This document shows, in pieces, positions 1 through 64,000 of a stretch of DNA of 64,000 nt (the stretch's first letter is position 1; every line of letters starts with the position of its first letter). The DNA is taken from assembly GCA_020052415.1 (NCBI GenBank), contig JAGVPB010000024.1, positions 1-64,000 of the forward strand. The letters run 5' to 3'. Made by a program: the position numbers and the translations under genes. The notes under the pieces are model-generated. The model saw only the letters and a list, made by a program, of their open reading frames with translations. It was not told the origin of the DNA and ran no database searches. This stretch comes from Bacteroidales bacterium (lineage in GTDB: Bacteria; Bacteroidota; Bacteroidia; Bacteroidales; JAADJA01).

Positions 1-13
1 AAACATTAGAGAT

Positions 14-886
14 ATGAAAAAGATCATAATTATCACGTTGCTGATCCCATTATTTATTGGATGCAACAAGCAAAAAATCGTAACGCTGGAAGCACGAAAC
101 GATAGTCTGATTCAGCAAAACAATCTGAATGAGGAATCCATTAATGAATTCCTTGCTACGCTAAATGGTATCCAGGAAAATCTGAATACGATTAAAACGA
201 AGGAAAACATTATAACTGAACATTATGATTCAAATATTGAAATGAAACATGATGTCAAAGAACGGATTAATAATGATATAACAGCGATTTACAACTTACT
301 CACGGATACCCGTTCAAAACTGGATGATGCAAAGAACAAACTCGGGAAATCAAATTTCAGGATCAATGAATTTGAAAAAATGATCGCAAATTTCACCCGG
401 GATATTGAACTGAAAGACAGTGCCCTTTTATCGCTGCGTACCGAAATTGAAAATATGAACATACAGTTGGCTTCATTAAACCAAAATGTTGGCGAACTAA
501 AACTGTGGAATGAAGAAAAAGAAGACATCATCGCCAGCCAGGTAGAAATAATTGACAATAAAGACGTTGAACTTAATACTGCCTATTATACTGTGGGAAC
601 TAAAAAGGAACTGAAAGAAGAAAATATAATTACGGCAGAAGGTGGTTTTATAGGTATCGGTAAAGCTGAAAAACTGAATCAGTCATTGGATGAAAAACTG
701 TTCACAAGGATTGACAAACGACAGGTAATCCAGATACCCTTGCCAGGAAAGAAGCAGGAGATTGTCACTCCACACGACACAACTTCATACAAAATAAGCT
801 GGGAAAAAGACCAGCGGGTTCTTAAGATTGTGGATCAGGATAAATTCTGGAAATCATCCAAATATTTGGTGGTTATTAATAATTGA
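14..886 (+). CDS. Coiled-coil lipoprotein, function unknown
   Basis: The protein has 290 residues. A lipoprotein signal ends in LFIGC with the acylated Cys at residue 17, so it should be anchored in a membrane facing the periplasm or the surface. Residues about 20-190 are charged, rich in Leu, Ile, Asn, Glu and Lys, and contain no Pro or Gly breaks, as expected of a long coiled coil. The last 90 residues look more beta-like and hydrophilic. A strong hairpin terminator follows directly, so the gene ends a transcript; its promoter would lie beyond the window edge. I do not recognise a family. The role could be structural or a spacer in the envelope, but that is inference. Confidence 0.75.
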   Translation: MKKIIIITLLIPLFIGCNKQKIVTLEARNDSLIQQNNLNEESINEFLATLNGIQENLNTIKTKENIITEHYDSNIEMKHDVKERINNDITAIYNLLTDTRSKLDDAKNKLGKSNFRINEFEKMIANFTRDIELKDSALLSLRTEIENMNIQLASLNQNVGELKLWNEEKEDIIASQVEIIDNKDVELNTAYYTVGTKKELKEENIITAEGGFIGIGKAEKLNQSLDEKLFTRIDKRQVIQIPLPGKKQEIVTPHDTTSYKISWEKDQRVLKIVDQDKFWKSSKYLVVINN

Positions 887-905
887 CCTCCTTTGAAAAC
901 AGGGA

Positions 906-937
906 AAAGGCGGCTGAGCTGATGCTCAGCCGCCTTT
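906..937 (+). terminator. Rho-independent terminator
   Basis: A perfect 14-bp inverted repeat (906-919 and 924-937) is separated by a TGAT tetraloop. It ends in TTT and lies 20 bp after the lipoprotein stop codon. The T tract is short, but the stem is GC-rich and perfect. Confidence 0.85.
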
Positions 938-1102
938 GTTATGTTTGGTAATACCCACATAAATTTCCCTTTTAGATTTTAGTTTAATCCAACTTCCTAT
1001 GCTTTTAAGTGATAAAGCTATTCCGATAAGAATTTTGTAATCATGTATCCGATCATCAACAAAAACAATCCTTCAGTGTTATCTTATCAAATACAATTAA
1101 AA

Positions 1103-2944
1103 ATGAAAGTCCATTTCGTTTCGCTCGTAAAAGAAGGATTCCTGAAAATTATCATACCCTTGCTACTGCTTCACTCCCTCACAACCGTTAATGGCCAGGC
1201 GGTAAACAGCCTTATTCCTTATGCTTCGGGCTTTGACGATCCGGTCTCTATTGCAAATTGTGGTGATAGCCGGTTGTTTGTGGTTTGCCGGGCAGGATAT
1301 GTCTTTGCCATAGATTCTGCCGGAATCGTCAGTACAGTACCATTTCTCAATATAGATACCCGTGTAAAATCAAATAGCAGCGAACAGGGATTGCTGGGAC
1401 TTGCCTTTCATCCGGAATATCCCGACAGTGGTTTTTTTTATGTCAATTATACTGGTGTCGGCGATAGCACACATATTTCCCGGTTCACGGTGAGCTCATC
1501 AAACCCTGATGAAGCTGATACTTTAAGTGAGTTGAAATTGCTGACGATATATCAGCCTTATGCCAATCACAATGGCGGAAATTTGAGTTTTGGACCTGAA
1601 GGTTATTTATATATCGGCCTTGGCGACGGAGGATCCTCCGGAGATCCCGGTAACCGTGCACAAAACTTACAGGAATATCTTGGAAAAATATTGCGCATTG
1701 ATATTGACCATGGTAATCCTTATACCGTTCCATTAACTAATCCATTTTATAATGATCCTTCGGCACTGGGCGAAATATGGGCGCTTGGATTAAGAAATCC
1801 GTGGCGATTTAGCTTCGATAGGATAACAGGCGATTTGTGGATTGCAGACGTTGGTCAGAACAATTATGAAGAAATAGACTTCCAACCCGCAGCCAGTCCA
1901 GGAGGTGAAAATTACGGATGGAGATGCTATGAAGGAAACAGTCCCTACAACACTACCGGTTGTGGCATATCAGGACTCTACACTTTCCCTATCCATGAGT
2001 ATTCGCATAGCCTCGGTTGTTCTGTTAGCGGCGGATTTGTTTATAGAGGCTCTATGTTTCCCGGTTTATTTGGCCGTTACTTTTTTGCCGATTATTGTAC
2101 GAACAGGGTATGGACCATTATAAACACCGGAGGCAGTTGGCTGATTGAAGATTTCGGGCAATTCAGCCCGAACAATTTTTCCACGTTTGGCGAAGATGCA
2201 GAGGGCGAGCTTTATATTGCCGGTTACTCGAGTGGAATTATATATCGTATTGGAGACAATTCTTCCGTCATCAATATCGAAATCAGCATTAATCTGGAAG
2301 GTCCGTTTTCAGGTTCACAGATGATGACCGGTTTGAATGCATCAATGAACATTCCGTTGATACAGCCTTATAATACAATCCCGTGGAATTATCAGGGGAC
2401 CGAATCGGTTGCATTTATTCCGAATGCTGATGTAGTAGATTGGGTGCTTGTTGAATTGCGCGATGCTACCGCTGCTGCCGTTGCCACAGCCGCTACCGCT
2501 GTCGCCCGGCAGGCTGGCTTTCTGCTGAAAGACGGGAGAATAGTCGCAACCGATGGATTCTCATCACTGCAATTTAATAATTTCATAAATCACCAGTTGT
2601 TTATTGTCATTTGGCATCGAAATCACCTCGGAGTGATGAGCGCAATTCCATTGGTGAACACCGGTAATACATATTCGTATGATTTCAGTACAGGCTCGGG
2701 ACAGGCTCACGGTGGAGTGTCAGGACATAAAGAAATAGCAACGGGTATTTGGGGAATGATTGCAGGCAATAGTGATGGAAACAACACAGTGAATGATATT
2801 GATAAAACTGCCGGTTGGAATGAAGAAGCAGGGCATTCAGGTTATGAACCCAGCGATTTTAATCTCGATGCCGAAGTCAGTAATTCAGATAAAAATGATT
2901 TCCTGATCCCAAATTATTCACGAACCTCTCAGATTCCGGAATGA
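1103..2944 (+). CDS. Secreted PQQ-type sugar dehydrogenase with Bacteroidota C-terminal module
   Basis: A six-bladed propeller of the glucose/sorbosone dehydrogenase (GSDH) family fills residues about 35-385. Visible motifs are NHNGGNLSFGP, with the His expected near the cofactor, GLGDGGSSGDPGN and LGLRNPWRF. Enzymes of this family oxidise sugars or aldoses with PQQ in the periplasm or outside the cell; the substrate cannot be read from sequence. Residues about 390-613 are a separate module (LEGPF, DWVLVELRD, HRNHLGVMS) shared with the SGNH protein at 7316-8713. The ATG at 1103 gives a normal signal peptide ending near VNGQA; an in-frame ATG at 1043 would add 20 residues. An alanine-rich stretch occurs just after VELRD. 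Confidence 0.85.
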   Translation: MKVHFVSLVKEGFLKIIIPLLLLHSLTTVNGQAVNSLIPYASGFDDPVSIANCGDSRLFVVCRAGYVFAIDSAGIVSTVPFLNIDTRVKSNSSEQGLLGLAFHPEYPDSGFFYVNYTGVGDSTHISRFTVSSSNPDEADTLSELKLLTIYQPYANHNGGNLSFGPEGYLYIGLGDGGSSGDPGNRAQNLQEYLGKILRIDIDHGNPYTVPLTNPFYNDPSALGEIWALGLRNPWRFSFDRITGDLWIADVGQNNYEEIDFQPAASPGGENYGWRCYEGNSPYNTTGCGISGLYTFPIHEYSHSLGCSVSGGFVYRGSMFPGLFGRYFFADYCTNRVWTIINTGGSWLIEDFGQFSPNNFSTFGEDAEGELYIAGYSSGIIYRIGDNSSVINIEISINLEGPFSGSQMMTGLNASMNIPLIQPYNTIPWNYQGTESVAFIPNADVVDWVLVELRDATAAAVATAATAVARQAGFLLKDGRIVATDGFSSLQFNNFINHQLFIVIWHRNHLGVMSAIPLVNTGNTYSYDFSTGSGQAHGGVSGHKEIATGIWGMIAGNSDGNNTVNDIDKTAGWNEEAGHSGYEPSDFNLDAEVSNSDKNDFLIPNYSRTSQIPE

Positions 2945-3042
2945 AAATTTGTATTCCGGTTGGACAGGTCAAACTCCAAACTTAACTTGCAATAGACGAG
3001 ATGAAATCGGAACTTGTAATTTCTCTTATCCTCAATGGAAAT

Positions 3043-3071
3043 AAAAAAAGGAGCTGGTTTTTACCAGCCCC
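3043..3071 (-). terminator. Terminator of the small secreted protein gene
   Basis: Read on the minus strand, a GGGGCTGGT stem, a short A-rich loop and ACCAGCTCC are followed by seven T residues. The stem has one mismatch. It lies 60 bp beyond the stop codon of the minus-strand gene at 3134. Confidence 0.75.
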
Positions 3072-3133
3072 GATATAATGAAAGTGTCTGAGATTTATAT
3101 AGATTCCTCTGTTCACTTGCAGAACGAGGACGA

Positions 3134-3487
3134 TTATTTTTCAGGAACATTCTGTTTCTGAAAGTCCTGTCTTGGCTGATCTTCCTTTGGCCTTTCCTTC
3201 ATCATTATTTTTTCCCTGTTATAAGGCTCCTTGCTTAAAAATTTACCATCGCTATTGTAGTGGAGGATTACTTCCTGCTGGTCTTTCTTTCCTATAACAT
3301 CGTATATAATAACTCCTTTCGTATCAATTTTAAAAGCTTCAATGGCCTTCCAGTCTTTGTGGTCAACTGCCAGGTTTTCAGTGATGGCCTTTGGAAGATC
3401 CTGGATTTTTATCATTGTCCGTGTTTGAGCGTTTACTCCAATCGTTGTCGCTACTATTAATCCGATAATTAACATTAGTGTTTTCAT
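3134..3487 (-). CDS. Small secreted PepSY-like protein
   Basis: From the ATG at 3487 the product has 117 residues with a clean signal peptide ending in VNAQ. The longer reading from 3529 puts 14 extra residues before it. The mature part has the alternating pattern of PepSY-like periplasmic proteins: LPKAITENLAVDHKDWKAI, followed by KGVIIYDVIGKK and VILHYNSDGKFL. The tail after residue 95 is charged and Pro/Gln rich. It lies downstream of a two-component system on the same strand but has its own upstream -7 box. Small PepSY-like proteins often accompany envelope-sensing kinases, so a role in sensing or protease inhibition is possible but unproven. Confidence 0.6.
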   Translation of the reverse strand: MKTLMLIIGLIVATTIGVNAQTRTMIKIQDLPKAITENLAVDHKDWKAIEAFKIDTKGVIIYDVIGKKDQQEVILHYNSDGKFLSKEPYNREKIMMKERPKEDQPRQDFQKQNVPEK

Positions 3488-3536
3488 AACTTTAATTTTA
3501 AGTGAATTAATATAATTTGTATTCTTCAATATTGTA

Positions 3537-3544
3537 CAAAGGTA
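3537..3544 (-). promoter_or_regulatory. -7 element TACCTTTG
   Basis: It matches the Bacteroidota -7 consensus TAnnTTTG on the minus strand, about 50 bp upstream of the ATG at 3487. This supports the shorter start and a separate transcript. No clear -33 TTG was found at the ideal spacing. Confidence 0.5.
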
Positions 3545-3608
3545 TAATCCGAATCTGTAGAAATTCTGGATTTTCAGAGCATTGAGTTGTCCGAATTCTT
3601 AAGAAATG

Positions 3609-4883
3609 TTAAAAACGAAGATTTAAGGTATGAATATTTTCACGGGTAGAATATTCAATATTAAATTTATAAGGATCAATTATTTTTTTTACAATTGATA
3701 ATCCCAAACCCGTTGAATCTCCCGAATGATTTCCTTTCCTGAATCTTTTGAATAAATTGTGCGGATCAAAATCGAGTGGTTTTCCTGTATTTGTAATAGT
3801 CAGTTCATGATCATCAAGCTGAATTGAAAGGGTTCCGTTTTGAATGTTATGTTTCAGTGCGTTGCCAAGCAAATTAGAAATGAGTATTTCAGCAAGGTCG
3901 GGATTGATTATTAAGGTAGTTTGGACGTTATAATTCTTTTCAATAGTGATTTTTTTCTGCTGGATCAACTCTTCAAAATGGCTCAGGAATTTTTCAATAA
4001 GACTGGAAAGCATCACCTCCTTAACCTCCGGATATTGCTGGTTTTGAATCCTTGAAATAAGGAGCAGCGAGTTATTAAGTCTTGCCAGACGCGAAACGGC
4101 ATCATAGATCGTACGGATATTCTTTAATTGTTCTTTAGTAAGATTTTCTGACTGGAACAGAAGTTCAATTTTTGATTTGATGATCGCCAGGGGTGTATGA
4201 ATTTCATGGGACGCATCCTCGGTGAATTCCTTTAAGTTAATGAAGTCCGCACGGATTCTTTCCGACATGGCATTCAGTGCCCGGTTAAGCTGGTCGAATT
4301 CCCTGATTCCGGAAGGAGTGAGGTTTAAATGAAGGTTCTCATTTATGTTGTATTTCGAAAGTTGACTGAGAATGGTATAAAATGGGATCCACAACTTCTT
4401 GGATATGTAAAGATTGACTGCGCTTAGCAAAGCCAGCATTGAGATCAGTGCCAGCCAAATGACTATAAACAAATTTAAAATTAATTTTTGTGTATCCGAT
4501 AGCGATTTGTACGTTTTAATTGAGTAACCGCGGTAATAACCCATGTTATTCCGAAACATACCCGTTGCCTGAAGATACCTGTAGCGGTATGATTTTGCAT
4601 CTGATTTTTTGATAATAATTGTATCGCCAATATATTGTGTGACCCTGAATGGACGGTTGAATATGGCAACTTCAATATCATGGCCGAAAATTGTTGTGAA
4701 ATCGGGGATCGTATCTGAATTCAGAATTTGCTCTTCAATGAGTTTTTTTTCAGTGATCAGGCTATTTGTGATTTGACGGATGACGATCGTTCTGACAATA
4801 TTGTAAAATATAATTCCACCTGCAGTAAAAATGATCATCGAAACTATGACATAATATAGTATTGCTTTGTTTAATAGTTTCAA
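3609..4883 (-). CDS. Membrane sensor histidine kinase
   Basis: The protein has 424 residues. TM1 lies at about 8-30, followed by a periplasmic region of about 100 residues and TM2 at about 133-157. Next come a HAMP-like linker, a HisKA domain with the phospho-accepting His226 in EDASHEIHTPLAII, and an ATPase domain with N box LISNLLGNALKHN and G2 box TGLGLSIVKKI. It overlaps the response regulator start by 4 bp (ATGA), so the two are translationally coupled. The kinase should phosphorylate that regulator. The periplasmic part has no domain I can name, so the signal is unknown. Confidence 0.92.
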   Translation of the reverse strand: MKLLNKAILYYVIVSMIIFTAGGIIFYNIVRTIVIRQITNSLITEKKLIEEQILNSDTIPDFTTIFGHDIEVAIFNRPFRVTQYIGDTIIIKKSDAKSYRYRYLQATGMFRNNMGYYRGYSIKTYKSLSDTQKLILNLFIVIWLALISMLALLSAVNLYISKKLWIPFYTILSQLSKYNINENLHLNLTPSGIREFDQLNRALNAMSERIRADFINLKEFTEDASHEIHTPLAIIKSKIELLFQSENLTKEQLKNIRTIYDAVSRLARLNNSLLLISRIQNQQYPEVKEVMLSSLIEKFLSHFEELIQQKKITIEKNYNVQTTLIINPDLAEILISNLLGNALKHNIQNGTLSIQLDDHELTITNTGKPLDFDPHNLFKRFRKGNHSGDSTGLGLSIVKKIIDPYKFNIEYSTRENIHTLNLRF

Positions 4884-5557
4884 GGCAAAGCGAATTTGTA
4901 TCCAATTCCATAAACCGTGCGGATATAATCCCTTCCTCCATAATCCGTAATTTTTTTTCGCAGGTTTTTTACATGACTGTACAGAAAATCAAATGAATCC
5001 ACAAGGTCTATGTGATCACCGTAAAGATGTTCAGCGATAGATTCTTTGGAAATAACGCGGTTTTTATTCATAAGAAGGTAAAGAAGAAGGTCATATTCTT
5101 TTTTTGTTAGATTGAGTAAAAGATCATTTACATGGACTGTCAGGAGCTCGAAGTCAATCTTTAATTCATTCACCACGATTTCATTTTTACCATCAAATGA
5201 CCGGCGCCGGATTAAAGATTTGATACGGGCATTCAATTCCGATAGATGGAATGGCTTTGTCAGATAATCATCAGCACCTAATTCCAATCCATTGATTTTG
5301 TCATTGAGTGCATTCCTTGCCGAAATAATGATAATACCAGCTCTGGACCGGTTATTCTTCAATTCCCTGATCAATTCCAGGCCGTTACCATCCGGAAGCG
5401 TTATGTCCACTATCACAACATCATAATTGTATAAATACAACTTTTCAATTGCATCCTCATAATTCATTACTGCTTCACAAATAAAATTTTCGTTCCGCAT
5501 GTAGGTAGTAATCGAATTTGAGAGATCCTTCTCATCCTCAACAATCAAAATTTTCAT
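4880..5557 (-). CDS. OmpR/PhoB-family response regulator
   Basis: The protein has 225 residues. An N-terminal receiver domain carries the acidic pair in VEDE, the phospho-acceptor Asp51 in VIVDITLPDGNG and the conserved Lys in YLTKPF. The C-terminal half is a winged helix ending in the typical DYIRTVYGIGYKF motif. It is the first gene of a two-gene unit with the sensor kinase, which begins inside its stop codon. Target genes are unknown; the downstream small secreted protein at 3134 is a candidate by position only. Confidence 0.93.
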   Translation of the reverse strand: MKILIVEDEKDLSNSITTYMRNENFICEAVMNYEDAIEKLYLYNYDVVIVDITLPDGNGLELIRELKNNRSRAGIIIISARNALNDKINGLELGADDYLTKPFHLSELNARIKSLIRRRSFDGKNEIVVNELKIDFELLTVHVNDLLLNLTKKEYDLLLYLLMNKNRVISKESIAEHLYGDHIDLVDSFDFLYSHVKNLRKKITDYGGRDYIRTVYGIGYKFALP

Positions 5558-5712
5558 ACAATTAAAAAGTTCGTACGGATTTCTTTTTAAATAGATTATA
5601 AAGGAAAACGACCGGAATTCTGGATTAGTACCAGGTCAAATGTTAAAAAATTGTAATTATAAATAATAGGTGAGATTAAACTGAAATCAGAGAAAATTAT
5701 AAACTGTAAATC

Positions 5713-5746
5713 AAAAAAGCCCTGCTATTTATTTTACAAGACTTTT
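5713..5746 (-). terminator. Terminator downstream of tRNA-Pro
   Basis: On the minus strand AAAAGTCTTG pairs with CAGGGCTTTT (10 bp with G-T wobbles) and is followed by a T run. It lies 8 bp after the 3' end of the tRNA. Confidence 0.7.
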
Positions 5747-5753
5747 CCTGTTG

Positions 5754-5828
5754 TCGGGGTGGCAGGATTCGAACCTGCGACCTCCTGCTCCCAAAGCAGG
5801 CGCGATGACCGGACTACGCTACACCCCG
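5754..5828 (-). tRNA. tRNA-Pro (anticodon TGG)
   Basis: The minus strand gives a 75-nt cloverleaf with acceptor CGGGGTG / CACCCCG and discriminator A. The anticodon loop is TTTGGGA and the T loop is GGTTCGAATCC. CCA is not encoded. It lies on its own between the response regulator gene and a small four-helix protein gene. Confidence 0.97.
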
Positions 5829-5875
5829 ATGAATTAAGATTCAATTATCAAATAACAAAAACTATCTTTCCGATG

Positions 5876-5883
5876 CAAATGTA
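5876..5883 (-). promoter_or_regulatory. -7 element for tRNA-Pro (TACATTTG)
   Basis: TAnnTTTG occurs on the minus strand 48 bp upstream of the mature tRNA 5' end, which is a reasonable leader length for a tRNA precursor. The -33 element is not obvious. Confidence 0.5.
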
Positions 5884-5887
5884 TAAA

Positions 5888-6259
5888 CTAACTCCTTTCA
5901 ATATCTTTTTGGTTCGCATAACTTCTGAACATTCCTAACAGCATTTTTGAAACCTGTTCATATTTGTCGAATAAGGAGTTAAAATCATCCTCTCCAACCT
6001 GCCCCAAATCTTTTGCAATATGCAATAATGCAACTGATATGTTAACACTTCCCCGAGCCTGAGTAATGAATTGTTTTTTATCATTAATCGTCATTCTCCC
6101 CGTTCCTTCAGCCAGATTCAGCATAATATTCATTGAAGCCTGTTTCCACTTATCCTTTATATCCGCATCTATATCCGATTGCTTGTACAAAAAGGAAAAT
6201 ACGATATGATTTAATTCCCTGATAACCTGGTAAACTTCTAATCTCTCAAAATCAAACAT
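5888..6259 (-). CDS. Four-helix bundle protein (S23/IVP family)
   Basis: About 123 residues from the ATG at 6259; an ATG three codons earlier (6268) is also possible. It opens with MFDFERLEVYQVIRELN and contains KWKQASMNIMLNLAEGTGR and ARGSVNISVALLHIAKDLG. These are the signatures of the four-helix bundle family first seen inside 23S rRNA intervening sequences and very common as single genes in Bacteroidota. The biochemical role is not established. It stands alone between two tRNA genes, and the tRNA-Pro promoter box lies at its 3' end. No rRNA gene is present here. Confidence 0.9.
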   Translation of the reverse strand: MFDFERLEVYQVIRELNHIVFSFLYKQSDIDADIKDKWKQASMNIMLNLAEGTGRMTINDKKQFITQARGSVNISVALLHIAKDLGQVGEDDFNSLFDKYEQVSKMLLGMFRSYANQKDIERS

Positions 6260-6336
6260 ACATTTCAAATAAAATTTTTTATCCTACCCTACTCCTCAAT
6301 CCAAGAAAACAGCCAACTTTAAATCATTGTCATTTC

Positions 6337-6424
<88 letters not shown>

Positions 6425-6453
6425 AATTATTTTATTTCTTCAGATTAGCATCC

Positions 6454-6470
6454 GCCACTCACCCACCTCT
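6454..6470 (-). repeat. Duplicated 5' fragment of tRNA-Ser
   Basis: Seventeen bases here are identical to 6406-6422, the 5' acceptor and D-stem end of the tRNA-Ser gene, in the same orientation and 48 bp apart. The rest of the tRNA is not repeated. It is a fragment, not a gene. Confidence 0.75.
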
Positions 6471-6596
6471 TCAGAATACCTCTTGCATCAGGGACGAAAT
6501 AATCGCTTCTAAAAAAGAGGTGCAAAAATAATTAATTAATTTATTGAACAATGAATTTTCTCATTTATTTAAAGCCAGAGCAGACGCAAAAACAAT

Positions 6597-6604
6597 TAAT
6601 TTTG
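6597..6604 (+). promoter_or_regulatory. -7 element TAATTTTG upstream of yggS
   Basis: It matches TAnnTTTG and ends 17 bp before the ATG at 6622, implying a leader of only about 10 nt. No good -33 box was seen. Confidence 0.5.
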
Positions 6605-6621
6605 TTACAAACTAAGTTATT

Positions 6622-7293
6622 ATGGGAATCATTGAAAATCTCGAGCATTTAAAAAAACAATTATATCCACAGGTCAAACTTGTGGCCGTTTCAAAAACAA
6701 AACCTGTAGAAGATATTATTGCGCTTTATAATGCCGGAAATAAACTCTTCGGAGAGAATAAAGTACAGGAAATCCTTCTAAAACAGCCTCATCTTCCCGA
6801 TGATATCGAATGGCACTTCATTGGACATCTGCAAACCAATAAGGTCAGATATATTGCTCCTTTCATCAGCATGATTCATAGTATTGATAGTTTAAAATTG
6901 TTGTCAGAGATAAATAAGCAGGCTCAAATAAATCAAAGGATCATTGACTGTCTTCTCCAGTTTCATATTGCCACTGAAGAAACCAAATTCGGATTAAATT
7001 ACCTGGAAGCACAAAATATCCTTGAATCTCCGGAATATGCTGCCATGCATAACATCAGGATTTGCGGAGTAATGGGAATGGCTACATTCACCGAAGATGA
7101 GAACAAAATCAGAAATGAGTTTCAAAGTTTAAAAATAGATTTTGAAGGATTAAAGAAAGAATTTTTTGAATCTGGATCCAGCTTTAAAGAAATATCCATG
7201 GGAATGACCGAAGATTACAAAATTGCGATAGAGGAAGGAAGTACAATGGTCAGGATAGGAACAGCATTATTCGGAGAAAGGATTTATTCTTAA
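6622..7293 (+). CDS. yggS: YggS/PROSC-family PLP-binding protein
   Basis: The protein has 223 residues, normal for the family. The PLP lysine is Lys25 in VAVSKTKP. Other family motifs are FGENKVQE, WHFIGHLQTNK, SIDSL, MGMATF and the phosphate-binding ISMGMTEDY followed by VRIGTALFGER. Members fold as a type III PLP barrel, bind PLP without known catalytic turnover, and help keep free PLP and amino-acid pools balanced in the cytoplasm. The gene is transcribed alone and converges on the SGNH gene at 7316. Confidence 0.95.
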   Translation: MGIIENLEHLKKQLYPQVKLVAVSKTKPVEDIIALYNAGNKLFGENKVQEILLKQPHLPDDIEWHFIGHLQTNKVRYIAPFISMIHSIDSLKLLSEINKQAQINQRIIDCLLQFHIATEETKFGLNYLEAQNILESPEYAAMHNIRICGVMGMATFTEDENKIRNEFQSLKIDFEGLKKEFFESGSSFKEISMGMTEDYKIAIEEGSTMVRIGTALFGERIYS

Positions 7294-7315
7294 ACTTTTA
7301 TTTGTATAAAATACT

Positions 7316-8713
7316 TTATGGGACCATTGAATAATATCCTATATTAAGGATCCATAGGTCATCTTTATCAGTATTACCAACATTACTGTCCATATTAAAA
7401 TCAGAAGTTAAATAACCCATGTTTCCAGATTGAACAAGCCAGGTTGCATATAAGTCATCTAAATCTATTTGCCCATCATGGTTACCATCACCAGCCACCA
7501 TTCCATAAATACCACCACTGATATTTTTTTGTGCAGCACTTCCTCCATAGGCTTTTCCTTCGCCATTTGTAAAATCGTAACTATATATTCCATTCGATCT
7601 TATTAACGGGACAGATGAAATTACCGGCAAATGGTTCCTTTGATAAACAACAACGAAGATGCTATCATTGATAAGGGTATTAAAATGTATATCCGGTGAA
7701 CCGTCAATGTCCCTGATTTGACCTAGTTTATCCAGGAAACAGGCTTTTCGGGCAATAACGCAAGTTGTATCAGCAATAGCAACATTAGTGGTGTCTCTTA
7801 ACTCAAGCAATACCCAGTCAACAGTACCTGCCGGAACATAAGAAACGGCCTCAGCACCGCTATAATTCCATGGTGGAGGGAAATATGGTTGTGATAAAGG
7901 AATAACGCCTGATAAACTCGTATTCATGACGGTTTCATTAAAGGGTCCTTCCAGAAAGACTTTAACATTTAAGACCGGATTCAGAGCTTCTAAAATTGCA
8001 TCTCTCCATTTCTGCGCCATTTTTTCTTCTCCAATCTCATTCGGATGTATCCCGTCATAAGTATCTGTAACTGCATCAAATCCGGTATTCTGATCTACAA
8101 TGTAAATCGGAGGTGCGGGATTGGCAATATTTATTGCGATGCCGGGAATTTGTGCATTCAAGTCACTGATAGTGGTATTTGCTGGCAATGTAGTCGGAAT
8201 CAGTTGAGCTAATAAAATGAGTATGTCCGGATTGTCATTTCTAAGGGTGATAATCACCTCTTTAAGTTCCTGGATAGTCGATTCGACAGTCTGACCCTGA
8301 ATAATATCATTGGACCCCAGATGAATAAGAGCTATTTCGGGTGTATAGCTCTGAAGCCAAACAGATAAGTAGTGCTCTCCCGGAACCGAGGGGTGCCCAT
8401 AGAGAATCTGATCGGCCCTCCAACCCCAATGCCCTTCATGATTCTGGTCAAATACATGACCATTATAATCCGGCCACACAGGATTTCCATTCTTATTGTT
8501 TACCATTGAACCGATATAATCAAAATCAAGATTGTCATCAATCAGTTTTTTCCAAAGCGGATACCTGTAGCTGACATGTGAATTGTTAGCTTGTGTAATG
8601 GAATTTCCTAAAGGCAATATTGTAACCGGTTGCGCATTTGAATTTGAATAATTTGAAAATGCAGCAATTACAATAAAAAAGTAAACTGATCTTACCCTCA
8701 TTATAAAATACAA
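7316..8713 (-). CDS. Secreted SGNH/GDSL hydrolase with Bacteroidota C-terminal module
   Basis: The protein has 465 residues with a signal peptide ending near SNAQ. Residues about 28-243 are an SGNH esterase: block I LPLGNSITQ (Asn in place of the usual Asp, as in many GDSL-like enzymes), block III HLGSNDI and block V YDGIHPNEIGEEKMA with the Asp-His pair. It probably de-esterifies a polysaccharide, inferred only from the family. Residues about 247-465 are the same module as in the protein at 1103-2944 and contain a calcium-loop-like GDGNHDGQIDLDD resembling a dockerin EF loop. There is no recognisable T9SS sorting tail after it. It runs convergent with yggS. Confidence 0.9.
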   Translation of the reverse strand: MYFIMRVRSVYFFIVIAAFSNYSNSNAQPVTILPLGNSITQANNSHVSYRYPLWKKLIDDNLDFDYIGSMVNNKNGNPVWPDYNGHVFDQNHEGHWGWRADQILYGHPSVPGEHYLSVWLQSYTPEIALIHLGSNDIIQGQTVESTIQELKEVIITLRNDNPDILILLAQLIPTTLPANTTISDLNAQIPGIAINIANPAPPIYIVDQNTGFDAVTDTYDGIHPNEIGEEKMAQKWRDAILEALNPVLNVKVFLEGPFNETVMNTSLSGVIPLSQPYFPPPWNYSGAEAVSYVPAGTVDWVLLELRDTTNVAIADTTCVIARKACFLDKLGQIRDIDGSPDIHFNTLINDSIFVVVYQRNHLPVISSVPLIRSNGIYSYDFTNGEGKAYGGSAAQKNISGGIYGMVAGDGNHDGQIDLDDLYATWLVQSGNMGYLTSDFNMDSNVGNTDKDDLWILNIGYYSMVP

Positions 8714-8887
8714 TAACCGGAATTTAACCTATTCTATATTATTTATTTAATATTTGTCTTGATTGGTAAATTCGGTTAAGCAATAACCTCCTGACTATCT
8801 GATCATAATTCCCAGAAATTATTATTTGAACCTAAAACAATACAGGTGCAAATTTATGGATATTCCGCAATAAAAAAAATAACAGCT

Positions 8888-10273
8888 TCAAAAACGATGA
8901 GATATAATAGTTAACGACCCCTTTATGGTTCTGTCTTCGTAATAACCATCGCATTCTAAAATGTAGAAATAAACACCGTCAGCTAATCCCACAGCATCCC
9001 AGTCGTTGTTGTAATTGTTGGCTTCATATACCTTTTGCCCCCATCGGTTAAAAACCACAAGAGTATTACTTATATAATACTTACTCAGATCAATAGGGGT
9101 ATTTTCTGATTTGGTACTTTTAGAGCTTCCACCGGAGGTTGTTCCTTCATCTTCAAAAATAATAAACAGGTCGTTATTACCATCATCGTTTGGAGTAATG
9201 ACTGATGTGGCTCTGAGTTTAACAGGTTTTACAGTCATCTGGATATGAACTGAACCGGTATCTTCGCATCCGTAAAATGTCCTGTAATGAAAATAAACCT
9301 GGTAGGTTCCGGGTGTTGTATAAGTATAGGTGGGTGACTCAACATCATACAGAAATATACTGTCGGTACCAAGAAAGTCCCACCAGAAGCTGTTAAGGTA
9401 AAATGTATCGGCCATTAATGAATCGTAAGAAATGTTTTCATACGAAAAATTGACAAAGGGTTTTTGCAAATAAACGCTGTCTAACGGATCGGATGTCAAC
9501 TCAATTTCAGGTAACGGAAAGGCTTTTACCTCGAAGGTATGCTTCAAAAGACAGCCGATGCTGTCTTCCACGATCAGTTGTTTTTCACCATTGGTAAGCT
9601 TTGTAACTTTACTTGAATCGGTGGAGCTTGGAATTCCTTCTGACCAGTTATAGGAATAAGGCGGATAGCCTCCTGAAATATAAACCTGCACCCGTGCTAC
9701 AGCAGAATCAGGACAACCCAATTTTGTCTGAATTAATGAATCCACAAAAATAATTTCATCCACGGTAACAAGTATGCTATCCAGGCAATGATTTATAGTC
9801 AGAACCGGATCAGTTATCAGTGCATAAAAATAGGTTGTATCCCGCGGAGAAATAATAATTGAATCGGTTGTTTCATTTCCAGGGAGCCACAGATAGTTAT
9901 AAATATCTGAACTGCCATAAAGGGTAACTGTGTCGCCACATACGATGGAGTCATTTACATCGAGGATTTGAGCATCAACTATGGCTACAAAAACCGAATC
10001 AATATAATTAACCGTATCTGCCTGAGTGACATTGACCCAGTAATCACCCATGATGCTTACCCATGTAACCTGGTTGGTATCTCCATTGCTCCATAAATAG
10101 CTGTCGTATCCAGGCACCGCCGTAATTGACAGGCTATCTATTTTGCAACTCCTGATGGTATCAGGTTCGATTACCAGGTTCTCCTGAGATGAAACATTCT
10201 CAGGTTTAAGCAATAAAATCAATAACATTAATAGTCCTGCAGGTAAATTTTTAAAGAAAATAGGAAGCATCAA
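8888..10273 (-). CDS. T9SS type B cargo protein with PKD-like domain
   Basis: The protein has 461 residues and an N-terminal signal peptide. The middle is Ig/PKD-like, with SYLWSNGDTNQVTW near residue 60, YNWSEG near 210, and a PTYTYTTPGTYQVYFHY strand typical of PKD folds near 320. The last 90 residues carry the gliding-motility-associated C-terminal domain: ITPNDDGNNDLFIIF, VFNRWGQKVYEA, WDAVGLADGVYFY and a final TIKGSLTI. This type B signal directs secretion by the type IX system. No catalytic domain is visible; adhesion or a surface structural role is inferred. The T9SS machinery is not in this window. Confidence 0.9.
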   Translation of the reverse strand: MMLPIFFKNLPAGLLMLLILLLKPENVSSQENLVIEPDTIRSCKIDSLSITAVPGYDSYLWSNGDTNQVTWVSIMGDYWVNVTQADTVNYIDSVFVAIVDAQILDVNDSIVCGDTVTLYGSSDIYNYLWLPGNETTDSIIISPRDTTYFYALITDPVLTINHCLDSILVTVDEIIFVDSLIQTKLGCPDSAVARVQVYISGGYPPYSYNWSEGIPSSTDSSKVTKLTNGEKQLIVEDSIGCLLKHTFEVKAFPLPEIELTSDPLDSVYLQKPFVNFSYENISYDSLMADTFYLNSFWWDFLGTDSIFLYDVESPTYTYTTPGTYQVYFHYRTFYGCEDTGSVHIQMTVKPVKLRATSVITPNDDGNNDLFIIFEDEGTTSGGSSKSTKSENTPIDLSKYYISNTLVVFNRWGQKVYEANNYNNDWDAVGLADGVYFYILECDGYYEDRTIKGSLTIISHRF

Positions 10274-10539
10274 TCATTAGCTTTAACATTCTATAATACC
10301 TTCCGAAACAAACCAAATTAACGTACAAAGATGATTAAAATTTTGACAGCCAATTTCGAATGTTAATATTTTTTGATCAGTTCCGGTCATTTTTTCAGGT
10401 ATCAATATCTTAAAATTTTTGTGAATCAATCTTTGATAGTATCCCTTATCATATTTGTGCCAATGTAACCGTTTACAGTGAAATCATTCTGATTGGCAAA
10501 TATTTTGACAAAGCTTTCCTTTATAAAAAACATGAAACG

Positions 10540-13149
10540 ATGAACTTAAATAATTTCACTTTAAAATCGCAGGAGGTCATTCAAAAGGCTCAGGAAATAG
10601 CCTCCGGGCTTCAACATCAGGAAATTGAAAACATTCATATTCTGAAAGCATTGATGAATGTGGATGAAAATGTAGTTCCATATTTACTAAAGAAACTTGA
10701 CGTTAATACAGGATTCCTGGCTCAAGCCATAGACAAAATTCTTGAATCCATGCCAAAGGTTGCCGGTGGTGACCATTTTTTATCCAGGGAAGCAGCGGCA
10801 TCTCTTCAGAAAGCAGGAAATTATCTTAAAGAATTCGATGATAAGTTTATTTCCATTGAACACATTCTGCTCGGATTGATTTCCGGAAAGGATGCAGCAT
10901 CGGGATTACTTAAAGATTACGGAATTACCGAAAAAGGGCTTATTACAACAATTAAACAGCTGAGAAAAGGATCAACCATATCGAGCCAAACCGCAGAGGA
11001 CTCATATAATGCTTTAAACCGTTACGCTAAAAACCTGAATGAAATGGCCAGATCCGGTCTGCTTGATCCCGTGATTGGCCGTGACGAGGAGATCAGAAGA
11101 ATTTTACAAATTTTATCAAGAAGGACCAAAAATAATCCGATCCTTATTGGCGAACCGGGGGTGGGTAAAACGGCAATTGCAGAAGGCCTGGCACACAGGA
11201 TTATAAACGGAGATGTTCCGGAAAATCTGAAATCAAAACAAATATTTTCACTCGACATGGGTGCATTGATAGCCGGAGCCAAATACAAAGGTGAATTTGA
11301 AGAGCGGTTAAAAGGTGTAATTAAGGAAGTTGTGGCTTCGGATGGTGAAATTGTATTGTTTATTGATGAAATTCACACGCTGGTGGGAGCTGGTGCATCA
11401 GAAGGTGCCATGGATGCCGCCAACATCCTGAAACCAGCTTTGGCAAGAGGAGAACTCAGGGCTATAGGAGCCACAACATTAAAGGAATACCAGAAATATT
11501 TCGAAAAAGATAAGGCTCTCGAACGCAGATTCCAGATTGTAATGGTTGCAGAGCCGGATATATCTTCCGCAATTTCCATATTGAGAGGGCTTAAAGAACG
11601 ATACGAAACCCATCATCATGTAAGGATAAAGGACGAAGCGATTATTGCTGCAGTTGAATTATCGAATCGTTATATCAGCGACAGATTCTTACCGGATAAG
11701 GCTATTGATCTTATAGATGAGGCCGCCGCAAAACTTCGGCTCGAAATCAATTCGTTGCCTGAAGAACTGGAATTGCTTGAAAGAAAGATCAAACAGCTTG
11801 AAATTGAAAGGGAAGCAATCAAAAGGGAAAAAGATGATCATAAACTTTCAGGTTTGAACAAAGAAATTGCAGATTTGAATGATATACACAACCATTTACA
11901 CGCAAAATGGAAATCGGAAAAGGAAGTTGTTGAAAAGATTCAACAGAATAAAAAGGAAATTGAAAATTATAAATATGAAGCCGAAAAGGCCGAAAGAGAC
12001 GGGAACTATGGAAAAGTTGCTGAAATCCGTTACGGAATTATTAAATCGAGAGAAGACGAGATCGTGAAACTGAAGCAACAACTCACGGATGTCCAGGCTG
12101 ATTCTCCAATGATCAACGAAGAGATCGGTAATGAGGACATCGCAGAAATCGTTGCCAGGTGGACAGGAATACCCGTAAGTAAAATGCTCCAAAGCGAAAA
12201 GGAAAAACTTCTGCAACTCGAACAGGAATTGCATAAGCGTGTTATCGGCCAGGATGAAGCGATAGCTGCTGTTTCGGATGCAATCCGAAGAAGCCGTGCC
12301 GGACTGCAGGATACACGGCGTCCGGTCGGATCTTTTATTTTCCTCGGTACAACGGGAGTCGGAAAAACAGAACTGGCTAAAGCTTTAGCCGAGTTTCTCT
12401 TTGATAATGAAAATGCACTTCTGCGAATTGATATGTCGGAATACCAGGAACGGCATTCCGTTTCCCGGCTTATCGGAGCGCCTCCCGGATATGTGGGTTA
12501 CGATGAAAGTGGCCAGTTAACAGAGGCGGTCAGGAGGAGGCCTTATTCAGTGATTTTACTTGATGAAATCGAAAAAGCACATCCGGATGTATTTAATATT
12601 CTCCTTCAGGTACTTGATGACGGCAGGTTGACAGATAATAAAGGACGAACAGTGAACTTTAAAAATTCCATCGTGATTATGACTTCAAATATAGGTTCTC
12701 ATATCATTCAGAAAAATCTTGAATCGGTATCAGAAATTGACCAGGATGAAAACTTTGAGAAGACCAGAAAAGAGGTTTTCTCTTTATTAAAAACCGTCAT
12801 CCCTCCCGAATTCCTTAACCGTATTGATGATATAATTATGTTCAAACCTCTGAATAAAAAAGAAATCGTCGAAATTGTACGGTTGCAATTCGAAAATATA
12901 AGGAGCATATTGGCAAAAAATCATGTGAATCTTACGGCAACTGAAGAAGCTTTAATATTTATTGCAAATGCAGGTTTTGATCCTCAATATGGCGCCCGGC
13001 CGCTGAAAAGAATGATTCAGAAGAATATACTGAACCAATTGTCGAAAATGATCCTTGAGGGAAAAGTAAATAAGGACTCTGTCATAATTTTAACAGTTGA
13101 AAATAATATCCTGGTCTTTAAGGATAAGGATCCTGAACAAAATAAATAA
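10540..13149 (+). CDS. clpB: ATP-dependent disaggregase ClpB
   Basis: The protein has 869 residues. A Clp N-terminal repeat domain (1-145) is followed by AAA1 with Walker [16 protein letters not shown] near residue 204 and Walker [15 protein letters not shown] coiled-coil middle domain spans about 405-525. AAA2 has [15 protein letters not shown] near 604, [19 protein letters not shown] and [14 protein letters not shown]. There is no ClpP-binding IGF/L loop pattern and the middle domain is full length, so this is ClpB rather than ClpA or ClpC. It works with DnaK to dissolve protein aggregates in the cytosol. It appears monocistronic; I see no CIRCE-like operator upstream. Confidence 0.98.
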
Positions 13150-13260
13150 TAAAAGCAGATTGTAACATTTAATAAAATCGGATGTATAAATCTGCAATTA
13201 AAAAGATGAATTCCTTGAATTGTTTGATAAATATATTATAACAATAATGAAAATATAGCG

Positions 13261-14019
13261 ATGATGAAATTTAATAAATACAAAGCATTAGGTATCGCGA
13301 TTATAATGATCAGCTCAGGAGTAAGTTTGAAAGCGCAATATACAGGCGGAGCTTTGGGTGGAATAAATATAGCTAACCTGAGGGGTTCTTCTGTTGTAAA
13401 CAATACAATGGTAATTGGTTATAATGGCGGAGGTTTTGTAAACTATAGCGCTAAGGACATGTTTACAAGCGGTATCAGAGATATCCTTTCATTCCAGGCT
13501 GAATTAAGGGTAGATCAAAAAGGTGCAACCATGAATTTTCCTCTTTGGAATGATACAATAGGTGATGATCCCTCCTATACTTTCGGTGATCAGGAGTTTT
13601 TATTTACCTACGTTCAAGTCCCAATATTTGCCAAATTCAATTTTGGCCAGCAAAAAGGATTGAATTACTTTGGTGAAGCAGGATTATTTGGTGCAGGGTT
13701 GTTTGGATTAACTGTTGATGGGGAGAAGAAGCGTGATCATGATCTTAAAGCAAATACCGACCAGAGAAATTACAGGGATGAATTCGAAGGATATGATTTT
13801 GGAGTTCTTATTGGCGCTGGAATCAGTATTCCATTCGGTGGTCGTAACAGCCACTGGAGAGCACTGATTAACGGCAGGTATAGTTTAGGATTAGCAAATA
13901 TTGTAAGCTCAAATATCGGCACTCCAAATTCAAAAGCACCGGTATTTTTTGAAGAATATCTTAAAGATGTAAAAACAAGTACAATATCTCTTTCGCTTGG
14001 CGTATCATATCAGTTCTGA
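13261..14019 (+). CDS. PorT-like outer membrane beta-barrel protein
   Basis: The protein has 252 residues with a signal peptide ending near LKAQ. The mature part has alternating aromatic strands (QAELRVDQKGATMNF, FTYVQVPIFAKFNF, WRALINGRYSLGLANI) and closes with TISLSLGVSYQF, the usual C-terminal barrel strand ending in Phe. This is the small PorT-like barrel family common in Bacteroidota. Most members are uncharacterised and only one, PorT itself, belongs to the T9SS. It follows clpB by 111 bp with no terminator I could find between them, so read-through is possible. A short hairpin terminator follows. Confidence 0.85.
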   Translation: MMKFNKYKALGIAIIMISSGVSLKAQYTGGALGGINIANLRGSSVVNNTMVIGYNGGGFVNYSAKDMFTSGIRDILSFQAELRVDQKGATMNFPLWNDTIGDDPSYTFGDQEFLFTYVQVPIFAKFNFGQQKGLNYFGEAGLFGAGLFGLTVDGEKKRDHDLKANTDQRNYRDEFEGYDFGVLIGAGISIPFGGRNSHWRALINGRYSLGLANIVSSNIGTPNSKAPVFFEEYLKDVKTSTISLSLGVSYQF

Positions 14020-14040
14020 TCTGAAACAAAATTTTCATTC

Positions 14041-14068
14041 AAAGGCTACCGATAAGGCGGCCTTTTTT
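14041..14068 (+). terminator. Rho-independent terminator after barrel gene
   Basis: AAAGGCT pairs with GGCCTTT (7 bp with one wobble) across an 11-nt loop and runs into T6. It lies 22 bp after the stop codon at 14019. Confidence 0.6.
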
Positions 14069-14104
14069 ATTTATACTTTCACCTGTTTATCTGATTACAA
14101 AATT

Positions 14105-14112
14105 TAACTTTG
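14105..14112 (+). promoter_or_regulatory. -7 element TAACTTTG for trmO
   Basis: It matches TAnnTTTG. CTG at 14083-14085 lies 19 bp upstream, at the expected -33 spacing and one base off TTG. The start codon follows about 46 bp downstream. Confidence 0.55.
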
Positions 14113-14158
14113 CCGCAATTCAGGCAAAGTCGTATTCAGTAATTTTTTAAATCGGCAT

Positions 14159-14632
14159 TTGAAAATCAAACTAACTCCTATCGGTACAATCCATACTCCT
14201 TATGCGGATGACGCACCGTTTACCAATTTTGAGAATGCGGAAGGTGAATTTTTTATTGAATTGAATAAAGAATATTCCGATGGCCTGCACCTTCTTAACA
14301 AGTTGAATTATTGTTATATTCTGTTTCACTTTCACAAACCCAAGCGGGAGCCGCGAATGAGAGTATTCCCTCCGCGTGGAAATGGGATTGAGGTTGGTTT
14401 ATGGGCAACCCGGTCACCAAACCGCATCAATCCCATCGGATTGACAATTGCAAGAATAATTAAGATTGAAGACAATCGCATTTATACGGGAGGACTCGAC
14501 ATTCTTGATGGAACTCCTTTGCTTGATATCAAACCTTATATCAGGGATTTTGACATGAAAGAGGACTCGAATTTAGGCTGGATCGAAACCAATATTTCAC
14601 CTCCGGATAAATGGCAGGAATTACAACCTTAG
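14159..14632 (+). CDS. trmO: tRNA (N6-threonylcarbamoyladenosine37-N6)-methyltransferase TrmO
   Basis: The protein has 157 residues. TsaA/TrmO motifs are present in order: TPIGTIHTPYADDAPF at the N terminus, FPPRGNGIEVGLWATRSPNR near 75-90, INPIGLTIARI and LDILDGTPLLDIKPY near 120-135. TrmO uses SAM to methylate t6A37 in threonine tRNAs. The best start is TTG at 14159, since family similarity begins at once and there is no ATG nearby. It lacks the extra C-terminal domain of the E. coli enzyme, which is usual for short family members. It is followed by the nuclease gene at 14688, probably co-transcribed. Confidence 0.88.
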   Translation: MKIKLTPIGTIHTPYADDAPFTNFENAEGEFFIELNKEYSDGLHLLNKLNYCYILFHFHKPKREPRMRVFPPRGNGIEVGLWATRSPNRINPIGLTIARIIKIEDNRIYTGGLDILDGTPLLDIKPYIRDFDMKEDSNLGWIETNISPPDKWQELQP

Positions 14633-14687
14633 TAATGAAATTAATATGAGCTGTAACAAAGACTGCTTTTAAGAGTTTTACCATGCA

Positions 14688-15341
14688 ATGTTTATGATTG
14701 GTACCCGGGAAATTCATATTATCGCAGATTTCAGGGAAGTACCCTCGGGTATTCCTGATATGATCGAAAAAAGTTCCGCCAAACTGACCCTTAAAACACT
14801 ATCTGCGGGCGACTACCTGGTAAATGATATTTTATTAATTGAACGAAAATCGAAGGAGGACTTCATTCAATCCATCCTGCAAAAACGCTTGTTTGAACAA
14901 TGTGCGAAACTAAAGCGTTGTCCCTATAACCTCCTTCTTGTCATTGAGGGAAATCCTTATAAAACTGATCATAAAATAAGCCGTGAAGCAATTCGGGGCG
15001 CGCTGTTGTCTCTTTCGGTTGCCTGGCAGATTCCCGTTTTTTATTCAGGAAGTCCTGCGGAAACATTTGAAGTTCTTATTGCAGGTGGCAGCCAAATGTT
15101 GATTCAAAATAAACCTTTAGTGAGAAAGGGTTATAAACCGAAGCGATTTAAAAACAACCAATTGTTTTTTCTTCAGGGGCTGCCATCAATCGGACCAACA
15201 CTTGCCTTAGCCTTACTGAATCGTTTCGGATCACTGAATGATATTCTGAATGCCTCCTTTGAGGAATTGTTGAAAGTGAAGGGTATTGGAAGGAAAAAAG
15301 CTAAAGAAATAACAGAGTTTTTAGACAGGAATCAGGCTTGA
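14688..15341 (+). CDS. XPF/ERCC4-family structure-specific nuclease
   Basis: The protein has 217 residues. The nuclease domain (about 8-135) carries the signature AGDYLVNDILLIERKSKEDF, that is GD...ERKxxxD, the metal site of the XPF/Mus81 fold. Two helix-hairpin-helix motifs close the protein: LQGLPSIGPTLALALLNRFG near 165 and LLKVKGIGRKKAKEI near 197. This is the helicase-free layout of archaeal short XPF proteins, which cut branched DNA such as flaps and forks. Such enzymes are uncommon in bacteria. It lies 55 bp after trmO. The ATG at 14694 is an equal start candidate. Its role in repair is inferred from the fold. Confidence 0.87.
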   Translation: MFMIGTREIHIIADFREVPSGIPDMIEKSSAKLTLKTLSAGDYLVNDILLIERKSKEDFIQSILQKRLFEQCAKLKRCPYNLLLVIEGNPYKTDHKISREAIRGALLSLSVAWQIPVFYSGSPAETFEVLIAGGSQMLIQNKPLVRKGYKPKRFKNNQLFFLQGLPSIGPTLALALLNRFGSLNDILNASFEELLKVKGIGRKKAKEITEFLDRNQA

Positions 15342-15542
15342 AATAATTAAATGTCTGTTTTGTCCTATAAGGTTGTTTCGTGTGTTTTAAAGTATCTGTC
15401 AACTATTAAATTCCTATACATCGATCCACAAATTTACGTAAATATATCTACCAGGATACATAAACTTCTAAAAAACTAAAAAATTAATCAGGCTTTCATT
15501 AACCCTATAAATTTTTGAAGTGAATTGCAATCTCTGTTATAC

Positions 15543-15550
15543 TAAATTTG
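15543..15550 (+). promoter_or_regulatory. -7 element TAAATTTG for the GH92 gene
   Basis: It matches TAnnTTTG and ends 18 bp before the ATG at 15569, giving a short leader. Confidence 0.5.
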
Positions 15551-15568
15551 CATGCTTAAATTTCGGGT

Positions 15569-17839
15569 ATGAAAAGGACTATGGCAATAATTTTATTATT
15601 TTTTCTGATGATAAGTTTGGAGGCACAAACTGACCTCACGCAATTCGTTAACCCTTTCATAGGAACAGATAAAATGGGGCACACTTTTCCCGGCGCCTGT
15701 GTTCCCTATGGAATGGTACAACTAAGCCCGGACACTGATACTATAGGGTATTGGGAGGAAGATCACTATAATAAAAAAGTCTATGAATATTGTGCCGGAT
15801 ATCAATATGATGATCCGACCATCGTTGGCTTTAGTCATACCCATTTCAGCGGAACAGGCCATTCCGACCTGGGCGATTTTCTGATCATACCGGCAAAAGG
15901 GGAATTACAGCTCAACCCCGGAACGATAGATCATCCTGAAAAAGGATACCGTTCGGCCTATCAGAAGAAAAATGAAATTGCCGAACCTGGATATTATGCA
16001 GTCAGGCTGGATGAAGGAAACATCACCTGCGAAATGACTGCTACTGAAAGAGTCGGATTTCATCAATATACCTTTCCTGAAGCAGAAGACGCTCATATCA
16101 TTCTTGACCTGATTCACGGGATTTATAATTACGATGATAAAGATGTATGGACTTTTATAAGGGTAGAAAATGATACAATGGTGACAGGTTACCGGATTAC
16201 CTCGGGTTGGGCTCGTACACGGACAGTCTATTTTGCGATGGTTTTCAGCAAACCATTTAAAAGTTACGGCCATAAGAAATATGATAAAACTGTTTACCGT
16301 GGATTTTACCGCAAGTTCAAAGAAGATGAGAATTTCCCCGAAATGGCAGGACACAGGATCAGGGCTTATTTCAATTTTAAGATTGAAGAACACCAGCAAT
16401 TGAAGATAAAGTTCGCATTATCTGCGGTAAGTACCGAAGGCGCCATTAAGAATCTTCATGCTGAAATACCCCATTGGAGTTTTGATAAAACCCGGCTCGA
16501 AGCGAAAGAGAAATGGAACATGGAACTTTCAAAAATAAAGGTGGAAACGATAACTCAGGACGAAAAGGTGGTGTTTTATACGGCTCTTTATCATGCTTTT
16601 ATCAGTCCTGTAATTTATGAAGATGTTGATGGAAATTACCGCGGATTGGATCAGAATATTCATCAGTCGGAAGATTTTACCAATTACACCATCTTTTCGC
16701 TTTGGGATACTTACCGGGCTTTGCATCCCCTGTTTAACCTGGTTCAGCCAGATCGCAACGCTGACATGATCAGTTCTATGCTTGCTCATTTCGATCAAAG
16801 TGTTCATCCCATGCTACCGGTATGGTCGCATTACAGCAATGAAAATTGGTGCATGATAGGTTATCACAGTGTTTCCATAATTTCTGATGCCATTGAAAAG
16901 GGTATTTTCAAAGGCGACCTGAACCGTGCTCTGAATGCTTGTGTTCAAACCTCAAATTATAAACCTTTTGACGGGATTCAATATTATCTTGATCAAGGCT
17001 ATGTTCCCGAAGACAAGAACGGAAGTTCGGTGAGCAAGACGCTGGAATATGCTTATGATGACTGGACAATCGCTCAGATCGCCCTGAAAGCGGGTAATAA
17101 TCAAGTCTATGATGAATTCATGAAACGTTCTCAAAATTATCAAAATGTATTCGATCCTCAAAGCGGATTTATGCGGCCAAAACTTTCGGACGGAACTTTC
17201 AGAAAAGAATTTGATCCGCTCAAGACAGACGGGCAGGGATTCATTGAGGGCAATGCCTGGAATTACGGCCTATATGTTCCGCAATATCCGGATGCGCTGA
17301 TAACGTTGATGGGCGGTAATAAGAAATTTACAAAGATGCTGGATCAGCTTTTTACCCTGCAGATGGAAGACAAGAATTTTGAAGCCAATGAAGACATCAC
17401 ACGCGAAGGAATTATCGGACTTTATGTACACGGCAATGAACCCGGCCACCACATCCCTTACTTATACAACTGGACCGGTAATCCCAAAAAAACTCAGGAA
17501 CAGGTACGCATGATCTGCAATTCTATGTATCGAAATGCACCTGACGGACTTTGTGGCAACGACGACTGTGGACAGATGAGCGCCTGGTACATTTTCAGTG
17601 CTTTAGGCTTTTATCCGGTTTGTCCCGGTTCGGATGAATATGCATTGGGTAGCCCACTTGTAAAATCGGCTGAGGTTTATCTTGGAAAGGGGAAAAATTT
17701 AATTATAAAAGTTGAAAATCAATCAAGTGAAAATTTCCATGTAAAGGCAGTTAGGTTAAATGGACAAATTCTTGAAAAACCTTTTATTAAACATTCAGAT
17801 CTAATCAGAGGCGGAGAGTTGATTTTTCAGATGAAGTAA
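15569..17839 (+). CDS. GH92 exo-alpha-mannosidase
   Basis: The protein has 756 residues with a signal peptide ending in LEAQ. Family GH92 features are the opening FVNPFIGTDKMGHTFPGA and YGMVQLSPDTDT, GFSHTHFSGTGHSDLGDF near 90, SLWDTYRALHPLFN near 382, EGNAWNYGLYVPQYPD near 562 and GNDDCGQMSAWYIFSALG near 672. These calcium-dependent enzymes remove mannose from alpha-mannosides by inversion, often trimming N-glycans or yeast mannan; linkage cannot be told from sequence. It is not next to SusC/SusD genes, so it is a lone glycosidase rather than part of a full polysaccharide utilisation locus. Confidence 0.95.
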   Translation: MKRTMAIILLFFLMISLEAQTDLTQFVNPFIGTDKMGHTFPGACVPYGMVQLSPDTDTIGYWEEDHYNKKVYEYCAGYQYDDPTIVGFSHTHFSGTGHSDLGDFLIIPAKGELQLNPGTIDHPEKGYRSAYQKKNEIAEPGYYAVRLDEGNITCEMTATERVGFHQYTFPEAEDAHIILDLIHGIYNYDDKDVWTFIRVENDTMVTGYRITSGWARTRTVYFAMVFSKPFKSYGHKKYDKTVYRGFYRKFKEDENFPEMAGHRIRAYFNFKIEEHQQLKIKFALSAVSTEGAIKNLHAEIPHWSFDKTRLEAKEKWNMELSKIKVETITQDEKVVFYTALYHAFISPVIYEDVDGNYRGLDQNIHQSEDFTNYTIFSLWDTYRALHPLFNLVQPDRNADMISSMLAHFDQSVHPMLPVWSHYSNENWCMIGYHSVSIISDAIEKGIFKGDLNRALNACVQTSNYKPFDGIQYYLDQGYVPEDKNGSSVSKTLEYAYDDWTIAQIALKAGNNQVYDEFMKRSQNYQNVFDPQSGFMRPKLSDGTFRKEFDPLKTDGQGFIEGNAWNYGLYVPQYPDALITLMGGNKKFTKMLDQLFTLQMEDKNFEANEDITREGIIGLYVHGNEPGHHIPYLYNWTGNPKKTQEQVRMICNSMYRNAPDGLCGNDDCGQMSAWYIFSALGFYPVCPGSDEYALGSPLVKSAEVYLGKGKNLIIKVENQSSENFHVKAVRLNGQILEKPFIKHSDLIRGGELIFQMK

Positions 17840-18086
17840 AAGGTTAATCCTGTTATAGCCGCGTAGTTAGGTTCATTGAACTAAAGAAAGTAAGTATAAA
17901 TTTAGGCTGCTATCAAGGATTATAGAATTTTACAGCCCTTAAATGTTACTGTTTTGTTCATTGGGCTATGGTATTATTATTTCTTTTTAAAATAATTTCA
18001 TTGTCTTTTGAAAAGTAATGATTTTTAAATAATTTTACACCTTTAAACTATGAGTGATTGAATAAAGGTTGTGAAAATAATTTTCT

Positions 18087-18094
18087 TATTTTTG
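18087..18094 (+). promoter_or_regulatory. -7 element TATTTTTG for the zinc-ribbon gene
   Basis: It matches TAnnTTTG 33 bp upstream of the ATG at 18127. Between them lies AGGAGG, 7 bp before the ATG, a full Shine-Dalgarno sequence, which is unusual among the genes of this window. Confidence 0.55.
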
Positions 18095-18126
18095 ATAAAA
18101 TAAACAATTAATAACAGGAGGATATT

Positions 18127-18534
18127 ATGACAAAAACCATTTCATTACTGGCCAAGTGCCCGCATTGCGGTAAATCATTTATGGACGATGAAATCAAACT
18201 GCATGATGTTCCCAGTATCAAACTGAATATTGAAACTCAGTCGAACAGAGGAACCATAAGGCTTTGTTCAGTGTATGGCTGTTATGATCATCTTTGTGAT
18301 TTCGATCTTAAAGACGGGGAAATTGCAAAATTTTTCTGTCCTTATTGCAACAAAGAATTGACCAGCAATATGGAATGTGAAGCTCCGAACTGCAATGCTC
18401 CTATGATTCCATTTACACTTGAACTTGGAGGCAAGGTATTTATTTGTTCAAGGAAGGGGTGTTCAAATCATTTCGTGGCTTTTGAAGATATCTCAACTGA
18501 GGTTAGAAAGTTCTATCATGAATACGGATTCTGA
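18127..18534 (+). CDS. Small multi-zinc-ribbon protein, function unknown
   Basis: The protein has 135 residues with five Cys-rich knuckles: CPHCG (10-14), a CSVYGCYDHLC stretch near 56, CPYC near 79, CEAPNC near 92 and CSRKGC near 110. They could form two or three zinc ribbons. There is no signal peptide, so the protein is cytoplasmic. The start is secure because a strong AGGAGG lies 7 bp upstream. I do not recognise a characterised family; nucleic-acid binding or a protein scaffold is possible. It stands alone between the GH92 gene and the alkaline phosphatase gene, which is on the opposite strand. Confidence 0.75.
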   Translation: MTKTISLLAKCPHCGKSFMDDEIKLHDVPSIKLNIETQSNRGTIRLCSVYGCYDHLCDFDLKDGEIAKFFCPYCNKELTSNMECEAPNCNAPMIPFTLELGGKVFICSRKGCSNHFVAFEDISTEVRKFYHEYGF

Positions 18535-18688
18535 TAAAACCTCCTTATAAATTTTTATCCCTATTTACATCAAGAGGCAAGGGACTTTCAATTTCTTTGG
18601 AAGTATTGCAAATGTTAGGTGGGATTATATTTTCAGATTTCTCATCACATGAATAAATGGTTATTAAATTCTCCCTTACCGGATAATT

Positions 18689-19780
18689 CTAAAATCCATA
18701 GAATTTGAGAAATTTATAATAAAAAGCGGTATTTTCATAAACTCCAATAAATTCTTCTGCCCCGGGGCCATAAGCAAAAACCGGCACCATCATTCCGGTG
18801 TGTAACCATGTCATAAATCCACCCTGTACTGTGTTGTTGGTAATATCTCCATCAAGCAAGGCAAAACCGGCTGTTTCATGATCGCCTGTTACAACGACTA
18901 ATGTATTTCCATCCACTTCGGCAAAATCCATAGCTTTACCAACCGCTCTATCAAAATCAAGCATTTCAGCCATCAGATATGCCTGGTCATTTTCCTCACC
19001 TGCCCAGTCAATTTGAGCGCCTTCCACCATTATAAAAAAACCTTTTTCATTATTCTTAAGCCGGTTTACTGCAATCCAAACGGCTTCGGACAAAACTTCC
19101 CCGCGGCCCTCAAGATATTTCAGAGGTATATCTTCTGCAATAAAAACCGCTGACATTTTCGAAGTTCCCGACAGATTCAAATTATCTGTAACCTCATAGC
19201 CTTTTAAAACAAGTGAATCTATCAGGCTCAGGCTATCGGTACGCTGACTGAAATATTTTTTTCCGCCTCCCATGAAAAAATCAACACCTTTTCCGATCAA
19301 TTCGAGTGCGATGTCTTCATATTGGTAACGGTTGGTTTGATGTGCATAAAATGCGGCCGGTGTGGCATGTACGATTTCAGAAGTAGTAATCAGACCGGTT
19401 GAAAGTCCATTCTTTTCAGCCAATTCCAGTATGGTTTCAAGCGGATTCCCATTTATATCAATGCCGAGGGTATAGTTATTTGTCTTCTGTCCGCATGACA
19501 TGGCCGTTGCTGATGCACCCGAATCAGTGACATATTTGTCAGCCGAATGGGTGGATTGAATTCCTGTAATACCACATCTGAAAATGTTCAGATCACCGCC
19601 ATTTACGGTTCTTGCAGCCGTAATCTGGCCGAGTCCCATCCCATCCCCTATCAGAAATATAATATTTTTACCTTGTCCGGCGTCATTTACATTTACAGGA
19701 TCAAGCTTTATGTTATCTCCGCTTTTGGTACACGAAAAAAACAAAAGGCCTAAGAGCACTGAAAAACAGAATATTTTCAT
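18689..19780 (-). CDS. Alkaline phosphatase lipoprotein (PhoA-type)
   Basis: The protein has 363 residues. The N terminus has the lipobox LLFFSC with Cys17. The alkaline phosphatase fold shows the metal-binding IIFLIGDGMG, the nucleophile Ser87 in TDSGASATA, EGAQIDWAGEENDQAY, VVTGDHETAGFAL and a final His in WLHTGMMVPVF. All catalytic elements are present although the protein is shorter than E. coli PhoA, because loops are missing. It hydrolyses phosphomonoesters in the periplasm or at the surface. It is the last gene of a minus-strand run beginning with the glycosyltransferase at 22427 and starts 2 bp after the flippase stop. No Pho box was identified. Confidence 0.93.
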   Translation of the reverse strand: MKIFCFSVLLGLLFFSCTKSGDNIKLDPVNVNDAGQGKNIIFLIGDGMGLGQITAARTVNGGDLNIFRCGITGIQSTHSADKYVTDSGASATAMSCGQKTNNYTLGIDINGNPLETILELAEKNGLSTGLITTSEIVHATPAAFYAHQTNRYQYEDIALELIGKGVDFFMGGGKKYFSQRTDSLSLIDSLVLKGYEVTDNLNLSGTSKMSAVFIAEDIPLKYLEGRGEVLSEAVWIAVNRLKNNEKGFFIMVEGAQIDWAGEENDQAYLMAEMLDFDRAVGKAMDFAEVDGNTLVVVTGDHETAGFALLDGDITNNTVQGGFMTWLHTGMMVPVFAYGPGAEEFIGVYENTAFYYKFLKFYGF

Positions 19781-19782
19781 TA

Positions 19783-21222
19783 TTATTCAGGTAAGGTGAT
19801 TTTAACTATTTTCTTTCTCAATAACAACAAGTACAGGACTATAAACAAACTACCCTCAATGATTGTTTGGAGGATATTCAATTCATAATAAGTTCTGATC
19901 AGTTTATCAATTGCAATTTGTACCACAAGAATGGACGAAAAGGTCAATAAGTCACGGATGTTCTGAAGATCAGAGAAAAAATTGGCTGAATCCTGACGGT
20001 AAAAATAAACGACCAGGAATGAGTATGAAACCAGTGTGGTTATTCCTGCCCATAAGTATCCGTACAAAGGGATAAAAATGAAATTAAGGCCAACATTCAG
20101 GACTCCGGCAATGATAACCCCGGCAGCAATGTTTTTCAATTTATCGGCGAATTTAAATTTTACCTCAATAAACAAAAACAATCCATACAAATAAGCACTT
20201 ACAAAAACATAAGGCATAATAATGTAACCACTCCTGAAATCGGATCCTAAAAGCAGACCGGAAATTTCTTTTGAGAAAAGACTCAGATATGTAACGATGG
20301 GCATGCCAAACAACAGAAAAATATAAATATATTTTGATAATAGAATGTCCGACTGCTTAAAATTGATTTCCAGCTCCCTGTTAAGTTTGGGATTAATGGT
20401 ATTGAAAAAAACAGTTACCAGTGCAACTACACTTAACTGGCAAATATTATACACCTGGTTGTAAATACCCACGGTGGACATATCTCCAAACATGGCAATA
20501 ATATACCGGTCGCTTGAACTGATGATAAGGAAACAGAAATTGGAAATCAACCCGACGCTTCCAAACCTGTATAAAATATTCAAAGTCTGGTGTGAAATGC
20601 TCTTAATTGAAATCCTGACCTTTTCACTGTTGGAAATGAATAAAAATAACAACACAACAACATCAATAACAATTGTGCTGCTTAGCATGGATGTAATCCT
20701 GAACTGATATCCAAATGCCATAATATAAAGGACTCCAAAACTGAGGATTGCTCTTAAAGAATGAATGATATTGTACTTCAGGGTTTTTCCTTCCAACCGG
20801 GCAATAATCAGGTAAAGTCCTATTAATTCCTTCGTAAAATATTGAAGAAAAGAAAGTAAAATCAGCTGCCTGACCAATGTTTTATCAGCCAGGAAGTACC
20901 ATGCAACAGTGATTATAAGCAGCAGGAAACTGACTCCAATGAAAATAAAGAATAAATTGGAATATAGATTGCCCAGATCTTGCTTTTCCTTGTAGGCATT
21001 ATAATACCTCCACAAACAGCCCGAAAGCCAGGAATAAAGAAAAACGGAAACATAAGAAAAAGTAATCGTAATGATCCCAAGATAACCAAACTCTTCCGGA
21101 GTAAAATAACGTGTAAATATGGGTGTTTTGATAAATCCGACAGACATCGGCACAAGGGTACCAATCAGATACCAGCCCATATCTTTAAGGAAACCCCCGT
21201 TTTTATTCACAGGATTTGTCAT
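19783..21222 (-). CDS. Polysaccharide flippase (Wzx/MATE-like)
   Basis: The protein has 479 residues with about 14 hydrophobic segments along its length. The opening DMGWYLIGTLVPMSVGFIKTP followed by FTRYFTPEEFGYLGI is typical of the polysaccharide biosynthesis branch of the MOP superfamily. Such proteins move lipid-linked sugar units across the inner membrane. It overlaps the glycosyltransferase upstream by 4 bp, which fits a shared role in making a surface glycan, although no other assembly genes (Wzy, Wzz, priming transferase) are in the window. Confidence 0.9.
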   Translation of the reverse strand: MTNPVNKNGGFLKDMGWYLIGTLVPMSVGFIKTPIFTRYFTPEEFGYLGIITITFSYVSVFLYSWLSGCLWRYYNAYKEKQDLGNLYSNLFFIFIGVSFLLLIITVAWYFLADKTLVRQLILLSFLQYFTKELIGLYLIIARLEGKTLKYNIIHSLRAILSFGVLYIMAFGYQFRITSMLSSTIVIDVVVLLFLFISNSEKVRISIKSISHQTLNILYRFGSVGLISNFCFLIISSSDRYIIAMFGDMSTVGIYNQVYNICQLSVVALVTVFFNTINPKLNRELEINFKQSDILLSKYIYIFLLFGMPIVTYLSLFSKEISGLLLGSDFRSGYIIMPYVFVSAYLYGLFLFIEVKFKFADKLKNIAAGVIIAGVLNVGLNFIFIPLYGYLWAGITTLVSYSFLVVYFYRQDSANFFSDLQNIRDLLTFSSILVVQIAIDKLIRTYYELNILQTIIEGSLFIVLYLLLLRKKIVKITLPE

Positions 21223-22427
21223 TCGGTTTTAATTTCAATCCCAACCAGTGAATCGTATATATTAATCAACTTTTCTTCCATCATTGGCCATTGGTAATTT
21301 GCAGAGGCTTGGGTGGCATTTTTACTTAGAGATGAATAGAGATTTTCATCAGTCAGCATCCTGATCATTGCTTTTGCGATTTCGGCCGGATCTTCAGGAT
21401 CAACGATAATTCCGGCGTTATTCTGAAGAATATAATTCCTGATATGGCCAAAATTGCTGCCAATGATGGGAAGTCCAAAATTGAAATATTCGAAAATTTT
21501 TATCTGTAATATAATTCTGTGAGTTGGAACCGGAAGGAATATACCAAGGCCGAGTTTGCTTTGCCTGTAATACTGAGCGACATCTTTGTAAGCAACTTCG
21601 GTTTTCAGAATGACATTATCTTTGATCTTGTTTTCTGCCGCATATTTTTCCATTTGATCTTTTAATTGGGGAGGAAAAAACGATCCCAGAAACAGTACCT
21701 TAAAAGCAGGCATTTCCCGGACTACCAGTTTTACTGTCTCAAGTATCCTGAAAGCGCCCCTCAATTCGGTAATTCCACCACTATAGACTGCATCATAAAT
21801 CTTTTCTTTTAATCCCGGGATTTCACCGGGGATCATGTCGGTATAATTAAATATTATTTCTACCTTATTATTGCCTGTTGTCATGGCAAACCTGTCTCTT
21901 AAGTTTTCTTCGGTGGTTATGATGACATCATATCTGCGTGAACATCTGCTTTCCCACCACCGGATATAGCCGGAATAGCATTTTTTCAATAAAGTTTTTA
22001 TTCCGGTCGTCTTGTTATAGTCAATAATATTTTCCGGAAATGGTTCATGAACATCATAAATGATTTTGGGTTTCGATGGCAACTTTTTCAGTTTTAATGC
22101 TACACGGTTTACATTCAGGTCGTGGAAATGATAAACATCAGCTTCAAGGATTGAGGCTTCCTTAAACATCCTTTGATATAATCCGTCGGGATGATAAGTA
22201 TTTATGAAAAAGTTCAGAAACCGGTTTTTAACAAAAACCTTCTTTTTGATTTTGATAAAATTTATTCCCTCGTCAGTAACTCCTCTATCATCCGAATCAG
22301 ATGCAAGTATAAACCAAACCGAATAACCATGCCGGGCAAGCGATATGGCTTCCTTCCAATAAATGCGGTCATCATAAAGCTTATGGCGGTCGGCCATCAT
22401 GCAAATTCGAACCGGATTATTACTCAT
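21219..22427 (-). CDS. Glycosyltransferase (GT-B, GT4-like)
   Basis: The protein has 402 residues. A GT-B fold is suggested by the N-terminal CMMADRHKLYDDRIYWKEA, DVYHFHDLNVNRVALKL near 95, the acceptor/donor linker AVYSGGITELRGAF near 214, and the C-terminal donor site FEYFNFGLPIIGSNFG with IVDPEDPAEIAKAMIRML. It transfers a sugar from a nucleotide or lipid donor in the cytoplasm; donor and acceptor are unknown. It ends inside the flippase start (4-bp overlap), so the two are coupled and likely contribute to one surface glycan. Confidence 0.9.
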   Translation of the reverse strand: MSNNPVRICMMADRHKLYDDRIYWKEAISLARHGYSVWFILASDSDDRGVTDEGINFIKIKKKVFVKNRFLNFFINTYHPDGLYQRMFKEASILEADVYHFHDLNVNRVALKLKKLPSKPKIIYDVHEPFPENIIDYNKTTGIKTLLKKCYSGYIRWWESRCSRRYDVIITTEENLRDRFAMTTGNNKVEIIFNYTDMIPGEIPGLKEKIYDAVYSGGITELRGAFRILETVKLVVREMPAFKVLFLGSFFPPQLKDQMEKYAAENKIKDNVILKTEVAYKDVAQYYRQSKLGLGIFLPVPTHRIILQIKIFEYFNFGLPIIGSNFGHIRNYILQNNAGIIVDPEDPAEIAKAMIRMLTDENLYSSLSKNATQASANYQWPMMEEKLINIYDSLVGIEIKTE

Positions 22428-22464
22428 GAAAATTAAACAGTTTTAATTTAAATTCAGTCAATTA

Positions 22465-22986
22465 TTAATAACCTTTTTTGATGATATTCAGTGCATTAAT
22501 AAACCTCTGTTCACCGCTTCCACTCACAATTTCAAAAGAACAATTCCGGCTTATTAATTCGTCCAAATATAGATTAAATAATTCAACTCGTTTATCAGGA
22601 TGCTCTCTTTGCGGATCCGGTTGCCAGGACAGGTCAATATCCATGAGCAGGTAAAGGTCATAGCTTTGCTTCTCAAGGTTTTTAAGTATCCATGAATGAC
22701 ACTTTTCAAATTTATATTCGCACCAGATTTTACACACGATCAATTCAGTATCGGAAAACAGGATCCGGTTGGACTTATTTAGCATTTCTTTTTCAAGGGC
22801 TACTTGTCTTTTCGCAATGGTAAGGATATCTGCAAATGTATAAGGCCGGTTCAATTGATTGATATACTCCCTTGCATATTCCGGCACCCACAAAGTATGG
22901 TAATGCTGTGCAAGCTTCTGAGCCAACTCTGATTTCCCGGTGCTTTCAGGGCCGGTGATTGCGATTCGGGTAATAGATTTAATCAT
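22465..22986 (-). CDS. NadR-like ribosylnicotinamide kinase (P-loop)
   Basis: The protein has 173 residues from the ATG at 22986; a longer reading to 23022 adds 12 residues with no family match. The P-loop is GPESTGKSEL near residue 10, followed by WVPEYAREYI, FSDTE (Walker B region) and DIDLSWQPDPQREHPDKR with the arginines expected at the phosphate site. This is the kinase half of NadR without the adenylyltransferase or repressor parts. Such enzymes phosphorylate nicotinamide riboside to NMN. The upstream neighbour is a PnuC-type transporter 70 bp away, the classical uptake partner. Confidence 0.88.
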   Translation of the reverse strand: MIKSITRIAITGPESTGKSELAQKLAQHYHTLWVPEYAREYINQLNRPYTFADILTIAKRQVALEKEMLNKSNRILFSDTELIVCKIWCEYKFEKCHSWILKNLEKQSYDLYLLMDIDLSWQPDPQREHPDKRVELFNLYLDELISRNCSFEIVSGSGEQRFINALNIIKKGY

Positions 22987-23092
22987 GTTAGAGTATTTGC
23001 TTCCCAATTTTAGCCCAACCAATTGATCTTGCCATTGCTCAGACTAACAGCCGCCATGAATCTTCGTCCTTTTTACTTTGAGTTTTAAACTT

Positions 23093-23725
23093 TTAACTTT
23101 TCCCTTCCTTTAATTTCTTCCTCCATGAAATATATCCCATTATTGCGAGAACAAGGAAAGCCGTAAACTGAAATCCTGTAAACGCAAGGCCTTTATAGGC
23201 AAACAAAGGGATCGAAATCACATCGCCTATGATCCAGGCTATCCAGTTCTTTATTTTCTTCAGGGCCATCAGCCACATTCCCACGATGAATACGGAGGTA
23301 GTAAAAGTATCAATATAGGGTACTTTGGTTGACCAGTATTCAATATCATCCTTCTTGAATATTTTTAGCAAAATGATGATCACTATCATCGAAAGAATAA
23401 ACATCCCGATCACTACGAACCAATCCTTTTTGTTGCAAGTTGTAATTTTTAAAACAGGCAGGTCTTTCTTTTTTGCCCAACGATACCATCCATAAACACT
23501 CATCACAAAATAAAACAGGTTAATTCCTGCATCGGCATAGAGTTTTACATTAAAACAGATATAAACATAGATCACGACACTGATAATACCTGTCGGGTAA
23601 ACCAGGATTTTCTCCTTACGTGCATACCAGACACTTAGTAATCCGAAAACCACTGCAATAAATTCGGGCAGCGAAGTATTCAGTATGTTATCCCAGAAAT
23701 TTTGAAAGACAGTGTGCAATATCAT
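23093..23725 (-). CDS. pnuC: PnuC-family vitamin transporter
   Basis: The protein has 210 residues, mostly hydrophobic, with about seven membrane segments. PnuC signatures are YPTGIISVVIYVYICF, LYADAGINLFYFVMSVYGWY near 70-90 and WIIGDVISIPLFAYKGL near 168. The family imports nicotinamide riboside, riboflavin or thiamine by facilitated diffusion and traps it by phosphorylation inside. The adjacent NadR-like kinase supports nicotinamide riboside. The gene at 23928, of the thiamine-binding family, leaves thiamine as a second option. No TPP riboswitch was found on the coding strand. Confidence 0.9.
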   Translation of the reverse strand: MILHTVFQNFWDNILNTSLPEFIAVVFGLLSVWYARKEKILVYPTGIISVVIYVYICFNVKLYADAGINLFYFVMSVYGWYRWAKKKDLPVLKITTCNKKDWFVVIGMFILSMIVIIILLKIFKKDDIEYWSTKVPYIDTFTTSVFIVGMWLMALKKIKNWIAWIIGDVISIPLFAYKGLAFTGFQFTAFLVLAIMGYISWRKKLKEGKS

Positions 23726-23789
23726 TGCTTGTTAAATTCTTTACGTAAAATTTAATAAGAACAGGCAGTTGGCAAAAGAATCCTGATCT

Positions 23790-23922
23790 GAGAACTGAGA
23801 ACCGTGAACAGTCGGCAGTAGGCAATAGGCAAAAGAACACAGAACACAGAACCCGGAACTCAGAACTCTGAACTCTGAACCCGGAACTTCGAACTTCAAA
23901 CTCCGAACTTCGAACTTCAAAC
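23790..23922. repeat. Degenerate GAAC-rich short repeat tract
   Basis: About 130 bp made of imperfect 7-14 bp units such as GAACACAGAACACAGAACC, GAACTCTGAACTCTGAAC and GAACTTCGAACTTC, preceded by CAGTCGGCAGTAGGCAATAGGC. It fills most of the gap between pnuC and the gene at 23928. Related tracts lie at 24282, 40448 and 57010. Open frames across it are chance. Confidence 0.8.
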
Positions 23923-23927
23923 CATCT

Positions 23928-24170
23928 TTACCTGAGATCAGCATTTACGATTTTTAAGATAAAGACTGAATGAGGCAGTTCAAACGACTTGTGAATTTCA
24001 TTGGTAATGGCGTGCATCACATCAAAAAACTCACCGAATACCTGAGTGCTCATTCCATTGGTTTCCGATTCTATATTTTCGTATTTCTTCAGCCTGTTGA
24101 TAAAGTCCAGGATTGGACTTACAAATTCAGGCCGTAAGGGATAAAAACTTATGTCAACTGATGTTTGCAT
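23928..24170 (-). CDS. Thiamine-binding-type protein (MTH1187/YkoF family)
   Basis: The protein has 80 residues. The pattern is that of the small DUF77/MTH1187 ferredoxin-like fold: an N-terminal strand VDISFYPLRPEF, helix FVSPILDFINRLKKY, the motif NGMSTQVFGEFFDVMHAITN (family form GT.ieG..d.v) and a closing strand SVFILKIVNADLR. Members bind thiamine or its pyrimidine part in the cytoplasm, and their exact task is unclear. It lies upstream of pnuC on the same strand, separated by a 200-bp repeat tract. Confidence 0.75.
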   Translation of the reverse strand: MQTSVDISFYPLRPEFVSPILDFINRLKKYENIESETNGMSTQVFGEFFDVMHAITNEIHKSFELPHSVFILKIVNADLR

Positions 24171-24281
24171 AATTCTGAATTTTTAAAAGGCAAAAATATT
24201 AAATATCCGGGAGGTTCGGCTTATGAGGGGAAATGGGGAATATTGAAACCTGGAAGCTGAAACTACATTGGACATTTAACG

Positions 24282-24407
24282 TTGACCCTTGAACTTTGAC
24301 CCTTGAACTTTGACCCTTGAACTTTGACCCTTGAACTTTGACCCTTGAACTTTGACCCTTGAACTTTGACCCTTGAACTTTGACCCTTGAACATTGAACC
24401 TTGAACT
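24282..24407. repeat. 14-bp tandem repeat, nine units
   Basis: The unit TTGACCCTTGAACT is repeated at exact 14-bp spacing: seven perfect units (24282-24379), one with a single change at its last base, and one with TTGAACC in place of TTGACCC. It ends 36 bp before a -7 promoter element. There are no spacers, so it is not CRISPR. The 296-bp gap 24171-24466 holds only this and the promoter. Confidence 0.95.
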
Positions 24408-24442
24408 TTATTTTCCCTTCCCTCTCTGTTATAAAAAATATT

Positions 24443-24450
24443 TACTTTTG
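24443..24450 (+). promoter_or_regulatory. -7 element TACTTTTG for lipoprotein gene
   Basis: It matches TAnnTTTG 17 bp upstream of the ATG at 24467. The 14-bp repeat array lies just upstream of where the -33 region would be. Confidence 0.5.
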
Positions 24451-24466
24451 GCTAAAATATTCTGTT

Positions 24467-25018
24467 ATGAAAAAGTCATCATTATCCTTGCTTTCAATCA
24501 TACTGTTATCTGTCCTGATTACGAGTTGCCTTACAGTGGAAAAAAAAGAATATACTTTCGAAATGAAAGATAATAAATCCGGAACACTGACAATCAAATT
24601 TATCAACATCCTTTCGATGAAAGACGATACAATGGATGTATCGGAAAGCGATTTTACAGAATTGCTTTCCACCTATATTGACGGTGACCAGCTTGAAAGT
24701 GATTTTGAAAATGCTACAGTAAAAAGTAAACGATTGTTTGAGGAGGATGGCGTTTTGTGCGGCGAAGCGATCATCGAGTTTAATGAATTAGGCTTTGTAG
24801 GTTTATTCCAATATGATGAAAATTGTCCGTTTATGTTCAATGTCAGTTCCTTCCTCGAAAGTGAAACCTTTTTAAATTCAAACGGTGATTTTGGTGGCGA
24901 CATCATGCCTGTGGTATTCTGGCCCAAAGGACTCAAAACCCTGAAACTGACAACAACAGTAACTACTCCCGACGACTCGACGATAGGTTTGTTGAGTCTT
25001 TACAATAGCCGGAAATAG
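24467..25018 (+). CDS. Lipoprotein, function unknown
   Basis: The protein has 183 residues from the ATG at 24467, which gives a proper lipoprotein signal ending LITSC. The longer frame from 24401 would start inside the tandem repeat. The mature part looks like a compact alpha/beta domain with many acidic residues (DVSESDFTELL near 63) and ends in TTTVTTPDDSTIGLLSLYNS. I recognise no named family. It stands alone: a tandem repeat lies before it and an inverted repeat after it. Confidence 0.7.
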   Translation: MKKSSLSLLSIILLSVLITSCLTVEKKEYTFEMKDNKSGTLTIKFINILSMKDDTMDVSESDFTELLSTYIDGDQLESDFENATVKSKRLFEEDGVLCGEAIIEFNELGFVGLFQYDENCPFMFNVSSFLESETFLNSNGDFGGDIMPVVFWPKGLKTLKLTTTVTTPDDSTIGLLSLYNSRK

Positions 25019-25052
25019 CATAATCATTTAAAAGAATTATAACATAATTTAT

Positions 25053-25125
25053 CACAGAGACACGGGGATCATTCTGTTTCAAGGAGTTTTCCTCCGTGTT
25101 TCTATGTGTTCTCAGTGTCTCTGTG
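25053..25125. repeat. Imperfect palindrome with CACAGAGACAC arms
   Basis: Eleven-bp arms CACAGAGACAC (25053-25063) and GTGTCTCTGTG (25115-25125), with further partial pairing inside (ACACGG against CCGTGT). It lies between the convergent genes ending at 25018 and 25192, so it may act as a two-way terminator or be a small dispersed repeat. Confidence 0.75.
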
Positions 25126-25191
25126 GTTATTTTACTTCGCTAAAATTGTTAAGGAAAAACTTATAGGGTTATCTCGTTTTTAAAATAATCC

Positions 25192-25710
25192 TCATTCTGG
25201 ATTCTTTATCCCTTTTTCTTTATAAGGCATTGGAGGTTCATTTTTACCCGACACCCTTTTCATCAATTCAACTTTGAAATCTTTTTCGGTTTCCATAAGC
25301 ATCAGGATTTTTTTTGGAGGAATCACACCCCGCAGCTTCTCAATGAATTCTTTACGATGGCTGAATGCCTGTTGTTCATGTTTGAACTGGTCATCAATGA
25401 AACTGTTGACTTCGGTATCAGACATAGCTTCAATATCCTCAGGCTCGAACTTGTGATTTTTTCTGAATTCTTTATGAAAATTATTCATAATGGCTTCATG
25501 CTCATTATAAACCGGCCAGAATTTCTCAGCTTCCTGGGTTGTAAGATTTAATCTCTCGGTAATAAAGGCAATTTTGTGAGCCTTGATTTTTTCCTTGTTT
25601 TCTTCCATCATTGGACCCCGTCTGCCTCCCTGGGCAAATAATATCTGAACGGTAATGATCAGCAAGGCTGATATTCCAAGAATTCTGGTGAAATTTGCAT
25701 TGTTTTTCAT
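25192..25710 (-). CDS. Spy/CpxP-like periplasmic protein
   Basis: The protein has 172 residues with a signal peptide ending near ILFAQ, then GGRRGPMMEENKEKIKAHKIAF. ITERLNLTTQEAEKFWPVYNE is the LTxxQ-like motif of the Spy/CpxP group, followed by long helices and a Pro-rich tail. Family members are small helical chaperones or metal/stress sensors of the periplasm. It is the last gene of a sigma factor / membrane protein / Spy-like unit, 11 bp after the gene at 25722, a common Bacteroidota arrangement, so it is probably under control of that sigma factor. Confidence 0.8.
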   Translation of the reverse strand: MKNNANFTRILGISALLIITVQILFAQGGRRGPMMEENKEKIKAHKIAFITERLNLTTQEAEKFWPVYNEHEAIMNNFHKEFRKNHKFEPEDIEAMSDTEVNSFIDDQFKHEQQAFSHRKEFIEKLRGVIPPKKILMLMETEKDFKVELMKRVSGKNEPPMPYKEKGIKNPE

Positions 25711-25721
25711 AGTGCTAATAT

Positions 25722-26246
25722 TTATAATTCATACATTAATTCTGTCGCGATTTCTTCATCCGATAAGTAATTGATCAAATCATCTTCCGAAATGCTGCTG
25801 TCATTTTCAAATTCATTGCTACTATTGAAATCTATAACCTGGTCCGATCCGGCAAAAAGTGTTTCCACTATAAGAGTTTCATCCATGTATTCAATGATTT
25901 CAGGATTTTCGCGCAGAAGATCATCAAGTGTAATATTGGACAAAAATTGATTGTTTGCCGATATATCCCCGGATTTATTAAAAATTAAGATGGCAAGAAT
26001 TAATATAATACCTGTTACTATAATTGCAAAGTTAAGTTTTCGCATCAGGAAAATTGAATAAAGCAGTTCCGAAGGGGATATTCTTTTTGGTATCCGGATT
26101 TTATTCATTATTTCATCCGGAAGTTTTTCAAAATAATTTCCGGGAACCATGAATGGATTTGTTTTATTCATTTTGGCCAGTTCCGGAGCTATTGCTTCCA
26201 GATTGAATTTATCAGGCTGTTCCTTATTGTTTTTATCCTGTAACAT
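25722..26246 (-). CDS. Single-pass membrane protein, probable anti-sigma factor
   Basis: The protein has 174 residues. A cytoplasmic N-terminal part (about 1-70) includes NPFMVPGNYFEKLPDEIMNKI, a sequence often seen in Bacteroidota ECF-linked proteins. One membrane segment, FAIIVTGIILILAILIF, lies near 72-90, then an acidic periplasmic tail. There is no zinc-finger anti-sigma motif. Its position directly after an ECF sigma gene (30-bp gap) and its topology suggest that it holds the sigma factor at the membrane. This is inference from context. Confidence 0.65.
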   Translation of the reverse strand: MLQDKNNKEQPDKFNLEAIAPELAKMNKTNPFMVPGNYFEKLPDEIMNKIRIPKRISPSELLYSIFLMRKLNFAIIVTGIILILAILIFNKSGDISANNQFLSNITLDDLLRENPEIIEYMDETLIVETLFAGSDQVIDFNSSNEFENDSSISEDDLINYLSDEEIATELMYEL

Positions 26247-26276
26247 GTCCTTTTGATTGATTTATAGGTTTATGGT

Positions 26277-26825
26277 TTAAATGTTGTTCAAATAATTCTC
26301 AATCTTTTTTACTGCCAGATGGTGTGATGCCTTTAATGCACCGACCGATGTACCAAGCACCTCCGACATATCCTCATATTTCATATCATCGAAATATTTC
26401 ATATTAAAAACCAGGCGCTGTTTTTCAGGTAGGGTTAAAATCGCCTTTTGGAGTTTCAACTGAATTTCATCTCCGTCGAAATAATTATCATCCTTAATAT
26501 TAGCAGCGAGCTGATTTTCGAGATTACCGGTACTAAGAGCATATTTCAACTTTTTTTTCTGAAGAAAGGATAAGGTTTCGTTGGTCGCAATTTTATAAAT
26601 CCAGGTAAAAAGTGTTGATTCTTCCCTGAATTTTCTGAGATTTCTCCATACTTTCACGAAGGTATCCTGCACCAGGTCATCAGCATCTTCATGATCGAGC
26701 ACCATACGCCTGATATGCCAGTAAACTGGTTTCTGATACTTGCGGACAAGCAAACTGAACCCGTAATTCTCCGATTCGGGATTTAAACACATTTCCAGCA
26801 GCTTATTATCAGAATAACCGTCCAA
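26277..26825 (-). CDS. ECF-family RNA polymerase sigma factor
   Basis: The protein has 182 residues. Region 2 shows DHEDADDLVQDTFVKVWRNL and FTWIYKIATNETLSFLQKKK; region 4 has LPEKQRLVFNMKYFDDMKYEDM and VGALKASHHLAVKKIENYL (helix-turn-helix). It should direct RNA polymerase to an envelope-stress set that includes its own operon. It begins the minus-strand unit with the probable anti-sigma and Spy-like genes. A TATTTTCG -7 element lies just upstream. Confidence 0.95.
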   Translation of the reverse strand: MDGYSDNKLLEMCLNPESENYGFSLLVRKYQKPVYWHIRRMVLDHEDADDLVQDTFVKVWRNLRKFREESTLFTWIYKIATNETLSFLQKKKLKYALSTGNLENQLAANIKDDNYFDGDEIQLKLQKAILTLPEKQRLVFNMKYFDDMKYEDMSEVLGTSVGALKASHHLAVKKIENYLNNI

Positions 26826-26845
26826 AAAAAAGAATTAATTTGAAA

Positions 26846-26853
26846 CGAAAATA
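26846..26853 (-). promoter_or_regulatory. -7-like element TATTTTCG for the ECF operon
   Basis: A one-base variant of TAnnTTTG on the minus strand, 20 bp upstream of the sigma factor ATG. No -33 TTG is found at 19 bp, so it could be autoregulated by an ECF-type promoter instead. Confidence 0.35.
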
Positions 26854-27010
26854 GTCAGTAAATTTGATCGGTTCGACTAAAAAATAAGAATATGGTTTAA
26901 CATCCGCACAATTAATAATTTAAATTGCAGGAAGGTAAATTTAAGCCAATGAATAAAAATTAAATCAATGCCCCTGCCGTTATGCAATTACTGTTAAAGC
27001 AAAAATGTTT

Positions 27011-27018
27011 TAACTTTG
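27011..27018 (+). promoter_or_regulatory. -7 element TAACTTTG, leaderless arrangement
   Basis: A perfect TAnnTTTG lies 6 bp before the ATG at 27025. Transcription starting about 6-8 bp downstream would begin at or next to the start codon, giving a leaderless or nearly leaderless mRNA. Confidence 0.6.
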
Positions 27019-27024
27019 CAATCT

Positions 27025-27684
27025 ATGAAAAATATCACAATGCTCATTATTCTCTTTGCACTTCCGTTTATGGCAGTCAGTCAGGTGGATATTGACAGTA
27101 CCGGACAGGTCCGCGACAGTGTTTACCTGGATGGTACTTCAGATTTTAGTAAAGACGAGATAGCAGATTACCTGAAAAAAAAGAAAATGCACGCAGGCAT
27201 TGAAGCAGGAACTTTATTTGGTACCGGTTTTGGAAATCGAGGATATTTTGGAGCCTTCGTTTTTCCGCATTTAAGTTATCCCATAAATCCCCGGTTTTCA
27301 TTAACTACCGGAATTATGATTTCGAATTACTTTGGCAGCAATTATTTAAATTCGTCAGCGGAGGGATATCATTACCCTTCGGGCAATATGATGCACACAC
27401 TAATCTATGCCAGCGGTTCTTATAATTTAAACGAGCGATTGACTTTATCCGGAACTGTTTATAAAGAATTCAGCCTGCTCAATCATGAATCATCTGTATC
27501 TCAACAAAATAATTTTGATTATAAGGGATTCATTATGGGGGTTGATTACAAAGTAGGTAAAAACATGTATTTCAGGGGTGAAATTGAAATATCCGACAGT
27601 CCTTACAGAAGGCAAATGTATCATAGTGCATTTCCTGGATCGGGCTTTGGAACATCTTCCTTTTACCAACCGAATCCTTTCTGA
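27025..27684 (+). CDS. Predicted outer membrane beta-barrel protein
   Basis: The protein has 219 residues from the ATG at 27025; an upstream in-frame TTG at 27016 lies inside the -7 promoter box and is rejected as start. The signal peptide ends near MAVSQ. The mature part has alternating hydrophobic and polar strands with aromatic belts (FGAFVFPHLSYPINPRFSLT, LTLSGTVYKEFSLL, NMYFRGEIEISDS), typical of a small barrel. The C terminus SSFYQPNPF is Gly/Ser/Pro rich. No named family. It stands alone next to the ABC transporter genes. Confidence 0.7.
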   Translation: MKNITMLIILFALPFMAVSQVDIDSTGQVRDSVYLDGTSDFSKDEIADYLKKKKMHAGIEAGTLFGTGFGNRGYFGAFVFPHLSYPINPRFSLTTGIMISNYFGSNYLNSSAEGYHYPSGNMMHTLIYASGSYNLNERLTLSGTVYKEFSLLNHESSVSQQNNFDYKGFIMGVDYKVGKNMYFRGEIEISDSPYRRQMYHSAFPGSGFGTSSFYQPNPF

Positions 27685-27846
27685 CCTGCTGAAAATAAAT
27701 TGAATTTTAAAGGATGAATCGGGTCCGACAATTTTGAATTAAGGATTTTTTCACATAAGCCGCTTTTTACCATTTTGTCTCTTCAAAAGCAATTTTTCTT
27801 ATTATTGCATTTTTAAAATTGAATTCTAAACACAATATTACAGCGA

Positions 27847-28743
27847 GTGGAAAAAATACTGTCCATCGAAAATCTGAATAAAAAATATGGCCGTATCCAC
27901 GCTGTAAACAACTTAAACCTCGAAATAAACCGTGGAAATGTATTCGGGATATTAGGGCCAAACGGAAGTGGTAAAACCACCACACTTGGAATCATACTTA
28001 GTGTGATCAATGCCGACAGCGGAGCATTTTCATGGTTCGGAAATCCCAACTCCAAAGAGGACAGAAAGAAGATAGGATCTATTCTTGAACAACCGATTTT
28101 TTATCCTTATTTATCAGCAGTTAAAAACCTTCGGATAATTTGTGACATTAAGGGAGTCAATTATTCGGAAATTGAAAGAGTTCTTCATATTGTTGATCTT
28201 TTTGAAAGGAGGGACTCGAAATACCGGACATTTTCTTATGGTATGAAACAAAGGCTTGCGATTGCTGCCGCCCTTCTTGGAAAGCCTGAAGTACTGATAT
28301 TCGATGAGCCTACCAACGGACTTGATCCAAAGGGTATAGCAGAAATACGGGAATTAATAATAAACATTGCAAGGCAGGGAATGACTATTATTCTTGCAAG
28401 TCATCTTCTGGATGAGGTTCAAAAAACCTGCTCACATGTGGCAGTCTTAAAAAACGGGAATAAACTTTTTTCCGGTAAAGTCAGTGATGTGCTGAGCATT
28501 TCTGATGCTGTGGAGCTTTCGTCAAATAATCTTGAGCTTCTATCACTGGTAATAAAAGAATTTGAGGGAACAACGGATGTTAACATTGAAAAAGATTTAA
28601 TTGTTGCGAGGCTTAAAGCTGGAACAACCATCTATGACCTGAACTATTTTCTGATCGGTAAAGGAATTGTTCTCACGCATTTAGCTGAACGTAAAAAAAG
28701 TCTTGAAAATCAATTTCTTGAATTGCTAACTGAAAACGAATGA
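27847..28743 (+). CDS. ABC transporter ATP-binding protein
   Basis: The protein has 298 residues and starts with GTG at 27847. Walker A is GPNGSGKTTT near 38, the signature FSYGMKQRLAIAAALLG near 131, Walker B VLIFDEPTNGLDPKG near 152 and the switch His in ILASHLLDEV. The extra 80-residue C-terminal part is as in the NatA/CcmA (DrrA-like) exporter ATPases. It energises the permease that begins inside its stop codon (4-bp overlap). The substrate is unknown. Confidence 0.94.
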   Translation: MEKILSIENLNKKYGRIHAVNNLNLEINRGNVFGILGPNGSGKTTTLGIILSVINADSGAFSWFGNPNSKEDRKKIGSILEQPIFYPYLSAVKNLRIICDIKGVNYSEIERVLHIVDLFERRDSKYRTFSYGMKQRLAIAAALLGKPEVLIFDEPTNGLDPKGIAEIRELIINIARQGMTIILASHLLDEVQKTCSHVAVLKNGNKLFSGKVSDVLSISDAVELSSNNLELLSLVIKEFEGTTDVNIEKDLIVARLKAGTTIYDLNYFLIGKGIVLTHLAERKKSLENQFLELLTENE

Positions 28744-29561
28744 TCAGACTTCTTAAAATAGAATTACAGAAACATATAAGTTACAAGGCTTTTTGGCTGA
28801 TGCTGTTGTTTTATGCCCTGCTTCTGGCGGTCATGATCTTCGGAATACCGGGATTAATAGATTATATAGCTGAAAAATCCGGAGAGCCTTCAAAGTTCAG
28901 AATATTTAAGGCTATAGTTTTTAATTTTCCCGACATCTGGCAAAATATAGCCTTCGTAGCCAGTGCCCGATTCTTCATTAAAATAGTATTAGGAATTATC
29001 ATTATTATAATTGTTACCAATGAATTTCATTTTTTAACGATCAGATCTAATATAATTTCAGGTCTCGATAAAAAGGATTTTCTAGTCGCAAAAATAGAAT
29101 TGGTAATCCTGTTAAGTCTTTTTTCCACACTTATTATTTTTCTGTCAGGCCTTTACCTTGGATTTATGCATTCTGCATCTAAGTCGGTATTTGATGTTTT
29201 CGGTAAAATGGTGTTTTTATTGGGATATTTTATTGAGATTTTCAGTTACCTGCTGTTTTGCATGATGCTTGGGATTATTTTTAAAAGAACCGGGATAACT
29301 TTTGTAGTTCATTTCGTTTATTTAATCGTTGAACCCATTCTGGATCATAATTTAAACGAAAAATTCACTCCGTATTTACCGTTAAACGCGATAAATGGAA
29401 TTATAAAAACTCCCAATACTTCTTTAATAAAGATTAAATCACCTGAGTTTAATTACGATTTTCAGGAATTTGTTTCCATGAGTGATGTTGGAGTATGTCT
29501 TGGGTATGCAGCCCTGTTTGTTGGATTATCTTATTTAATTCTTAAAAAAAGAGACATTTAA
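28740..29561 (+). CDS. ABC transporter permease (ABC-2 type)
   Basis: The protein has 273 residues with about six hydrophobic segments (near 18-40, 78-97, 121-143, 159-183, 190-205 and 245-267). An N-terminal amphipathic LLKIELQKHISYKAFWLM precedes the first one, as in ABC-2 permeases. It overlaps the ATPase gene by 4 bp, so the pair forms one exporter. A TPR-HTH regulator follows 53 bp later on the same strand, which suggests linkage but does not prove it. Confidence 0.9.
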   Translation: MIRLLKIELQKHISYKAFWLMLLFYALLLAVMIFGIPGLIDYIAEKSGEPSKFRIFKAIVFNFPDIWQNIAFVASARFFIKIVLGIIIIIIVTNEFHFLTIRSNIISGLDKKDFLVAKIELVILLSLFSTLIIFLSGLYLGFMHSASKSVFDVFGKMVFLLGYFIEIFSYLLFCMMLGIIFKRTGITFVVHFVYLIVEPILDHNLNEKFTPYLPLNAINGIIKTPNTSLIKIKSPEFNYDFQEFVSMSDVGVCLGYAALFVGLSYLILKKRDI

Positions 29562-29614
29562 AATTTATACTGCATTCACCATCTGCCTTTAGAGTTATTA
29601 AATCGAAAATAACC

Positions 29615-31348
29615 ATGTTCAGGTACAGTGTCATACTGATTTTTTTCTGCATTCCATTATACCTCCTGGCTTCAAAGCTTAACCGCGATAGTTTGCAGCA
29701 AAAAATATATATTACCAACATACCGGCCGAAAAAATAAAACTCTTAAACCTGCTTTCAGAAAGCTGGATGGATGATGATCCGATAAAATCATATCAACTT
29801 GCAAAAGAAGCCCTGTCATTGGCAGAATCAGTGGATGATATTGAGGGCAAAGCAGAATCACTTTATACACTCGCAGTTCATTCCTATAAGCAAAATGATT
29901 ACATTATTGCTGGCAATTTATTGATTCAGTCGCAGGAAATATTCAGGGAAAATGAAAATTCTGAGGGATATGCAAAATCTTCGCTTGAACTGGGAAAGGT
30001 TTATGCACGTCAATTTGAATATGAAAAATCACTTGAAGCTCTGTTTTTAGCATCGGAAATTTTTCAAAATCTGCAGCACTATGATAAACTCGCTGAAACT
30101 TTCAACAGCATAGGTGGAATATATTATGACCAGCTTAATTATGATAAAGCTTTCGAATACTTTCAAAATAGTCTTCTTACCTGGACAAAGATTAACAATG
30201 GACAAGGATTGGCAATTGCCTATAATAATCTTGGAGAAATTTACCGGCTCACAGGCAAACTTGAAAATGCCATGGATTATTATCGAAAATCAGTTCCTAT
30301 CAATAAATCCATTGAACGATTGGATAACCTGGCATACAATTATGATAATATAGCTAATATTTTTATTGAACTGGGTGAGTATGACTCAGCAAATTACTAC
30401 TTAAAAGAAGCACTAAGACTTACTAATTCTATCGGTAATGAATATATTGCCTCGTTTGTTTATTTGAGTTTGGGAAAATTATATGAACAAACTGAATTTT
30501 TTGACCTGTCACTAAAATACTTTGACAGCAGTTACAAATTAGCCGATAAAACCGGAGCGCTATATAATATTAAGGATGCTACCTTCGGAATGAGCGAAGT
30601 ATATTATGCGAGAGGGCAATTTGAACAAGCATTTAATTACCATCGGATTTATAAAAAAATTGGCGATAGCCTCAACAGCATTAATAATCTTGAAAAAATA
30701 ACACAGCTTGAAATGAAATTAATTTTTGAGCACGAAAATAAATTGAAGGCTCAGAAACTGGAAAATACTAGATATCTCTATATGGTAATTGCGTTCTGTC
30801 TATTAAGTTTTTTAATTATTGCATTTTTATTTTACGGCAGATTAAGAATTAAAAACAAACATTCAAAAATAGAAAAGGAAAACCTAAGGCTGGAAAGTCA
30901 GCAACTAACCAAGGAGTTAAATTTTAAAAACCGTGAATTGGCAATAAATGTGATATATCTTGTAAAAAAGAATGAACTGATAAATTTTATAAGTGAAAAG
31001 TTACTCAGAGCAAAATCAAGGTTTAAAGCTGAAAGCCAGGTCATGATCCAGGAAATGATCATTGAACTCCAGGCGAGCATTGATTCGAATATATGGAAAA
31101 CTTTTGAACAACGATTTCTTGAAGTTCATAAAGAGTTTTATGAGAAATTGAAAAATAATTTTCCTGCTCTTTCTGAGAACGACAGAAAACTTTGTGCATT
31201 GCTGCGATTAAATATGAGTACTAAAGATATTGCAGCTATTACACATCAAAATCCCAATAGTATTGAGGTAGCCCGGACAAGATTAAGAAAGAAATTGCTG
31301 CTATCGAATAAAAGTATTAGTCTGGTAACTTTTTTGGAAAGTTTTTAA
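29615..31348 (+). CDS. Membrane-anchored TPR protein with C-terminal HTH
   Basis: The protein has 577 residues. A signal/anchor segment (1-20) is followed by TPR-type helical repeats to about 355, for example LAETFNSIGGIYYDQLNYDKA and LAIAYNNLGEIYRLTGKLENA. A membrane segment lies near 388-410 (YMVIAFCLLSFLIIAFLFYG), then a coiled coil and a LuxR-like helix-turn-helix at the C terminus: LSENDRKLCALLRLNMSTKDI, then NSIEVARTRLRKKL. The TPR part should be periplasmic and the HTH cytoplasmic, making this a one-component membrane regulator. Its stop codon overlaps the start of a paralogue by 1 nt (TAATG). Confidence 0.85.
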   Translation: MFRYSVILIFFCIPLYLLASKLNRDSLQQKIYITNIPAEKIKLLNLLSESWMDDDPIKSYQLAKEALSLAESVDDIEGKAESLYTLAVHSYKQNDYIIAGNLLIQSQEIFRENENSEGYAKSSLELGKVYARQFEYEKSLEALFLASEIFQNLQHYDKLAETFNSIGGIYYDQLNYDKAFEYFQNSLLTWTKINNGQGLAIAYNNLGEIYRLTGKLENAMDYYRKSVPINKSIERLDNLAYNYDNIANIFIELGEYDSANYYLKEALRLTNSIGNEYIASFVYLSLGKLYEQTEFFDLSLKYFDSSYKLADKTGALYNIKDATFGMSEVYYARGQFEQAFNYHRIYKKIGDSLNSINNLEKITQLEMKLIFEHENKLKAQKLENTRYLYMVIAFCLLSFLIIAFLFYGRLRIKNKHSKIEKENLRLESQQLTKELNFKNRELAINVIYLVKKNELINFISEKLLRAKSRFKAESQVMIQEMIIELQASIDSNIWKTFEQRFLEVHKEFYEKLKNNFPALSENDRKLCALLRLNMSTKDIAAITHQNPNSIEVARTRLRKKLLLSNKSISLVTFLESF

Positions 31349-32961
31349 TGAAGCATATTTATCTGATATTTTTTACCTTACTATTGTGTATAAAGGGCAC
31401 CTGTCAGGACCAGAAATACATGGATAGCCTGATGAGCGGACTTGATTCAGCTTTGGAAGATACGGTACGTGTCAATTTGTTAAATAAAATAGCATCAGAA
31501 TTGTTCTATGTTAACCAGGAACAAATCTATGAAATTGCTCAACAGGCATTGGAATTAAGCGAAACATCCGACTATAAAACAGGAATTGCTGAAGCTTATA
31601 ATAATCTTGGAATTTATTTTCGGTTAAAAGGAGTTTATGAACTTGCCATTGACTATACCTATAAAAGTCTGGATATAATGGAACAAACCAATAATGTCAG
31701 TGGTATAGGGCGGTGTTACAATTTGATTGGAATAATTTATTATAACCTTAACAATAATGAAATCAGCCTTGAATATTTTAGTAAGGCTCTCGAAATTGCG
31801 ATTCAGCAAAACGACAGGAAATGGATGTCGGGCAATTATAATAATCAAGGATTGGTTTATGAAAAAATTGGTGAATACGGAAAAGCACTTGAATGCTACC
31901 ACAAAGCCCTGGAAATTAATATTGAATTAAACAATAAAAACTGGATTGCAACAAATTATGGGAATATTGGCAGTCTTTACCAGATCATGGGAAATCCCAA
32001 ATGCCTTGACTATTATTTTAAGCGGCTTCAACTTAAAGTTGAGTTAAATGATGCAGCCGGTATCTCATTTTCAAGTTATCTCATTGGAAAATATTATAAT
32101 TCTCAAAATAAATTTAATGAGGCATTACCATTTTTAATTGACAGTTATTTAATCAACGATAGTATCGGTTCACTCTTACAGGTAACCAGGGTTGCCTTTG
32201 AATTAAGTAGTGCCTATGCCGGTTTGAAGAATTATGAAGAGGCTTATAAATACCAAGTACTTTATAAGCTACATGATGATAGCCTGAACTTTGAAGAAAG
32301 CACTCAAAAAATCACCAGGCTTGAAATGCAATATAATTTTAAAAAAGATCAACCACTTAAAGAGATGAGCTACCAGAAAACCAAATTACTCCAGTTCGCT
32401 TTAGGGATTTTTTTGATTTTTATGGTAATTACGGTTATTCTTCTCATTAGCAGGCAAAAAGCCAAAGTCAATCAGCAAACTCTTGAACAAAAAAAGATAC
32501 AACTGGAAAACAGCTTAATGCACGAAGAATTGATTTTTAAAGATGAATTATTACAGGATAATATTGATTATCTGGTCACAAAAAATAATCTCATTTCTAC
32601 TATTTCCGAAAAACTGATCAGAGAGAAACCAGCATTTGTTAAAGAAAATCAACATCTGATCAATGAGATAATACTTGAGCTTCAGTCAGGAATGGACAAT
32701 GATTTGTGGGAAGAATTTGAGTTACGATTTAACCAGGTTCATACAGATTTTTATAAAAATCTTAATAATAAAGCACCGTACCTTACCCTCAATGATAAAA
32801 AACTATGTGCTTTTCTCCGTTTAAATATGTCATCCAGGGAAATTGCTGCTATTACTCACCAAAGTATAAGCAGTATAGAAACCGCAAGGACGCGCTTAAG
32901 AAAAAAATTGGAAATATCAAATTTGGATCTAACCCTGCAGGAATATCTCAGTCAGTTCTGA
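31348..32961 (+). CDS. Paralogous membrane-anchored TPR-HTH protein
   Basis: The protein has 537 residues with the same layout as its upstream neighbour: signal segment ending near GTCQD, TPR repeats about 40-320 (AGISFSSYLIGKYYNSQNKF, CYNLIGIIYYNLNNNEI), a membrane segment near 346-368 (QFALGIFLIFMVITVILLIS), a coiled coil, and a C-terminal HTH LTLNDKKLCAFLRLNMSSREI with SSIETARTRLRKKLEI. The HTH parts of the two proteins are nearly the same while the TPR parts have diverged, so the pair arose by tandem duplication and may bind the same DNA or each other. The 1-nt stop/start overlap shows translational coupling. Confidence 0.85.
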   Translation: MKHIYLIFFTLLLCIKGTCQDQKYMDSLMSGLDSALEDTVRVNLLNKIASELFYVNQEQIYEIAQQALELSETSDYKTGIAEAYNNLGIYFRLKGVYELAIDYTYKSLDIMEQTNNVSGIGRCYNLIGIIYYNLNNNEISLEYFSKALEIAIQQNDRKWMSGNYNNQGLVYEKIGEYGKALECYHKALEINIELNNKNWIATNYGNIGSLYQIMGNPKCLDYYFKRLQLKVELNDAAGISFSSYLIGKYYNSQNKFNEALPFLIDSYLINDSIGSLLQVTRVAFELSSAYAGLKNYEEAYKYQVLYKLHDDSLNFEESTQKITRLEMQYNFKKDQPLKEMSYQKTKLLQFALGIFLIFMVITVILLISRQKAKVNQQTLEQKKIQLENSLMHEELIFKDELLQDNIDYLVTKNNLISTISEKLIREKPAFVKENQHLINEIILELQSGMDNDLWEEFELRFNQVHTDFYKNLNNKAPYLTLNDKKLCAFLRLNMSSREIAAITHQSISSIETARTRLRKKLEISNLDLTLQEYLSQF

Positions 32962-33159
32962 TTTATTATAAATTCTTAAATCATTGTTTTCCTTTAGCTT
33001 ACAAACATTGTACGGTGGTTGTACGGGTAATATTAAAAGTTGTATTGTTTTTGTCAGGGTAAATCAACGACTGTGTTGTGACTTTGTAATATTAATAATC
33101 CTTGTTAGGAATATTATTTCTATCACCTTTGCCCAGGTTTTAAAATTTATGCTTAATTT

Positions 33160-33315
33160 ATGAAAAATAACAAGAATGTTGTCAGTGATAAAAACCTTGA
33201 TGATGAAATTCAGGTATTCATTAAAAGGAAGAAAGATGAAAACTCTGCTTTAAGAAAATTATTGCTTGCACTTGAAAATGCAAAAAAACATTCAGGGATA
33301 CCTAATAAAGCATAA
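33160..33315 (+). CDS. Small ORF, 51 residues
   Basis: The ORF runs ATG to TAA and encodes a hydrophilic, Lys/Asp/Asn-rich peptide starting MKNNKNVVSDKNLDDEIQVF and ending in KKHSGIPNKA. A central helix ALRKLLLALENAKKH is amphipathic. It ends 16 bp before the ECF sigma ATG, whose -7 box begins right after its stop codon. No signal peptide, no known family. Codon use looks like that of its neighbours. It may be a regulator of the sigma factor, but coding status is not proven. Confidence 0.45.
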   Translation: MKNNKNVVSDKNLDDEIQVFIKRKKDENSALRKLLLALENAKKHSGIPNKA

Positions 33316-33317
33316 TT

Positions 33318-33325
33318 TACTTTTG
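33318..33325 (+). promoter_or_regulatory. -7 element TACTTTTG, leaderless arrangement
   Basis: A perfect TAnnTTTG ends 6 bp before the sigma-factor ATG at 33332, so the transcript would start at or beside the start codon. It begins 2 bp after the stop of the small ORF. Confidence 0.6.
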
Positions 33326-33331
33326 TGAAAA

Positions 33332-33970
33332 ATGACACAATCAATAAATAATAAACTCCAGGATAATTTAGCCTCTGATCTTTATACGCAAGAATTGATA
33401 TACCGTCAATTCGCGCCAAAGATGTATGGTATTTGTCTAAGGTTTGCCGGAAATAAGATGGAAGCTGATGACATCCTCCAGGAAGGGTTTATTAAAGTCT
33501 TAACGAAATTAAAAGATTTCAGGAATGAAGGCTCTTTCGAAGGTTGGATCAGAAAAACGATAATTAATACGGCTATAAACTATTATCGCAAAAATCTCAA
33601 GTACTCCAAATTCCAGAACATTGATGAATATGAAGTACCAGTTTCAAACTACGAAGAAAATATATTTGATAAAATATCAAAAGAGGAATTAATTGATCTT
33701 GTTCACGAATTACCCAATGGTTACAGAACTGTATTTAATTTAAATGTGATTGAAGGCTACACTCACAAAGAAATTGGTGAAATGCTGAGCATTTCTGATA
33801 ATACTTCAAAATCGCAGTTGACAAGAGCCCGAAGTATTTTACAGAAAAAAGTATTGGTATTAATGAAGAAAAAAATTAAGGCTCCGTTCAGAGAGATGAA
33901 GGTCATTAAAAACGATCATTACAGAAATATTAAGATTGAAAATGAATATTCAAGGGTAGTTAATTATTAA
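33332..33970 (+). CDS. ECF-family RNA polymerase sigma factor
   Basis: The protein has 212 residues. Region 2 contains QFAPKMYGICLRFAGNKMEA with DDILQEGFIKVLTKLKDF and FEGWIRKTIINTAINYYRKN; region 4 has LPNGYRTVFNLNVIEGYTHK and ISDNTSKSQLTRARSILQKK. A basic tail of about 35 residues follows the helix-turn-helix. No anti-sigma gene is adjacent, unlike the sigma factor at 26277, although such solo ECF factors are common in Bacteroidota. It lies downstream of the TPR-HTH pair. The candidate small RNA follows it. Confidence 0.93.
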   Translation: MTQSINNKLQDNLASDLYTQELIYRQFAPKMYGICLRFAGNKMEADDILQEGFIKVLTKLKDFRNEGSFEGWIRKTIINTAINYYRKNLKYSKFQNIDEYEVPVSNYEENIFDKISKEELIDLVHELPNGYRTVFNLNVIEGYTHKEIGEMLSISDNTSKSQLTRARSILQKKVLVLMKKKIKAPFREMKVIKNDHYRNIKIENEYSRVVNY

Positions 33971-34090
33971 AAAAAGTTTGGAAAATTAAATTTTATATAT
34001 TACTTTTGAGATCAAATAAAAAGCTAACAATTTTCGTTTAATTTTCAGTTTAAAGTTGTTTTTTTATTTTGTAAAATATTTGTTCTTTGC

Positions 34091-34217
34091 ATAAAGACTT
34101 AAAAGTAAGGTGTCTTTCCTTAATTGGTTTTGGTTAATAATTAGGTTTATTCTTTTCCTTTCTTAAATTGCCTTACTTTTAAACCGATGGAGGCTTAAAC
34201 CTTCATCGGTTTTTTTA
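34091..34217 (+). ncRNA. Candidate structured small RNA
   Basis: The 397-bp gap between the sigma factor and the hybrid kinase contains a 12-bp perfect inverted repeat (34099-34110 with 34172-34183) enclosing about 60 nt of U-rich loop, followed at once by a 13-bp terminator hairpin with T7. No ORF of note spans it. A GTTCTTTG box lies just upstream (34082-34089), similar to but not matching TAnnTTTG. Long end-stem, open middle and terminator are reminiscent of 6S-like RNAs; the identity is not established. Alternatively it is a 3' UTR of the sigma gene. Confidence 0.45.
34182..34217 (+). terminator. Strong rho-independent terminator
   Basis: AAACCGATGGAGG pairs with CCTTCATCGGTTT (13 bp, one G-T wobble) with a 6-nt loop and is followed by a T run. 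It lies 212 bp after the sigma factor stop, too far to be a simple gene end, which supports an intervening RNA. Confidence 0.9.
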
Positions 34218-34367
34218 TTTCCACTTTTACCTATCCAGAATAACCTTCATTTCGACATTTTCCTTACCGGTAAGGTAATATTGGCAAAAATTAAATCCTT
34301 ACCACATATAATGTAAAGCCTACGGAACTGTTTCAGAGAAAATAAAAAGTTCATTAAACTATAAATT

Positions 34368-36881
34368 TCAGACAGACTGAAGAACTTCGGAGAGTTTTTC
34401 GATATCTACGGGCTTGGTTAAATAATTATTCATTCCTGCTTCATAACTCTTTTCTTCGTAATCTTTAAGAGCATGAGCCGTAAGAGCTATGATCGGTATA
34501 TTAGGATTTCTGACATTTTCTTCCCCTTTTCTGATAGCTTGCGTAGCTTCAATTCCATCCATTTCCGGCATTTCGATATCCATTAATACTGCATCAAAAT
34601 CTTCGACAGCAAGAATTTCCAAAGCAATTCTGCCATTGTTGGCAATTTTCGAAGAATGGCCCAACCGATTAAGAAAAGCTGCAATCACCTGCGAATTCAG
34701 GAGATTATCCTCTGCCACCAAAAGATGTAACTTTTTGTTTGGGATGGACAGTTTTTTATTTTTCGTGACAGATTTATCTTTATCAACCTTAAGGACAACA
34801 TCAAATTTAAACTCACTGCCATGACCTTTATCGCTTTGAACAGATATTTTACCACCCATCAATTCGACAAAATATTTGCTGATGGTAAGGCCCAGACCGA
34901 CACCACCGTACCTTCTGGTAGCCGTATTATCTACCTGGGTAAAGTCCATAAAAATCAGCTTTTGTTTCAGCTTGGAAATACCAATGCCAGAATCCCTTAC
35001 TGAAAAAATCAAATTCACATTGTCCGAATCGGATGATTCTTTTGCCAATTTTACCAGAACCTCTACAATACCCTTGTCAGTGAATTTTATTGCATTGCCG
35101 ATCAAATTATACAAAACCTGTCTCAGGGCATCCGGATCTCCTATTAATGATCTCGGAATATTTTCAGCAATTTCAAATGATAATTTTATATCCTTGCTTG
35201 AAGCATCGAGGTAGTAAGCATTTATAACTGATGTTATTAATTTGGTTAAATCAAAAGATGAAAACTTCAATTCCATTTTACCGCTCTCTATTTGCGAATA
35301 ATCAAGCACGTCTTTAATAAGTGCGAGCAAATGTTCTGAAGAATCTTTAACCCTTTTGAGGTTCATTTGATGATCATTATCAACATCGGTTTTAATAGCC
35401 AGATCACAAAATCCGATGATGGCATTTATGGGAGTCCTCACTTCATGGCTTATTGTAGCAAGAAATCTGTTCTTTGTTTCGTTTGCGAGTTCGGCCTGTT
35501 CCTGTGCAAATCTCCTCTGTTCGTTTTCTTCATGTAATCTTTTTGTCCTTTCTTCCACCCTTCTTTCCAGGTTTGAATTGAGCAGAAGCAGCTCCTCATT
35601 TTTCTTCATATTTAACCGGTACCTGTTCCACAGGATGATTACAAGTGAAAAAGCAAGAAGGGTAATAAAGATAATGACATTGCGTATATTCTTTTCCTTT
35701 GAAAACCTCAGCTCTATATCTTTTTCATTAATGACTTCCTGGCTTTCCTTTTCACGCATATCATGACTCAATTGGAGCAGGGAAATCTTATTACTTGTTT
35801 CTTCATCAAATAATGAATCCTGAAGTTCAGAACTTTCAAGGTAATATTCAAGTGCTTTTTTATAGTCGGCCAATAAGGTATAGGTTTGTGACAATTGTTC
35901 AAGTGTCTCTCTCTGTACCCTTAACAATTGTATTTCTTCGGCCAGTGCTTTACTTTCAACAAAATACTGGATGGCCAATGACAATTTCCCCGATTCTTTA
36001 TATGCAATACCAATATTTTTCAGAGTAACCGAAATTTGATTTTTATCCCCTATATTACTGCTGATGGTCAGGGCCTGCTTGTAATATTCTATAGCTTTAT
36101 CACTTTCTCTCAGAGACCGATGAACATTTCCAATATTATTAAGAATGCCGCCGGGATGCTCACCGTTATACCCTTCCTTCTGAGTCACATTCAGGGCTTT
36201 TTCATAATATGACAGGGCCATGGCATTATCATTGTCGTACCAATAAATGTTGCCGATTGATAATAGGGCATTTACAGTATTTATCAGGTCACCAGTTTCG
36301 TTGCTAATATCAAGGGCACGTAAATAATTTTCGAGGGCGATTTCTTTCTTTCCAAGGTTCCGGTAAACCACACCTGCATTTACAAGTGATGTAGCAATCC
36401 CTTTTTTATCCCCTGATTCCTCATAAATATTTAATGCATTCAAATGATATTCGAGGGCTTCAGGGTAATTGCCAAGCACTCTGCAAATCTTACCTATACT
36501 GTTGGAACATTTTGCCAGGCCATCACGGTTTGATATTTGCTTAAAAATATTTTCAGCCTCAATAAAATAATTAAATGCCTTTACATTCTCGCCTTTCTGC
36601 CTGTATCCATCAGCAATCAGATATAATGCCTTAGCCTGCCTGTATAAATCTTTCACAGACAATGACATTTCAAGGGCATTCTGAGCCAGTTCAAGGGTCT
36701 TTTGAGGATTCTGATTAAGATAACTTTCAGATAAGGTTAAATACAAATCTATTTTCTCAAGCCCGGTGCTGGTCATAATTTTTAATTCCAGTGAATCACC
36801 TGCAGACCGGGAAGCCTGTATATAATTATAACAACAGGTATAAATCAGTATGAGGAGTAGAGAGATAAAGTAATTTTTCAA
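34368..36881 (-). CDS. TPR-containing hybrid histidine kinase
   Basis: The protein has 837 residues. After a signal segment (1-22), TPR repeats run to about 365 (for example LAKCSNSIGKICRVLGNYPE and ISVTLKNIGIAYKESGKLSL). A membrane segment lies near 400-418, followed by a coiled coil, HisKA with His479 in FLATISHEVRTPINA, an ATPase domain with YNLIGNAIKFTD and GGVGLGLTISKYFVELMGG, and a C-terminal receiver with Asp768 in VLMDIEMPEMDG. It senses through periplasmic TPRs and signals by internal phosphorelay; no partner regulator is adjacent. The input half resembles the TPR-HTH proteins at 29615 and 31348 and the cyclase at 40565. Confidence 0.93.
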   Translation of the reverse strand: MKNYFISLLLILIYTCCYNYIQASRSAGDSLELKIMTSTGLEKIDLYLTLSESYLNQNPQKTLELAQNALEMSLSVKDLYRQAKALYLIADGYRQKGENVKAFNYFIEAENIFKQISNRDGLAKCSNSIGKICRVLGNYPEALEYHLNALNIYEESGDKKGIATSLVNAGVVYRNLGKKEIALENYLRALDISNETGDLINTVNALLSIGNIYWYDNDNAMALSYYEKALNVTQKEGYNGEHPGGILNNIGNVHRSLRESDKAIEYYKQALTISSNIGDKNQISVTLKNIGIAYKESGKLSLAIQYFVESKALAEEIQLLRVQRETLEQLSQTYTLLADYKKALEYYLESSELQDSLFDEETSNKISLLQLSHDMREKESQEVINEKDIELRFSKEKNIRNVIIFITLLAFSLVIILWNRYRLNMKKNEELLLLNSNLERRVEERTKRLHEENEQRRFAQEQAELANETKNRFLATISHEVRTPINAIIGFCDLAIKTDVDNDHQMNLKRVKDSSEHLLALIKDVLDYSQIESGKMELKFSSFDLTKLITSVINAYYLDASSKDIKLSFEIAENIPRSLIGDPDALRQVLYNLIGNAIKFTDKGIVEVLVKLAKESSDSDNVNLIFSVRDSGIGISKLKQKLIFMDFTQVDNTATRRYGGVGLGLTISKYFVELMGGKISVQSDKGHGSEFKFDVVLKVDKDKSVTKNKKLSIPNKKLHLLVAEDNLLNSQVIAAFLNRLGHSSKIANNGRIALEILAVEDFDAVLMDIEMPEMDGIEATQAIRKGEENVRNPNIPIIALTAHALKDYEEKSYEAGMNNYLTKPVDIEKLSEVLQSV

Positions 36882-37015
36882 TTGTCAGGAGTTAATTTAT
36901 TCTCATTCAAATTGTTTAATTATAATACAAGATCTTTTTAGAGGATTAAACGAGATATTTATAAATTGGTTTGCAAACCAAGCTATTTTCTATAACAATT
37001 TGTAATAATAGCCAC

Positions 37016-37045
37016 TTGCAGAATTATGATTAATTGCTAATTTTG
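37016..37045 (+). promoter_or_regulatory. Promoter of tRNA-Arg
   Basis: TTG at 37016-37018, a 19-bp spacer and TAATTTTG at 37038-37045 form the full Bacteroidota housekeeping promoter. The mature tRNA starts 73 bp downstream. Confidence 0.75.
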
Positions 37046-37117
37046 CCGCCGTTCGATGATTATGAATAGGTTTATTGGATTATAACTCAAAAAATCATAA
37101 ATCCTAAATCCTAATGA

Positions 37118-37191
37118 GGTCCCGTAGCTCAGTTGGATAGAGCAACAGCCTTCTAAGCTGTGGGTCGCGCGTTCGAGTCGCGCCGGGATCA
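37118..37191 (+). tRNA. tRNA-Arg (anticodon TCT)
   Basis: A 74-nt cloverleaf with acceptor GGTCCCG / CGGGATC, discriminator A, anticodon loop CTTCTAA and T loop GTTCGAGTC. CCA is not encoded. The 3' end lies within a repeated unit that recurs 100 bp downstream. Confidence 0.97.
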
Positions 37192-37352
37192 CTTCCTTTT
37201 ATTGACCTTTATATTAATCCGGCGTGGCGAGAAGTTTATCCCGCCCCGGGTCGGATAGTGCGCTAGCTGGCGGGAAGTCGCGCCGGGATCACTTCCTTAT
37301 ATACTTATCAATTCTATGTCCGGCGCGATGAGAAGTTTATCCCGCCGCGGGT
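37177..37352 (+). repeat. Duplicated tRNA-Arg 3' end with downstream unit
   Basis: A 22-bp segment covering the last 15 bases of tRNA-Arg plus CTTCCTT (37177-37198) is repeated exactly at 37277-37298, 100 bp later. Beyond each copy a 34-bp segment recurs (37218-37251 and 37319-37352) with five mismatches. The unit thus repeats almost twice at about 100-bp period. The 360-bp gap to the next gene holds nothing else I can identify. Confidence 0.85.
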
Positions 37353-37551
37353 TAGCTTCATAAACAGCAGGCAAATATTCTCAATAAAATAAATTCATTT
37401 TTGAAAAGAGTTTTTAAATATATAATCATAGTATCTATTAATTATTTCGTAAAATATTGCCCACGATTCGAAATTAATCCCGTAATTTTATCTCGGATTT
37501 TAGAATTCACTGCCTTAATAATTTATAAATCAGTAAATTAAAATTTATATT

Positions 37552-40410
37552 ATGAAAAAATCATTTTTAGCAGGATTATTAACATTTGCCTGCATTGGTC
37601 TGTCAATTTTGACCTATTCCCAACCCATCAACTACAATCCTGATGGCACGGTTCCTTTCGATTCAAAGGTAATTCTGGGGAAGCTCGACAACGGGTTAAC
37701 CTATTACATTCGTGAAAATAAATACCCCGAGCAAAGAGCCGAGCTTTATCTCCTTGTCAATGCGGGTGCAGTGCAAGAGGATGAGGATCAGAACGGTCTG
37801 GCTCACTTTTGCGAACACATGGCATTTAACGGTACGAAGAACTTTGAGAAGAAAGAAATTCTGAATTATCTTCAATCAATTGGCATGAAATTCGGCCCTG
37901 AAATCAATGCTTTTACCAATTCGGATGAAACCAATTACATGCTGCAAAAGGTTCCCACAAACGATCCTCATAATATTGATACTGCATTGATGATCCTTTA
38001 TGACTGGGCAAATAATATTTCATTTGAGGACACGGAAATTGATGCGGAAAGAGGCGTTATCCATGAAGAGTGGAGAACGGGCCGCAGTGCTATGTTTCGT
38101 ATGATGCGCGAAGCAAACAAGACCCTGTTCAAAGATTCGAAATACGCAACCCATGATGTAATCGGTGATGTAAATCTTATTGACACTTTTCCATACGATG
38201 CCTTAAAACGCTTTTACCGTACATGGTACAGGCCGGATTTGCAGGCTATTATTGCAGTCGGCGATTTTGACGGAAAACAAATGGAACAAAAAATCAAGGA
38301 CCTTTTTTCACAGGCTCCAAAGCCGGTAAATGCTGTCGAACATACGCCCAATCCGGTTCCCGATCATAAGGAATTGCTTGTCACGGTGCAAAAAGATAAG
38401 GAAGCACAATATTCAATGATAGAACTGGTTTACAAGCACCCTCCGGTTGAAACAAAAAACATGGGATATTACCGTCAAACAATATTACAGGGACTGATTA
38501 ACAGCATGATGAATTCCCGCGCACAGGAACTCCTTTTATCCCCTGATCCACCTTTTGTTTACAGCTATACTGCCTATACAAGCATGGTGAGAAATAAGGA
38601 TGCTTTCCTTTCATTTGCCGTCGCGAGAAATAATGAGATGCAAAAAGCACTCAAAGCTTTGTTTACAGAAAACGAAAGGGTGAAGCAATTCGGGTTCACA
38701 CAAACTGAGCTTGATCGTGCTAAAGCGGATTACCAGAGGAATATTGAAAAACAATTTGCCGAACGCGAAAAACAGGAATCCGACAAATATGTGTGGATTT
38801 ATTATCAGCATTTTCTTTCTGATGAACCCACACCCGGAATTGAATTCGAACTTGAATTTAACAAGCAAATAATGACCGGTATCAATCTTGACGAAATCAA
38901 TAAACTAAGTAATGGTTGGATTACTGACGAAAACGTCGTTGTTGCTTTAATGTCGCCTGATAGTCCGGATATTTCGGTTCCAACTGAAGCAGAGGTTTTT
39001 GAAATTATTAATTCGGTAAAGGCGGAAAAAATTACAGCCTGGGTGGATAAAGTCAGCGACCAGCCGATGATAGCAAATGAACCGATGCCAAAAGAAGTTT
39101 ACAAAACATCCAAAAACAAGGAACTTGGTACAATTGAATGGAAATTTGAAAACGGCGTTAAAGCAGTTCTTAAGCAAACCGACTTTAAAGAAGATGAAAT
39201 CCTTATGACAGCATTCAGTTTCGGAGGCGAATCTCTTTATGAAATCAAGGATATTGTTTCAGCAGAAACTACAGTAGAACTGGCTGAAGAAAGCGGACTC
39301 GGTTCATTTAATAAAATCGAACTGGATAAAAAATTAGCCGGAAAGATAGTCAATGTCAGCCCGGTTTTATCGGGAACGGATGAAGGATTCAGGGGAAGTT
39401 GTTCTCCGCTTGATCTGGAAATTCTCCTTCAGGAAATTTACCTGTATTTTACCTCTCCGAGATTTACGGATGCTGCCTTTGAAAGCTACATAGCCCGTAT
39501 GAAAGGTATTTTGGATAACAAGTCTGCCGATCCTGAACAGGCTTTATGGGACACAGCTATGGTGACAATGGCAAATTATCATCCCCGTGTCCGACCCTGG
39601 ACATCGAAATTGCTTGATGAGGCTGACATCAATAGGAGCAGGGCAATTTTTAAAGAAAGATTTGGCGATCCGGGAAGCTTTACTTTTTATTTTGTCGGAA
39701 ACATCAATCCGGAAACTGCAAAGCCTCTCATGGAGAAATATCTTGGAGGACTACCCAAAGTTACACGTACGGAAACCTGGAAGGATAACGGTGTAAGACC
39801 TCCTGAAGGTAAAGTCAGCAAAACCATCCTCCGGCACATGAAAGACCCCAAAGGAACGGTATATATTGAATATACAGGCACAACCGATTATGATGATTTT
39901 CAGTTGAGGCTTAATTTTTCAGCTTTGGCCGACATTCTTGAAATCAGGTATGTAGAGACCATAAGGGAAGAAGAAGGCGGAACTTATGGCGCAGCCGTGA
40001 TGGATAACCTTATGAAATATCCTTATGAATCATACAAACTAACTATATTCTTCGATTGTGATCCGAAGAATGCAGATCACCTGAAAGAGATTGTGTATAA
40101 GGAAATCGAAAAACTGAAGACCGAAGGGCCGGCAGAAAAGGATTATACAGGTGTGAAAGAAAACAAATTAAAGACCTATAAGGAAAATATCAGGAAGAAC
40201 CAATACTGGCTGAACTTTATAAGGAATCATGATTATATGCAAACGGAAACTTCAGAATTGCTGAAATACGAAGATTACGTGAACAATCTGACCATCGAAG
40301 GATTGAAACAGGCTGCCAACCAATTCTTTAAGGGCAATGTTGTTGAAATTTTACTGTTGCCTGAAAACATGGAAGATGATGACGAAAATCCTATGATGAA
40401 GAACAATTGA
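37552..40410 (+). CDS. Periplasmic M16 (insulinase-type) zinc peptidase
   Basis: The protein has 952 residues with a signal peptide ending near TYSQ. The inverted zinc motif is HFCEH (residues 85-89) in NGLAHFCEHMAFNGT, with a third ligand expected in EIDAERGVIHEEWR near 165. The second, inactive M16 half covers about 530-930 and keeps the R/Y-type motif IREEEGGTYGAAV. This is the two-domain, single-chain pitrilysin layout typical of Bacteroidota. It degrades peptides in the periplasm. It is monocistronic, facing the cyclase gene across a repeat tract. Confidence 0.95.
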   Translation: MKKSFLAGLLTFACIGLSILTYSQPINYNPDGTVPFDSKVILGKLDNGLTYYIRENKYPEQRAELYLLVNAGAVQEDEDQNGLAHFCEHMAFNGTKNFEKKEILNYLQSIGMKFGPEINAFTNSDETNYMLQKVPTNDPHNIDTALMILYDWANNISFEDTEIDAERGVIHEEWRTGRSAMFRMMREANKTLFKDSKYATHDVIGDVNLIDTFPYDALKRFYRTWYRPDLQAIIAVGDFDGKQMEQKIKDLFSQAPKPVNAVEHTPNPVPDHKELLVTVQKDKEAQYSMIELVYKHPPVETKNMGYYRQTILQGLINSMMNSRAQELLLSPDPPFVYSYTAYTSMVRNKDAFLSFAVARNNEMQKALKALFTENERVKQFGFTQTELDRAKADYQRNIEKQFAEREKQESDKYVWIYYQHFLSDEPTPGIEFELEFNKQIMTGINLDEINKLSNGWITDENVVVALMSPDSPDISVPTEAEVFEIINSVKAEKITAWVDKVSDQPMIANEPMPKEVYKTSKNKELGTIEWKFENGVKAVLKQTDFKEDEILMTAFSFGGESLYEIKDIVSAETTVELAEESGLGSFNKIELDKKLAGKIVNVSPVLSGTDEGFRGSCSPLDLEILLQEIYLYFTSPRFTDAAFESYIARMKGILDNKSADPEQALWDTAMVTMANYHPRVRPWTSKLLDEADINRSRAIFKERFGDPGSFTFYFVGNINPETAKPLMEKYLGGLPKVTRTETWKDNGVRPPEGKVSKTILRHMKDPKGTVYIEYTGTTDYDDFQLRLNFSALADILEIRYVETIREEEGGTYGAAVMDNLMKYPYESYKLTIFFDCDPKNADHLKEIVYKEIEKLKTEGPAEKDYTGVKENKLKTYKENIRKNQYWLNFIRNHDYMQTETSELLKYEDYVNNLTIEGLKQAANQFFKGNVVEILLLPENMEDDDENPMMKNN

Positions 40411-40447
40411 ATTAAGAATAACGAACTACCGGGAAATGGTTAAAAAA

Positions 40448-40510
40448 TACTGAACTCAGAACACGGAACACAAAACACTGAACCCGGAACACGGAACTCA
40501 AAACCCTGAA
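40448..40510. repeat. Degenerate GAAC-rich short repeat tract
   Basis: Units such as TGAACTCAGAACACGGAACAC and GAACCCGGAACACGGAACTC repeat imperfectly at 7-8 bp. Same family as 23790-23922. It lies between the convergent M16 and cyclase genes and is followed by a 38-bp dispersed repeat. Confidence 0.8.
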
Positions 40511-40550
40511 CCAGCAACAAGTAACCAACAACCAGTCGGCAATGAACAGG

Positions 40551-40588
40551 CGGCAAAGTCACACCTACAACTCAAACCCACCTCCATG
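40551..40588. repeat. Dispersed 38-bp repeat, copy 1
   Basis: It starts CGGCAAAGTCACACC and ends CTCCATG. It matches 47970-48007 at 35 of 38 positions in the same orientation. It overlaps the 3' end of the cyclase frame. A further shared CTCCACGCTC lies at 40630 here and directly after copy 2. Confidence 0.85.
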
Positions 40589-42577
40589 TCGAAGCGAAGC
40601 GAAGATCCCGCCAACGGCGGGGCTCCCAGCTCCACGCTCATTTTCATGCTCTACGATGTACATATCTATTTCGCCTTTATTCTTGGCCTCAATCTTCCCG
40701 CGATATGAGCAGGTGAATTGATCTTTTATCAGATTATAGGTAGTACCGGAAATATTTACCTGTCCCGGAATACCGCTCGATTCCATTCGGCTGGCTGTAT
40801 TAACGGCATCGCCCCAGATGTCGTATGCGAATTTATTCTTGCCAACAACTCCTGCAATTACAGGCCCTGTGTGTATTCCAATCCTCAGTTCCCAATAATC
40901 CTTTCCACTGGCTTCCCGTTCGGATTTCAACTTTTCCATGTATTCCTTGATTTCCAGCGAGGCTTTTACAACATCAACCGGATTGGTTTGATTAGTCACA
41001 GGTATTCCACCGGCACACATGTATGCATCTCCAATGGTCTTTATTTTTTCAAGATTGTGTTTGTCAATGATCCTGTCAAACTCCATAAAACACTGATTAA
41101 GTTCCTCAACAAGCTCTTGCGGTGTAAGCTTTTCAGCTATTTTCGTAAATCCTTTGAAGTCGGTAAACAAAACTGAAACGGTATCATAATGCTTTGGCGT
41201 AGCCGACCCTTTCTGTTTTAATTCTTCAGCAGTTTCATAAGGCAGGATATTTAGCAGCAGCTTGTCCGAACGCTCCTTTTCATCTTCAATGATCTTCTTG
41301 GTTTTTCTAACGTATTTGTACCGGTTGAACAATCCAATGACCACGATCAGGAGAAGAATCCCGGTAAGGACTGAGGCATTGCGAATTATTTTTTGCCTTT
41401 TGATATCGAGTTCCTGCAAGGCTTTATCCTTGGTAAGAAGATCAATCTGTCCCTGTTTCTTTTCAAGGTCAAAATTTAAAGTCATCGCCTGCAATCGTTT
41501 ATCCATTTCGGCATTGTATAAAGTGTCCTTAATGCCTGTGAACAAAGTCTGGTACTTAAAGGCATTTTGAAAATCGGATAATTTGAAATAGGAAAGAGCC
41601 AAGCCTTCATAAGCATCTTTGAGTTCATAATCAGCCCCGATGTTTTCTGCGATGGACCGGGCTTCCTGGTAAGTTTTAGCAGCAGAATGAAAATCCTCCT
41701 TCATTTCATAAGTAGTAGCGAGACCAAGCAGCGATTGTGCCATTTCAAGTCTTGCATTGAGGCTTTTTGCTTTTTCAAAAGCTTCCTTTTGTTTTCTGAT
41801 TGCCGTGTCGTAATCTTTGCGCTTGGCATACACTTTTCCAATATTATTCAAGGCATAGGAAACATTCCCGCTTTGTGATTTTTGATATGCAACAAGGGAT
41901 TTGTCGAAATAATACAGCGCCGAATCATCCTTATCCCTTTCGAGATAAATTTCTCCAATATTTACAGATGAGGTTCCAATGGCGTCATTATCCCCAAGTT
42001 CTTCACTTAAGGGTAAAGCTTTTAAATAATATTCAAGTGCCAGATTATGGGTTGCTTTCTTATTGAAATAAACTGCCCCAAGATTTACCAGCGCAGTCGC
42101 TATCCTCAGTTTATCATTGATTTCCTCCGAAACACGAAGAGATTCCAGATAATTGACAACTGCCTTGTTATCATCTCCCTGGTTGAAATAAATGGCTCCG
42201 ATATTGTTCAGCATGTTGGCAACCCCTTGTTTGTCATCGATTGAATCGAATGTAGCTTTTGATTGTTGCCAGTAGTTAATGGTTTCAAGGTATTCTCCCT
42301 GGAAATAATAACTCATTCCAATATATTTCAGCGACAATGCCACATCTTTTTTCGATCCCAGCCTTTCCGCAATTTCCTTAGCTTCCATGCCGAACCGGAT
42401 TGATTCTGCAGGCGAGGCTCGGGAATAATATTTACTGAGAGCAATTAAGATATTCACCTTTACAGTATCCTCCTTAGCCGATCCCAATAAGGTTTTCAGG
42501 CTGTCACCCGGATTGTTTTGTGCAAGGATTAATGCAAATTGAAAAATAATTAAAAGGCTTAACAGAAATCTTCGCAT
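40565..42577 (-). CDS. TPR-containing membrane adenylate cyclase (class III)
   Basis: The protein has 670 residues. Signal peptide (1-20), TPR repeats about 40-345 (VANMLNNIGAIYFNQGDDNK, IGTSSVNIGEIYLERDKDDS), membrane segment near 395-415, coiled coil, then a class III cyclase domain. The domain has the metal Asp residues in LFTDFKGFT and IGDAYM, the adenine-selecting Lys in EKIKTIGD and Asp in YDIWGD, and the transition-state Asn/Arg in AVNTASRM. Specificity residues fit ATP, so the product should be cAMP. The usual family end is near GEIDMYIVE; the last about 26 residues are encoded by repeat-like DNA and are probably an accidental extension. Confidence 0.92.
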   Translation of the reverse strand: MRRFLLSLLIIFQFALILAQNNPGDSLKTLLGSAKEDTVKVNILIALSKYYSRASPAESIRFGMEAKEIAERLGSKKDVALSLKYIGMSYYFQGEYLETINYWQQSKATFDSIDDKQGVANMLNNIGAIYFNQGDDNKAVVNYLESLRVSEEINDKLRIATALVNLGAVYFNKKATHNLALEYYLKALPLSEELGDNDAIGTSSVNIGEIYLERDKDDSALYYFDKSLVAYQKSQSGNVSYALNNIGKVYAKRKDYDTAIRKQKEAFEKAKSLNARLEMAQSLLGLATTYEMKEDFHSAAKTYQEARSIAENIGADYELKDAYEGLALSYFKLSDFQNAFKYQTLFTGIKDTLYNAEMDKRLQAMTLNFDLEKKQGQIDLLTKDKALQELDIKRQKIIRNASVLTGILLLIVVIGLFNRYKYVRKTKKIIEDEKERSDKLLLNILPYETAEELKQKGSATPKHYDTVSVLFTDFKGFTKIAEKLTPQELVEELNQCFMEFDRIIDKHNLEKIKTIGDAYMCAGGIPVTNQTNPVDVVKASLEIKEYMEKLKSEREASGKDYWELRIGIHTGPVIAGVVGKNKFAYDIWGDAVNTASRMESSGIPGQVNISGTTYNLIKDQFTCSYRGKIEAKNKGEIDMYIVEHENERGAGSPAVGGIFASLRHGGGFEL

Positions 42578-42680
42578 TATTACCGCATTTAATCACTTAA
42601 GTGTTTATCACAATACCTGAAAAATCAATAATTCAAGATCAATCATGTATCCTGCCTTTCATGACAGGAACTTAACAAAA

Positions 42681-42713
42681 AAAAGAGGGATTTGTTAAAA
42701 CCCCTCCCTTTTA
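42681..42713 (-). terminator. Terminator of the protease gene
   Basis: On the minus strand AAAAGGGA pairs with TCCCTCTTTT across a loop and is followed by a T run, 20 bp after the stop at 42733. Confidence 0.7.
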
Positions 42714-42732
42714 TATGATTTTCTAAAATTTG

Positions 42733-45700
42733 TTATTTTCTAATAATCCTGAACAATTTTTGTTCGTCAATAAGTTTCAGCCGGATAATGTAAACACCGG
42801 ATTTCATCACTGAAAAATCAATTTCCAGTATTGATTCTGATAGGTCAATTATATATGCAGGGCAAACATTGCCAAAAAGGTCATAAACGATAACATCCTT
42901 ACCTGTAACCATTTCTTCACCAATGTTAATATAAACTTTATCCGATGTCGGATTGGGATAAGCAACAAAATCCTGAAGCTGAATAATCGAATCTTCATCA
43001 GGATTGATCAGTTCCGATGATTTATTGCATTTTGCAGATGAGGAACTGGCATTCGATGCAGTTGATGATTTATGATTGCCATTCCAGCTTTTTACTGACC
43101 AGGTTAATTTATTTCCATCGAATCTTGCATCCCAGGTGCCTGTTCCGGGCATAAATAACTCCGGTTGCATACTGTTTTCGAAATAACCCTGACCAGTCAG
43201 TTTATTATCCGGTCCAATAGGGACAAAAACAGGAGTAGCATTGTCATTTTGATAGGCAAAATGAGCAATGTAAGTAAATCCGGCATTATCCGGTGGTATT
43301 TGTTCCACACAAATCAGGCTTGTCTTTACATTCTTTGTACCCGGCCCATAAGGATTTACATAAAGTGTCCCATTGATGACGGTAAAAGTATAATTATTTG
43401 CACTAGCCGCCGGTATGATCTGATAAACACCGGCAGAACCGGCATAAGCAGGACTCAGGCTAAAAGTTAGTGAAGTAACTACTGATGAATTTTCGCCATT
43501 GACAAATCCGCTGAAAGTCGCTGTAAAAGATGGTAACGGCGATCCCTTGTCTATAACTTTGTTGTCTGCTTTCACTGTTGCGATAGCTTGATTTATGACC
43601 AGGATTCCATTGGTACTTCCCGTATAATTTTGTTCATTCGTAATAGCTGTAACGATGTATGAACCGGCATCTTTTGGATTGCCCGAATAGGATACTATAA
43701 CCGATAATCCGGTAGGCACTGTAGTAACTGAGGCAGCTTTGATTGTCCCATCATAGGTATGATCAAGGTCTCCAAGAACTAATGTCGCATCTGCCGGTTG
43801 AATAATTAAAGTTGCCACAGCCGATCCCAAATAATTCAGATCATTGATTGTGGCTGCGACGTTGTAAATCCCTGCATTCACAGGTGGAATTGTGTCGCCA
43901 TTAAAAGTAAAATCAACATTAAGGTCTGGCGGTACTGTCGAGACGACAGGTAACTTTTCATTTCCATCATAGATTTGTGTGAGACTTTCTTCGTTAAAAG
44001 CAATTGTTGCCTGTGCTGGCGTAATAGTCAGAATTCCGAGACCATACGACACATTGAAGTTATTCGTAAGAAATCCTCCCGGTACGATCAAATGCTGACC
44101 AACGGTATTTCCGGTAATCAAACTGATTGACCGGAGGTTAATGGTTCCCACAGAATCGCCGGCAAGAATGGCAATGTCACCCTCCCCTAAGATCACGATG
44201 GTTTCGTTGTTGCTGTTTGCATTGATTGTTGTGGCATTTACAAGAGCCGTGGCATTGACCAGGGCAGTCGCGTTTACCAGTGCTGTCGCGCTGATCAGGT
44301 TACCGTCCTCATCGTAAGTATTGACCAAAGCCGTTCCATTTACAAGAGCCGTGGCATTGACCAGTGCTGTTCCATTCACAAGGGCCGTGGCGTTAACAAG
44401 CGCAGTAGCATCAAGTAATGCCTGTGGATCTATCAGTGTGCCATTCACAAGAGCAGTAGCATTAACCAGTGCCGTGGCTTCTGAAATCAGAAAGCTCTTA
44501 TTTACCAAAGCTGTAGCATCCAAAAGCGGTTCGCCAAATTCATTCACCAATGCCGTTGCATTTACAAGGGCAGTTGCGTTGACAAGTGCAGTTGCATGCA
44601 TCTGTTGTAATGAAGATGTAATGGCTTCCTGATCCGCCTCAGTTATTACTACATTGCTGTCCGGATCAATGGTATTGTTATTGAAAAAATAGGTAAAATC
44701 AATGCCCGAAACAGAATCTCCATAGACAAATGTTGTGTCTTTTGGCTGAATCAACAGCTCCATTTTTTCAATCGAAAGCAAACCGTTAATAAAAACAAAA
44801 TTGTACTGGTTCAATAAAGCAATGTCAAGTGTATCGGTTGCGGTAATTGCGCTTTCGGGATTGAGGGGATCGCCCGCAGAAGGCTCTATTTCCCATAATC
44901 CCGTATTACTAAGCGAAGTGGCAACGGTAGTGAATGGGATATCCTTAATTCTTGTTATCCTGTTTGCACTGATCCCGCTTGAGTCAATCGGCATACTTCC
45001 ATTTATGCTTTCGATGGAATAGTTTGCAGTAAATTCGGGAAGTATTTCACCATATTTTTTTGACTTGTCATCAATGGTAATGAGAACCGTTTCTTTTGTG
45101 TCGAAATACAATGGATTGGAAAGCCCTCCATCTGATCCGTTTGTTCCGTCCATAGGTGGATTATAAACCTGTATAGGATTGTACAATCCGGTAAATTCAG
45201 GAACTGTGCCTGTGAGTGTCGTACCATTAACGATGGCAGTACCTGATTCAAGAGGCACACCACTAAAATAGATTACAGAACCATCGGTAAAATAATTTCC
45301 GGTTACTGTAATTTCTATGGGTTGATCTCCGGGAACAAAGGTTGTATCATATTGAAGCCCGGTTAAGTAGGGCGAAGGGTTAGCCATTATCAGTAATGCT
45401 GCATCTGCCTGAATAAATCCGTATCCGGTCGAATAATCAAATCCCGGTGTATTCATGTCAAGGGCTGTATTTACCAGAGTGGCTTTTATTTGATCGGGTG
45501 AAAATGCATCTCCATAAAATTTTGATCTGCCTTCCATGATCAATGCTGCAACTCCTGCTGCGTGGGGCGCAGCGGCAGAAGTGCCAAAAAAGTTTGGAAA
45601 AGGATCGCCGTCAATGTTCACACCACCCAACTCAACTGTGGTATTAACACCATTAGGTGCGGTGATCTCCGGTTTGTTTCTTACCATTCCATTCACAGGG

Positions 45701-47598
45701 GTACCGCCAACCGAAGAAAATGAAGCGATTGTCGGGGGATCTACTCCAAAGGGTGGTGTATTGCTGTAAAGTACGGCTCCAACTGCAATCGCGCCTGAAG
45801 CATTTGATTGTCCAACCAAAGTGGAGTTTCCAGAATTGTATTCATTAAATGTCAGATCACCGCGAAATACAATAAATTTAAGATACACACTGGCCCCTCC
45901 TGAGGCTTTTACAATCATAATATTTGTTTGAGCGCCTCCTGTTGTCACAGTGAATGGCAAAACCTCGATGGGTTGGCCCCCAATATTGCCCCTGTTAAAT
46001 CCAAACAAAGTGGTTCCATTATCATTGGTCAGGTATATGTCGAGATCGGTTGCGGTATTTTCAGAGCCCGAACCATCATCCCATTGCAGAACTATTGTAT
46101 AGTTACCTTCACCCAAAGAGACATTCTGGTAAATATCATTACCTCCGCCACCTGCAAAGTTGTGAGCAATACCGGCAATTCCCGGAGGTGTAATTCCATC
46201 ATAAAAGGTACTTTGATAAGATTTGTTTCCATAGTTACCAGCAGCAGAAAAATAGGTAACGCCGAGGGCTTTAACTTCATCCACAGCTTGAGCAACTTCA
46301 CCATCCGTGAGAAAAGGCTGAGTAATATATGTGATGTCGTCAATAATGATATCACAGCCTGCCTGTTCCAAATCCCTGATGCCATCGGCAAAATCCGTGG
46401 CATTGATAAATCCTGTCCGGAATGCAAGTGTCGCACCAGGAGCAATATCGTGAATGATCTGAAGCATAGCTCTTCCTTCGTCAGTTCGTGTTCCATAGGG
46501 ATAGTCAAGCAAAACCTCGACAGGATTTGGATTATCCGGATTTACAGTGCCCGGGAGATCACCCTTAAGAACATCATCATGAGCCGGATCGCCAAGTTGA
46601 GTATTATAACTATCCGAAATCACACCTATCTTCACACCTTCTCCATTTAAATCAAACCCATTACGCGTGAAATCGGATCTCATAGAAATGTCACCAAGGC
46701 TGGTAATAATACCGCTCGTCGGGATACCAGGGTAAACCGGCACTGCATAATTGATATATGCAGTCAGATCGTTTAAAGACAGCAGCACACTGATGGGTAT
46801 TTTACCAATAATCACATTCATATCCGGATCGGAAACAATGTCGGTTAATCCGTATGAGGAAGTCAGCAAATCAAGTAAAACATTGTACTGACCGTTTATC
46901 GGGAAAATTTCAACTAAAACAGTGGTGCCAAAAATCTGAAAGATGTCATTCGATTCAGCCTCTCCGGTAGCAATGAATTTGTTGTAAAGTGAGGTTAACT
47001 CCGGGCCGATGAGTGAAATAAGTTTACCTCCTTCAGGAGGTGTATAATAAGGGATTATGTTCTGGTTACTACAGTCAAGAACAGATTGAAAATCAGCAAT
47101 AGTAAAATTAACTATTAAAAAATCACCTCCTGCCTTAACCTGTGTACTTTGATTTTGCAGGCCTCCCGTGAGTGTATAAGTAATAGTAAATTCACCAGGT
47201 TCACCATTTCCAAAACCTGCAGTTCCTGTTAATCTAAATCCGGTAAAGGGATCACCTCCCAGGTTTGGACCCAAATCTATATTATTATAATTCAGGTTGC
47301 CTGAAATCACGGTGACAAATACATCTGAATAAGTTCCCGGCAATGCTTCAACTGAATATCTCGCCATGGCTTTACAGTTATTTGTACAACCATTATGTTT
47401 CACGCTAAAAACAATGGTATAGCTATTATTACCATTATTGGTCACAGATTTTATAGCCGTTGTGTATCCCTGACCATGGTTCTTGGTTAAATCACAACTG
47501 TTCTGGGCTACTATAATTTCAGAGGGTATGGCGATTAATATTAAGCAAGCTGGAATAAATAATAATACTTTATTAAATTTTCTTATAAAGTTCTTCAT
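42733..47598 (-). CDS. Giant T9SS-secreted subtilisin-like protease with MBG domains and ATALVN repeats
   Basis: The protein has 1621 residues: signal peptide 1-32; a beta-rich N-terminal region to about 300; an S8-like domain about 315-740 with Asp329 in GVISDSYN, Glu374 in DEGRAMLQIIHDIAP where subtilisins have His, oxyanion Asn455 in AAGNYGN and Ser674 in GTSAAAPHAAG; a TIG-like domain near 745-830; MBG-type domains about 838-990 and 1190-1440; and a type A T9SS sorting domain at 1545-1621 (YPNPTSDKVYINI, GVYIIRLK). Fourteen ATALVN-type hexapeptides (1002-1121) interrupt an MBG-like fold. It is expected at the cell surface. It stands alone, with its own terminator. Confidence 0.9.
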   Translation of the reverse strand: MKNFIRKFNKVLLFIPACLILIAIPSEIIVAQNSCDLTKNHGQGYTTAIKSVTNNGNNSYTIVFSVKHNGCTNNCKAMARYSVEALPGTYSDVFVTVISGNLNYNNIDLGPNLGGDPFTGFRLTGTAGFGNGEPGEFTITYTLTGGLQNQSTQVKAGGDFLIVNFTIADFQSVLDCSNQNIIPYYTPPEGGKLISLIGPELTSLYNKFIATGEAESNDIFQIFGTTVLVEIFPINGQYNVLLDLLTSSYGLTDIVSDPDMNVIIGKIPISVLLSLNDLTAYINYAVPVYPGIPTSGIITSLGDISMRSDFTRNGFDLNGEGVKIGVISDSYNTQLGDPAHDDVLKGDLPGTVNPDNPNPVEVLLDYPYGTRTDEGRAMLQIIHDIAPGATLAFRTGFINATDFADGIRDLEQAGCDIIIDDITYITQPFLTDGEVAQAVDEVKALGVTYFSAAGNYGNKSYQSTFYDGITPPGIAGIAHNFAGGGGNDIYQNVSLGEGNYTIVLQWDDGSGSENTATDLDIYLTNDNGTTLFGFNRGNIGGQPIEVLPFTVTTGGAQTNIMIVKASGGASVYLKFIVFRGDLTFNEYNSGNSTLVGQSNASGAIAVGAVLYSNTPPFGVDPPTIASFSSVGGTPVNGMVRNKPEITAPNGVNTTVELGGVNIDGDPFPNFFGTSAAAPHAAGVAALIMEGRSKFYGDAFSPDQIKATLVNTALDMNTPGFDYSTGYGFIQADAALLIMANPSPYLTGLQYDTTFVPGDQPIEITVTGNYFTDGSVIYFSGVPLESGTAIVNGTTLTGTVPEFTGLYNPIQVYNPPMDGTNGSDGGLSNPLYFDTKETVLITIDDKSKKYGEILPEFTANYSIESINGSMPIDSSGISANRITRIKDIPFTTVATSLSNTGLWEIEPSAGDPLNPESAITATDTLDIALLNQYNFVFINGLLSIEKMELLIQPKDTTFVYGDSVSGIDFTYFFNNNTIDPDSNVVITEADQEAITSSLQQMHATALVNATALVNATALVNEFGEPLLDATALVNKSFLISEATALVNATALVNGTLIDPQALLDATALVNATALVNGTALVNATALVNGTALVNTYDEDGNLISATALVNATALVNATALVNATTINANSNNETIVILGEGDIAILAGDSVGTINLRSISLITGNTVGQHLIVPGGFLTNNFNVSYGLGILTITPAQATIAFNEESLTQIYDGNEKLPVVSTVPPDLNVDFTFNGDTIPPVNAGIYNVAATINDLNYLGSAVATLIIQPADATLVLGDLDHTYDGTIKAASVTTVPTGLSVIVSYSGNPKDAGSYIVTAITNEQNYTGSTNGILVINQAIATVKADNKVIDKGSPLPSFTATFSGFVNGENSSVVTSLTFSLSPAYAGSAGVYQIIPAASANNYTFTVINGTLYVNPYGPGTKNVKTSLICVEQIPPDNAGFTYIAHFAYQNDNATPVFVPIGPDNKLTGQGYFENSMQPELFMPGTGTWDARFDGNKLTWSVKSWNGNHKSSTASNASSSSAKCNKSSELINPDEDSIIQLQDFVAYPNPTSDKVYINIGEEMVTGKDVIVYDLFGNVCPAYIIDLSESILEIDFSVMKSGVYIIRLKLIDEQKLFRIIRK
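44236..44595 (-). repeat. ATALVN hexapeptide repeat array in coding DNA
   Basis: 360 bp encode 120 residues with 12 ATALVN and 2 GTALVN units in six clusters, separated by short linkers such as EFGEPLLD, KSFLISE, GTLIDPQALLD and TYDEDGNLIS. The codons vary between copies (GCC, GCA, GCT, GCG for Ala; GTA, GTC, GTG, GTT for Val), so the array is conserved as protein and not as DNA. The opposite strand is also open, giving a mirror ORF that is not a gene. Confidence 0.95.
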
Positions 47599-47969
47599 GT
47601 TATGTTGGTTTTAAATTAAGATTCTTTTTTCAGCACAGGGTGTTATTTTGAATGATAGCAATAGTGTGCCAACCTATAGTCCCACTTATTATAAATATTT
47701 GCTCTTTTTTAATAAAAGCACATTGTATCAATGAAACAGGAATCTGTTTTATTTATGCCAAACACGTAACAAAATATAGAAGTAAAGTCTTTATGAATTT
47801 TACTATTTAACAGGATATTAACAAAGATGCTGAAACAGTTTGATGCAGATTAAATTGATTGAGATTTATTAAATTGATCGGGATAAAAGGGGGGTAAGGG
47901 AAATAAGTGACAGGGGTGGCAGCGGCAGGAGCAGTAGCAGCAGGCAATATGCAGTCGGCAGTATGCAGT

Positions 47970-48007
47970 CGGCAAAGTCACACCCAAAACTCAAACCCAA
48001 CTCCATG
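47970..48007. repeat. Dispersed 38-bp repeat, copy 2
   Basis: It matches 40551-40588 at 35 of 38 positions and lies 23 bp beyond the 3' end of the ROK kinase gene. The 431-bp gap 47599-48029 is otherwise AT-rich to about 47890, then a G-rich tract and GCAGTCGGCAGTATGCAGTC repeats; no gene or clear promoter was seen in it. Confidence 0.85.
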
Positions 48008-48029
48008 CTCCACGCTCCTTGCAGTACTG

Positions 48030-48992
48030 TCAGGCTTTCAGTTCCTTCCAAACCAAAGCGCTCGATCCTAAAATTGCGGCATCACCCGGAGGTAATTGAG
48101 ATGGCAACAGTTTAACTTTATTTTTATAAATGTTCAGCATGTATTCTTCCATGTAATACTTGGTGGGTTCAAAAATCAGATCGTCGGCCTGGGCAAGCCC
48201 GCCAAAAAGAAAAATGGCTTCGGGACTGGTGTGAGCGACAGCGTCGGCAAGTTTTAAACCCAGCACTTCTCCTGTATAATCAAACGCTTCCAACGCAATC
48301 TTATCCCCTTTTCTTGCGAGTTCATCAATCATCAGTGCTGAAATTTCATTGAAACTCATATCGCGCATTTCACTGGGTTCATTCATTGAGGATAAAAGCT
48401 CAAAGACCGTCCGTTTTATTCCCGGTGCGGAAGTGTATGTTTCGAGGCAGCCCTTGCGGCCACAACCACAATCCCTGCCGTTCGGATCAAAAATGGTATG
48501 GCCGATTTCGCCGGCAAATCCATCATGACCATAAACCATTTCACCGTTAACGACTATTCCGCTTCCCACGCCGGTTCCAAGCGTGATCATGATAAAGTCT
48601 TTCATTCCTTTAGCTCCTCCGTAAATCATTTCTCCAATGGCGGCGGCATTGGCATCATTGGTCAGAACAATCACATTATAACTGAATTTACTTTTAAGGT
48701 AATCCACCACCGGCACAATACCTTTGAATTTCAGATTGGGGGCAAACTCTATGGTTCCGTTGTAGTAATTTCCATTGGGTGCACCTACACCCATGCCAGT
48801 AATCTCTGTTTTGTCACCGGCCATCGCTACGGTTTCTTTGATCACCCGGGTAAGAGTCTCCATGAATGGATGATAATCTTCTGTTGTATTGGTGGGCATA
48901 GAGTTTCTGGCAATTATATTTCCATTCATGTCAACAACTCCGAGTACAGTGTTTGTACCTCCGATATCAATTCCGATAGCTGCTTTTTTCAT
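48030..48992 (-). CDS. ROK-family sugar kinase (glucokinase-like)
   Basis: The protein has 320 residues. ATP-binding phosphate motif IGIDIGGTNTVLGVVD at the N terminus; sugar-site LTNDANAAAIGE near 110; TLGTGVGSGIVVNGEMVYG near 138; GHDGFAGEIGHTIF with the active-site region; and the ROK zinc site CGCGRKGCLETY near 176. No N-terminal DNA-binding domain, so it is an enzyme and not a repressor. It phosphorylates glucose or a related hexose with ATP. It sits 3 bp after an MFS sugar permease and downstream of a GH97 N-domain gene, forming a three-gene sugar unit. Confidence 0.93.
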   Translation of the reverse strand: MKKAAIGIDIGGTNTVLGVVDMNGNIIARNSMPTNTTEDYHPFMETLTRVIKETVAMAGDKTEITGMGVGAPNGNYYNGTIEFAPNLKFKGIVPVVDYLKSKFSYNVIVLTNDANAAAIGEMIYGGAKGMKDFIMITLGTGVGSGIVVNGEMVYGHDGFAGEIGHTIFDPNGRDCGCGRKGCLETYTSAPGIKRTVFELLSSMNEPSEMRDMSFNEISALMIDELARKGDKIALEAFDYTGEVLGLKLADAVAHTSPEAIFLFGGLAQADDLIFEPTKYYMEEYMLNIYKNKVKLLPSQLPPGDAAILGSSALVWKELKA

Positions 48993-48995
48993 AAT

Positions 48996-50198
48996 TTAAA
49001 TTTTTTCTGATTTTAATGCTGAAATAAGAATATAAACCACTGCGCCGAGGGGAACCAAAAATCCAAGCATGACTGAAGTCTGATCTGCTACAAAACCCAT
49101 CAATGGAGGAATGATAGCCCCTCCAACAATAGCAGTAACCATCAATCCTGAAAGCTCATTCGACCTTTCCGGCATCCGGTCAACCGTCATTGAAAAGATC
49201 AATGGAAAAATATTGGCAAATCCAAATCCTATCAATATTATGCTTGCAAAAGTCAATAATTTTATCCCGGTGAACATCATTGCGAATCCAAGCAGGGAAA
49301 CAATTATGGTGATCATCAGAAATTTCCGGGGCTTGAGGTTTCGCAATATTATTCCTCCCAGAAATCTCCCCAATAAAATCGGAAGGAAAAATAAAGCCCA
49401 GCTTACCCATAGTCCAAAGGTCATAATCCCGAATTTTTCTTTCATCAGGATTGGAACCCCTGAACTCATTGATACTTCAGCTCCAACGTAGAGGAAAATG
49501 GCGAGCACCATCATCAGCACATAACCGTTTCCTAATAATTTCAAACAGGAAATGAGAGTGGCCGGCCTGGTATTATTTTGTCTTTTTACCGAAACCGGTA
49601 TCGCATTGAACAAAAACAGATTGATCAGGATCAAAGCCGAATAAATTGGAAACAGTATGGACCAGTCAAGGTTAAAAATCTGCAATGCTAAAGGAGGAAG
49701 CAAAAAACCTAAAGACGAGCCAATAGCCTTGATTGATTGGGCAAAGGATAAATTACTCGAAAATTTTCCTTCGGGTGACACATCCCGCATAATCGGGTTA
49801 CCAACCACCTGCAAAGTTGTAGCTCCTGCTCCGAGCAACAGGATTGAAAACATCAATACTATAAATTTTCCCTGTCCGGCTCCCGCCAAATCAGTGACCG
49901 GGCCATACATTCCGTTCAGGATCGGGACAAGCAATCCTGCCAGGGCTATAATCAGGCCCAGGTTCATAATATACTTTTTCCCTTTCCTGTCCTGAAGCAA
50001 ACCAAGCGGAACGGATAATACACCGAACATAATAAATCCGGAAAATGTCAGCAACTGAGCCTGAAAGTTAGATATATTAAAGGAAACCTTTACCAAACCG
50101 ACCAGGGGGCCGACAACATCACCAAAGCCCATACAGAGAAAGGCCATGAATATAGGTACGGTTTGAAGAGCATTAAAATTTTTTGAAGATTTGTTCAT
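48996..50198 (-). CDS. MFS sugar permease (FHS/GluP-like)
   Basis: The protein has 400 residues with about 12 membrane helices. Features of the fucose-galactose-glucose:H+ symporter group are VGPLVGLVKVSFNISNFQAQ at the N terminus, PLGLLQDRKGKKYIMNLGL near 62 (the MFS loop 2-3 motif), and VVGNPIMRDVSPEGKFSSNL near 132. It should import a hexose by proton symport. It overlaps the GH97 N-domain gene by 4 bp upstream and is followed 3 bp later by the ROK kinase, so uptake and phosphorylation are coupled. Confidence 0.92.
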   Translation of the reverse strand: MNKSSKNFNALQTVPIFMAFLCMGFGDVVGPLVGLVKVSFNISNFQAQLLTFSGFIMFGVLSVPLGLLQDRKGKKYIMNLGLIIALAGLLVPILNGMYGPVTDLAGAGQGKFIVLMFSILLLGAGATTLQVVGNPIMRDVSPEGKFSSNLSFAQSIKAIGSSLGFLLPPLALQIFNLDWSILFPIYSALILINLFLFNAIPVSVKRQNNTRPATLISCLKLLGNGYVLMMVLAIFLYVGAEVSMSSGVPILMKEKFGIMTFGLWVSWALFFLPILLGRFLGGIILRNLKPRKFLMITIIVSLLGFAMMFTGIKLLTFASIILIGFGFANIFPLIFSMTVDRMPERSNELSGLMVTAIVGGAIIPPLMGFVADQTSVMLGFLVPLGAVVYILISALKSEKI

Positions 50199-50995
50199 TT
50201 TATATCCTGGTTGATTGAATTATCCTGTGCTACCAAAATAACCCGGTATGAAGTGCCAATACCAGGCCTTATCACATTCTGAACCTCAGGTAAAAAGCTT
50301 ATCTGACATTTATACCCGGATTTCAATGGATTCTGCTTTACGAGCGTCATTCCCGGAAAACTGTTATCCTTTGAAGCAATAATTGTCACGCTGAAACCAC
50401 TTTGTGAGACCAATTCAAGTGGAATAGTAAATTGTTCAGGTTTTGGGCTGCCATGCAATTCCGCATCGTTCTGTCCATCAGTTTTTGCCTCCCATTTCGT
50501 TGACTTATCATAAAGGTTAAATTCCGTTTCTTCAGAGGCAATATTGATCATACCATCGTTATCCTTCTTTTCAAAATCATAGCCAAATGCAAATCCATTG
50601 TTGTAAGCCCTGAAAATAATTTTAAAATGGTGCTCCGGATTCTCCACCTTATTAAGAAATACAATCATTTCGTTATATGGGCTTACCATGAACGATTCAT
50701 CCTTCAAAATTAAAGTGTCTCCTGTAGTCACCGATCGTGATTCCGATTTAATATAAGATAAATCTTCCGTAAAGTTTGTCTGATCATCCAGAACAACTCC
50801 AAGCAATGACCAATCCACAATAATTTCGCTTTTGCGATAAAACAAATACCAGGGCTCGCCATTGTTAAGGTTAAAGTACAGATGGTTCTGTGCATCAGGG
50901 GAAGGTAAAGCAAGTTCAGTGCTTGTTTTTATCTGATTGCATGAAATCAGAAGCAGGATTATCAGTAAAAAAAATAAAACTGATTTTTTTATCAT
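50195..50995 (-). CDS. Stand-alone GH97 N-terminal domain lipoprotein
   Basis: The protein has 266 residues with a lipobox LLLISC. It matches the N-terminal beta-sandwich of GH97 alpha-glucosidase/galactosidase: SPDAQNHLYFNLNN, SLLGVVL, IIFRAYNNGFAFGYDF, ASEETEFNLYDKSTKW and a final SYRVILVAQDN. In full GH97 enzymes (roughly 650-700 residues) a catalytic barrel follows right after that last motif; here the frame stops and the MFS permease begins with a 4-bp overlap. So the catalytic barrel and its acid/nucleophile residues are absent. It may be a sugar-binding protein or a remnant kept by the operon. Confidence 0.85.
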   Translation of the reverse strand: MIKKSVLFFLLIILLLISCNQIKTSTELALPSPDAQNHLYFNLNNGEPWYLFYRKSEIIVDWSLLGVVLDDQTNFTEDLSYIKSESRSVTTGDTLILKDESFMVSPYNEMIVFLNKVENPEHHFKIIFRAYNNGFAFGYDFEKKDNDGMINIASEETEFNLYDKSTKWEAKTDGQNDAELHGSPKPEQFTIPLELVSQSGFSVTIIASKDNSFPGMTLVKQNPLKSGYKCQISFLPEVQNVIRPGIGTSYRVILVAQDNSINQDIK

Positions 50996-51158
50996 TTCAC
51001 AGGAAATTCAGGATGCTAAAATAAGCAGTATCTGGTTTGCAGTAATAAAATTTTAAGGAAATAATTAATCGCAGAGTTTTTAAAAGATTCTATTAAAATC
51101 ACTAAGCCGGTTAAATATTCTTCAGGATCAGGATTTTAAGTCGTTCAATGGTTATTGT

Positions 51159-53213
51159 TTAATCCGGCCGGTTGTTTTGCTTCAGAACATTCAGGATGGA
51201 ATCGAGGAACTGTTGCCTCTTAAAAGGCTTGGAAATATAATCATCCATACCGGCTTCAATGCATAAATCTTTATCCGACTTCATTGCATAGGCTGTCAGA
51301 GCTATGATGGGTGTTCGCCTCCCAATCGTTTTTTCATAATCCCTGATGATCTTTGTGGCGTCATATCCATTCATCACAGGCATTTGAACGTCCATAAGGA
51401 CGAGATCGTATTTATTGGCTTTAAACATTTCAACTGCAGCTTCGCCATTATCAACCGTGGTGATTTCCCAATCCTGAGACTTAGTGATTGCCTTGATGAG
51501 GAACTGATTTGCTTCATTATCCTCAGCAAGAAGAATTTTCACTTTTTTAAACTTTATTTCTATATTTCCCTCGGGTATGTTCATTACCTCCGCAATATTA
51601 ATACTATTTTTTAAATGTATTGCAAACGGAATTGAAATGATAAATCTGCTGCCACTGCCCTGTTCACTTTCAACCCTGATTTTACCTTCCATCATTTCTA
51701 CCAGCCTTTTTGTGATCGCTAATCCGAGGCCTGCTCCTTTTATTTTTTTGGTAAGATAATGATCGAGTTGTTTAAAATCATCAAAAATCATTTCGAGATG
51801 ATCATTGATTATTCCTATTCCTGTATCTTCAACCAACACCTCTGTCCGGGCGAGATTACCGGATTTTTCGCTTTTTACAACAATCCAAACCGATCCTTCT
51901 TCAGTAAATTTTATTGCATTGCTTAATACGTTTATAAGTATTTGTTTAAATTTATTTAGATCGCCAAACAGGTCATTTTCCGTGATCCCATCAATATTAA
52001 TATCAACTTTAATATTCTTTTTTAATGCCGCATCCTTAAAATATCCGGTTGTTTCATTTATCGTCTCATCGAGTCTGAAATCAACAGGATGCAACCGGAT
52101 CTTGCCCGATTCAATTCTTGAATAATCAAATATATCATTTACAATCTGCACAAGTTGATTCCCTGAATCTTCAATCATATTGAGTATTCTCGCTTTTCTT
52201 TCATCTTTTTCCTGGCTCGATAGCATTTCCGAAAAGCCAATAATCCCATTCAATGGGGTTCTTATTTCATGACTCATATTTGCCAGAAACTGGTTCTTAG
52301 CCTCGTTAGCCTTTTTCGATTCTTCAACAGCCTTTTTCAGGTTCTCTTCCATAAAGTATCTCTTTTGCTCGAGTGACAGAACTTTGGCAAGAGTACCTAT
52401 TATATTTACTTCGGTGTTGGAGAATTTTTTTGGAATTGTATCCACTACACACAGGGATCCTATTGTCTTTCCATCAACAATAACGGGCATTCCAAGGTAG
52501 GATCGTAAACCATACTTCATAACATTGGGATCAGAATAAAAAAACTCAGTGCCCGTGATGTCCTCGATTATAACAGGTTTATCAACACCCTTAATAGTGG
52601 CTTCAAAACATATATGGCCATCGGGTTTATCTATCCGGTCAAGGTCGGCAGGTGCATTATAATCCGACCATGTTATCAATGACCTTGTTTCGTCATCAAT
52701 CCTGTTATATAACGAACAGGCACAGGGAATAATATCATTTGTTTTTTTTACGACAGTATGAATATTTTGTGTCGGGTCCAAACCCATTTCCAGAAAAAGA
52801 TGATTAAGACCATTGATTTGATTTTCATGAATTATGTGGGTTGTGATATCATTAAATAAAAGTGTTACATTTTCATGATCTATGGCCTTTACATGAACAT
52901 CATACCACCTTTGGTTATATTCAAAATAAATTTTGTTTTGAAAGTATTCAAGGGTTTTGAAGTTTTGAGCGTTTAATATTAATTGTTCAGAAATCAGGTT
53001 TTTAATTTCCGGTATAGCCTCTGACAACCTGTTACCAACCAAATCATTCCGGCATTTTCCTGATAATTGTTCGTAGACATCATTAACATCCCGAAATATT
53101 AAGTCTATAGGTTTTTTATCGGAATTATATTCAATTTGAAAATTGGCAAAAGCAAGTGGAATATTGCTGATCAATTGATTGATCTCCGGCTTTAGTTGTT
53201 TGAAAATATCCAT
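51159..53213 (-). CDS. Soluble PAS-GAF hybrid histidine kinase
   Basis: The protein has 684 residues with no membrane segment, so it is cytosolic. A PAS-like domain covers about 15-120 (IFRDVNDVYEQLSG), a GAF domain about 140-290 (SYLGMPVIVDGKTIGSLCVV), HisKA with His315 in FLANMSHEIRTPLNG, an ATPase domain with INVLSNAIKFTEEG and GAGLGLAITKRLVEMM, and a receiver with Asp608 in VLMDVQMPVMNG. It senses a small molecule or redox/light cue inside the cell; which one cannot be read. No cognate regulator is nearby; its own receiver is probably the first acceptor. It lies 22 bp from pepE. Confidence 0.93.
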   Translation of the reverse strand: MDIFKQLKPEINQLISNIPLAFANFQIEYNSDKKPIDLIFRDVNDVYEQLSGKCRNDLVGNRLSEAIPEIKNLISEQLILNAQNFKTLEYFQNKIYFEYNQRWYDVHVKAIDHENVTLLFNDITTHIIHENQINGLNHLFLEMGLDPTQNIHTVVKKTNDIIPCACSLYNRIDDETRSLITWSDYNAPADLDRIDKPDGHICFEATIKGVDKPVIIEDITGTEFFYSDPNVMKYGLRSYLGMPVIVDGKTIGSLCVVDTIPKKFSNTEVNIIGTLAKVLSLEQKRYFMEENLKKAVEESKKANEAKNQFLANMSHEIRTPLNGIIGFSEMLSSQEKDERKARILNMIEDSGNQLVQIVNDIFDYSRIESGKIRLHPVDFRLDETINETTGYFKDAALKKNIKVDINIDGITENDLFGDLNKFKQILINVLSNAIKFTEEGSVWIVVKSEKSGNLARTEVLVEDTGIGIINDHLEMIFDDFKQLDHYLTKKIKGAGLGLAITKRLVEMMEGKIRVESEQGSGSRFIISIPFAIHLKNSINIAEVMNIPEGNIEIKFKKVKILLAEDNEANQFLIKAITKSQDWEITTVDNGEAAVEMFKANKYDLVLMDVQMPVMNGYDATKIIRDYEKTIGRRTPIIALTAYAMKSDKDLCIEAGMDDYISKPFKRQQFLDSILNVLKQNNRPD

Positions 53214-53235
53214 TGATAATCTTTATCAGAACTAA

Positions 53236-53970
53236 TTAAAGCAGGAAATTGATATTCGAACCAGGGTTGTATTCTTTTGTATTAATTCCAAATTTAAAAA
53301 CCCTCATTGGTCTTTGGCCCTTCAGTTCAATCTTATGATCAGCCACTGAAAGTAATGTACCTTCTCGAAGGCCCGCAACATACACATTATTGTTTACTAC
53401 CATAAATTCTTCTATTCTTTGTTCACGCGACTCTCCTCCATGACCTTCAATAACGGCATCAATATAATGCGGGTTGATCTGAAAAGGAACAAGATTAAGA
53501 CAGTTCATACTTTCAGGTTCCACGATCGGCATATCGTTGGTTGTCCTCATTGTAGGACAGGCAATGTTTGCACCTGCGCTCCAGCCAAGAAATCCCACAC
53601 CGTTCTCCACAGCCTCCCTGATGACTTTCATTAATTTTAACTGGTGGAGCATGTAAACCAGATGAAAGGTATTTCCTCCTCCAACTGCAATGGCAAGTGC
53701 ATCCTTTACTGATTGTGCAGGATCTGTTTCCCGGTGAATTGAATAAATTTCAAAACCCATAGAATTAAATACGGTACTGACCCTTTCCTCATAAGCATCA
53801 TAAGAGGCTTCCAATCCGTCATAGGATAAAGCAATCCCCGCATAAGGAATAAATAATATCCGTTTCACACCGATACATTCCAGGAATTTTTTTATGTGTG
53901 GTTTTGGCCATTCAAGGTACTCTTCACCAAAGTTCGTAGAATTACTTATCAGTAACAATCTCTTTTTCAT
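53236..53970 (-). CDS. pepE: Dipeptidase E (alpha-aspartyl dipeptidase, S51)
   Basis: The protein has 244 residues from the ATG at 53970 (seven fewer than the longest frame). Peptidase S51 motifs: LLLISNSTNFGEEYLEWP at the N terminus, VGGGNTFHLVYMLHQ near 96-110, the nucleophile Ser131 in FLGWSAGANIACPTMRTTND, and INPHYID with the expected His near 168. It cleaves Asp-Xaa dipeptides in the cytoplasm. The hybrid kinase gene follows on the same strand 22 bp later; a link is possible but not obvious. Confidence 0.93.
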   Translation of the reverse strand: MKKRLLLISNSTNFGEEYLEWPKPHIKKFLECIGVKRILFIPYAGIALSYDGLEASYDAYEERVSTVFNSMGFEIYSIHRETDPAQSVKDALAIAVGGGNTFHLVYMLHQLKLMKVIREAVENGVGFLGWSAGANIACPTMRTTNDMPIVEPESMNCLNLVPFQINPHYIDAVIEGHGGESREQRIEEFMVVNNNVYVAGLREGTLLSVADHKIELKGQRPMRVFKFGINTKEYNPGSNINFLL

Positions 53971-54026
53971 AGAATTATGTTTATTTTGCATTTTTTTACT
54001 CCTAAGGAGTCGCTAATATACACATT

Positions 54027-56762
54027 CTATCTTAAAACGAACCAATCTTTTTTTGAAATTTTTAAAAAGTGGAAATTTAACCGTTGTGGCAGATAGGCTT
54101 TTGTAAAATATTTATAAAGCGGTTTGCCTGAAGTGTATTCTTCTGCAAGAACCTGAGGGTCAATCAAAGAATTCGAAATTTTATCAAAAATTGCCATTTT
54201 ATTGCCTAGTTTGTTCTGGATGGATTTTGTGTCGCTAATTGCCAGATTATTATTATCTATTACTGCCAGTAATCTGATGGCAATAAATAAATCCTGCCGG
54301 TTACTAAGAAAATCAATCAATGATTCGAATAATTCAAGGTTTTTTTTGACGGAGAAAAAACAATAAAGAGGCAATGGTTCCAATTGTTTTCGGATCATTT
54401 CATAGTTATCGGACAAGTATTCCAGTTGCCGGTATATTTCGAGAAATCTCTGAAAGTCTTTGGTGATAAGTGCATCCTTTGCTTCCTGTGCAAGAATCTG
54501 ATACTTTGCCGGAGGATTATACTTTTCTTTCAATTCAACTACAAAATCACGATCAATTTCACAATAATAATTGTTAAGGGTTATTTTTTCAGCAGCATCA
54601 AGTACATTTACGGCATTCACATAATCACCTAATCTGACCGATAAGTAAAAGGAGTCTATAACATGATTGAATTCATTGTGCGCTGTTTCACAATATTTTT
54701 CGAAAATATCATTGTTGAGTCTTGTAAGATTTTCCTGAATACCGGCTTCATACATCAATCCGTACTCTTTCTGTAAATTAATGCACTGATCGTATATTTT
54801 TCTTGCTTCCTTCAACTGGTTCTTTTTTACTTTTACCTCACCCAAACTGCACATATCGTTCAAAACAGGAGAAGCAGCAATTGAAAACAACTCCGCAAGT
54901 TCACAATCATATTCAAAATTAGCTTTTTCCTGCAGCTCAATAGCCTCAAGTAATAATTCATAACCCAAATGGTAATTGCCGTTGCTTAGTACAGTCCTGC
55001 CATCAATAATTAATTGCTTAAATGTGTTATAGTTAACAGCAGAGAGTATCTGATCATACTGGCTACAGGGTATAATTTGAGCCGGATGAAGCATAAATAA
55101 TTCATTCACTTTATCAACCAAAACCTTAGCACCTGAATAGTTTTCATTTGATAATTCTGTTTCAGCCTGCTGAAGCAGATTATTATACAAACCATTCCTT
55201 GAACAGATTAAACCGTGGTCAATATCGTACTGATAATTGAACCTCTTGATTTTTTGACATATTAATCCTGCATGTTCAAAACATTCAACAGCATCCTGAA
55301 ATACCCTTTTTTGATTCAATTCATTTCCTCTGGCAATGTACAAAATAATGAGTTTTTCAGACATGCCGGTCAGGTAATCATCCAAAATAATGGATCTGCG
55401 ATTTTCATCCTGGAATGATTTGGCCTTCGCAATATAATTCCCTGCCAGCTCATAATTCCCCAGGTCAATAGCCTTGTTTATCAGTAACAGGTAAGAATCG
55501 TAAATTCCGTAATTTGCCCGTGAAATCAGGATTGTCAGTTCGGTTGGAATGCCAGTATTTTTTGTTGAATTATAGAATCGTTGAGCATTGTGCAACAATC
55601 CAAGCGCTGCAAGATAATTCTGGTCATTAATTAAATTTGAAGCTTCGCGTATAAATAAGTCAAATATTTCATTGCTGAACTTTTCAATTAAATAATCGGC
55701 ATTAACGGCAAAATCAGTCCTGCTGATCATTCGCTTCATATCTTGTTTAAACCGCTGAACCATAACAGCGTTATAATTAATCAACCCGAGATTATAAAAG
55801 TAATTGGAATGTGAATGAGTTACTGTTTGAGAATGCATGATAATCTTAGTTGCTGTCTTAACAAAAGCATCCGCATATTGATCCAATGAGTTATTAAAAC
55901 TCACATTATTAGTTGATTTCAATAAAATTTCAAAATATTCGGTGTATCTTACAAGTTGGTTTTGGAAGTATGCAAGTTTTTGAAAATATCCGGCGAAATC
56001 ATTATTTTCGATATCCAGATTTTGGACAAATGGCTCATTTGAAACTATCTCATACAGTCTTTCAAGCTCCTTAAGGTTTAAGTAAAGGTCAATAAGTGAA
56101 CTTCTGCGGGTTTCAATATCGGAAAATTCTTTAAGCACGTGGTCCATTAATGCGACTGAGGCATAATAGTCGTCAATATTTGCTATTTTTTCATCAAATC
56201 GTTTTTCTGCTTCATGAGTTGAATAGAACCTTGTTTTTTCAAATTTTAATAAAAACTTTTGCGATTCATCTGGTACATCGAAATCATATTCCATTTTGCA
56301 CCTGCCGTTTTCATCTAGTGAAATACCTTCGAACCTCCGGTTGTCCACATAATTATTTTCACAAACCAAAATAATATTAAAGTCGGCTTTTTGAGGCATT
56401 AACACATCAGAAATGTCGAAACCTTTATAGAAAACATCGCCGGTGCACTTTTGTCCGATCAGGTCAACAGTTATTGTACAAGTGTTTGGTGCGGAATTTT
56501 TAATCGAATTATTTAAAGTATATTGAAAGGTAAAGCTGGTGTTATAAAGGCTCGTTAGGTTGTATTTCGCTATTTCCCTAATGAAATAATTGGTTGTTGC
56601 ATTTTCGGGCCGGGGGGATTCGGAATACCAAAAAATGAAAGAGTTATTTATGCTGTATTCCAATGCTGTTTCAGAAGCATAAGTGATGGAAACTAATTGC
56701 AGGCAAAAGACGGTAACTAACCTGACTAAATATTTTCGCACAGGATTAATAATAAATTTCAA
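54027..56762 (-). CDS. Large secreted alpha-helical repeat protein, unknown
   Basis: The protein has 911 residues. The start is TTG at 56762, as no ATG is near, and a signal peptide ends near ITYAS. Residues about 35-190 look like a beta domain (FTFQYTLNNSIKN, CTITVDLIGQKCTGDVFYKG). Residues about 200-850 are continuous helices with TPR/HAT-like spacing (for example NYLAALGLLHNAQRFYNS, LGNYELAGNYIAKAKSFQD, AVECFEHAGLICQKIK). No enzyme motif and no sorting domain. I recognise no named family. It could be a periplasmic or surface scaffold. It is monocistronic, between pepE and the tRNA-Leu pair. Confidence 0.75.
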   Translation of the reverse strand: MKFIINPVRKYLVRLVTVFCLQLVSITYASETALEYSINNSFIFWYSESPRPENATTNYFIREIAKYNLTSLYNTSFTFQYTLNNSIKNSAPNTCTITVDLIGQKCTGDVFYKGFDISDVLMPQKADFNIILVCENNYVDNRRFEGISLDENGRCKMEYDFDVPDESQKFLLKFEKTRFYSTHEAEKRFDEKIANIDDYYASVALMDHVLKEFSDIETRRSSLIDLYLNLKELERLYEIVSNEPFVQNLDIENNDFAGYFQKLAYFQNQLVRYTEYFEILLKSTNNVSFNNSLDQYADAFVKTATKIIMHSQTVTHSHSNYFYNLGLINYNAVMVQRFKQDMKRMISRTDFAVNADYLIEKFSNEIFDLFIREASNLINDQNYLAALGLLHNAQRFYNSTKNTGIPTELTILISRANYGIYDSYLLLINKAIDLGNYELAGNYIAKAKSFQDENRRSIILDDYLTGMSEKLIILYIARGNELNQKRVFQDAVECFEHAGLICQKIKRFNYQYDIDHGLICSRNGLYNNLLQQAETELSNENYSGAKVLVDKVNELFMLHPAQIIPCSQYDQILSAVNYNTFKQLIIDGRTVLSNGNYHLGYELLLEAIELQEKANFEYDCELAELFSIAASPVLNDMCSLGEVKVKKNQLKEARKIYDQCINLQKEYGLMYEAGIQENLTRLNNDIFEKYCETAHNEFNHVIDSFYLSVRLGDYVNAVNVLDAAEKITLNNYYCEIDRDFVVELKEKYNPPAKYQILAQEAKDALITKDFQRFLEIYRQLEYLSDNYEMIRKQLEPLPLYCFFSVKKNLELFESLIDFLSNRQDLFIAIRLLAVIDNNNLAISDTKSIQNKLGNKMAIFDKISNSLIDPQVLAEEYTSGKPLYKYFTKAYLPQRLNFHFLKISKKDWFVLR

Positions 56763-56919
56763 TTTGCAACATTTTTATTTTCGACCCAATCCAAGTCATT
56801 TTATTCATCTAAAAACATCCCGGGGCAAGGGTTTATACGTACGTACTGATTTTGGTTGCAAAAGATGCGATGAAACTGAAGTGCACAAAAAAACGCCTTG
56901 TAATTATCAGGCGACTGTG

Positions 56920-57003
56920 TGCCCGGAACAGGACTCGAACCTGCACAGCCTTGCGGCTACTGGTCCCTGAAACCAGCGCGTCTACCAATTCCGCCATCCG
57001 GGC
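56920..57003 (-). tRNA. tRNA-Leu (anticodon CAG)
   Basis: On the minus strand, an 84-nt class II tRNA with acceptor GCCCGGA / TTCCGGGC, discriminator A, anticodon loop TTCAGGG, a long variable arm (GTAGCCGCAAGGCTGT) and T loop GTTCGAGTC. CCA is not encoded. Confidence 0.97.
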
Positions 57004-57009
57004 AATTTA

Positions 57010-57079
57010 GTTTCAGGTTCAAAGTTCAAAGTTTCAGGTTGTCTTACCAAAAAATAACCTGCAACTTTGAACCTGAAAC
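57010..57079. repeat. 17-bp perfect inverted repeat between two tRNA-Leu genes
   Basis: Arms at 57010-57026 and 57063-57079 are perfect reverse complements made of the CAGGTTCAAAG / CTTTGAACCTG type of sequence seen in the other GAAC-rich tracts. It could fold in the tRNA precursor and be a processing or terminator structure. Confidence 0.85.
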
Positions 57080-57093
57080 CTTGAACCATTATG

Positions 57094-57177
57094 TGCCCAG
57101 GACAAGACTCGAACTTGCACGTCCGAACGGACACCAGCCCCTCAAGCTGGCGTGTCTACCAATTCCACCACCTGGGC
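57094..57177 (-). tRNA. tRNA-Leu (anticodon GAG)
   Basis: On the minus strand, an 84-nt class II tRNA with acceptor GCCCAGG / CCTGGGC, discriminator A, anticodon loop TTGAGGG, a long variable arm and T loop GTTCGAGTC. It is transcribed first; tRNA-Leu (CAG) follows 90 bp later, so the pair is probably one transcript. Confidence 0.97.
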
Positions 57178-57289
57178 AAAGGGTTTGCAAAAGTAACAAT
57201 TTTCGAAAACGAACTGTTAAATTAGTGATTTTTTTAATTTACCAATAAAATGTAATTAAACATATTGTGATAATAAGTTATGAAATTGT

Positions 57290-57297
57290 TAATTTTG
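57290..57297 (+). promoter_or_regulatory. -7 element TAATTTTG for the sulfotransferase-like gene
   Basis: It matches TAnnTTTG. The TSS expected about 6-8 bp on (about 57304) lies after the ATG at 57300, so it favours the ATG at 57327 as start. Confidence 0.5.
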
Positions 57298-57326
57298 CGA
57301 TGCTCAATAAAAAAAATTCAGCAATA

Positions 57327-57968
57327 ATGAAATTTGTTAAAATTTACGGTGAACAAAATTCAGGAACCATTTATCTTGAATGGTTGCTGAAAAAGAATCT
57401 GGATGCTGTTTTGCTTGATTCATACGACTTTGGATGGAAACATCGCATTGCACCATTGGAAGATGAATTGAATGATAAAATGAAGGATGAGGTGGTGTAC
57501 TTATGTCTTGTAAAAAACCCATATTCCTGGCTGATCTCCATGCACAAGAGGCCATACCATCATGAATCCCTGAAAAAACTTAGTTTTTCCGATTTCATTA
57601 AATATTCATACGGTGATTACAAAAATCCGGTAATTATGTGGAATCTTAAAAATTCTTCTTACCTGAAGCTTTCAGGTTACGTTAAGATTCATGAAATTGT
57701 AAAATATGAGGATATACTTGCAAAACCTGACGAGCTGATAATTTCTCTTTCAGACAAATACGGATTTACAAAAGATGTTTTCTTCAAAAATATCACCAAT
57801 CTTCTTACCAATTCTCACGGTGTAAAGCAGCAAAAATTTCATAAAGAATATTATCTTAATGAAGAATGGAAAAGAAATCTGCGATCAGAACATATAAAAC
57901 ACATCAATGAATTCCTGGATAAAGAAGTAATGGACAAACTTAATTATTCCTATCTCCAATATGTTTAG
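57327..57968 (+). CDS. Sulfotransferase-like protein
   Basis: The protein has 213 residues from the ATG at 57327. The N terminus VKIYGEQNSGTIYLEWLL resembles the PAPS 5'-phosphate loop of sulfotransferases, and LCLVKNPYSWLISMHKRPY near 71 resembles the 3'-phosphate motif. VKYEDILAKPDELI near 135 is also family-like. Substrate unknown; these enzymes sulfate carbohydrates or small molecules in the cytoplasm. The ORF extends upstream to 57267 but family similarity begins at the chosen Met. It overlaps the DUF4301 gene by 8 bp, so they are coupled. Confidence 0.75.
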   Translation: MKFVKIYGEQNSGTIYLEWLLKKNLDAVLLDSYDFGWKHRIAPLEDELNDKMKDEVVYLCLVKNPYSWLISMHKRPYHHESLKKLSFSDFIKYSYGDYKNPVIMWNLKNSSYLKLSGYVKIHEIVKYEDILAKPDELIISLSDKYGFTKDVFFKNITNLLTNSHGVKQQKFHKEYYLNEEWKRNLRSEHIKHINEFLDKEVMDKLNYSYLQYV

Positions 57969-59517
57969 CGCTTCCGATCTGCAGCAGATCCATCAAAAGG
58001 GTTCTGATTTAGAGAGTTTGTACCGGCAAATCGAAAATTTTAAAAAGGGATTCCCCTATGCGCATCTTGATAGAACAGCCACCATTGGCGACGGTATAAT
58101 ACAGCTGACTGAAAGCGAGGTCAGTCAAATGGTTTCGTATTATAATGGCCATGTAACTTCCCGTAAAATTATAAAATTTGTTCCGGCTTCAGGAGCGGCA
58201 AGCAGGATGTTCCAGACCTTGTTCAGCTTTCTTGAAAAGGCAACAAGCCCTGAGAAAATGCAAGAAGAATTGGCGAATGATAACGGTTTTAATTCTGTTA
58301 ACAATTTTATATCAGGAGTAAAAGATTTTGCATTCTACAACGATTTGAGGAAAACTATATTAAAAGATGGAGGCAGTATTGAAAAAAAACTGGCAAATAA
58401 AGAATATGCAATAATAATTGAATTTCTTTTGACCGGCAAAGGTCTGAACTACGGCAAACTTCCCAAAGGACTGCTAAAGTTTCATGCCTATCCCGGCTTT
58501 GAGAGATTTTCATTTGAGGAGCATATCGTTGAGGCAGCCAGTTACGGGCGATCTTGGAATAATGTGGCTTATATCCATTTTACTGTTTCACCGGAACATC
58601 TGAAATTGTTCACAAGCGAGGTAGAAAAAGTTAAAAAACACTATGAAGATTTGTTTGGGATAGCCCTGAACTATTCCTTTTCAGTACAGAAACCTTCTAC
58701 CGATACCATCGCTGTTGATTCAAATAACAATGCCTTCCGGGAGGAAGATGGCAGTTTGTTGTTCCGTCCTGGTGGGCATGGAGCGCTGCTAGAAAACCTT
58801 AACGACCTGGATGGGGATATTATATTTGTAAAGAACATTGATAACATTGTTCCCGACAGGCTTAGAGAGCCAACAATTACTTACAAAAAAGCGATCGGGG
58901 GACTGCTGATGAAACTTCAATCGAAAACTATTGATTTTTTAAATGAACTCGAAAAGGGAACAACAGATGACCGGTGTAACCAGATAGCCGAATTTGCAAA
59001 AACTGAACTTTATATTACTCTTCCCGATTCATTTAAAAATTATAGTCCTGAAAAAAAGAGGGAATTTCTGATCCACTATCTGAACCGGCCAATCCGGGTT
59101 TGCGGCATGGTTAAAAACGAAGGCGAGCCTGGTGGCGGGCCATTCTGGGTTAAGAATTCCAAAGGTGAAATTTCCCTACAGATCGTCGAATCCTCTCAAA
59201 TTGACTCAAAGGATTCTGATCAGTTAAAGATTTTACACACCGCAACACACTTCAATCCGGTTGACCTGGTATGCGGTATTAAAAATTATAAAGGTGAGCC
59301 TTTTAATCTTATGAACTATGTTGATCCGGAAACGGGTTTTATATCTGTAAAATCGAAGAACGGGAAAACCCTGAAAGCTCAGGAACTACCAGGTCTCTGG
59401 AATGGAGCTATGGCCGACTGGATCACATTGTTCGTTGAAGTTCCCATCATAACCTTCAATCCGGTCAAGACCGTAAATGACCTTTTAAGGCCTCAGCATC
59501 AGCCTGAAGGAACCTAA
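57961..59517 (+). CDS. DUF4301 protein, nucleotidyltransferase-like
   Basis: The protein has 518 residues and matches the Bacteroidota DUF4301 family in its opening SASDLQQIHQKG and GFPYAHLDRTATIGDGI. Two stretches look like a sugar-nucleotidyltransferase: KFVPASGAASRMF near 76 (like the glycine-rich nucleotide loop), and RPGGHGALLENLNDLDGDII followed by FVKNIDNIVPDRL near 270-300 (like the metal/sugar site with NIDN). No activity is established. It overlaps the sulfotransferase-like gene by 8 bp. It stands downstream of two tRNA genes and is followed by ribosomal genes with an unrelated role. Confidence 0.8.
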   Translation: MFSASDLQQIHQKGSDLESLYRQIENFKKGFPYAHLDRTATIGDGIIQLTESEVSQMVSYYNGHVTSRKIIKFVPASGAASRMFQTLFSFLEKATSPEKMQEELANDNGFNSVNNFISGVKDFAFYNDLRKTILKDGGSIEKKLANKEYAIIIEFLLTGKGLNYGKLPKGLLKFHAYPGFERFSFEEHIVEAASYGRSWNNVAYIHFTVSPEHLKLFTSEVEKVKKHYEDLFGIALNYSFSVQKPSTDTIAVDSNNNAFREEDGSLLFRPGGHGALLENLNDLDGDIIFVKNIDNIVPDRLREPTITYKKAIGGLLMKLQSKTIDFLNELEKGTTDDRCNQIAEFAKTELYITLPDSFKNYSPEKKREFLIHYLNRPIRVCGMVKNEGEPGGGPFWVKNSKGEISLQIVESSQIDSKDSDQLKILHTATHFNPVDLVCGIKNYKGEPFNLMNYVDPETGFISVKSKNGKTLKAQELPGLWNGAMADWITLFVEVPIITFNPVKTVNDLLRPQHQPEGT

Positions 59518-59700
59518 CAATCACCAGGCAAGTAACCAGCAATAAGATACCCAAATTGTTGAACCTGGATTCATTATTCTGGTTAAATTGATATCCCTTC
59601 AAAAAAACTTTTTCCAATTCAAAAAAATAATTGATCTTTGCACCCCTTAAAGTTAAAAGTAATTGACTCAATTTTAAATTAGTAATTCAAATTAAAACGT

Positions 59701-60417
59701 ATGCCAACGAAAATTAGACTGCAGAGAAAGGGTAAAAAGGGTCAGCCTTTTTATCATATTGTAATTGCGGATGGTCGTGCACCACGGGATGGCAAATTCA
59801 TCGAACGCATTGGCACATATAATCCGTTAACAAAACCGGCGGACATCAAAATGGATTTCGACCGGGCGCTTTACTGGCTTCAAACTGGAGCACAGCCAAC
59901 CGATACGGTAAGGGCTATCTTTTCTTATCACGGAGTTCTGTATAAGAATCATCTTGCAAAAGGAATAAAAAAAGGAGCTTTAACACAGGAACAAGCTGAT
60001 GTAAAATTCAGTGATTGGCTGAAAGAAAAACGGACGAAGATCGAAAGCAAAACCAAACAGGTTGAATCAGATAAAAAAGGTGAAAGCAAAAAGCGCCTTG
60101 ATGAGGAAAAAAAGGTGAATGAAGCAAGAGCAGAGGAACTTGCCAAAAAACGTGCTGCCGAACTTAAAGCTGAAGAGGCTAAAAAGCATAAAGCTGAAGA
60201 AGTTGTAGCTGAAACTCCTGTTGTAGCTCCAGTAGTTGAAGAACCAAAGGTTGAAGATGTTGTGGCCGAAGAATCAAAAGTCACTGAAATTGTAGCTGAA
60301 GAACCAAAGGCTGAAGAGGTTGTGGCTGAAGAATCAAAAGCCTCAGAGATTGTTGCCGAAGAACCAAAGGCTGAAGAGGAAGTTACTGAAGAACCGAAGG
60401 AAGAAAAACAGGATTAG
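59701..60417 (+). CDS. rpsP: 30S ribosomal protein S16 with long acidic tail
   Basis: The protein has 238 residues. Residues 1-60 are the S16 core ([58 protein letters not shown]). The basic helix around 100-155 is rich in Lys and Glu, and the last 75 residues are imperfect repeats of the type VAEEPKAEE / VAEESK, ending in EEKQD. S16 in most bacteria has about 80-90 residues and in Bacteroidota often about 180, so this tail is long even for the phylum. S16 binds 16S rRNA in the 30S body. It is followed by rimM, the usual partner. Confidence 0.95.
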
Positions 60418-60461
60418 GTATTCGACAGTCATTGACTGAATAACAAATTAGTTCAGTCGTT

Positions 60462-60986
60462 ATGTATAAGAAGGATTTTTACTTTCTTGGGAAAATAACA
60501 AAAACATCGGGTTATAAAGGTAACCTGATGTTTTTTTTTGATGTTGACGACATCACTCATTATCATGATCTCGGAGCCGTATTTATTGATATTGCAGGGG
60601 AACTCATACCTTTTGTCATCACAAACTTACAATTCAAAAATAACCGTAACGCTATTGTAAAACTGGAGGATATTACCAGCGATGAACAAGCGATTGCTTT
60701 GGTGGGATATGAATTGTACCTCCCGCTTTCCTTCCTGCCTGCCCTTTCCGGAAATAAATTCTATTTTCATGAAGTGAACGGGTTCACCGTTTCGGATATA
60801 AACTATGGTATTATTGGTGAAATAGATCACGTTTTTGACCAGTCAGGCCATGCTATTTTTGTTATTCAAGGAAATGGTAAGGAAATTCTGATTCCGGTAA
60901 CCGATGAATTTATTAAGAATGTTGACAGGCAAAAAAGAACAATTGAAGTCGAAACTCCGCCGGGATTGATTGAAATTTACCTCTGA
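60462..60986 (+). CDS. rimM: Ribosome maturation factor RimM
   Basis: The protein has 174 residues. The N-terminal domain starts YFLGKITKTSGYKGNLMFFF; the PRC-like C-terminal half has FYFHEVNGFTVSDINYGIIG, IFVIQGNGKEILIPVTDEFI and a final IEVETPPGLIEIYL. RimM binds S19 and helps mature the 30S head; it is normally encoded after rpsP, as here (45-bp gap). In many bacteria trmD and rplS follow; here a tRNA methyltransferase of another family follows instead, 10 bp after the stop. Confidence 0.94.
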   Translation: MYKKDFYFLGKITKTSGYKGNLMFFFDVDDITHYHDLGAVFIDIAGELIPFVITNLQFKNNRNAIVKLEDITSDEQAIALVGYELYLPLSFLPALSGNKFYFHEVNGFTVSDINYGIIGEIDHVFDQSGHAIFVIQGNGKEILIPVTDEFIKNVDRQKRTIEVETPPGLIEIYL

Positions 60987-60996
60987 TATTGAGGCG

Positions 60997-61728
60997 ATGA
61001 AACAACCTTTTCAGTTTAAAAGATTCAGCATTACCGATGCCAGATGTGTAATGAAAGTAGGCACGGATGCAGTGTTGCTCGGCACTTTGACTGACGTTAG
61101 AAAAGCATTAAATATTCTTGACATTGGAACCGGCTCTGGTGTAATTGCCATCATGTTAGCCCAAAGATCCAATGCTCATATTGATGCCATTGACATCCAC
61201 CAGCCCTCCTGTGAGGATGCATTGGTGAATTTCAAAAATAGTCCCTGGCCCGGCCGCCTGAATATTCATCATTCTTCATTGGCGGATTTTGTTAAGGCAA
61301 CGAAAACAAAGTATGATCTGATCGTCAGCAATCCGCCATTTTTTGATAAAGGATTAAAGTCCCCATCCGAGGAAAAAAATATTGCAAAACATTCCGGCAC
61401 TCTTTCATTCGGTAATTTATTGGAGGGAGTTAAATATTTATTGGACCCTATAGGATATTTCAGTTTAATTTTGCCTTATTCCGAAAGGAATAATTTTATC
61501 AGCATAGCCTTATCTCACAACCTGTTTCTTAACCGTGAAATCCCGATACTGCCAAAAGCCAAAAAACCAGCTAACCGAATGGTTTTGGAATTTTCGAATT
61601 TGAAACCGGAGAAAATTCATTATTCAGAATTGCCTATCCGTGATTCATCAGGCTCTTTTCACGAAAAGTATGTACTACTAACCAATGACTTTTACCTGAA
61701 TTTGAATTCTAAGCGAATTGATAAATAA
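60997..61728 (+). CDS. trmN6: tRNA1(Val) (adenine37-N6)-methyltransferase
   Basis: The protein has 243 residues from the ATG at 60997; a TTG start at 60970 would overlap rimM. SAM-binding motif I is NILDIGTGSGVIAIML near 36, and the target-base motif is IVSNPPFF (NPPF type) near 107. The opening QPFQFKRFSITDARCVMKVGTDAVLLGTL is the TrmN6/YfiC signature. It methylates N6 of A37 in tRNA1(Val). It is the third gene of rpsP-rimM-trmN6 and likely co-transcribed. Confidence 0.9.
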   Translation: MKQPFQFKRFSITDARCVMKVGTDAVLLGTLTDVRKALNILDIGTGSGVIAIMLAQRSNAHIDAIDIHQPSCEDALVNFKNSPWPGRLNIHHSSLADFVKATKTKYDLIVSNPPFFDKGLKSPSEEKNIAKHSGTLSFGNLLEGVKYLLDPIGYFSLILPYSERNNFISIALSHNLFLNREIPILPKAKKPANRMVLEFSNLKPEKIHYSELPIRDSSGSFHEKYVLLTNDFYLNLNSKRIDK

Positions 61729-61751
61729 TTAACCAGTTTCGCTGTGAACTC

Positions 61752-61968
61752 TAAGAGACTGTTTAAAATTCGATGACATTTTAACAATTACAATTTTACC
61801 ACTTAACAACCCGCCAAAGTTTAGCCGTGTCCGGCAGGCAGAGGCACTAAGTAACGAAGAAAACACAAAGTTCAGAAAATAAATAACTTTACTTAGTGAA
61901 ACTTGGTGCCGTTGTGCCTTTCTGGCGATGAAAAATCAATATTTGAATCATTTTTAAACAGTTTCTAA
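61752..61968. mobile_element. MITE-like palindromic element with TAA target repeats
   Basis: A 211-bp element (61755-61965) is bounded by 14-bp terminal inverted repeats GAGACTGTTTAAAA / TTTTAAACAGTTTC (one mismatch) and flanked on both sides by TAA. Inside is a second imperfect palindrome (GGCACTAAGT... against ACTTAGTG and ACTTGGTGCC). No ORF for a transposase. The ends and 3-bp target repeat fit a non-autonomous relative of IS5-type elements; that assignment is inference. It fills most of the 380-bp gap 61729-62108. Confidence 0.7.
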
Positions 61969-62070
61969 ATTAAAATTGAAATTTGGCTGATGTTTAAGTA
62001 CCTGTCTTTTTTTTGAATTACAGATCAGTCGCATCCCATAAAAACTGCAAATAACAATAAAAAAAATATT

Positions 62071-62078
62071 TATCTTCG
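62071..62078 (+). promoter_or_regulatory. -7-like element TATCTTCG for the OmpP1 gene
   Basis: A one-base variant of TAnnTTTG, 31 bp upstream of the ATG at 62109. Confidence 0.4.
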
Positions 62079-62108
62079 CCGCCGTTTTACAAATAAAATT
62101 AATTGTAT

Positions 62109-63329
62109 ATGAGAAAAATTACATTGTTGATGTTGCTCTTTTCCATGGCAACATTTAGTTTATGGGCCGGCGGGTACCAGGTAAGGCTTCAGGGACAGAA
62201 GCAAACCGGGATCGGCCTTATCGGAACACCTTTCGCCTTTGGAGCAAGCAGTATTTTTTATAATCCTGGTTCTCTGTCGTTCATGAAAGAGGAATACAGT
62301 TTATCGGGTGGCGTCAGCGCGATTAATTCCAATGTCATTTTCAGAGAAAAGGACTCGGATTATATTGCCAGAACAAATAATAAACTATCAACACCATTCT
62401 ATTTTTATGGAGCCACGAAAGTCATTGATGATTTAAGTGTCGGTGTTGGCGTTTATACTCCCTTTGGAAGCTCGACAACCTGGGACGACGATTGGCACGG
62501 ACGTTATCTGATCCAGAATATTGCCCTCTCAGCCATTTTCATTCAGCCCACGGTTTCTTACAAAATAAAAGACATAATTGGTATTGGGGCAGGATTGAGT
62601 ATTGTACTTGGAAGTGTTGATCTTAATCAAAAACTACCGGCGCCGGTAAACGGAGAAGTAAATCTGAACGGAAAGAGCACTGCGCTTGGTTTCAATATTG
62701 GCGGATATTTCAGGCCAAATGAAAAATTCAACATTGGTATTGACTACAGATCGAATGTGAACATGAAGGTTGAAGACGGAGATACAAAATTCACCAATAT
62801 TCCCACAGCCCTCGCAAGCGATTTTCCACCAACAGGAAAGTTCAATGCAGAATTACCCCTTCCTGCCAATCTTGATTTCGGATTATCATATCAGCTCACA
62901 GAAAAATTTTTACTGGCAGCAGAAATGAATTATGTATTCTGGTCGGCTTATGATTCGCTGATCATTGATTTCAAAGAAAATAACGAAACTCTCCAGGATT
63001 CACGAAATCCAAGGGAATACAGCAACAGCTTGATATTCCGGCTTGGTGGGGAGTATAAATTCACCGAAAAACTAATTGCCCGTGCAGGAGTTTATTATGA
63101 TCCGACTCCGACGAACGAAGACTATTTCACTCCTGAAACTGTAAGCCTGGATCAGTTCGCATTTACTCTCGGATTGTCATATCTGCCGGTTAAAGGTTTG
63201 AGCATAGACTTGTCGTACCTGCAGCTTGAAGGCTTAGAATCAGACAAAAATTACTCACCTGAAAATTTTGCCGGTACTTACAAAACCAGAGCTTTTATTC
63301 CCGGAATCGGTTTAAGTTATAATTTCTAA
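62109..63329 (+). CDS. OmpP1/FadL/TodX-family outer membrane transporter
   Basis: The protein has 406 residues from the ATG at 62109; the in-frame TTG at 62103 is not preferred. The signal peptide ends near LWAGGYQVRLQGQKQTG. Family traits are GQKQTGIGLIGTPFAFGASS, FGSSTTWDDDWHGRYLI near 118, and a barrel ending in TRAFIPGIGLSYNF. Members are outer membrane barrels for fatty acids or other hydrophobic compounds. It is followed 18 bp later by a SGNH lipoprotein, a pairing that fits uptake of ester-released lipid. Confidence 0.9.
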   Translation: MRKITLLMLLFSMATFSLWAGGYQVRLQGQKQTGIGLIGTPFAFGASSIFYNPGSLSFMKEEYSLSGGVSAINSNVIFREKDSDYIARTNNKLSTPFYFYGATKVIDDLSVGVGVYTPFGSSTTWDDDWHGRYLIQNIALSAIFIQPTVSYKIKDIIGIGAGLSIVLGSVDLNQKLPAPVNGEVNLNGKSTALGFNIGGYFRPNEKFNIGIDYRSNVNMKVEDGDTKFTNIPTALASDFPPTGKFNAELPLPANLDFGLSYQLTEKFLLAAEMNYVFWSAYDSLIIDFKENNETLQDSRNPREYSNSLIFRLGGEYKFTEKLIARAGVYYDPTPTNEDYFTPETVSLDQFAFTLGLSYLPVKGLSIDLSYLQLEGLESDKNYSPENFAGTYKTRAFIPGIGLSYNF

Positions 63330-63347
63330 TCCTTAATATTGAATTTT

Positions 63348-64000
63348 ATGAAATACAGATATATCTTATTTATTGGCCTTGCTGCAGTGCTTTTTGCCTG
63401 TCAGCCTGAACTCGATGATTTCAGCACTTCACAGGGAAGCGCCGATTTTTCAACCTATGTTGCACTGGGAAATTCACTGACCGCCGGCTATGCCGATGGC
63501 TCACTCTACAGGACGTCACAATTGAATTCCTATCCCTCTATCCTTGCAGAACAATTTAAAAAAGCCGGGGGGGGTAATTTTGTTCAACCGCTTATGAATG
63601 GCGAATACGGAATTTTACCGGGTAAATTAAAGCTTGGTTATTCAACCGACTGCCTGGGAACAACGGGCTTGTCGCCTTTGCCAAGCAACGGAGCCCTTGA
63701 CGCCATTACACCGCTTGGCTACCAGGTTAATAATCTCGGAGTACCGGGTGCAAAATCATTTCATCTTTTAGCCCAGGGTTATGGAGATATGGCTGGAATA
63801 GGAGTCTATGCAAATCCGTATTACGCAAGGTTTGCAAGCAGCGCTTTGTCAACTGTTGTTGGAGATGCAATTGCCATGATGCCTACATTTTATACGCTCT
63901 GGATAGGAAATAATGATGTACTTTATTATGCAATTGCAGGCGGCGTTGGTGATACCATTACCGGTCAGTCAACCTTTACTTTTGCTATGAATACCATTGT
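63348..64000 (+). CDS. SGNH-type hydrolase lipoprotein, cut by window end
   Basis: The ORF begins with ATG at 63348 and stays open to the end of the window (217 complete codons). The lipobox is VLFAC with Cys18. The block I motif is YVALGNSLTAGYADG (GNSL for GDSL), followed by NNLGVPGAKS and block III WIGNNDVLYY, so this is a secreted SGNH hydrolase; the catalytic Asp-His block lies beyond the window. It starts 18 bp after the OmpP1-type barrel gene and is likely co-transcribed. A run of eight G residues (63567-63574) lies in the coding region. Confidence 0.8.
   Translation, partial: MKYRYILFIGLAAVLFACQPELDDFSTSQGSADFSTYVALGNSLTAGYADGSLYRTSQLNSYPSILAEQFKKAGGGNFVQPLMNGEYGILPGKLKLGYSTDCLGTTGLSPLPSNGALDAITPLGYQVNNLGVPGAKSFHLLAQGYGDMAGIGVYANPYYARFASSALSTVVGDAIAMMPTFYTLWIGNNDVLYYAIAGGVGDTITGQSTFTFAMNTI

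Follow-up and report, generated by a model that had tools for sequence, protein, structure and literature searches.

The stretch of DNA analyzed here (the window; 64,000 nucleotides of a Bacteroidales bacterium) encodes a large protein in which a six-residue word is repeated 14 times, in codons that differ from copy to copy. This raises the question of what keeps the word uniform and whether anything reads it. Taken with its neighbor, the gene looks like one half of an undescribed recognition or signaling pair, consisting of an exported protease-like protein and a membrane sensor of a kind that can bind peptides.

The array and its carrier protein

The array lies in an open reading frame on the reverse strand (42733-47598) whose product, an S8-family protein by Pfam, has 1,621 residues. 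The order of its parts is a signal peptide at the N terminus (read by eye), an S8 domain (Pfam stretch at residues 554-727), MBG domains, the array, MBG_3 and MBG_2 domains, and a T9SS type A sorting tail at residues 1547-1611 (Pfam and NCBIfam TIGR04183). An earlier note on this DNA had described 12 ATALVN and 2 GTALVN units at residues 1002-1121, i.e., positions 44236-44595 on the reverse strand, and our recount confirmed them. The recount gave five clusters, not the six described, in the layout 3-1-2-5-3, with the linkers EFGEPLLD, KSFLISE, GTLIDPQALLD, and TYDEDGNLIS. The closest orthologues have both the cluster layout and the linkers in common with the window. Two other repeats were recorded elsewhere in the window: a 14-bp tandem repeat at 24278-24409 (9.4 copies, 96% matches) and 30/60-bp repeats at 60232-60400. 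The latter lie inside the long C-terminal extension of a ribosomal protein S16 (59701-60417), which matches its family at residues 9-67.

It had also been proposed that the array is inserted in an MBG-type domain. The piece after the array (43957-44235, reverse strand, a stretch that also takes in the start of the next domain) weakly matches the 72-position MBG_2 model PF18676 when scanned apart. The match spans model positions 27-72 for the window, and 29-72 for loci L020 and L011. The piece before the array (44596-44808, reverse strand) was assigned by alignment to L020 and has no MBG_2 match of its own in the window; the corresponding piece of L020, scanned apart, matches positions 1-34, and in L024 positions 1-23 are found ahead of the array. 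The matches of the pieces scanned apart are below the cutoff (E values of 0.0015 to 0.057). The whole L020 domain is above it (27.3 versus 25), and whole domains of 15 of the 21 members match MBG_2 at E ≤ 1. Because the two pieces of L020 cover positions 1-34 and 29-72, the array splits an MBG_2 domain, as had been supposed. The counterpoint is that in the window and L011 the piece ahead of the array matches YonK instead (E values of 0.00074 and 0.024, below the YonK cutoff). Our best reading is that the MBG_2 domain would be the scaffold into which the array is set. Ordinary MBG domains follow the array in the window, and neither the MBG_2 nor the MBG_3 model (PF18676 and PF18887) includes an inserted array.

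The S8 domain accompanies the array throughout. One S8 family was found in 37 of the 39 array genes collected, and the other two genes are cut before the S8 domain. These domains are about 46 to 81% identical to that of the window (L151 shows 84 residues only). When the domain was searched alone at E ≤ 1e-40, there were 11 matches in 9 of 198 genomes, 10 of them in array genes; the eleventh is on a contig fragment of genome G277, whose array sits on another contig. The GTS and GN motifs, which we take to be the subtilase motifs of the catalytic Ser and the oxyanion Asn, are invariant in all 35 aligned domains. At the apparent position of the HGTH-type motif (judged by eye), which in subtilases carries the catalytic His, all 35 have DEGRAM, and the Asp motif has D in 28 and N in 7. 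An invariant DEGRAM beside retained Ser and Asn motifs makes protease activity uncertain, and the domain (45364-46713) is possibly a Glu-based or inactive variant. The activity implied by the description "secreted protease" in the earlier note is thus in doubt.

Conservation and diversity of the word

Thirteen distinct DNA sequences encode the 14 units of the window, and the codon identity between units is 0.33, versus the 0.34 that codon usage in the rest of the gene would give by chance. We compared nine orthologues of like layout in 36 pairs, leaving out L014, L015, L017, and L019. The pN/pS values were 0.035/0.713 for units (a ratio of 0.05), 0.166/0.796 for linkers (84 columns, including ones gapped in the window, whose own linkers amount to 36 residues), and 0.244/0.753 for flanks. 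Synonymous sites were near saturation throughout, with pS of 0.71 to 0.80. Between the window and L011, 83 of 84 unit residues are identical, and the codon identity is 0.33, versus 0.32 expected at random. Near-saturated synonymous sites together with this residue identity indicate extreme selection on the peptide and exclude recent slippage for this gene. Judged from these coding sequences, the constraint is on the peptide, acts on nearly each residue, and is old.

These results bear out, for the window gene, the earlier argument for selection at the protein level and against recent slippage. Two contrary outcomes had been named there, loss of the hexapeptide period in homologues and identical codons with variable copy number in close strains. 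Neither was found: the period is kept across array genes (mostly 6, sometimes 7 or 8), and in the closest orthologues the unit number and layout are stable and the codons differ. In this respect the array departs from Periscope Proteins (for example, CdrA, with MBG_2 repeats), which likewise carry repeats in bacterial surface proteins and which the consulted portion of the source describes as having near-identical DNA repeats and rapid copy-number change (PMC8201768). In contrast, the DNA of the array is mostly randomized, its number is stable in close orthologues, and its unit has about six residues, so that the Periscope combination of high DNA identity and variable repeat number is absent. 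The array is a case of strict protein-level uniformity that would be maintained without homogenization of the DNA.

The array was found at 14 loci of public genomes. Counting the genome of origin in each case, the ATALVN query matched in 4 of 99 near relatives and an ARPLVN query in 16 of 395 genomes of the class; a match of the ARPLVN query in G412 is stop-ridden and was read as chance. In a draw of 395 genomes across the phylum, a profile of the domain matched 5 at E ≤ 1e-6, all of them from this class too. The genomes are samples, and many are draft assemblies. The total collection comprises 39 array genes, of which 37 were scored (partial L016 and L018 were left out); L002, L003, and L004 are the same loci as L017, L019, and L151, respectively, and each was counted once. 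Consensus words were assigned by eye from k-mer counts, and units for codon and variant scoring were located by patterns fixing some positions.

The 37 scored genes have 20 different consensus words, among them ATALVN, ARPLVN, ARAIVN, AKAIVN, GKGLVN, QKGLVN, GIPLVN, GHPLAN, LRGIVS, NGLSVI, AKVVTN, PRVITN, GRVVTS, GKRSVN, and GRRVVN. The copy number is mostly 7 to 14, with 3 exact copies in G345_99 and 4 in the cut gene of G277. Linkers of the forms SDLxNLxFLVS and VDVAxxSIFNYQ recur outside the ATALVN clade, and the slots are similar across the collection. Several arrays mix variants, most of all those of G172, G232, and G242, which may be transitional. L015 (932-5431) has nine intact units, and several of its slots are replaced by other sequence.

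At S8 identities of 0.55 to 0.70, the exact word is shared in 2 of 367 different-genome pairs outside the ATALVN clade, in 2 of 8 same-genome pairs (2 more agree at five of six positions), and, by consensus, in all 60 pairs within the ATALVN clade. An additional same-genome pair, at an S8 identity of 0.83, also has its word in common. Within the ATALVN clade the word hardly varies at any of its six positions; the exceptions are ATVLVN, STALVN, and RTALVN. Codon identity between units is within 2 standard deviations of random in 27 of the 37 arrays, at or above that bound in 9, and below it in 1. The excess in a minority of arrays indicates that duplication or conversion occurs at times. Four pairs of paralogues sharing words have codon identities of 0.45 to 0.57 in the units and 0.40 to 0.54 in the rest of the domain; as the units are near or somewhat above the rest, fresh gene conversion as the source of these shared words is neither shown nor excluded.

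Outside the family, six pattern matches on viral contigs included no relative by tblastn, and two plasmid records (Borrelia and Staphylococcus; 28 to 31% identity, E values of 6e-6 and 2e-5) were read as repeat driven. A literature search, with most subscription journals outside its scope, found no paper containing any of six doubled words and no account of secreted Bacteroidetes hexapeptide repeats with type IX secretion. Nor did it yield an account of MBG domain repeats in Bacteroidetes; the MBG-domain papers found were unrelated by title.

The adjacent TPR sensor

The start codon of a second gene lies 155 bp downstream of the stop of the array gene, on the same strand. This gene (40565-42577, reverse strand) encodes a TPR sensor of 670 residues, as identified by Pfam and hydropathy. 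The sensor has a signal-peptide-like hydrophobic N terminus, a TPR domain at about residues 25-397 (TPR_12, E value of 1.4e-34), a single hydrophobic segment at about residues 396-420, and a class III adenylate/guanylate cyclase domain at residues 462-643. Inspection by eye had suggested a terminator between the two genes, but a scan did not find one. The 601-bp array-to-sensor stretch holds 7 sigma-70-like sites, versus 2.0 expected. One of them (11/12, at 42875-42848 on the reverse strand) lies ahead of the sensor gene, close to where the array gene ends. These sites suggest that the sensor may have its own promoter.

The pairing recurs across the family. In 27 of the 34 array genes whose downstream DNA is readable, that of the window among them, a TPR sensor is encoded on the same strand at a distance of no more than 344 bp, 26 times downstream and once upstream (distances were measured between stop-to-stop open frames), and several pairs overlap or sit within 4 bp. 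One more array gene is followed in tandem by a second, and it is this second gene that adjoins the sensor. The pairing is absent in the remaining six, L015, L060, L061, L139, L142, and L145; L060 has a sensor with a 28% (27.8%) TPR 1.7 kb upstream. Contig or locus ends took L018, L056, L140, L141, and L151 out of this count, and the sensors of L011, L014, and L017 are cut by the locus end. In the reverse test, we read 40 regions around TPR-cyclases. Two adjoin an array (TPR identities of 41 and 43%), 2 are masked upstream, and 36 are without an array protein, 6 of these being shorter than 10 kb and read in part. L093 and L094, whose neighbors are masked, were excluded. No TPR in the 36 array-free regions exceeds 37.3% where matched at E ≤ 1e-20.

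We then compared sensor domains with those of the window. The TPR identity is 40.8 to 70.0% in linked sensors (L060 apart) versus 24 to 37% in the 12 unlinked sensors compared, whereas the catalytic domain identities overlap, at 52 to 90% in linked sensors and 55 to 69% in these unlinked ones. L010 and L012 combine a TPR of 58% identity with a HisKA/HATPase output (by Pfam in L010 and by eye in L012). Because the TPR separates the two groups, the catalytic domain does not, and a kinase can take the place of the cyclase, the TPR is the part tied to array proteins, and the outputs are exchangeable. Among 198 genomes, a linked-type sensor is present in 8 of the 9 that carry the S8 family and in 2 others with masked neighbors (Fisher P = 8e-12, falling to 2e-13 when the masked genomes are left out; the test treats two draws of 198 genomes as one set and disregards relatedness). 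No linked-type sensor was found at E ≤ 1e-40 in genome G263, whose array has 12 units of the AKAIVN type, and none was found in the genome of L015. Sensor loss with array decay, as L015 might suggest, was set aside as an anecdote, given the 12-unit array without a sensor in G263.

By sequence, the nearest solved TPRs are designed TPRs, LGN/Pins, and kinesin light chain; Rap proteins rank lower (Rap3T, E value of 8e-6; RapH, E value of 9e-4). Linear peptides are known ligands of LGN, kinesin light chain, and Rap. Other genes near the pairs were recorded as well. A small gene of about 200 residues lies near several array/sensor pairs (L053, 638-1312; L054, 3230-3877; L059, 15597-16214; L060, 13056-13676; L057, 12815-13417), with an HD domain (PF01966) by Pfam in four of the five and by BLAST similarity only in L057. 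Three more TPR proteins are encoded in the window (34368-36881, 29615-31348, and 31348-32961), with TPRs 23 to 29% identical to that of the array-linked sensor; one of them is a TPR histidine kinase with a receiver domain. PADLOC matches (subtilase, Pycsar cyclase, and TPR) were read as general domain similarity.

Does the word match the receptor? At S8 identities of 0.55 to 0.60, the TPR identity is 0.54 in same-word pairs versus 0.44 in different-word pairs, and the catalytic domain identity is 0.62 versus 0.65. At 0.65 to 0.70 the catalytic domains are also closer in same-word pairs (0.78 versus 0.62), as they are at 0.70 to 0.80, where there is one different-word pair only. The same-word pairs are almost all from a single clade, and pairs with L010, L011, L012, or L014, in which the sensor is cut or has no cyclase, were dropped. 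Across 14 taxa, with one ATALVN representative, TPR resemblance correlated with word resemblance after S8 and the catalytic domain were removed (partial r of 0.26, permutation P = 0.042). The corresponding values were 0.28 (P = 0.056) for S8 and -0.34 for the catalytic domain. TPR resemblance may thus track word resemblance weakly, which is suggestive only.

Simpler forms of correspondence were also considered. Charge complementarity was rejected: the basic words have no acidic counterpart among the TPR columns, and the TPR net charge did not correspond to the word. Basic residues do mark two TPR columns, but mainly where the word is neutral; the independent GIPLVN sensor of G454 shows this at one of the two. 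Mimicry of a TPR helix by the word was rejected too. The window sensor holds IATALVNLGAVYF, which was read as ordinary TPR consensus because sensors with other words have TALINIG or TALQNIG there. We also set aside an N-glycosylation sequon (NAT/NGT), which is missing from many words.

Readings of the array

The array may be a multivalent recognition tract that the neighboring TPR sensor reads, in place or as released peptides; this is the reading we favor, tentatively, and it could well prove wrong. The S8-family protein with its T9SS tail would display, on an MBG_2 domain serving as scaffold, mostly 7 to 14 copies of a short word that is often private to its gene. The adjacent sensor would bind the word through its TPR domain, which would lie in the periplasm, and would report inward through its class III cyclase, or through the histidine kinase that two genes have instead. 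Reading could take place in transit, with the carrier awaiting the T9SS in the periplasm, as an export checkpoint, or on a released peptide. What can be read directly from the sequences is that purifying selection acts on the word, that words differ between genes, that one S8 family is involved, that the genes are paired, and that the discriminating part is the TPR. The combination of a repeated, gene-private word with an exported carrier and a TPR sensor next door, which the earlier note had no means of seeing in full, points to recognition or signaling. Several observations weigh against recognition: the sensorless genome of G263, the six unpaired readable array genes, the arrays that mix variants, the fact that the word tracks S8 about equally, and the lack of acidic TPR columns opposite basic words. 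In addition, the conservation of linkers and of the slot layout hints at a folded domain, for which a bare ligand would have no use.

A structural or adhesive tract is the main alternative, which we regard as a little less likely than recognition. The array would be a beta-rich strip or solenoid on an MBG stalk, stacking would keep the word uniform, and the sensor would read another part of the protein. Conservation of linkers and slots across the family agrees with this. So does the presence of the same S8 domain in every array gene not cut before it, since the sensor may then read S8. Four of 21 members weakly match enzymes which we take to hold left-handed beta-helices, all below the cutoff: mannose-1-phosphate guanylyltransferase in the window, L006, and L011, NeuD also in L006, and YdcK in one other. 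An AlphaFold model of the array alone puts strands over several units. However, its confidence is low (pLDDT of 46.9), as is that of a model of the MBG and array domain from a 13-row alignment (pLDDT of 35.7), and Foldseek found no match for the array-only model (best E value of 3.9). The stacked solenoid offered in the earlier note is therefore unproven, with the weak enzyme matches to its credit, and no result here points to the adhesive strip that was offered beside it.

The repeats themselves also fit a stack imperfectly. Left-handed beta-helix repeats of the acyltransferase type resemble the array in their period of six and in their aliphatic and small residues, but the arrays break to periods of 7 and 8, even in close relatives (L017, L019, G469, and G410), which is awkward for a strict helix, and they come without a confident model. 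Stacking usually tolerates substitution, whereas the ATALVN clade is nearly frozen at all six positions. A PDB profile search of the array found nothing below an E value of 0.17, PDB sequence matches of the array were weak and taken for chance, and Hexapep was not among the Pfam families listed (25 of 29). Array segments were seen to score above the cutoff of one Pfam model only, Pam3_gp18 (PF22479), a cyanophage baseplate plug model: among 10 members scanned, L030, L020, and L021 scored 34.1, 28.8, and 27.8 bits, respectively, against a cutoff of 24.2. The window scored 11 bits, below the cutoff, and 10 of 21 members matched at E ≤ 1. We read the score as a sum of short repeat matches, since no single stretch passes the threshold and the pieces cover 20 to 54 profile positions.

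A more specific form of recognition would make the array a multicopy pheromone precursor, which we consider unlikely. After T9SS export, proteolysis would free hexapeptides, which would reenter the periplasm and bind the TPR, each lineage having its own dialect. The 14 words weighed have masses of 587 to 700 Da. The carrier and a TPR receptor are adjacent, the word is repeated and differs between genes, and the AimR, NprR, Rap, and PlcR systems reportedly include propeptides with several copies of the pheromone (PMC9765709). Against a pheromone, no cleavage site was identified, the carrier is very large with a conserved scaffold, array genes outnumber linked-type sensors in G292, G344, G345, and G431, and some arrays hold mixed words.

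The pair also differs from RRNPP(A) systems (Rap-Phr, NprR-NprX, PlcR-PapR, and AimR-AimP). As here, a TPR protein (in those systems the receptor) and an exported protein with a short peptide word, sometimes in several copies, are reported to be encoded side by side (PMC9765709, PMC10075063). The propeptide size criterion given in the consulted text is 10 to 100 residues (PMC10075063), whereas the carriers here are T9SS proteins of about 1,500 to 5,100 residues with an S8 domain. The receptors of those systems are cytosolic, whereas the TPR of the sensor here precedes a membrane segment, on the side toward the N terminus, and would be periplasmic. Its output is a cyclase or HisKA/HATPase, versus an HTH or Rap-type output, and no HTH domain was found among the Pfam matches of two sensors scanned. 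The phylum is Bacteroidota, versus Firmicutes. On these sequence features, membrane topology, output, carrier size, and phylum separate the array/sensor pair from RRNPPA. In the consulted part of the RRNPP literature that mentions Bacteroidetes, the name occurs once, as a gut phylum (PMC10075063). Searches with most subscription journals outside their scope found no account of a class III adenylate cyclase with tetratricopeptides in Bacteroidetes and none of Bacteroidota peptide quorum sensing tied to type IX secretion.

Finally, it is extremely improbable that recent slippage or neutral low-complexity expansion made the array: the codon identity excess in 9 of 37 arrays (z ≥ 2.0 as printed; strongest in L014, G431_40, and L015) speaks for it, but most arrays are at random codon identity, the units have a pN/pS ratio of 0.05, their number and layout are constant among the closest orthologues, and for the window gene it is already contradicted.

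There is a small chance that the pair represents a Gram-negative, Bacteroidota type of peptide communication, in which lineage-private hexapeptides, carried in many copies (mostly 7 to 14) on the T9SS-exported S8-family protein and freed outside the cell, would meet a periplasmic TPR receptor with a cyclase or kinase in coevolving dialects. To our knowledge, peptide signaling via TPR receptors has been described for Firmicutes, and we know of no report on the input of a TPR-cyclase sensor of the linked type. The array and its neighbor would thus be a gene pair with RRNPP-like logic in Bacteroidota, found through repeats that are nearly identical in protein and random in DNA, with words that differ between genes. 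For the TPR-cyclase sensor, they provide a ligand-receptor prediction that is directly testable.
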